From positions 1 to 23,627 of the IMG/VR virus record IMGVR_UViG_3300021960_000518: 23,627 nucleotides of DNA, one strand, 5' to 3'. Under the pieces are notes generated by a model. That model did no database searches and was not told where the DNA came from. It saw nothing but the letters and a program-made list of their open reading frames with translations. Below, piece by piece: positions 1 to 23,627 of this stretch (position 1 is the stretch's first letter; each line of letters begins with the position of its first letter). Made by a program: the position numbers and the translations under genes. The stretch is from a virus.

Positions 1-10
1 CTACGAGGCA

Positions 11-589
11 TTACAATACCTCTACCATATCAACTTCATAAGTATATGAATCGTATTGAGATAGACCATATTGCTGAATATCGTTATTAAGACGCATAGT
101 AAAAGTCACATCGTCATAGCTAACCAATTCATTATCTGATACGGCAGAATACAAAGCTGGCTCAATGTTTAATGTTCCAGCTCCAGTTAAATCGCTTGTT
201 ACCATGTAGACTTTTGTATGCCCGGCAAACTTAACAAAGTCACCAGCCTTGATAGTTCCAGTAAAACCATCAACATCAATACTATTATCACCAATAGAAT
301 GTGCGCCATTAGCTAACATACTCCCTGATATATTGCCCTGAGCATCCGATATAACTGGCGGCACAATAGTGAATGTACCAAGCTGGCCTTGTTGAGCCAT
401 TACAAAAGCATATACAGGCATAAAATCAGCTCGGGTCATTTGATTATACCTAGCAGTAAATGACCAACGCTGAGAGCCTAATGCGCGAACTTGTCTGCGC
501 CCACTAATTGTTTCGCTGACCAGATTGGCATGTTTGCTTTCCACATTGACAGCAGAAAACTCAGGAGTAGATGGATATGTCCCACTCAT
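11..589 (-). CDS. Distal/minor tail protein, tail-tip candidate
   Basis: 192 residues, ATG start. The gene follows the tape measure with a 4-nt ATGA overlap, the usual place for distal tail or tail-tip proteins. The N-terminal ~80 residues (RRQVRALGSQRWSF, then PVYAFVMAQQGQLGTF) look like the short tail proteins that follow the tape measure in siphoviruses. Residues ~99-161 form a separate beta-rich insert beginning GDNSIDVDGFTGTIKAGD. That insert closely resembles a stretch of the coat protein at 5933-7078, so one small beta domain seems to be used in both capsid and tail. Function is inferred from position and this domain; I cannot name a characterised homologue. Further tail-tip genes should lie beyond the left edge of the window. 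Confidence 0.6.
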   Translation of the reverse strand: MSGTYPSTPEFSAVNVESKHANLVSETISGRRQVRALGSQRWSFTARYNQMTRADFMPVYAFVMAQQGQLGTFTIVPPVISDAQGNISGSMLANGAHSIGDNSIDVDGFTGTIKAGDFVKFAGHTKVYMVTSDLTGAGTLNIEPALYSAVSDNELVSYDDVTFTMRLNNDIQQYGLSQYDSYTYEVDMVEVL

Positions 590-2601
590 ACTATTGCCGG
601 CCTCCCTTGATCGTTCAACGCATCATTGATAATGCTAATGATGGCCCCTCGCCTGGAGTGCAATAGGCGATCAAAGCCCATTGTATCATTTGCTACGATC
701 TGGAATGTCACATTGGCATTTTTATTAACTATTGGCGTTGGTGTCTTAATTGTTTCGTTTGGTGAAATACGTCCAGACGAACCCATAGTTAAGATTTCTG
801 GCCCACGCTCACCAACCACATAAGATTCACCAGCCCTTACCTGACCGCCTAGAGCGCGTCCTGAGAGCGATTTGGCAGCATAGCTTACACCTGCACCAAT
901 CACAGTCGCCGCTGCTGCTGCACCCAATGCAGGGCCTATAATCGGTATGCCAGCAAGCGACTTGTAAGCAGACATAGCGGCTGCATAAGAATCGCTTACA
1001 ATTTTGCGAGCATTATCCCGGCGTTCAGCATTAAGCAGATTAATGGCTATAGCAGCACTGGTTTTAGTCGTTTCAGATTTGTTTTTAAGCAACAAATCCT
1101 CAAAAGCTAATAATTGATTAGTTTGCTGCGCTCTAGCGGCTATCTCTTGAGCTTCGATATTACGCCGTTCGTCATATCCACGTCTTGCTGTTTGAATAAC
1201 GCCTCGTAGCCATTGTTCATTTGCGCGATCTTGTTGCTCTTGCTGTTTGGCTTGATATTCAGCAACTGCCTTTAATTCAGCCTCATTCAATGATTTCATT
1301 AATTCTTGGCGAGCAAAGCCAGTGATAGCAGTATTTTCAGAAACTATTTGCCGTTGTCTTGCATAAGATTCACGAATTTGTTGTTCTTCGGATTGCAAAG
1401 ACGCAGCAATAGACATAGCTTGTTGATTGATGCGTTCTTGTGCATTTGCTTGTGCCTTTAGAGCAGATTCAACTTCTTTAGTTCGTTCTTTAGTTTTTGT
1501 TTGTTCTTCATTAAATGCTTGTGAACTAGCAACTAATTCATCTAATGAACCTTTTAAATCATCAGCGGTATTGCTGGCATTGATATAAGCATTTGCCGCA
1601 TTACCTATTTCAGCAACAATTTTTCTGCCTTCATCAGTTAAATTTGCGCTACTGCCGGATAAATCAATAATAGTATCCCGTAATTTCTCAACAGCCGGGA
1701 CACCGCCAGCTTCCAAGCCATCAATCTTCGACCGCAAATCTCTAATCTGATCGCCAGTCAAACCTGTATTTTTAATGATTGCATCCAAACCCCCACCAGT
1801 TTGGAATAAATAACCAAACCAACTTTGTTGAATAGCATCACTTTGATCGTTGATGTTTGCTAATGAAGCTCTTAGTGCTTCTGCCGCTGCGATTTGAGCT
1901 GCAAATAATTGAATCTGGGCAGCTTCTCTCTGATATTTAGCTAATTCAATAAAATCATCGGATAGCACATTGATAGTGCCACCCAATTTTTTATCCAATA
2001 CATCATTGAGCTTTTCTGATGCTTCATCCATCTCTTTCATAGCATCTTTGCTATTCATCAAAGACGGAATTAATGCGCTAATCAAAGCAGAACCGACAGC
2101 AATAATCGCACCGTAAACAGCGCCAGTTGGGCCAAATGCAGAAGCAATCTGGGAGCCTTGTTGCCCTAGAACGCGAAAAGCGTTAGTTCCCATTTGAAGC
2201 TGTACTGCAACGTCTTGCACTTGATAACCAAGTTGCCCGGCAGTATGACGAAATCTATTCATGCCACCAGTTGCATCATTGGCGGCTGTTTTTGCTAAAT
2301 TTGTAGTAGTAGATAATGCGCGGAGATTTTCAGTTTGTCGCAGCGTAGCAGAAGCACTTTCAAGCTGAGATTTTGTTGCGCCTTTGGTAGCAAGATCAAA
2401 TAATTTAATCTCGTCCTTAGTCATTCCAACAGTTGCAGCAGAACGAGCTGCATCAGATTGCAATTTTTCTAATGCGCGGTCAAGTTGATTAACAGATGAG
2501 CTAGTTTTAACTCCTGTATTACTTAATCTATCAAGAGTTTTTTCAGCTCTTTCAAGGTCGCTTGTATCGGCCTTAAATTGAAGGGTTGCTACTTCGGCCA
2601 T
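586..2601 (-). CDS. Tape measure protein
   Basis: 671 residues, ATG start. It is the longest gene here and sits directly after the tail chaperone pair, the fixed position of tape measures. The N-terminus (LQFKADTSDLERAEKTLDRL) is the usual start of lambda H-like tape measures. Long Ala/Gln/Glu/Lys-rich helices fill residues ~1-110 and ~350-520. A hydrophobic segment lies near residues 155-180 (GAIIAVGSALISALIP) and a second Gly/Ala-rich one near 555-580. These are typical of proteins held in the tail lumen and released toward the host membrane. The C-terminus has the motif GERGPEIL (GxxGPE), common in tape measures. At ~0.15 nm per residue the tail would be about 100 nm. The start overlaps the end of the GT frame by 13 nt, suggesting translational coupling. 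Confidence 0.9.
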   Translation of the reverse strand: MAEVATLQFKADTSDLERAEKTLDRLSNTGVKTSSSVNQLDRALEKLQSDAARSAATVGMTKDEIKLFDLATKGATKSQLESASATLRQTENLRALSTTTNLAKTAANDATGGMNRFRHTAGQLGYQVQDVAVQLQMGTNAFRVLGQQGSQIASAFGPTGAVYGAIIAVGSALISALIPSLMNSKDAMKEMDEASEKLNDVLDKKLGGTINVLSDDFIELAKYQREAAQIQLFAAQIAAAEALRASLANINDQSDAIQQSWFGYLFQTGGGLDAIIKNTGLTGDQIRDLRSKIDGLEAGGVPAVEKLRDTIIDLSGSSANLTDEGRKIVAEIGNAANAYINASNTADDLKGSLDELVASSQAFNEEQTKTKERTKEVESALKAQANAQERINQQAMSIAASLQSEEQQIRESYARQRQIVSENTAITGFARQELMKSLNEAELKAVAEYQAKQQEQQDRANEQWLRGVIQTARRGYDERRNIEAQEIAARAQQTNQLLAFEDLLLKNKSETTKTSAAIAINLLNAERRDNARKIVSDSYAAAMSAYKSLAGIPIIGPALGAAAAATVIGAGVSYAAKSLSGRALGGQVRAGESYVVGERGPEILTMGSSGRISPNETIKTPTPIVNKNANVTFQIVANDTMGFDRLLHSRRGAIISIINDALNDQGRPAIV

Positions 2602-3289
2602 TTAGGTTTTGCCTCGCGATACTTTGCAAGTTCCATTACTGCACTTGCTTCCCAATGTGCTAAGTCAATGCCCGTTAGATCAATGTAGCTTTTTAATTCT
2701 GTCCAGCTATAGCTTGATAACGATGTATAAGCCGTCCAGACATTATCATGCAAATCATTGAGCTTTGGCCCATTCAGAAGTTCAGGCGGCGGCGAACCTC
2801 TGCTTTTTTCAACTTGCCTAAATGTTTGCAATCGGCTGATCTTTGAACCTTCTGGGATTTCATTTATCCAGAAGCACCACCGTCCATAATCTACAAATTC
2901 ATCAATCAGCCGTTGGTAAAATTTTCAACATTGAATATGAATGTTAATAATTGCTCGACAATACGAGGCGAATTTTCATACAGATATTTCATATTCTCTT
3001 TTGTGCATTTAAATTCTTTGCCATCCTTTTTGATGCCACGCCAATCAATAGTTATTTCCATCAAGGCAGCAATATCCATTTGCTCAAAATCCAAATCATC
3101 AAATTTATCATTGGCTCTAGCCTGAATAACTTGATGAGTTTGTTTTTTCTTTTGTTTGCGCCAATCTTTACTATCTGGCCCCTTTACCTTGATGAAAACA
3201 TCAGTTGGTTTATTAGTAATAGGGCAGAGTATATTAACCTCTGCCCCTTCTTCGTGGTCTATAGCAGTCGCTAGACTATTAATATCCAT
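2589..3289 (-). CDS. Tail assembly chaperone GT (-1 frameshift fusion)
   Basis: The minus-strand frame ending at 2589 has no ATG or good ribosome site of its own. Its first possible start is a TTG at 2831, yet the frame is open back to a TGA near 2925. That open stretch contains the slippery heptamer A-AAT-TTT (2924-2918), written in the zero frame of the upstream gene. Slipping back one base joins residue ~124 (NVENF) to YQRLIDEFVDYGRW and then to the 80-residue T part ending KPKWPK. The fusion is about 233 residues. Lambda GT is made the same way, by a -1 slip near the end of G, and the arrangement is conserved in siphophages. I see the frames and heptamer directly; shift efficiency is unknown. 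The frame ends inside the tape measure start. Confidence 0.75.
2906..3289 (-). CDS. Tail assembly chaperone G (short product)
   Basis: 127 residues, ATG start, between the tail tube gene and the tape measure, where lambda G/GT equivalents lie. In this family the short product and its frameshifted extension bind the tape measure and recruit tail tube subunits; they are absent from the finished virion. The protein is charged, with a KDWRKQKKKQ segment (residues ~41-50), an acidic centre, and a C-terminus containing RIVEQLLTFIFNVENF. The last codons carry a slippery heptamer (2918-2924), from which a -1 shift leads into a downstream open frame. The tail tube stop and this start touch at 3289. 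The function rests on position plus the frameshift signal; primary sequence is poorly conserved in this family. Confidence 0.75.
   Translation of the reverse strand: MDINSLATAIDHEEGAEVNILCPITNKPTDVFIKVKGPDSKDWRKQKKKQTHQVIQARANDKFDDLDFEQMDIAALMEITIDWRGIKKDGKEFKCTKENMKYLYENSPRIVEQLLTFIFNVENFTNG
2918..2924 (-). promoter_or_regulatory. Programmed -1 ribosomal frameshift heptamer A-AAT-TTT
   Basis: On the minus strand the G-frame codons read GAA AAT TTT ACC. The bases A-AAT-TTT fit the X-XXY-YYZ rule for tandem -1 slippage in the zero frame, 12 nt before the G stop codon. The -1 frame is open from just upstream of this site to 2589. I did not find an obvious stable stem immediately downstream by eye. 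Confidence 0.75.
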
Positions 3290-4206
3290 TAAGCAGCAGT
3301 TCTCGTAATGACGATTTGGCTAGAATCTCCACTGTCATACAATGCAACAAACTCCATTGAAACAGTCACAGAACCTTCGCCAGATACGTCAGGTTGACCA
3401 GAATTATATTTAACATTAGACATTTCAATATCGTAACTATTGCCATCAACATCAGTCAGGTTAAGAGCAATAGATGAACTAGTTTCATTGATGAACTTTT
3501 CATATAGCGTTTTGCTATCAAAATAAGTTGTCAATGTTCCAGTTACACGGCTTTTGCCAATTGACGGGCGATTGGTTGTCTGACTACCTACGCTGAATAA
3601 TGGCTCAAGACCATTTTCTAAAGTCATTTCCAACGCAGTCACAGTAGCAATAGATGAACCGCCCTCAGTAATTGACCCGGTAAACGAATCAAATGGGCTG
3701 TTACCAGCATCAGCAGAATAAGTGCTAGACGAAACTTGTGTTGTCGCAAGAGTCAAATCCTTGCCAACAACACCGAACGTAACGCCTACCATGCTATTTG
3801 GGCTTACAGATAAAGTTAATGTATTAAATTCACATCCTGTATAACGATGATATTCAGGAGTTCCCAGATCAGCAAATTTGCGCTCGATTGTGAATGAACG
3901 TCTAGTAGTTCCAGATTTCAGAACATCCGCAGACCAAGTGCCGCAAACTACAGCTTGCAGAACATCATCAAATGCGGCGTATTCAAGTTCAGCAGATACA
4001 TCACCGCCAATAGTTTTATTACCATGACGATAATCTTCTACTTGACGATCTCCACGCAATTTTTCGGATTCAATAGCATCTTTAGTCAATGCCAAATTGG
4101 TTCCGGTATGCGGCAGCGGAGTCCATGTAGGAGTTGATGGAGTAGTGCCATAAGTTGCTTCTGCAACAAAGTGCAGACTGTGTTGTGCGCCGTTTGCAAT
4201 AGCCAT
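3289..4206 (-). CDS. Major tail tube protein
   Basis: 305 residues, ATG start. It lies between the tail terminator and the chaperone pair, the fixed slot of the tail tube gene. The start (GAQHSLHFVAEATYGTTPSTP) is characteristic of phage tail tube proteins, in which the chain opens with a beta strand followed by xYGTTP. The rest is rich in beta-forming, Ser/Thr/Gly-rich segments without Cys clusters or membrane segments, as expected for a tube subunit. It should polymerise into hexameric rings around the tape measure. The product of the gene at 4209-4616 should cap the tube and connect it to the head. No start ambiguity was seen. Confidence 0.85.
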   Translation of the reverse strand: MAIANGAQHSLHFVAEATYGTTPSTPTWTPLPHTGTNLALTKDAIESEKLRGDRQVEDYRHGNKTIGGDVSAELEYAAFDDVLQAVVCGTWSADVLKSGTTRRSFTIERKFADLGTPEYHRYTGCEFNTLTLSVSPNSMVGVTFGVVGKDLTLATTQVSSSTYSADAGNSPFDSFTGSITEGGSSIATVTALEMTLENGLEPLFSVGSQTTNRPSIGKSRVTGTLTTYFDSKTLYEKFINETSSSIALNLTDVDGNSYDIEMSNVKYNSGQPDVSGEGSVTVSMEFVALYDSGDSSQIVITRTAA

Positions 4207-4208
4207 GA

Positions 4209-4616
4209 TTATCTAGCCTCTGTATAGGTTTGAAAGTTTATGGAAACTGGCACAAAGTACCAAGCCCCTTCCGAAATAGCTGGCCCAACGGAAACAGAGC
4301 GTATCCGCACATTCACCCCATTATAACTGACAGTTGAGCCTCGGCTAAAATGGTCAGCAATGCTGTCAGGTAAAGTTGTACGACCACTGCCAGCAGGAAT
4401 GACCGCATCAACTTGAAAGATTCCAATAGTTTCATCTTTTCCGTTTGCGCCTAGTGATACTTGCAACGTATCAGAAGGCAGAAAATTGGCTCGCAAATAA
4501 GCAGTGCTTGCTGATGGCTTGTATTCTACATTAGGCCATGCGACAGGCGGGGAATCAGCCAACGTATTTAATCGTGACATCAATGCGGCTTCTATGTCGT
4601 TAAAATATGTTGCCAT
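4209..4616 (-). CDS. Tail terminator protein
   Basis: 135 residues, ATG start. It lies between the gp10-like gene and the tail tube gene. The sequence begins with a helix of the type FNDIEAALMSRLNTL, then a proline-rich strand segment (PPVAWPNVEYKP). A DTLQVSLGANG segment and IGIFQVDAVIPAGSG follow, as in the DUF4128/tail-terminator group (lambda gpU-like role). These proteins cap the finished tail tube and form the interface with the head. The start overlaps the upstream gene by one base at 4616 and the stop lies two bases before the tail tube start, so the module is tightly coupled. The family assignment is by motif memory and synteny. Confidence 0.7.
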   Translation of the reverse strand: MATYFNDIEAALMSRLNTLADSPPVAWPNVEYKPSASTAYLRANFLPSDTLQVSLGANGKDETIGIFQVDAVIPAGSGRTTLPDSIADHFSRGSTVSYNGVNVRIRSVSVGPAISEGAWYFVPVSINFQTYTEAR

Positions 4617-5062
4617 TATCGTCTACGCACTGTCATTTTAGTGTCTAGTATTTGTGCTGCCTGTTTTACATTAATTCTAACCATGCCTTTTGGTGCTTGC
4701 CTAGAATAACCATTAATAGTTTTTCCAGTTGGATTTTTTGGTGGGTTTGGATAACCGCCAAATTCTACCACTGCTGCATAAGGCAAATTATTTGAAAGAT
4801 AAAAAGTATTACCCAATTTTAAATTGCTAAGAACATTATTTGTGTCTGATATTGAGCTATTTCCTTGCTTATCTAATATATTTAATTGAGTGGTGATTGG
4901 TGCGTTAATAGATGCTTGCCAATTTCCACGCAATCTGCCTGTATCTGCTGGCGTACTTTTGATTATCAATTTAGATAAATCCAATAAAGTGCCGCGAACT
5001 TGTTGCTCAGTATAACCTTTCAAACGAAACGCTATTTGCGAAACTTGCTTACTGAAGTTCAT
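4616..5062 (-). CDS. HK97 gp10-like tail completion / neck protein
   Basis: 148 residues, ATG start. It has the signature of HK97 gp10-like proteins: an N-terminal helix, then TPADTGRLRGNW (residues ~38-49), then NNLPYAAVVEFGGYP, then a basic C-terminus. In this family the ADTGRLR and PYAxxxExG motifs are the most conserved parts. The role is tail completion at the neck, between head stopper and tail terminator. It overlaps the upstream gene by 4 nt (5059-5062). Confidence 0.8.
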   Translation of the reverse strand: MNFSKQVSQIAFRLKGYTEQQVRGTLLDLSKLIIKSTPADTGRLRGNWQASINAPITTQLNILDKQGNSSISDTNNVLSNLKLGNTFYLSNNLPYAAVVEFGGYPNPPKNPTGKTINGYSRQAPKGMVRINVKQAAQILDTKMTVRRR

Positions 5063-5409
5063 TTTCTTATCTGCAAATTAACAGCCATTTTCGTTGCGCC
5101 AGGCTGAATGTCAGAAATTGAAATCACTCTATATACATCGCTTCCAACAGTTACCTTATCATTTACTATATAATCATAGGCTTCTGCTAGCATTCGCCTA
5201 TCACCTTCTTGGACTAGCGAATTAGCTTTTTCGTTATCTGTATAATCAAACAAACAAGCATATTTCGTAAATGTACTAGACGAGTTGCTTGTTGTTCCTG
5301 TTGCCGGGTTAAAATTACCAACTGTCGTTCGAGTAAATGTAAATTGCTGCCCAAACTTTTGCAGCAAATTAGAAGCAGACGATAATAACGGCTGATAATT
5401 AAAACTCAT
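5059..5409 (-). CDS. Head-closure (stopper) protein candidate
   Basis: 116 residues, ATG start. The position is after the adaptor and before the gp10-like gene, where siphophages encode the head-tail stopper (SPP1 gp16 / HK97 gp7 role). The visible pattern agrees: QQFTFTRTTVGNFNPATG near the start, KYACLFDYT in the middle, then a small beta barrel ending DVYRVISISDIQPGATK and a basic tail. A short beta-barrel protein with a central loop is the fold of stoppers. Both ends overlap neighbours by 4 nt. The assignment is mainly by gene order. Confidence 0.55.
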   Translation of the reverse strand: MSFNYQPLLSSASNLLQKFGQQFTFTRTTVGNFNPATGTTSNSSSTFTKYACLFDYTDNEKANSLVQEGDRRMLAEAYDYIVNDKVTVGSDVYRVISISDIQPGATKMAVNLQIRK

Positions 5410-5879
5410 GCCCGACTAATTCCAAACCCAGAACGAGTCAACTTTCTTACCGCAAAACTTAATGCAGGAGTTGTGGTTTTACTTGCACTATTACTTGTAT
5501 ATGTAACAGATATATCCCCAACAGTTTCACTGATAGTTTTACGATCTACCGGATTCATTTCTGAATACCCGTCAATTTCAACTTTGATTGCTTCATATAC
5601 AGCAAGTTTTAACTGATTAGGTATTTCTGTTCCATCTACAGAATAACCATCAATATAAACTTCATATCTAGGCCACTGTAACGCTTGATCTTCATTTGCT
5701 TTAAAGCCAAGAAAATTCAACGATTCTATATAATCCATTGCACGATATATCTGTTGAGTTACCGCAGCATCATTGCCATAGGTAATCCCACGATCATCAG
5801 CCCATGACTTAAAATCGCTTAAACTGACATAAGTATTTGCACCAGATACTCCAGTGCCATCTTCAACAATCAGTGCCAT
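5406..5879 (-). CDS. Head-tail adaptor, DnaT-like-domain type
   Basis: 157 residues, ATG start; first gene after the coat protein, the place of the head-tail connector adaptor. The opening VEDGTGVSGANTYVSLSDF matches the group that databases label DnaT-like ssDNA-binding domain. In phages this protein sits directly downstream of the coat gene and most likely acts as the adaptor ring below the portal. Helices dominate: QQIYRAMDYIESLNF, then the conserved QALQWPRYE, then PNQLKLAVYEA. A hairpin with a U-rich tail lies just upstream (5899-5922), so expression may be set lower than that of the coat protein. The DnaT label should not be read as a replication function. Confidence 0.65.
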   Translation of the reverse strand: MALIVEDGTGVSGANTYVSLSDFKSWADDRGITYGNDAAVTQQIYRAMDYIESLNFLGFKANEDQALQWPRYEVYIDGYSVDGTEIPNQLKLAVYEAIKVEIDGYSEMNPVDRKTISETVGDISVTYTSNSASKTTTPALSFAVRKLTRSGFGISRA

Positions 5880-5898
5880 GATGATTTTCCCGAAAAGA

Positions 5899-5922
5899 AT
5901 GGGGAGACAGAAGCCTCCCCAT
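5899..5922 (-). terminator. Hairpin with U-rich tail after the coat gene (partial terminator)
   Basis: On the minus strand an 8-bp perfect stem (ATGGGGAG / CTCCCCAT) with an 8-nt loop is followed by TCTTTTCGG. It lies in the 53-bp gap between coat stop and adaptor start. The U-run is short and interrupted, so partial termination or mRNA 3'-end protection of the coat message is more likely than a full stop, because the genes downstream must also be expressed. Confidence 0.5.
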
Positions 5923-5932
5923 CCAGGCAGCC

Positions 5933-7078
5933 TTAGCCAAGCAAGTTAGCGATGAAGTCAGATTTCCAAGCCTTCACGCCCCAAGCAGAGGCCACTTCGA
6001 TCATAGACTTACGATAGCCGCGATAAACGCGAACCTCGAACACCAGACCAGAGTGCGGGTCTTGAACAATCATTGCATCATCAGCAGCATCACCGCCTTC
6101 TGGCACAGCAGGAGCGCGAACAGCAAGCTCCAGTGCGCGACGATGGAATGCCACGTTAGCAGTGTAATCATTGCCAACAGTGATAGCAGCATTATCAGCA
6201 ACCGCAACACGCAAGCCCGGGCCACCGATAACAAATGAGCCACCAGCCAGAGCAGTATTTACAACATACTTATTGCTGTCGCCATTGATGGTAACAATAT
6301 CACCAGCAATGATAGTGCCAGAACCGCCATCAGCAGCAATAGTGGTGTCGCCAATAGCAGCAGAGGCATCATTTACCAGATAGCTAGAGCCTGTGCCTTT
6401 AGTATGAGATTGAATCTGTGCGGATTCACGGATACCAAGACCTTGCAGATCAAGCAGAATGCCTTGACGCAGCAGACTATCACCACCAGCTTCATTGGCT
6501 TTTTGCAGTTGCGCCAGTTGACGCAGATTAGTACCTGCCAAAGTGCCGAGAACCAGAGAAATCTGACCATCGTTCATCGGGCATCCATTGTCTGCCAGAA
6601 TTTGACGGATTTCGGCAATTTCGCTGAAGTTAGAACCGAATGGAGTGGTTCCAGCAGTACCAAATGCACGAGAAGCATTTTTGTACGCTTCAACAGCCAG
6701 ATCAGATTCAATCTCGTTCACCAGAGTACGCATAGCTTGAACGATTTGATCGCCGTAAACGGTATCAAAGCCAATGCCATTGTTCAGGTGACGGACATCT
6801 TCGCCAGTGTAAGGAATTTGTACTGCGCGAGCCTTGCTGATAGACAGGGTTTTGCTGTCAACAGTTTGGTCAGTACCTTCCGGGATTGTCATGCTCTCTG
6901 ACACGTTGGTGGCAGTTGCAGCACGAGTAAATGAAGCACGAACAGTGTCACCTTTGGCAACACGATCAGAACCATTAGCATTGATAGTAGACGCAGGAAT
7001 GAAGCCTACAAGCTCTCTACCAACAACATCAGCGGCTTTATAAATGTCCGCTGCAAGATTTGTCAAAACATTAGCCAT
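5933..7078 (-). CDS. Major capsid protein, P22 coat-like family
   Basis: 381 residues, ATG start preceded by a full AGGAGG ribosome site, fitting the most abundant virion protein. The N-terminus (DIYKAADVVGRELVGFIPAS) and C-terminus (MIVQDPHSGLVFEVRVYRGYRKS, then ASAWGVKAWKSDFIANLLG) match the P22 coat family, which has the HK97 fold. Residues ~241-306 form a separate beta-rich insert (GDTTIAADGGSGTIIAGD) at about the position of the P22 coat I-domain. It strongly resembles residues 99-161 of the tail protein at 11-589. The scaffold gene lies just upstream, as expected for a procapsid pathway. A P22-type coat in an otherwise siphovirus-like operon shows how freely the head modules exchange. 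Confidence 0.9.
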   Translation of the reverse strand: MANVLTNLAADIYKAADVVGRELVGFIPASTINANGSDRVAKGDTVRASFTRAATATNVSESMTIPEGTDQTVDSKTLSISKARAVQIPYTGEDVRHLNNGIGFDTVYGDQIVQAMRTLVNEIESDLAVEAYKNASRAFGTAGTTPFGSNFSEIAEIRQILADNGCPMNDGQISLVLGTLAGTNLRQLAQLQKANEAGGDSLLRQGILLDLQGLGIRESAQIQSHTKGTGSSYLVNDASAAIGDTTIAADGGSGTIIAGDIVTINGDSNKYVVNTALAGGSFVIGGPGLRVAVADNAAITVGNDYTANVAFHRRALELAVRAPAVPEGGDAADDAMIVQDPHSGLVFEVRVYRGYRKSMIEVASAWGVKAWKSDFIANLLG

Positions 7079-7096
7079 TGTCGGCCTCCTAGAATA

Positions 7097-7756
7097 TTAA
7101 TCTACGATTCGGCCGCCAGCTTTGACAAATTGGGAGCGTTGAGAGTGCCCCATTCCTTCAAAGTCGGAACGGCTGATTTCTTTTGCACTCTGCACGGCAC
7201 CGCCAGCAGATCGAGCGGCCCCGCCGCCACTTGCTTGACTACCATCAATCAAAAACGGATAATCATTCTTGATCTTGTTAGTCAAATCATCAAGAGTAGA
7301 TACAGTTAATTGCCCGTTATCATCAACTACTCTGATTTGGTCATCAACAAGAGTTAGTCTCGAACTAACTTGTTGCTCCAAAAGTTTTGCACGACTTAAA
7401 TCCTTTGTCAAGCCGGCAGCTATTCTTCCTGCCTCAGTGTTGATTTTTTGCCGTTTAATTGATGTTTGCAGATCATTATACGCAGCCATCAATTTATCAT
7501 GTTCGCTCTTTTGCGATTCAAATAATTCTTTATAGTCATTTTTTGCCTTTGCTTTTTCTTCGGCCTCAATTCTTGCCTGTTCCTCGGCCTTTCTTGCTAA
7601 TTCTTGAGTTTTCTTCTTTTCCGATAACAACTCGTCATTTTTTGCCTTCAATGCCTTAGTTGCTTCGATAACTCGTTCAGAAATCAATATATCTAAATTT
7701 TTCAGTAAATCGGATTTCTTTTCTTCGTCAATTTCAATATCGTTTAGTATATCCAT
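7097..7756 (-). CDS. Scaffold protein
   Basis: 219 residues, ATG start. Residues ~1-115 are almost uninterrupted charged helix, with EKKKTQELARKAEEQARIEAEEKA as the core, so a coiled coil is clear. A compact middle (LTKDLSRAKLLEQQ, then LVDDQIRVVDDNGQLTV) is followed by a Gly/Ala/Ser-rich linker (SGGGAARSAGG) and a short C-terminal segment (SDFEGMGHSQRSQFVKAGG). Helical body, flexible linker and small basic coat-binding tail are the hallmarks of phage scaffolds. It lies immediately upstream of the coat gene. No protease gene is visible nearby, so the scaffold may exit intact, as in P22; that is an inference. Confidence 0.8.
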   Translation of the reverse strand: MDILNDIEIDEEKKSDLLKNLDILISERVIEATKALKAKNDELLSEKKKTQELARKAEEQARIEAEEKAKAKNDYKELFESQKSEHDKLMAAYNDLQTSIKRQKINTEAGRIAAGLTKDLSRAKLLEQQVSSRLTLVDDQIRVVDDNGQLTVSTLDDLTNKIKNDYPFLIDGSQASGGGAARSAGGAVQSAKEISRSDFEGMGHSQRSQFVKAGGRIVD

Positions 7757-7788
7757 TATAACCTCTGGTTATGTTTGTGGCCCTGCCA

Positions 7789-8829
7789 CTAAATGCTAGC
7801 TTCTTCAAAAGCCAGCGGTTCTAATCTTCGCAATTCATCAAGTGTTAGCGTATTACCTGCATCATCAATGAATTTGCCAAGACTTAATTTGCCAGTTCTA
7901 AACAATTCGCCTCTAGCCTTGCCTAAAACGACATCCTGAAAGGATTTGGGTTGTTTGCCTAACCATTGCTCATAAGTTAAATCACCACGAACTTGACCTG
8001 GGCCTTTAGCTCCAATTGCGCTACGTTTGCCGACCAAACTGCTGATTAAGCTATATTCGCTTTTAACTGCCGGAACAATCGTAGAGCGACAAGAAAAGTG
8101 TGCGGGAGGCTTAGGATTTAATATTGGGTCATCGCCAATCGGATACACTTGACCATCTCGACTCGCACAAATCAGAGAAGTTCGGCTATCAAGCACAGAT
8201 ACCCATTCATAGCCGTCTAATATGTCAGCATTGGCAGATAATGTGGCTTGTCTAGCTTGAGTAGATACATGATTAGTGACAGTTCTAGCGATTGTCCGGG
8301 CTTGCTGCTTTTGTAAATCAAAATTAGATTTTAAATTTCCAACCATCTTTTGCAGCGTATCCCCAATCAAAATCGAATCTTTAATAATCTGAACTATTTG
8401 CTGCGATTTGCGATTGCCAAACATCTGCAAAGCTCTAGCTATCGTATATCCTTTTTGAACTTCAACTTGCATTGGTTTGCTATAAACCACAGCAGCTACT
8501 TGTTCATTAGCGGGAATAACTAATTCTGCATCTGCCGATTTACCCAATAAACTGATATTGAAATCAGTCTCATATTGAGCAAAATCCAGCATTTCTGCTG
8601 TCAGCGTATTAGAATAATCTGACACCAACGAATTGGTTAGGTCAGTCAAATCAAGATATAACGCAGATAATCTAGCTTGCTGCCATTCAGTAATGTCCCC
8701 GGCAATCCTGCCAAGTATTTGATCTTTGATATTATTAACGGCAACAACGGCATCATTTTCTCGCCCAGCAGCATATCGCTGAACAAAAATCTGATGTCGT
8801 GTCACCGCATCCAATATGTTAAATGGCAT
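7789..8829 (-). CDS. Head morphogenesis protein, Mu gpF-like minor head protein
   Basis: 346 residues, ATG start, directly after the portal stop (2-nt gap). The C-terminal half carries the Mu F / SPP1 gp7 domain: RTVTNHVSTQARQATL, WVSVLDSRTSLICASRDGQVYPIG, then PPAHFSCRSTIVP (residues ~180-256). The Ser/Cys-rich D-x-R-T-x-x-x-C and H-F-x-C-R-S motifs are the conserved part of the family. Such proteins bind the portal, enter the head and influence DNA delivery. The N-terminal ~175 residues are helical and not distinctive. The family is sometimes fused to the portal or to toxin domains; no extra domain is seen here. Confidence 0.8.
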   Translation of the reverse strand: MPFNILDAVTRHQIFVQRYAAGRENDAVVAVNNIKDQILGRIAGDITEWQQARLSALYLDLTDLTNSLVSDYSNTLTAEMLDFAQYETDFNISLLGKSADAELVIPANEQVAAVVYSKPMQVEVQKGYTIARALQMFGNRKSQQIVQIIKDSILIGDTLQKMVGNLKSNFDLQKQQARTIARTVTNHVSTQARQATLSANADILDGYEWVSVLDSRTSLICASRDGQVYPIGDDPILNPKPPAHFSCRSTIVPAVKSEYSLISSLVGKRSAIGAKGPGQVRGDLTYEQWLGKQPKSFQDVVLGKARGELFRTGKLSLGKFIDDAGNTLTLDELRRLEPLAFEEASI

Positions 8830-8831
8830 AG

Positions 8832-10235
8832 TTAGACCAGCGGATTAGCAAGACCGCGCTCTGATTTAACATCTTCCAATGTGCGCTCTGCATCAATGAC
8901 ACCGCCAGATTGCAGCCGATCAAATATATCTTGCTCGCCAATAATGTCCCTATCAAGCAGCGTAATCATCGACATAATGAGTTGCGGGTCAACTGACTTG
9001 TCATAGAACTCAGTATTGAGTTTAACAACAATATCGCCGTTATCTGCGCCCATATATTCACCAACCCATTCAACGCATACAGCCAATCCTGCGCTCAAGT
9101 TATTCACAATATCGCCTAGCACTGAATTCTCACTGGCGAATCGTATTCTTGCGCCTTCGGCAGTTTCATTGCCTCCACGATCAGTAATAATCCGTGCGCC
9201 AATGGCAACCATAGCATTTTCTTTTGCAAGCATTGCTTCACGCACGATTCCATTCGGAGCCGCTTGCACCAAAGTGGCAGAACCAGTTTCACCCAATATA
9301 TGACCAGCCCTAGCTCCAAGCACAACGCCTTCTGGGTTATAGTCGTTCCACGCTTCTGCGCTCAAACTGTGAGTAATGAACAAACTAGGCTGTCCAGTCA
9401 GAAAACAGCTTTCTTCATAATCTGCTGAATTCCTGTAGTGCGCTATATTTAGCTCTGCAAGATCAGATAACGGCGCATCATCAATCGTTGAGTCATTATT
9501 TTTTGCACCAACGAAAACAAATGGAATTTCATACCATTTTTCGCCATTAGATTTGGTTGGGAATACCTGCTCAGAATATGGCTTATCATCTCGGTATATT
9601 TGCTGGGAATAGCCTTCTTCTGTTAATCGCAATACTCGATATTGTGTTTCAGTTTCATTGCTAAATTCATCATCTTCATCATCCATATATGTTTCAGCTA
9701 AGACAATGAGAGATAACACTTTTCGTCCGTTTATGTTATCTGCTCGCCAATTAATTATTTGTTCGGCTGTATACGGAATGATAGATGCTCTTAAATCTAA
9801 CAATGCTACTTGTTCTGCGGATAGATTTTCATCGGCAGATGGATAATCAACCAAAAACCCAGCTCGCCCAGTTTCAAGCAAATTAGACAATTCATCTTTG
9901 GCAAGCTGCTCAAAGCTCAAACCATCTCCTGTAGCGTCATCACGCAGATACTCCAATGCCTCTGGCAATTCCAATATTGGCGATTTGCGGAATACTGCGC
10001 CAACAAAGGCATTTTTAGTCCGAGCAATGAAATTAGTGTAAACAGCACGGGTCAGATATTGTTTATAACGAACAGTTTGCGCCCCTTTTGATTTGCTGTG
10101 CGATTCATTATGGGGAACTGGCAAGTATTCTTCTGCCTTCTTTTTGACGGCAACTGCGCCTTTTATGGCTTCCCGGGTTTTAGTCCATATCGGCTTATAA
10201 AGTTCATAGCTTGGATTTTGTGTAGAAACTGGCAT
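8832..10235 (-). CDS. Portal protein (DUF4055 type)
   Basis: 467 residues, ATG start; it lies between TerL and the MuF-like gene, where portals are encoded. The opening (PSYELYKPIWTKTREAIKG) and the following VRYKQYLTRAVYTNFIARTKNAFVGAVF are the conserved start of the DUF4055 portal group. FLVDYPSADE and the AEQIINWRADNINGRKVL stretch form the wing/clip region. The C-terminal part around NETAEGARIRFASENSVLGDIVNNL is the likely stem and crown helices. The dodecameric ring is the DNA gate and the docking site of the terminase. The length is within the usual 450-550 range and no truncation is seen. Confidence 0.85.
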   Translation of the reverse strand: MPVSTQNPSYELYKPIWTKTREAIKGAVAVKKKAEEYLPVPHNESHSKSKGAQTVRYKQYLTRAVYTNFIARTKNAFVGAVFRKSPILELPEALEYLRDDATGDGLSFEQLAKDELSNLLETGRAGFLVDYPSADENLSAEQVALLDLRASIIPYTAEQIINWRADNINGRKVLSLIVLAETYMDDEDDEFSNETETQYRVLRLTEEGYSQQIYRDDKPYSEQVFPTKSNGEKWYEIPFVFVGAKNNDSTIDDAPLSDLAELNIAHYRNSADYEESCFLTGQPSLFITHSLSAEAWNDYNPEGVVLGARAGHILGETGSATLVQAAPNGIVREAMLAKENAMVAIGARIITDRGGNETAEGARIRFASENSVLGDIVNNLSAGLAVCVEWVGEYMGADNGDIVVKLNTEFYDKSVDPQLIMSMITLLDRDIIGEQDIFDRLQSGGVIDAERTLEDVKSERGLANPLV

Positions 10236-10264
10236 TGGAATACCCTCTAAAGTTTTGCGGGATT

Positions 10265-11509
10265 CTACACCGCAAAGGCGAATTTTACATTAGCCACAGG
10301 CTTGACAATAGGCATTTCGTATGCCAGCGGATAAGTTGTAGCATCATTTTGGTGGTCTACGCCGCTACTCTTATCAGGCTCTCCATTCTTGTACGTCTGC
10401 TGTTCAAGGCATTGTGCTACAGTAGGACAAGCCCTAGCATTAATAAATACCCTGCCTTTTTCAAAAGCACCATTTGTTGCCGAAATCCTGTCTTTGACGG
10501 CGGGATTGGTTTTATGCGCTCTCACAATAAATCCTGCGCCTTCCAATAAGGCTATATCAGACAAACTGGCATTTACTGTTTTTCTGCTGCCGCCAGATGC
10601 GTCTGGATATATATAAATCTTATGCCCTTGTGATTGCCATTTGTCTTGAATAATCCTGACCATTTCCGGCGTATCATACATATTTGTTAATTCAGCTACA
10701 CAATGCCATTGATAACCGCCTTCTCGCTGCACATAAATACTTGCGGCTTGCTGAGTTACGTTAAAGTCACAACCGATGAATAATGGTTCCCCGGGCCTAA
10801 TCTGCTCTTTGCTGTTGTGAATTTGACGATCATAACTGATATATACCGTACCAGACGTAAGATTGACAAATTCGCCTTGCAGGTAGGCTTTCAGTAGATG
10901 TTCTGGGTATATCCCAGCCAACGACTCAATATAGCCAGAAGGAAGATTTGCCGCATTTGATTGTGTCGGAGCCTGAATTATCACATATCCGGGCTTATTT
11001 TCCTTTTTCCACGTTTCATATACGAACTTAAAGCCCTCTGGCGTAGTTGTCACCCCAACCGTATTTATTCCAGATTCTTTAATTTGTCGATTTCTTGCAA
11101 TGATCTGTCGCCAGGCATACGCTGCATCATCACGTTTCAATGTATCCAATTCGTCTATATCGGCATCGGCGTGTTCATATCCAATAATACGTTGAGCGTT
11201 ATCCATTGATCTGAATATGATTTTGCCTTGACAGCCTTCTATTCTGATCTGATTTAATGGTGATTTTTCCAGCCGATAGTTAATCCCCATCTTGGACAGC
11301 ATTTCCTCAAATCGAGGCCATGCAATCATTCGTATCAAGTCATACGTTGGCTCATAGAATCCCCGGTTCAGCGTAGGATTGCTCAATAGTCCCATGATTG
11401 AACGCAGAATAGCTGCTTCTGTCTTGCCAGCACCGAATCCAGCTACCATTGCCGGAAATTGTGCAGTGCAAGTCATGTATTCATATTGCGGAACAGTTGG
11501 CTTTATCAC
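10265..11509 (-). CDS. terL: Terminase large subunit
   Basis: 414 residues, with a GTG start that overlaps the TerS stop (GTGA), a coupling overlap. The ATPase half shows Walker A GFGAGKTE (residues 24-31), Walker B with its catalytic acid near IDELD (118-122), and a coupling motif near VGVTTTPEG (151-159). The RNase H-like nuclease half carries acidic residues at CDFN (D248), YPDASGG (D303) and DHQNDATTY (D389). The protein cuts concatemers and drives packaging through the portal. The length is on the short side, but both domains are complete. It is followed by the portal after a 29-bp gap. Confidence 0.95.
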   Translation of the reverse strand: MIKPTVPQYEYMTCTAQFPAMVAGFGAGKTEAAILRSIMGLLSNPTLNRGFYEPTYDLIRMIAWPRFEEMLSKMGINYRLEKSPLNQIRIEGCQGKIIFRSMDNAQRIIGYEHADADIDELDTLKRDDAAYAWRQIIARNRQIKESGINTVGVTTTPEGFKFVYETWKKENKPGYVIIQAPTQSNAANLPSGYIESLAGIYPEHLLKAYLQGEFVNLTSGTVYISYDRQIHNSKEQIRPGEPLFIGCDFNVTQQAASIYVQREGGYQWHCVAELTNMYDTPEMVRIIQDKWQSQGHKIYIYPDASGGSRKTVNASLSDIALLEGAGFIVRAHKTNPAVKDRISATNGAFEKGRVFINARACPTVAQCLEQQTYKNGEPDKSSGVDHQNDATTYPLAYEMPIVKPVANVKFAFAV

Positions 11510-11883
11510 TCGGTTGGTAATTGATCTGGTTTAACTATGTATATCTTCGGCGGTTCTCCACGAACATCAAGATCGTTCTCGCGCCAACCTGCTTGAGTTT
11601 TGAGATAGAAAATAGCAGCGGTGATATTACCTCTGCGCGCCTGATTTATAAGATTTGCGCCAACTCCTGCGATAGCTTTTGCTCTACCCTTTTGATAAGC
11701 CTCAGAAACTTCAGGCTGACGGCCTTCAATTTGGCGAAATGTATTCTCCGATACATTGAAATAATCAGATAGCTGGCCTTTTGTCAGCACGGCAGAAAGT
11801 TGTTCAACGAGTTTAACTTGCTGCTCGTCAAAGATTATAGGCGGTCTACCGCCTCCATCACCTTGATTACCGTTTTTCAACAC
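11506..11883 (-). CDS. terS: Terminase small subunit candidate
   Basis: 125 residues. The codon at 11883 is GTG; a TTG three bases further (11880) is better spaced from the GAGG ribosome site, so the first residue is uncertain. The middle shows a helix-turn-helix (LSAVLTKGQLSDYFNVSENTFRQIE, residues ~30-54), followed by a helical region with NLINQARRGNITAAIFYLKTQAGW. That last motif is characteristic of small terminase-like HTH proteins that sit before TerL. It recognises packaging sites and stimulates the large subunit. The start lies 17 nt inside the methyltransferase gene and the stop overlaps TerL by 4 nt, so these three genes should be co-translated. Confidence 0.8.
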   Translation of the reverse strand: MLKNGNQGDGGGRPPIIFDEQQVKLVEQLSAVLTKGQLSDYFNVSENTFRQIEGRQPEVSEAYQKGRAKAIAGVGANLINQARRGNITAAIFYLKTQAGWRENDLDVRGEPPKIYIVKPDQLPTE

Positions 11884-13093
11884 TTACCTCGGCAAATGTT
11901 TTATTGGAAGATTCAAGAACAGCTTGTTTGCCAGTGAAGTCTTGCCATCGATTGATTATTACATCGCAATATTTTGTATCAATTTCCATCAATCTTGCTA
12001 TTCTTCCATTTTTTTCAGCAGCTATCATTGTTGTTCCAGAGCCGCCAAAACTATCCAAAACAATATCGCCACCTTTAGTATTATTTAGCATGCAATATTC
12101 AAATAATTCAACAGGCTTCATAGTTGGATGTTTTTCGCTTTTTGATGGTCTATTAAATTCAAGAATAGTTGTTTGCTTTCTATCCGATGACCATAAGTGC
12201 CCAGCCCCATCTTTCCATCCATATAAGCATGGTTCATGTTGCCAATGATAATCTTGTCTTCCCATAACCATTGATTGCTTTTTCCATATCAAACATTGAC
12301 GAACTTTCCAGTCGGTATCTTTTGCAGCACCTCTGAAATTGTATCCTTCTGAATCAGCATGCCAAATGTAGAATACTGCACCAGATTTCATTATTGTATT
12401 TGCAGCAACATAAGAATCTCTTAAAAATTGTCTAAATTGATCATCACCCATTGAATCATTTTTTATAGTTAAGGCATCTTTAGTTTTTCCTTCATACGCA
12501 ACATTATAAGGAGGATCAGTAAGCCACATATCAACAAGTTGTCCACATAATTGTTCTATATGCTCAATGCTTGTGCTATCCCCACACATTAGCCGATGAT
12601 TGCCCATAATCCAAATATCGCCCGGCTTAGTTATTGGATTATCTGGCAAATCAGGAACTTCATCCTCGTCAGTCAAACCATCGACTTTTTCCGGCTCTAG
12701 CAGTTTGGCTAGTTCGTCAGAATCAAATCCAATCAAATTGAGATCAAAATCTGTTTCTTGAAGCGCAGCAAGTTCCGTAGATAATATTTGTATATCCCAA
12801 TCGGCATTTAATGCCAATTTGTTATCAGCAATGACATAAGCCTTACGTTGCGATTCCGTCAAATGGCTAGCTTCTACTGTAGGAACTTTTTCCATGCCTA
12901 GCTTTTTAGCAGCAAGCAAGCGTCCGTGACCAGCAATAATCCCATTGCTTCCATCAACGATAATCGGATTAAGAAAGCCAAATTCCTTAATGCTAGCAGC
13001 GATCTGAGTCACTTGGGCATCAGAATGAGTGCGCGAGTTCATGACATAGGGAATTAATGATTCGACAGGAATTTGCGTAATTTGCACTACCAT
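11867..13093 (-). CDS. ParB-like domain fused to DNA N4/N6 methyltransferase
   Basis: 408 residues, ATG start. Residues ~1-125 are a ParB/sulfiredoxin-like nuclease fold: IPVESLIPYVMNSRTH, then GIIAGHGRLLAAKKLG with the GHGR box at 55-58. The C-terminal ~250 residues are an amino-methyltransferase in beta-class order: DPPY at 193-196 (catalytic), then KHPTMKPVEL at 321-330, then the AdoMet-binding FGGSGTT at 349-355. This fusion is widespread in phages and prophages, often beside the terminase. It likely methylates phage DNA to evade host restriction or to mark DNA for packaging; the target sequence cannot be read from here. No cognate restriction enzyme is seen. The stop overlaps TerS. Confidence 0.9.
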   Translation of the reverse strand: MVVQITQIPVESLIPYVMNSRTHSDAQVTQIAASIKEFGFLNPIIVDGSNGIIAGHGRLLAAKKLGMEKVPTVEASHLTESQRKAYVIADNKLALNADWDIQILSTELAALQETDFDLNLIGFDSDELAKLLEPEKVDGLTDEDEVPDLPDNPITKPGDIWIMGNHRLMCGDSTSIEHIEQLCGQLVDMWLTDPPYNVAYEGKTKDALTIKNDSMGDDQFRQFLRDSYVAANTIMKSGAVFYIWHADSEGYNFRGAAKDTDWKVRQCLIWKKQSMVMGRQDYHWQHEPCLYGWKDGAGHLWSSDRKQTTILEFNRPSKSEKHPTMKPVELFEYCMLNNTKGGDIVLDSFGGSGTTMIAAEKNGRIARLMEIDTKYCDVIINRWQDFTGKQAVLESSNKTFAEVSVEKR

Positions 13094-13368
13094 TTCTCCC
13101 TTGAAGCCCAGTAAGCAGCACTCATTTTGCCTTTAGCTATATTCTCAGCATGACGGGCTTTAAATGATTTGCGTCTGGCTTTATCTGCATCAGATTCGCC
13201 TTTACGTGGCGGCGAGCCTTTAACACCTTGCTGACCAAAGCGAATAGTTTTGATCTTTTCGCCTTCTTTGGCTAGAACTACGTGGGATTTAGTAGGGTGG
13301 TTAGGAGTGCGTTTGGGCTTGTTATAACCTTCAACGCCGAGCTTTTCAATTCGCGGGTCTTTTGCCAT
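13087..13368 (-). CDS. Small basic conserved phage protein
   Basis: 93 residues, ATG start with a GGAG-type site. The protein is very Lys/Arg-rich with a recognisable layout: PKRTPNHPTKSHVV, then IKTIRFGQQGVKGSP, then KARRKSFKARHAENIAKGKMSAAYWASREKW. Similar short proteins with the RFGQQG and RRKSFKARH-x-x-N-I-x-x-G-K blocks occur in many phages near terminase genes. Their function is not established as far as I know; high basicity suggests nucleic acid binding. It overlaps the methyltransferase start by 7 nt. Confidence 0.7.
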   Translation of the reverse strand: MAKDPRIEKLGVEGYNKPKRTPNHPTKSHVVLAKEGEKIKTIRFGQQGVKGSPPRKGESDADKARRKSFKARHAENIAKGKMSAAYWASREKW

Positions 13369-13390
13369 AACCTCTCCGAAGTTATTAAAA

Positions 13391-13816
13391 TCATTTGATT
13401 ATATTAAATTGTTCTATCGGAATAAAGCAAATCGGCTCCACATCTTGCCAATCTTGTCTATCTTTTCTGCTGCCGATTGCTAAATCAAACTGCAAATCCG
13501 GGTCATCTAACCTAATCCACCAGGCACAATCTGTCCATTTAACACACAGCATTACTGGCTTTTTGCTCGCCTTGTGTATGTTTTGAGCAGATATAATTTT
13601 AGATAAACCAATAAGATAAGTTGGATATTTGTCTTTTGATACTTTGCGGCATTTCAACTCGGCAAACGCCACAATCTTATTTTTACGAATAACGCTGAAA
13701 TCCACCTTATAGGATAATGGCATTTTCTGTAGATGTACGCTCCACATGGAACATATTTCATCTGCAAAAAGTAATTCTTCATCAAGTGTTAGTTTGTTTT
13801 CATACATCGGTCGCAT
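13391..13816 (-). CDS. PD-(D/E)XK-like nuclease candidate
   Basis: 141 residues, ATG start with an ACTGGAGAT ribosome-site leader. The stretch VDFSVIRKNKIVAFAELKCRK (Asp39, Glu53, Lys55) matches the D-x(n)-E-x-K core of PD-(D/E)XK nucleases. It is followed by a helix (YLIGLSKIISAQNIHKAS) and a strand (KPVMLCVKWTD) in the right order for this fold. No DNA-binding domain is attached. Similar small stand-alone nucleases sit near replication or terminase genes in phages, where they may act in recombination or DNA trimming. The nuclease call is by motif; substrate and role are unknown. Confidence 0.55.
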   Translation of the reverse strand: MRPMYENKLTLDEELLFADEICSMWSVHLQKMPLSYKVDFSVIRKNKIVAFAELKCRKVSKDKYPTYLIGLSKIISAQNIHKASKKPVMLCVKWTDCAWWIRLDDPDLQFDLAIGSRKDRQDWQDVEPICFIPIEQFNIIK

Positions 13817-13848
13817 TTTTAATCTCCAGTAAATAAAAATGAGTTATT

Positions 13849-14124
13849 TCAGAATTTGCGAGTTAGCCAGTTAGTATTGGCTTCTGCCAGAGCTTCTTGA
13901 TTTCTAAGTTCTTTAGTTGCTCTGCTTCTTGAATTTTTTATGCCATTTTGTTTGTCTTTTTTATTAGCTGATTTTTCAGTGTGATAACGTAATTGATATG
14001 CTTTCTTGCATTCTTCACTACATCGAATTTGTCTATAATAAACAGTTTTGAATTCTTTTTTGCATTCCGCACAGTTTTTTACATATTTTTTACTAAGAGC
14101 AGCGTGTTGTTCAAAAAAGCTCAT
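13849..14124 (-). CDS. Small zinc-ribbon-like protein, unknown role
   Basis: 91 residues, ATG start preceded by GGGG. Four cysteines are paired as C18-x2-C21 and C35-x3-C39 (NCAECKKEF, then QIRCSEECKKAYQ), the spacing of a small treble-clef or zinc-ribbon site. The remainder is Lys/Asn/Arg-rich and likely helical (KNSRSRATKELRNQEALAEAN). The pattern resembles the Cys-rich segment of HNH-associated or NinG N-termini, but no HNH core is present. The position, between the P-like replication gene and the nuclease, hints at a DNA-linked job. Confidence 0.6.
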   Translation of the reverse strand: MSFFEQHAALSKKYVKNCAECKKEFKTVYYRQIRCSEECKKAYQLRYHTEKSANKKDKQNGIKNSRSRATKELRNQEALAEANTNWLTRKF

Positions 14125-14136
14125 TATTAACCCCTT

Positions 14137-14544
14137 TTATGCAAATAGTTTTCTTATGTTTTCCATTGCAATTTTTCTAGCTTCGTCGGATTTTGGTGCT
14201 GGCAATGCCGGGACAAATTGTTTGTGAGCAGCATGAGTTTTAGGCTCGCGGCAGTATTCCCGCAAATTGCTGAGAGTAAAATAACCTTTATGATCTTCGC
14301 ATCTCTTAATCCCAGCAATTAGCATTGCATCTGTGTAATTGTCAGTGTCTAAGCTGCTTTTCCAATAATGGAATGTAGAGCTGTTCACTGGCTCGTGTAC
14401 CATTTTCATTGCTATCAAAGAAAGCCATGCTTTTACCCATATTTCCGGCGAGATACTGGCGCGTTGCTGCTGCGTTCTCTGCGTCTCGTTTGGACATAAT
14501 TGGCTCGTAAGACTCTGTGCTGATTTCATCGTCAAATCGCTCAT
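14137..14544 (-). CDS. Lambda P-like helicase-loader candidate
   Basis: 135 residues, ATG start with an AGG about 10 nt upstream. The central part reads SPEIWVKAWLSLIAMKM, then STFHYWKSSLD, then DAMLIAGIKRCEDHKGYFTLSNLREYC, ending in a Pro/Ala linker (VPALPAPKSDEARKIA). The pattern W-x3-L-(n)-GI-(n)-C-(n)-F-x-LSNLREYC, followed by PxLPAP, is that of the helicase-loading P-type proteins encoded downstream of an O-like initiator. Its first 67 codons lie inside the upstream gene in a different frame. An internal Met near residues 46-48 would shorten that overlap but cut the motif. No helicase gene is in the window, so the host DnaB would be its partner. Confidence 0.5.
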   Translation of the reverse strand: MSDLTMKSAQSLTSQLCPNETQRTQQQRASISPEIWVKAWLSLIAMKMVHEPVNSSTFHYWKSSLDTDNYTDAMLIAGIKRCEDHKGYFTLSNLREYCREPKTHAAHKQFVPALPAPKSDEARKIAMENIRKLFA

Positions 14545-14782
14545 TTTTTATATACCTGCAAACGTGTTGAAAATTAGGGCTGAATTTACCAAGTTCGCGT
14601 TGCTGTCTTTTTATTTCTCTTTGCTCAAAATACCGGGTAATAATAAAATCAACATCATCGCTAGTGATTTCTAATTGTAGAAATTGTTTATACGCATCTG
14701 CTTTACTACCTTTTTCTCCATAAGCAGAATCAAACGCTTTCCATAATCGTTCAAACTCTAAACTATATTTTATGCGTTTCAT
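14342..14782 (-). CDS. Phage replication protein, initiator C-terminal-domain type
   Basis: 146 residues, ATG start immediately after the TAA of the previous gene (TAAATG). The segment FERLWKAFDSAYGEKGSKADAYKQF (W-x5-Y-x-x-K-x-x-K-x-x-A), then ITRYFEQREIKRQQRELGKFSPNFQHVCRYI, matches the C-terminal domain of phage replication initiators. It lacks the usual N-terminal winged helix. The last third (KRDAENAAATRQYL and onward) is encoded by the region that also codes for the start of the next gene. It may be a split initiator domain or a DnaT/primosome-type protein. The call is by pattern only. Confidence 0.5.
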   Translation of the reverse strand: MKRIKYSLEFERLWKAFDSAYGEKGSKADAYKQFLQLEITSDDVDFIITRYFEQREIKRQQRELGKFSPNFQHVCRYIKNERFDDEISTESYEPIMSKRDAENAAATRQYLAGNMGKSMAFFDSNENGTRASEQLYIPLLEKQLRH

Positions 14783-14977
14783 TTAGACTCTCGGTAGCGG
14801 ACAGATAACTGGGAAGTCATGAATCACTGAGATTTCTTTCGGCTCTCCGTGAGTATCAATGAATTTCCCACAATACTTCCGATAAGGATTATGCTCGTCC
14901 TTGAGCTGATGGATACATTCATGGCAGTTATTCAGATATGTTAGATCGTTTAGTTTTCTCATAGATGTCTTATTCAT
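14783..14977 (-). CDS. Small Cys-containing protein, unknown
   Basis: 64 residues if started at the ATG at 14977, which overlaps the upstream TM gene's stop as ATGA. The open frame runs further upstream to 15085, but that extension is the other frame of the membrane gene and is rejected here. Cysteines: C18-x2-C21 (NNCHECIHQ), C36 (KYCGKF) and C59 (PVICPL), a likely four-Cys metal site. The NCHECIHQ...YCGKF layout recalls small phage zinc proteins. Its stop codon is immediately followed by the start of the replication gene, so they are translated together. Function unknown. Confidence 0.6.
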   Translation of the reverse strand: MNKTSMRKLNDLTYLNNCHECIHQLKDEHNPYRKYCGKFIDTHGEPKEISVIHDFPVICPLPRV

Positions 14978-15153
14978 AAAAGAAACAATCCCGTTGTAAG
15001 TAGCCAGAATATCGCAACCATCGCCACAGCTCCTGCCATTGCCCCTGCAATCTTTAACAGGGATTTCCATCGCGGCTCTGACCATGCCGCTGTATTATAG
15101 CGGTCATGTTCGCGTTGAAATTTATATTGCTTCATATCGTCTTTTGCATTCAT
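14974..15153 (-). CDS. Small single-pass membrane protein
   Basis: 59 residues, ATG start (15153), TGA stop at 14976-14974. The N-terminal half is polar and charged (KQYKFQREHDRYN, then WSEPRWK). The C-terminal ~25 residues are one strongly hydrophobic helix (IAGAMAGAVAMVAIFWLL). The N-terminus is probably cytoplasmic, given the basic residues before the helix. The gene fits neatly: its stop overlaps the next start by 4 nt and its start lies just after the stop of the previous gene. It is too short for standard length cut-offs. Function unknown; superinfection exclusion or lysis timing are possibilities without direct support. Confidence 0.6.
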   Translation of the reverse strand: MNAKDDMKQYKFQREHDRYNTAAWSEPRWKSLLKIAGAMAGAVAMVAIFWLLTTGLFLL

Positions 15154-15165
15154 GATTCAATTCCA

Positions 15166-15534
15166 TTAGTGATAATTATTGTTGTTTTCTTCGATCAATT
15201 CCCAAGCATACCATTCAAGTTCTGATAAGAAATGGAGTGCATATTCATGCAATAGCTGACGTTTTCTAAGTTGAGCAGTAACAAAAGGCGCGTGGTTATA
15301 TGCTGCTACGCAACCTAGTTCTTGCATTTTGATTTCTGCAATATGAGCAATTTCCGCAGCGGCAACAGTTATGTCGCCATTCAACGCTTCATAGAACACT
15401 TCAGCCGCGCCTTCCATTTTAGCTAGTGCTGCGACTGCTTTATCTAGCACCAATGGACTCGGGTCGAATTCTTTATAACGAATGCACAAATCAAGATTCT
15501 CATTAATTATTTGCATTAAAATTTGTTGTCTCAT
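15166..15534 (-). CDS. Conserved-looking phage protein, unknown
   Basis: 122 residues, ATG start with GGAGA in the shared leader ACTGGAGATAAGACA. Mostly alpha-helical by eye, rich in Ala/Glu/Leu. Landmarks are LVLDKAVAALAKMEGAAEVFYEAL (residues ~28-51), VAAAEIAHIAEIKMQELGCVAAYNHAPF, and an acidic Asn-rich end (ENNNNYH). No membrane segment, Cys cluster or known motif was recognised. Preceded by a small GC-rich hairpin (15554-15566). It belongs to a block of small genes that share the same leader. Confidence 0.65.
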   Translation of the reverse strand: MRQQILMQIINENLDLCIRYKEFDPSPLVLDKAVAALAKMEGAAEVFYEALNGDITVAAAEIAHIAEIKMQELGCVAAYNHAPFVTAQLRKRQLLHEYALHFLSELEWYAWELIEENNNNYH

Positions 15535-15553
15535 TGTCTTATCTCCAGTAATG

Positions 15554-15566
15554 GCCCCGAAGGGGC
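15554..15566 (-). other. GC-rich hairpin in the leader of the 122-residue gene
   Basis: On the minus strand GCCCC-TTC-GGGGC forms a 5-bp GC stem a few bases before the ribosome site of the gene at 15166-15534. No U-run follows on either strand, so it is not a terminator. It may protect or modulate the message. Confidence 0.4.
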
Positions 15567-15601
15567 AGGTTGTTGATTAGGCAGATTCTTACTTGAATTC
15601 G

Positions 15602-15799
15602 CTATATCACTGCTTCTACTGGAGTTTCAACGCCACCATTAATGGCGTAGATTACCAGACACTGAATGTCAGGCACTTTTCCTGCGAAGATCATGCTCTT
15701 AGCAGCTTCTCGTGCGGTGTCAATGCACGGGATTGGAATATATGCTCCAGCCATGATCTCGCCTTTGAGATTCTTAATTATGTACTTCATCTTGCTCAT
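15602..15799 (-). CDS. Small phage protein, unknown
   Basis: 65 residues, ATG start with leader ACTGGAGATAAAAAT. Composition is balanced: KMKYIIKNLKGEIMAGAYIPIP, then IDTAREAAKSMIFAGKVPDI, then QCLVIYAINGGVETPVEAVI. Two short beta segments flank a helix, as in a small alpha/beta protein. No motif recognised. Similar leader and direction to both neighbours suggest co-regulation. Confidence 0.6.
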   Translation of the reverse strand: MSKMKYIIKNLKGEIMAGAYIPIPCIDTAREAAKSMIFAGKVPDIQCLVIYAINGGVETPVEAVI

Positions 15800-15829
15800 A
15801 TTTTTATCTCCAGTTATTAAATCTATTAT

Positions 15830-16129
15830 TTATTTTCGTACCCAAACTGATTTTTTAACAAAATTAGTAACACCAGTGCCAACTAAAATTTGTTTATGAG
15901 TTGAATTTTTCTTTTCCCAATGAGCATTTTTATCATCTTCTGCGGCTTGTAAGATCTGCTCACCAGTTGATTTTTTGCCATTGAGATAAAATGTTAAATA
16001 TCCATCGTATTTCTTTGCTTCGGCAGACAGACAATACAGCATCACATTAATGACTTTGCTAAAGTCGGACGGCTTGAATTTGAAACTTAAGCCGTCTGGA
16101 TAAGTGTTGACGATCTCATATTTATACAT
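15830..16129 (-). CDS. Small phage protein, unknown; first gene after the non-coding region
   Basis: 99 residues, ATG start with leader ACTGAAGATAAGACA. Beta-rich at the start (MYKYEIVNTYPDGLSFKFKP), a helix in the middle (INVMLYCLSAEAKKYD), then YLTFYLNGKKSTGEQILQAAEDD and a basic C-terminus (FVKKSVWVRK). No known motif. It is the first gene downstream of the leftward promoter at 16174-16201 and so probably an early or middle gene leading the replication and late block. Confidence 0.6.
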   Translation of the reverse strand: MYKYEIVNTYPDGLSFKFKPSDFSKVINVMLYCLSAEAKKYDGYLTFYLNGKKSTGEQILQAAEDDKNAHWEKKNSTHKQILVGTGVTNFVKKSVWVRK

Positions 16130-16173
16130 TGTCTTATCTTCAGTTGAGACAGCACCGCGCTGCCTATGAGTCT

Positions 16174-16201
16174 ATTATCAATATTTTAACAATAATGTAA
16201 A
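16174..16201 (-). promoter_or_regulatory. Leftward sigma70-type promoter
   Basis: Minus strand TTTACA (16201-16196), 16-nt spacer, GATAAT (16179-16174). Each hexamer matches the sigma70 consensus at 5 of 6 positions. It lies in a very AT-rich stretch about 45 bp upstream of the gene at 15830-16129, giving a start near 16167. It would feed the whole leftward block. A palindromic operator candidate lies about 50 bp upstream. Confidence 0.6.
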
Positions 16202-16247
16202 GCATTTTTTAATGTTTTTTATCATTTTTTTATGTTTTCCCATTATT

Positions 16248-16266
16248 TTGTACAAATTTCGTACAA
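16248..16266. promoter_or_regulatory. Operator-like 19-bp palindrome
   Basis: TTGTACAAATTTCGTACAA: two 9-bp half sites (TTGTACAAA / TTGTACGAA) around a central T, with one mismatch. Size and symmetry fit a dimeric HTH repressor site. It lies upstream of the leftward promoter at 16174-16201. The candidate ligand within the window is the Cro-like protein at 18328-18552; that link is inference. Confidence 0.45.
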
Positions 16267-16301
16267 TTTATCGTTTTTTTGAGCCATAGTTCACATTTAG
16301 T

Positions 16302-16686
16302 GGTTAGGGACACCCAACCGACTCATCGTTTAGCTCATGCTACCCTTATAATCCAATGACACCTTATTGCCGGAACCATCGCTATCCTTAGCAAGTGGTC
16401 GCCATCCCCAACGTTTAAGCATAATCGCTTATACGTGTCCACTAACCCGGTTTACTAGCTGAACTTTAGGGTAAGTCAGCTACAGTCCCACTACGCTGAG
16501 ACGCCATTGCTATCCGTTTTTAAAGCAAACGTAGGCATAATTCAGAGTTTCGGTCTGAAATTTATCGCACCGGTCGGCGGTTTTTTGGCAGGAAACGCTA
16601 AAAAGTGGCGGTTTTTTGACACTTTATGCGCTTTATTGACATAAATGAGGAAAATATGGAAAATACCCTAGTCGGGTGTCCTAATT
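16302..16686. ncRNA. Candidate large structured RNA closed by a long-range helix
   Basis: The arm TTAGG-g-ACAC-ccaa-CCGACT (16304-16323) is complementary to AGTCGG-GTGT-CCTAA (16670-16684): 15 base pairs with one 1-nt and one 4-nt bulge, enclosing about 350 nt. Inside are at least six hairpins, the best being TAGCTGA-a-CTT / AAG-TCAGCTA at 16456-16482 and ACGT-t-TAAGC / GCTTA-t-ACGT at 16411-16436. The loop TAGGGTA (16467-16473) can pair with TACCCTA (16664-16670), a possible pseudoknot. The motif GGATAGC-R-ATGG occurs twice on the minus strand (16515-16504 and 16387-16376). Strand is undecided, and I recognise no known RNA family. Confidence 0.35.
16576..16618. repeat. Two direct repeats GGCGGTTTTTTG, 31-bp period
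   Basis: The 12-mer occurs at 16576-16587 and 16607-16618, three helical turns apart. Such spacing suits iteron-like protein sites. The second copy runs into a perfect TTGACA on the plus strand (16616-16621). Confidence 0.5.
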
Positions 16687-16753
16687 TCGTCAGATTTATG
16701 TCGGACTTTAGGGCCTGTCAAGCCCACCGACTTTTGAATTCTTATCTATTTTC

Positions 16754-16789
16754 GGGCAAATGTAAACTTCTTTTACACTCACTTTGCCC
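16754..16789. other. Two-tier stem-loop at the 3' end of the 65-residue gene
   Basis: Outer stem GGGCAAA/TTTGCCC (7 bp) and inner stem TGTAAA/TTTACA (6 bp), with a one-sided 5-nt bulge (CTCAC on the plus strand) and a 5-nt loop. It overlaps the stop codon of the gene at 16779-16976. No U-run follows on either strand, so it is more likely an mRNA 3'-end or processing structure than an intrinsic terminator. Confidence 0.5.
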
Positions 16790-16976
16790 TGTCATTATCC
16801 AGCAGTGACCGCACAAGGCCCCAGGAGGCAATCCAGACCCGTTCTCGCCCAATGGCTCGATAAAAAGCATTGCAAGCTGGACACCACCAGCCGAGTCGTA
16901 AGTTTTCTTCGGCGTTAATAACTTGTTCTGCTTGTTTTCCACAATCACAATCACAATACTCAAGTTCTTCTCGCAT
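16779..16976 (-). CDS. Small Cys-rich (zinc-finger-like) protein
   Basis: 65 residues, ATG start overlapping the upstream small gene by 17 nt. Cysteines: C8, C10, C12 (EYCDCDCGKQ) and C32-x2-C35 (WWCPACNAFYRAIG), a probable zinc site made from a CxC cluster and a CxxC knuckle. The rest (RERVWIASWGLVRSLL) is helical. This frame is preferred to the overlapping 79-residue frame because it gives a sensible protein and couples to its neighbour. Possibly a nucleic-acid-binding regulator in the nin-like block; role unknown. Confidence 0.6.
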   Translation of the reverse strand: MREELEYCDCDCGKQAEQVINAEENLRLGWWCPACNAFYRAIGRERVWIASWGLVRSLLDNDRAK

Positions 16977-17109
16977 AACATATCTCGCGCACTATATCTG
17001 GGTGAACGCCGGTCATCTTGTATATCATCAGAGGTTTGCGTCCATCTTCCCAGTACAATGTACGAATTCTGCGGCGCAATTTTTCAGTTAGATAAATCTT
17101 TTTTGCCAT
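16960..17109 (-). CDS. Small basic HTH-like protein
   Basis: 49 residues, ATG start at 17109 inside the end of the NinG gene (22-nt overlap). Sequence landmarks: KKIYLTEKLRRRIRTLYWEDG, then KPLMIYKMTGVHPDIVREICYARRT. The second part reads like a helix-turn-helix (helix, TGVHPD turn, helix), as in tiny phage regulators. Strongly basic. It is below usual length cut-offs. It is bracketed by NinG and the Cys-rich protein with overlaps on both sides, which supports it as real. Confidence 0.6.
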   Translation of the reverse strand: MAKKIYLTEKLRRRIRTLYWEDGRKPLMIYKMTGVHPDIVREICYARRT

Positions 17110-17618
17110 TTTTTTGCGATTCTTTTTATGCGTTGCAAATCATCAATCGTATAAGATTTTAAGATTTGATTTGTTTCTAAACATTTTAGCTTTTCTATGC
17201 CGATTCGTTGAACTAAGCCTTTCCTGTATTCAACGACATTGCCTGATAAATATCTATTACATTTCTTGCATTGTCCGTGAGCATTCCAATAATAAAATCT
17301 TAAATGAGGAGCAGAACCAATGCTGCGATAATGCCCACAATCATAACCGCCACCAAGTGCGCCATCCAGAAGTATCTTTCCGCAAGATATACATGACTTG
17401 CCTCGATCTCTTGCCCGGATACATGAGTTAAACGCTGATTGTGCTTCTTTAACAATATCTGATTTTGTCTTAACTCTTTTTGAAGCAAACTTGCTTTGTA
17501 TTCTGAAGTAGCTTTTAACTCTTTCATGCTTAATAAACTCCATCAAATGTTCCATAGAGCAAAAAGCCTTAATCCCGCCGATTACTACTTTATCCTGCGG
17601 AACTTTTATCTTGCACAA
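17088..17618 (-). CDS. ninG: NinG-family recombination protein
   Basis: At least 176 residues. The body has the NinG signature: CISCG (C76, C79), then YDCGHYRSIGSAPHLRF (C94, H96), then NAHGQCKKCNRYLSGNVVEYRKGL (H114, C117, C120), an HNH-like zinc core. Lambda NinG (Rap) is a Holliday junction/D-loop nuclease that assists Red-type recombination, which suits the annealing protein and exonuclease genes upstream. The start is odd. TTG at 17618 has no ribosome site and would lose the first Cys of an N-terminal CxxC (RRCALC) that the family usually has. Further upstream there is no ATG, GTG or TTG before the TAG, but an ATC lies 7 nt after AAGGA. Confidence 0.85.
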   Translation of the reverse strand: MCKIKVPQDKVVIGGIKAFCSMEHLMEFIKHERVKSYFRIQSKFASKRVKTKSDIVKEAQSAFNSCIRARDRGKSCISCGKILLDGALGGGYDCGHYRSIGSAPHLRFYYWNAHGQCKKCNRYLSGNVVEYRKGLVQRIGIEKLKCLETNQILKSYTIDDLQRIKRIAKKWQKRFI

Positions 17619-17628
17619 AGCACAACGT

Positions 17629-17748
17629 CTAGTCTTGATTACGATTTCCTTGTTTGATTGTTTCCAATATGTCTATTAAATCACGCAGCAACTCAATCAC
17701 TTCTGAATCTTCAGCATCATCAAGTTCCAGTTCAATTTTGATTTTCAC
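17629..17748 (-). CDS. Tiny acidic helical protein
   Basis: 39 residues, GTG start at 17748 with GAGG 8 nt upstream. Very acidic start (KIKIELELDDAEDSEVIELL), then LRDLIDILETIKQGNRNQD: a short strand followed by one amphipathic helix. It overlaps the NinB-like gene end by 17 nt and its stop overlaps the region just before NinG, so it may drive NinG translation by coupling. Function unknown; small acidic phage proteins often act as inhibitors or DNA mimics, which is speculation here. Confidence 0.55.
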   Translation of the reverse strand: MKIKIELELDDAEDSEVIELLRDLIDILETIKQGNRNQD

Positions 17749-18190
17749 AATATTCGCCTCTGGCTTCCAATATCAATCCACGTTCAGCATAGAATCTTTG
17801 CATAAAATCCAATACAAATTTCATTTCGCCTTTGTCCCACTTAGCGGAACTGGTGTATTCATTTTTCAATGTATTGTCTGCCGGGTTTCTAATAATCCTA
17901 GTTAAAAATTTTTGCTTAGTATCAATATAACATTCACGCTTGATATAGCGTTTCATGCCTTCAATTTCAGCTTCGCCTATGTTTTCCTTAAAAGTATATG
18001 CACAGGCTTCGCGTATCCAGACATGAAATAAAGCATTTTGCGTAATACCACGAGACGAATAATCTGTTACTTTCATCGGTTGTGATGAATAAGCAACATT
18101 CACAATTCCATAACCATTGATTATTTTTTGTAACTCTCCAGTAATTGCCTGAATGTCATTTGCGTTATGCAAAGTCATCATAATAGCCAT
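17732..18190 (-). CDS. ninB: NinB-like recombination protein
   Basis: 152 residues, ATG start. The central QNALFHVWIREACAY and the C-terminal TSSAKWDKGEMKFVLDFMQRFYAERGLIL follow the layout of NinB-like proteins (S-x-x-QN-x-x-x-H, then L/T-S-x-(n)-GEM-x-(n)-F-x-x-E-x-G-x-x-L). Lambda NinB (Orf) binds ssDNA and SSB to help load the annealing protein. It lies two genes before NinG and downstream of ssb, in keeping with that role. The N-terminal ~35 residues are beta-like (INGYGIVNVAYSSQPMKV). The assignment is by pattern, so family membership is likely but not certain. Confidence 0.6.
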   Translation of the reverse strand: MAIMMTLHNANDIQAITGELQKIINGYGIVNVAYSSQPMKVTDYSSRGITQNALFHVWIREACAYTFKENIGEAEIEGMKRYIKRECYIDTKQKFLTRIIRNPADNTLKNEYTSSAKWDKGEMKFVLDFMQRFYAERGLILEARGEYCENQN

Positions 18191-18347
18191 CTTTAATCCT
18201 TTTTAATTTATGTTTTTGCGTGATCGAGAGATTATCTTTTTGATAATCTCCAATCACTTTTATTTTTTTGCCAGATGCCAGATATTTTTTAATATCTTCT
18301 TCAATCTTGGCTTGTTGTATTTTTTTGTTAAGGTTTGTTGATCTCAT
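18165..18347 (-). CDS. Small basic protein, unknown
   Basis: 60 residues, ATG start overlapping the HTH gene end by 20 nt. Lysine-rich and helical: NKKIQQAKIEEDIKKYLASGKKIKVIGD, then SITQKHKLKRIKDGYYDDFA. The mid-part IEEDIKKYLASGKKIKVI resembles the short tails seen in phage HTH regulators. It might act with the preceding Cro-like protein. The stop lies inside the NinB-like gene (26-nt overlap). No known motif. Confidence 0.55.
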   Translation of the reverse strand: MRSTNLNKKIQQAKIEEDIKKYLASGKKIKVIGDYQKDNLSITQKHKLKRIKDGYYDDFA

Positions 18348-18552
18348 CGGATTTGCTCATAAAATCAAATACACTAACATTAAAATAATCAGCAAAATCA
18401 ATCATCTTATGAAATTTATGATCTTCTCTGCCTTTCCATATCTGAATCATTTGTGGATGACAGCCGAAATGCTCGGCTAAATCCTTATTACGTTTATTCT
18501 TTATCTTCATCCACACAGCAAGACATTTACCAACATGAGGTTTATTTGACAT
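18328..18552 (-). CDS. Cro-like HTH transcriptional regulator
   Basis: 74 residues, ATG start with AAGGAA 8 nt upstream. Residues 22-41 (NKDLAEHFGCHPQMIQIWKG) form a helix-turn-helix of the XRE/Cro type, followed by DFADYFNVSVFDF, the usual third and fourth helices. No dimerisation or peptidase domain follows, so this is Cro-sized rather than CI-sized. It is transcribed with the recombination genes. A plus-strand promoter overlaps its start codon. Candidate targets in the window are the palindromes at 16248-16266 and 20333-20354. Confidence 0.75.
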   Translation of the reverse strand: MSNKPHVGKCLAVWMKIKNKRNKDLAEHFGCHPQMIQIWKGREDHKFHKMIDFADYFNVSVFDFMSKSDEINKP

Positions 18553-18573
18553 TGTAAATTTTCCTTTTAGAAT
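18546..18573 (+). promoter_or_regulatory. Antisense sigma70 promoter
   Basis: Plus strand TTGACA (18546-18551, perfect), 16-nt spacer, TAGAAT (18568-18573, 5 of 6). It faces against all genes and overlaps the start codon and ribosome site of the HTH gene. Predicted start near 18580. Confidence 0.5.
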
Positions 18574-18595
18574 ACGAATAATATAGTGACCTTGT

Positions 18596-18622
18596 GCCCG
18601 GACTCCAGCCGGGCTTTTTTTT
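18596..18622 (+). terminator. Intrinsic terminator on the plus strand
   Basis: GCCCGG, 7-nt loop, CCGGGC, then eight T on the plus strand: a textbook rho-independent terminator. On the minus strand the A-run precedes the hairpin and no U-run follows, so it does not end the ssb message. Only the antisense promoter 23 bp upstream (about 43 nt of RNA) or an unseen longer antisense transcript could use it. Confidence 0.75.
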
Positions 18623-19034
18623 AGAAGGGAATATCGTCGTCAAAATTCGTATCATCGAATTTTTCAGATACTTTAGCAGATTGTTGTTTCCCATTTCCGC
18701 TTGAATCACCGCGAGCCAGTTCAACTGAATCTACAATAATCTCAGTAGCATATCGTTTAACGCCATCTTTTTCCCAGCTTCGCGTTCTTATCCGTCCGAT
18801 AATGTGAACCGTAGACCCTTTTTGAGCGTACTGATTTATAAAATTAGCAGTGTTACCAAAAGCAACACATTTATGCCATTCGGTTGCTTCTTTCTTTTCG
18901 CCAGTTTGTTTATCTTTCCATTGTTCGCTAGTAGCCACAGAAAGATTAACTACTGAATTGCCATTTGGCATTGTGCTTAATTCTGGATCATTACCTAATC
19001 TGCCCATAATGATTGCCATATTTACACCAGACAT
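18621..19034 (-). CDS. ssb: Single-stranded DNA-binding protein
   Basis: 137 residues, ATG start with GAGGAAA ahead. OB-fold of bacterial SSB: MAIIMGRLGNDPELSTMPNG, SVATSEQWKDKQTGEKKEATEWHKCVAFG, then YAQKGSTVHIIGRIRTRSWEKDG. A linker leads to the acidic tip FDDDIPF that recruits partner proteins. It coats ssDNA during replication and annealing recombination, working with the Sak3-type protein and YqaJ exonuclease just upstream. The linker is shorter than that of E. coli SSB, as is common in phages. The stop codon overlaps the A-run of the plus-strand terminator. Confidence 0.95.
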   Translation of the reverse strand: MSGVNMAIIMGRLGNDPELSTMPNGNSVVNLSVATSEQWKDKQTGEKKEATEWHKCVAFGNTANFINQYAQKGSTVHIIGRIRTRSWEKDGVKRYATEIIVDSVELARGDSSGNGKQQSAKVSEKFDDTNFDDDIPF

Positions 19035-19036
19035 TT

Positions 19037-19642
19037 TTATTTCCTCGAGTATTTATCAGTTAAAAGTTGAATTACATCTATTGCTTCTGTTACACATTCA
19101 GCTAATTGGCTAATGTATTCTTCATCGCGGTATACGCGAATCAAGAATGGTGAAATCGTTTTGTGATAAGCAAAGAAATCACACCATTCCCGTTCTGTGA
19201 TCCACAACTGGCCCATAACTTGGGCTTTATACCTATCTGGCAATTTTTTGTTGTCCAGATATTCTATTTGCACATGATCTTCATACGGGCATTTGATTTC
19301 AATCAAACCATTTTCACCCACCAGACCATCTGGGCTTGCCCCGACATCAAGCGAATCATGTAGGCACAAACCTAGCTCAAACACTTTTACGTCATAGCAC
19401 AATTCATAATACTGCCTTGCTTCTGGCTCAAGATCGATTCCGTGTTGCATTGCTTCATTTACAGGAATTATCTTTGATGTTCCTGTTATGCGTTCGGCAA
19501 CTAACTGGTGAATATATCCCCTGGCCTGAGCTGATGGTTTTCCTGTCGGCGTGATGAATTTTCCAAAATTGCTGGCTGTTGGTACGCCCAATCGTGCAGC
19601 GTACCATTCAGGAGACCTTTGTTCGTATTCAGTGACTCGCAT
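19037..19642 (-). CDS. YqaJ-type exonuclease (lambda Exo-like)
   Basis: 201 residues, ATG start. YqaJ signature: Q8-RSPEWYAARLG, then GASPDGL (D105) and IEIKCP (E115, K117), which form the PD-(D/E)XK site; then YKAQVMGQLWIT. It degrades one strand of duplex ends, leaving 3' tails for the annealing protein. Upstream it overlaps the Sak3-type gene by 14 nt (19629-19642), the classic exonuclease plus annealing-protein pair. Length is typical of phage YqaJ proteins. Confidence 0.92.
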   Translation of the reverse strand: MRVTEYEQRSPEWYAARLGVPTASNFGKFITPTGKPSAQARGYIHQLVAERITGTSKIIPVNEAMQHGIDLEPEARQYYELCYDVKVFELGLCLHDSLDVGASPDGLVGENGLIEIKCPYEDHVQIEYLDNKKLPDRYKAQVMGQLWITEREWCDFFAYHKTISPFLIRVYRDEEYISQLAECVTEAIDVIQLLTDKYSRK

Positions 19643-20225
19643 TATCTGCTCCCTGAATTTTATTTAGTTTTGACCGCAGCATGAATTTGGCCCGTTCAAA
19701 TTTATCAGCCGCCAAATTTTCAAGGCTATCAGCTTTAAAGAATTCGCAAAAAATTGGTATATCAGTCTGTGTTGCTTCTAGCAATTCAACCAATTCGATG
19801 ATCTCAGACTCAGAGACTTTGCGTTCTTCTTCTTGCGTTCCAGAAGGCAAGTCCTCGCCCGCATAAATGTAGTGACCCAACCCAAAAAGACTGAAGCACT
19901 TGGTCAATGCTCTCATTCTTGTCGTATTGATTTGAAAAGCATTCGGATTCGCGACCGGTTTGTTTCTGTTATCCATCACCGGAAGCCACATTTTGCGAGT
20001 TAGGTTGCCGATTGTGACGACCACATTCACCAGAATTGTGCCATCAGGCTGAATTTCAGAATCGGAAATATAGAACTCCATTTCTGGATAGTGTTCCATC
20101 ATGATTCCCCATGCCCACGCCCATGACAAATATGTCAAATTTCCTTTCTTTTCGGTGTGCTTTGAGCAATCGATGTTGCTCAGGCGTTGCCAGATTGCTC
20201 CGGCTTCATTATTTGTAGCTTCCAT
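19629..20225 (-). CDS. Sak3-type ssDNA annealing protein (DUF1071)
   Basis: 198 residues, ATG start with CTGGAGAAT ahead. Conserved features of the DUF1071/Sak3 group: NLTYLSWAWAWGIMMEHYPE (residues ~29-48), MWLPVMDNRNKPV, then TTRMRALTKCFSLFGLGHYIYAGEDLP (~101-127). The C-terminal ~60 residues are an acidic helical tail. It anneals complementary single strands and pairs with the YqaJ exonuclease and SSB encoded next. The first gene after the 240-bp regulatory gap, so it leads the recombination operon. Confidence 0.9.
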   Translation of the reverse strand: MEATNNEAGAIWQRLSNIDCSKHTEKKGNLTYLSWAWAWGIMMEHYPEMEFYISDSEIQPDGTILVNVVVTIGNLTRKMWLPVMDNRNKPVANPNAFQINTTRMRALTKCFSLFGLGHYIYAGEDLPSGTQEEERKVSESEIIELVELLEATQTDIPIFCEFFKADSLENLAADKFERAKFMLRSKLNKIQGADNASH

Positions 20226-20465
20226 AAGATTCTCCAGATTAATAAAAAGCGTTACAAATATACGCTTTTATTAAGCAAAAGAAAAGCATTTTGCATACTT
20301 TTTATGCGTTTTTCATTATTATTTGATAGAATTACGCAGAAATGCGTATAACGCGATTTAGGGCTCGTTTGGTCAACCCTATAGGTAGGCATAGGTTTGG
20401 GCTTAAAATCGCCCAGAAACGCCCATATTGGCTTTAAATGGGCAGTTATATTGCGGGTAGAGGTA
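20226..20465. promoter_or_regulatory. Palindrome-rich regulatory gap before the recombination operon
   Basis: 240 bp without a credible gene. Palindromes: AATAAAAAGCGT/ACGCTTTTATT (20241-20272), GCATA/TATGC (20293-20307), TACGCA-gaaa-TGCGTA (20333-20348) overlapping GCGT-ata-ACGC (20344-20354), and CCTAT/ATAGG near 20377-20394. Several GGGC/GCCC hairpins lie at 20400-20443. A TTGACC is present at 20376-20371 (minus) but its best -10 match is too far away, so I cannot place the promoter. The hairpin at 20241-20272 carries T-runs on both sides and could be an attenuator in the leader. Confidence 0.5.
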
Positions 20466-20603
20466 TTACTTGCCTTTTGGCTTATATTTTCGCGCAGACG
20501 ACAAGGCAATGGCAACGGCCTGTTTCTGGGGCTTACCTCGTTTCATTTCGCGGCTAATGTTCTCGGAAATCGTCTTTTTCCCATAACCTTTTTTCAGCGG
20601 CAT
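20466..20603 (-). CDS. Small basic phage protein (DUF6496-like)
   Basis: 45 residues, ATG start at 20603, spaced 6 nt from AAGGA; an ATG two codons upstream is too close to that site. Landmarks: [17 protein letters not shown], then [17 protein letters not shown] and the Lys-rich end KPKGK. The block KKT-x-S-x-N-I-(n)[16 protein letters not shown] is the hallmark of a small basic family common in phages near structural or packaging genes. Function is not known to me. Its start lies 3 nt past the end of the previous gene. It is too short for standard cut-offs. Confidence 0.7.
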
Positions 20604-20605
20604 CT

Positions 20606-21355
20606 TCATTCCTTCACAATCACAAATTGATAATGAGAACTAACGTAATCAGTGCCCGAGCTGGACTGACATCGGGCTTCAATGTCTGTTTTTTCTTCAA
20701 ATCGTATCGGGGCATCGAAAGAATACAAATTATGCCCAGAACTAAGCGTAGTAATCATTCGCGTTATCAATACTTGATTGAATGGCCGGGACATCAAATA
20801 TGCAGTTATATATTTATTGGTCGCCGTTGTGCCGCACGAAATCGAACCGTTCAGCATATATGCTGTATGACCACGAGGCACTGAATACATTGACTGCAGT
20901 ACAGAGCCGTATCCGATCACGATCTCGCCATAAATAACAGCCGGGACACCATCAGTTACCGTTCCCGTACCAAGATAGATATTGCCTATATTTAACACGC
21001 CAGCAATAACATTTACTGAATTAATGCGTAAATAGCTTTTAGTTGTTGCGACTGGATTCTGACCATCAAGATTGACAGTCTCACTGATTTCATCCCAATT
21101 ACCATCCAATCCTTGAATATAAACTTGCTGTGCGCCGCTAACGCCGTAATCATCAGAAGCACTAGAACTAGATATAGTCATTTGTACGGCAGCATTAGGA
21201 TAAGTGTAAATACCACCATGATTCCAAATAGTGCTTACATCTGTGCCGCTACTGCCTTGACCAAAAACAGTCAAAACATTGTGATTGGGATAATTTAAGT
21301 TTGCTACATCAAAATAAAATTCTGACGTTGGTGAAGGGTCATAATATTGACTCAT
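20606..21355 (-). CDS. Probable virion-associated beta-rich protein
   Basis: 249 residues, ATG start. The sequence is dominated by beta strands and Ser/Gly/Thr turns without charged clusters: [19 protein letters not shown], then [25 protein letters not shown] and [18 protein letters not shown]. Then [27 protein letters not shown] and [15 protein letters not shown] follow. The GA[17 protein letters not shown] block is seen in hypothetical phage structural proteins. I infer a capsid decoration, fibre or similar virion part. It is placed with lysis genes rather than in the main tail operon. No enzyme motif. Confidence 0.5.
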
Positions 21356-21363
21356 ATCAAAAC

Positions 21364-21558
21364 CTATTCTTGCTGTTCATCAATGATTATAGAAGAAAGC
21401 CATTGAGTATTAAGATTTAAAATTCCTAGTAAAGTATACCCGGACATCCCATTTTCTAATTTACTATTAATCCAATTAAAGAGTTGTGCATCAGTCTCAC
21501 AAGCCTCAATTTCTGCTTGTTCCGCTGTTTTAACGGGGAATGATATTATTTTTGTCAC
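21364..21558 (-). CDS. Small protein, unknown
   Basis: 64 residues, GTG start overlapping the upstream stop as GTGA. Landmarks: IISFPVKTAEQAEIEACETD, AQLFNWINSKLENGMSGYTLLG, then NTQWLSSIIIDEQQE. Mostly helical and acidic, with no clear membrane segment or Cys motif. It lies between the coiled-coil/TM protein and the virion-like protein and is presumably co-transcribed with both. No function can be inferred. Confidence 0.6.
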   Translation of the reverse strand: MTKIISFPVKTAEQAEIEACETDAQLFNWINSKLENGMSGYTLLGILNLNTQWLSSIIIDEQQE

Positions 21559-21806
21559 ACGAATATACGCGATAGCAACGCAACACCGGCGGTAAACAGA
21601 ATCCAGAATATTCTTTCTTGATACACACTACTTATCTTTTCTGAAAGTTTATGAACATCATCACTCAATCCATTCACTTTTTGTTCGATGTTACTTTGAC
21701 GGTTGAACACTGTTACTAATCTTTCCTCCACGCGAGCCAAACTAACAACTGCGGCCTGCAAGTCATCTAGCTTCCCTTCTATTCTGTTCAGCCTATCTTC
21801 GCTCAT
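21555..21806 (-). CDS. Coiled-coil plus C-terminal TM protein (XhlA/holin-accessory-like)
   Basis: 83 residues, ATG start. Residues 1-65 form an amphipathic coiled coil (RLNRIEGKLDDLQAAV, RLVTVFNRQSNIEQKV, LSDDVHKLSEKI). The last ~18 residues are one hydrophobic helix (IFWILFTAGVALLSRIFV). This layout is that of XhlA-type proteins that work with holin and endolysin. The lysozyme and a holin-like protein lie two and three genes upstream. It overlaps both neighbours by 4 nt. Confidence 0.65.
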   Translation of the reverse strand: MSEDRLNRIEGKLDDLQAAVVSLARVEERLVTVFNRQSNIEQKVNGLSDDVHKLSEKISSVYQERIFWILFTAGVALLSRIFV

Positions 21807-23023
21807 AGTATTTCAACATCCACGCCTTTATGCTCTTTAGGAATTTCATAGGTGTAAGAAAGCATCTTACCACCATCCCGTTTAAACACTATCATCTCCA
21901 TCACATGAGCAGAATTATATCCCTGTCCCGAATGCCACGAATCTGATGGGGCAAGTGTCCCAAACTTTCGAACCACAACTGAATTGTCACATTCAATCTC
22001 ATGAACGTGATGGAAATGTCCCACAGCCCACATTCTATGCGTCGTCTCAGCCCAAGCGTCTGGCATATCTCGCGGCATAATCGAGGCCAGTTTCTGCGCC
22101 TTCACTTTATCCCCGTGATGTACGCCTATGAGCCATTTTCCATAGTGGATATAATGGAAAAAAGATTTTGTTGGCAGTATATAAACTCTTGGTTCTTTAG
22201 AATAAAAGAATTGTAAGATCATCTGCAAAGCTATCGCTGCGTCAGGGTCATGATTACCTTTAGCAATAACAACTTTGACATTGGTAAACTTATCAAGCAT
22301 CCGGTCAATACAATACACGAGCGTCTGCGCTGCCACGCGCATGAACTTCTCGTATCTTGTATCAACGTCTAGGGGAGTTCCTTTTGCAGTGGTAGCGTTT
22401 GAATTGTTAGCGTGAACAAAATCACCAACATTTACTAAAAGCCCAGTCTCTGCCTCTGGCGCAACAGATACTAAATCATCTATAGCTACGCAGATTTCTT
22501 CTTTCGCTATTCGCGAATCAAATGACCTATCCCTATTCTCAGCTCCATCTGCTCTCATGCCTATATGAGCATCGCCAATAAAGATGGCTGGCATGATGTC
22601 TGGATTGTGCTTTTTGCGACTTTCTTTCTTTTTCGGCTTTATCGTGTTGATTTGATCTTGCAGACCCTCGATGAAATCAAAAAACGCTTTTCGCTGATCT
22701 TCAACTTCTGATTTTGTTTTAATCCATACCGGGTTGCCTTCGTCGTCTTTTGTGAAAGTAGACTTACCAACAACGACCTGGCCCTCATCGACGAATCGTG
22801 TAGCATCGAATGTTTCGGTATAGCCCTTTCTAGCGGCAACACCTAAAATCGTAGACTTTATTCTTCTGACGCTTGTCTCGCTAATGTCTAACTTGTTAGC
22901 GACTGCTCTACTTGTTCCGAGTTCAATCCACAACGACAAGATATTTCGCTGATTCTCGGTTGTGCAAAATTCTAGCAGAGCCGGGTCTGGTATTTTGCGA
23001 TTATTACGATTATTGAAAGCCAT
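21803..23023 (-). CDS. HTH-metallophosphoesterase protein
   Basis: 406 residues, ATG start. The N-terminal ~65 residues carry a helix-turn-helix (ELGTSRAVANKLDISETSVRRIKSTI). Residues ~140-380 are a complete calcineurin-like metallophosphoesterase: GDAH (150-153), GDFVH (200-204), GNHD (256-259), HHGD (302-305) and GHFHH (335-339) supply the two-metal site. Similar phage proteins join an HTH to this domain; they may act on DNA ends or nucleotides, but the substrate is not established. It sits between lysozyme and the XhlA-like gene, an odd place for a DNA enzyme. It overlaps the lysozyme end by 14 nt. Confidence 0.88.
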   Translation of the reverse strand: MAFNNRNNRKIPDPALLEFCTTENQRNILSLWIELGTSRAVANKLDISETSVRRIKSTILGVAARKGYTETFDATRFVDEGQVVVGKSTFTKDDEGNPVWIKTKSEVEDQRKAFFDFIEGLQDQINTIKPKKKESRKKHNPDIMPAIFIGDAHIGMRADGAENRDRSFDSRIAKEEICVAIDDLVSVAPEAETGLLVNVGDFVHANNSNATTAKGTPLDVDTRYEKFMRVAAQTLVYCIDRMLDKFTNVKVVIAKGNHDPDAAIALQMILQFFYSKEPRVYILPTKSFFHYIHYGKWLIGVHHGDKVKAQKLASIMPRDMPDAWAETTHRMWAVGHFHHVHEIECDNSVVVRKFGTLAPSDSWHSGQGYNSAHVMEMIVFKRDGGKMLSYTYEIPKEHKGVDVEIL

Positions 23024-23435
23024 CAGGATACTTCCCTGTACTAATCATCCCTGCAACAGTTTTAGCTCGTTGACCGACTTGCTCTGCCCAGAGTGAATCT
23101 AAAAATTCCAGAGAAGCTATTGTGTATTTACCTTCAGACATCGCAGATAATGCGTTAGTGAATCCCTTTAAACGTGGCATACCGATGTTAAAGCATATAT
23201 CTATCAATGCGTCTCTACGGGCCTCATTAAGTTCTGAGAACCACGGAAACGCTGTGCCTAGCTCCTTAACAACACGATTAACATCATTAATCAGCAGATA
23301 ATCAATTTCATCTTCCGATAAACCCAAATCGTCAAGATTTCTCCCGACACCAATAGTGAGCTTTCCGGCGGTGCATTTGTAGGGCTTATTCTTTGACCCT
23401 TCATGCAGACGAATTAACTTGTTAATCTTTTCCAT
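23010..23435 (-). CDS. Endolysin, T4-type lysozyme (GH24)
   Basis: 141 residues, ATG start, no signal peptide. The catalytic region reads LIRLHEGSKNKPYKCTAGKLTIGVGRN: Glu12 is the acid, Cys21 occupies the place of T4 Asp20, and Thr27 matches T4 Thr26. An E-C-T version occurs naturally in many phage lysozymes. The rest (ARRDALIDICFNIGMPRLKGF, SLWAEQVGQRAKTVAGMI) is the usual helical lobe. It hydrolyses peptidoglycan after the holin opens the inner membrane. It overlaps the upstream holin-like gene by 14 nt. Confidence 0.92.
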   Translation of the reverse strand: MEKINKLIRLHEGSKNKPYKCTAGKLTIGVGRNLDDLGLSEDEIDYLLINDVNRVVKELGTAFPWFSELNEARRDALIDICFNIGMPRLKGFTNALSAMSEGKYTIASLEFLDSLWAEQVGQRAKTVAGMISTGKYPDGFQ

Positions 23436-23627
23436 TTTGCTGGCTCTGAGAAGCTCCGAAATAAAAACTAATTACAGCAGATACAGTGCCGCCAAGATAG
23501 CCAAGTACCAATGAAACAATCGTGTCGCTATTTGAATCTGGAGGCTGAATAGTCACAAGGAATATGTAGCCGAGGAATCCAAGTAAGCTCGTAATACCAA
23601 TTACTCGCGCTGTCCAGTCTCCAGAAA
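23422..23627 (-). CDS. Holin-like membrane protein, partial (5' end outside window)
   Basis: The frame is open from the window's right edge to a TAA at 23424-23422, giving 67 complete codons of a longer gene. Two hydrophobic helices are visible: ARVIGITSLLGFLGYIFLVT and TIVSLVLGYLGGTVSAVISFYF. They are separated by a polar loop (IQPPDSNSDT) and followed by a polar tail (GASQSQQNGKD). The pattern LGYLGGT-x-SAVISFYFG is typical of small phage holin-like proteins. Being directly upstream of, and overlapping, the lysozyme supports the holin role. The start codon cannot be seen. Confidence 0.7.
   Translation of the reverse strand, partial: SGDWTARVIGITSLLGFLGYIFLVTIQPPDSNSDTIVSLVLGYLGGTVSAVISFYFGASQSQQNGKD

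What the first reader, a model, noticed from the sequence alone, without database searches (positions are those of the whole stretch)
16302..16686. Possible new large structured RNA in a 650-bp non-coding region
A 15-bp long-range helix (16304-16323 with 16670-16684) encloses at least six local hairpins, and the loop TAGGGTA at 16467-16473 can pair with TACCCTA at 16664-16670. A 12-nt motif GGATAGC-R-ATGG is repeated. Such density without coding potential recalls phage-borne ornate RNAs (GOLLD, ROOL classes), but I recognise none of their signatures.
Basis: inference. Interest (0 to 1): 0.7.

Follow-up and report, generated by a model that had tools for sequence, protein, structure and literature searches.

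The report
Modular structured RNA of aquatic phages
An apparently empty stretch of this phage genome encodes a real, previously uncatalogued RNA of about 450 bases with a shared front part and an exchangeable back part; relatives occur in dozens of uncultured aquatic phages, and one kind of back part also occurs in cultured Pseudomonas phages, where its job could be tested.

Summary
The finding is real and larger than reported. The RNA lies on the minus strand, starts at 16731 just below a sigma70-like promoter (16766-16738) and runs to about 16283. A covariance model of its 5' domain, built without the window, finds the window at E=2.4e-12 and one copy in each of about 60 other IMG/VR contigs. 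No Rfam 15 family matches. The 5' domain is a junction closed by a helix at the start site (GUCGG/CCGAC, compensated as GUGCCGG/CCGGCAC and GUUCCGG/CCGGAAC). It is followed by one of several 3' modules that look unrelated in sequence. In type A, 51 tested pairs are kept in 99.3% of cells, with 48 compensated cells (shuffled mean 16). Modules swap as cassettes: two phages 97% identical over the 5' domain differ completely after +116. The window's 3' module resembles type C/W and has relatives. A small zinc-ribbon gene usually lies nearby. One module (E) occurs in about 120 cultured Pseudomonas phage records and 7 Vibrio ones. That the RNA acts in trans, perhaps with that protein, is inferred; a put-like antitermination leader is the main rival. 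No expression data were available.

The parts
16738..16766 (-). sigma70-like promoter TTTACA-17-AAGAAT, 6 nt before the RNA start
   Evidence: hexamer pair ending 5-8 nt before the first RNA base in 17 of 18 non-redundant loci;
16283..16731 (-). the structured RNA; the 3' end is approximate
   Evidence: R1 match 16731-16655, 49.2 bits, E=2.4e-12, model built without the window; shared 3' terminal motif
16573..16731 (-). 5' junction domain; outer helix 16731-16724 with 16580-16573
   Evidence: distal closing helix folds 9 kcal/mol better than the near pairing; the outer helix is compensated in L087, L101, L103, L116
16638..16702 (-). P2 arm, GACATAAAT 16702-16694 with ATTTATGTC 16646-16638
   Evidence: own pairing better than every cross-pairing for the window; p=1.5e-5 over 17 sequences
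16671..16677 (-). ACCCGAC motif in the P2 loop, invariant in the 19 aligned 5' domains
   Evidence: one substitution in L080
16596..16630 (-). extra hairpin of the window RNA, 16630-16620 with 16607-16596
   Evidence: window only
16283..16572 (-). 3' module of C/W-like type
   Evidence: motifs shared with L088, L091 and C-type read by eye; local alignment W against C2 z=3.4, against C z=1.8
16302..16448 (-). probable long-range helix, GGGTTAGTGGACAC 16448-16435 with GTGTCCCTAACC 16313-16302
   Evidence: -17.4 kcal/mol for the two strands alone; GGACAC/GUGUCC recurs in L091 and L088
   Evidence: -22.5 kcal/mol; no clear counterpart in relatives
16283..16294 (-). 3' terminal motif GTGAACTATGGC, compare GACAACTATGG in C-type relatives
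16779..16976 (-). gene of a 65-aa zinc-ribbon protein upstream of the RNA, candidate partner
   Evidence: family CxCG...CPxC; near the RNA in 52 of 72 loci, several of them truncated; partnership inferred
16174..16201 (-). second promoter-like site TTTACA-16-GATAAT between the RNA and the next gene
   Evidence: consensus match only

Best explanation
It is a modular structured RNA made from its own promoter at the head of the phage's replication and late gene cluster. Shown by comparison: a 5' junction domain that begins at the predicted start site, followed by one of several exchangeable 3' modules, at least one of them pseudoknotted. Inferred: it works as an RNA in trans. The 5' domain is a stable platform (the first bases are held in a helix) and the 3' module is the effector, which binds a host or competitor component that differs between phages; this would explain why modules are replaced whole. 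The neighbouring zinc-ribbon protein is the likeliest partner in a ribonucleoprotein.
For: Family and strand: covariance model; promoter; helix 1 changes only to G-U or U-G. Structure: 89 (type A), 91 (P2), 118 and 125 (type C), 127 (outer helix). Exchangeable modules: 74 (A/B swap at +116), 39 (module A without the large 5' domain). Module outside the late-operon setting: 103, 108, 110, 112 (Pseudomonas phages, ahead of a four-cysteine protein gene and tRNA genes). Zinc ribbon on either side of the RNA: 117, 119. In the window the next gene has a promoter-like site of its own: 71.
Against: No expression data. In types A, C and D the RNA runs close to the ribosome-binding site of the next gene and no terminator was found between. 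The zinc-ribbon gene is 1.5-2 kb away in types C and D and was not found near L080-L083; small zinc ribbons are common in phages. No target is known. Single-sequence folding of type A is not better than shuffled.
Confidence: 0.42

Rival explanations
1. Cis-acting leader for processive antitermination, like HK022 put: the nascent 5' domain binds the host RNA polymerase and lets it read the long gene cluster downstream.
For: Start-site-proximal in nearly all loci; head of a long co-oriented cluster of replication and structural genes in the window and three other genomes; no Phage_antitermQ in 11 records; put RNAs are promoter-proximal and need no phage protein (PMC9378689).
Against: About 450 nt against about 70 nt for put; does not explain whole-module replacement; L055, L065 and L066 lack most of the 5' domain; in PAK_P4 the module precedes a small gene and tRNAs.
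Confidence: 0.25
2. Regulatory leader (riboswitch-like or autoregulatory) of the gene directly downstream.
For: The 3' end lies close to the ribosome-binding site in types A, C and D; in type A the strand GGGC has two alternative partners, both conserved.
Against: Module A precedes different first genes (c2, c22, c88); the window has about 150 nt and a promoter-like site between the RNA and the next gene.
Confidence: 0.15
3. Immunity RNA of the P4 type: the leader RNA acts on the same leader of an incoming relative, and module exchange changes the specificity.
For: Whole-module replacement between close relatives; position at the head of the replication cluster.
Against: No integrase in 11 records and no pattern match in bacterial genomes, so these phages are probably lytic; exact patterns miss divergent members.
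Confidence: 0.1
4. A DNA-level element such as a replication origin, not an RNA.
For: Non-coding and close to replication genes.
Against: Promoter at a fixed distance from the first base; changes in the first helix are all to G-U or U-G on this strand; no GC-skew switch in the window.
Confidence: 0.04

Closest known systems
GOLLD and ROOL RNAs (Rfam; PMC12286853)
   Same: Large, pseudoknotted phage RNAs of unknown function, with one conserved and one less conserved half in GOLLD; often near tRNA genes, as is module E in PAK_P4.
   Different: No Rfam match; shorter (about 350-460 nt); the conserved part is at the 5' end; exchangeable 3' modules; oligomer formation unknown.
HK022 put RNA (PMC9378689)
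   Same: Promoter-proximal structured phage RNA at the head of a phage transcript.
   Different: put is about 70 nt with two stem-loops; no sequence relation and no antitermination shown here.
P4-type immunity leader RNAs (from general knowledge)
   Same: Non-coding RNA from the leader of a replication operon.
   Different: Those are short and belong to temperate or satellite elements; no similarity shown here.

Membership tests
GOLLD, ROOL or any other Rfam 15 family | match to the family covariance model at gathering score | tested here: not met
   at gathering score; at relaxed thresholds
GOLLD / ROOL | homo-oligomeric cage | not testable with these tools
   needs cryo-EM or native gels
HK022 put | about 70-nt two-stem element | tested here: not met
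   the element is far larger and folds as a junction plus a module
HK022 put | suppresses termination in cis without phage proteins | not testable with these tools
   needs transcription assays
The RNA family described here | 5' domain matches R1 | tested here: met
   window E=2.4e-12, model built without it
The RNA family described here | sigma70-like promoter ending 5-8 nt before the first base | tested here: met
   TTTACA-17-AAGAAT, 6 nt
The RNA family described here | 3' module homologous to that of another member | tested here: inconclusive
   shared motifs with L091, L088 and type C but weak alignment scores

The most novel reading that the evidence does not exclude
A new superfamily of modular phage RNAs in which unrelated, independently folding effector domains are exchanged behind a common 5' platform, as specificity domains are in protein systems, and which works with a zinc-ribbon protein against host or competitor machinery.
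Probability: 0.3. Interest if true: 0.92.

Novelty: new variant of a known kind. Interest (0 to 1): 0.76.

Why it matters
Large structured phage RNAs of unknown function such as GOLLD and ROOL are few. This family is spread over many aquatic phages, its module exchange suggests selection on what the 3' part recognises, and one module sits in about 120 cultured Pseudomonas phage records, so RNA-seq, deletion and pull-down tests are possible now.

Tried and rejected
Exact search for the repeated 12-nt motif: one unrelated hit. BLAST against INPHARED with type A, type C, L083 and L103 sequences: none; the window region gave one hit at E=0.7. R1 in five cultured relatives: none, without a positive control among them; PAK_P4 gave only a weak partial hit. 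Bacterial genome contigs: no match to two exact patterns, which would miss divergent members. L047-L049 are chance pattern hits. A first model of P1 (GUCGG with the near CCGAC) was replaced by the distal helix. A pairing of CCCGAC with the 3' end in type A was dropped, since that 3' strand fits CCGCAAA/UUUGCGG. The alignment A2 test of P1 and P3 did not exceed shuffles. The T7-type RNA polymerase search had no ringing control. The zinc-ribbon model was of modest confidence and was not searched further.

Full report
WHAT WAS CHECKED. The gap 16130-16778 has no gene-like ORF. The window is a 23.6-kb IMG/VR virus record; its genes include terminase, portal, major head protein, tape measure, SSB, exonuclease, a Sak-like annealing protein, NinB and NinG. 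The region folds better than shuffled sequence (z -2.55 minus, -1.65 plus). No Rfam family matches.

FIRST RELATIVES. A search with the neighbouring 99-aa protein gave four contigs. In one, L004, the hairpin GTCGGTGGG...CCCTAAA..CCGAC seen on the minus strand of the window recurs in otherwise different sequence. A pattern for it gave 40 contigs, all of which keep a downstream CCCGAC. A covariance model of this 5' domain (R1; 19 sequences, window left out) finds the window at 16731-16655 minus, 49.2 bits, E=2.4e-12, and gives one strong match in each of 57 other loci (two of these loci are the same contig) plus L080 and L091-L095. The model's E-values are rough, and most of those contigs were gathered with a related pattern; the window score and the L091 match are the more independent results. 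Relatives L002 and L003 keep the 99-aa gene without an R1 match, so the RNA is not tied to that gene.

STRAND AND START. In 17 of 18 non-redundant upstream regions the best sigma70-like hexamer pair ends 5-8 nt before the first base of the RNA. In alignment A2 the changes in the first helix are all to G-U or U-G on this strand; the covariation measures of that test did not exceed shuffles.

5' DOMAIN. P2 complementarity is stronger within a sequence than between sequences (mean -16.4 against -12.7 kcal/mol, p=1.5e-5; best of all for the window; the sequences are related, so the p-value is indicative). Divergent members found through NinG show compensated outer helices at the start site: GUCGG/CCGAC, CUGUCGG/CCGACAG, GUGCCGG/CCGGCAC, GUUCCGG/CCGGAAC, AGUGCCGG/CCGGCACU. 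These were read by eye. In the window the same helix is GUCGGUGG (16731-16724) with CCGCCGAC (16580-16573), 9 kcal/mol better than the near pairing.

3' MODULES. Types A, B, C/W, D and E were told apart. Local alignments between most types do not exceed shuffles; weak signals remain for C2 with W (z 3.4) and B with D2 (z 3.2). In type A (18 sequences), 51 pairs in 10 helices including pseudoknots have 99.3% of cells paired and 48 cells changed on both sides (shuffled 16.3, sd 4.0; slid structures 0-4), with covariation score 0.147 against 0.059. The helices were chosen by inspection of the same sequences and poorly aligned ones were left out, so the count leans towards the structure. In type C (6 sequences) GAGGAC/GUCCUC varies as GAUGGC/GCCAUC and GAUAGGC/GCCUAUC, and GGUGACC/GGUCACC as GGUGAUCC/GGAUCACC.

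MODULE EXCHANGE. L036 (B) and L012 (A) are 96.9% identical from -71 to +116, without detectable similarity beyond, and alike again from +1249 and +491. The B cassette of L013 and L036 also carries an HNH endonuclease gene. L055, L065 and L066 carry module A behind a short hairpin instead of the large 5' domain.

CULTURED PHAGES. Part of the L081 module matches 119 Pseudomonas and 7 Vibrio phage records at E<=0.01, mostly where no gene is annotated. In PAK_P4 it follows an annotated putative promoter and precedes a four-cysteine protein and tRNA genes. GCUGU/ACAGC in L081 and PAK_P4 corresponds to GCGAU/AUCGC in Vibrio phage 1.082.O (read by eye).

CONTEXT. The RNA heads a long co-oriented cluster in the window and in three other genomes. 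No integrase or Phage_antitermQ was found in 11 records, which may be fragments. A zinc-ribbon gene lies within a few kb of the RNA in 52 of 72 loci, several of which are truncated.

MECHANISM. Shown: the RNA is conserved, structured and modular (existence of the family about 0.95). Inferred: action in trans with a protein partner (0.42), put-like leader (0.25), regulation of the next gene (0.15), immunity RNA (0.1). No earlier description was found in the paper searches made here, which cover open-licence papers only.

Noticed in passing
L016/L076 and other type A loci, about 40-65 nt upstream of the RNA start: A terminator-like hairpin with a T run on the strand opposite to the RNA lies just above the promoter.
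   Followed up: partly
window 16266-16248: Palindrome TTGTACGAAATTTGTACAA between the RNA and the second promoter-like site, possibly an operator.
   Followed up: no
L013 and L036, about +340 to +1000 from the RNA start: HNH endonuclease gene inside the exchanged B cassette, a possible driver of the exchange.
   Followed up: partly
L081:1026-1119 minus: Partial match to Rfam isrG, 33.8 bits, well below its gathering score of 100.
   Followed up: no
L125:3587-3612: In PAK_P4, between two tRNA genes, a hairpin with the loop ACCCGACAAG resembling the 5' domain motif; weak R1 match.
   Followed up: no
L003:4000-4700: A different GC-rich non-coding stretch with repeated GAGCGAGCGYTCGATCGATG-like units upstream of the 99-aa gene homologue.
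   Followed up: no
window 11867-13093: Fusion of a ParB-like domain with a DNA methyltransferase.
   Followed up: no
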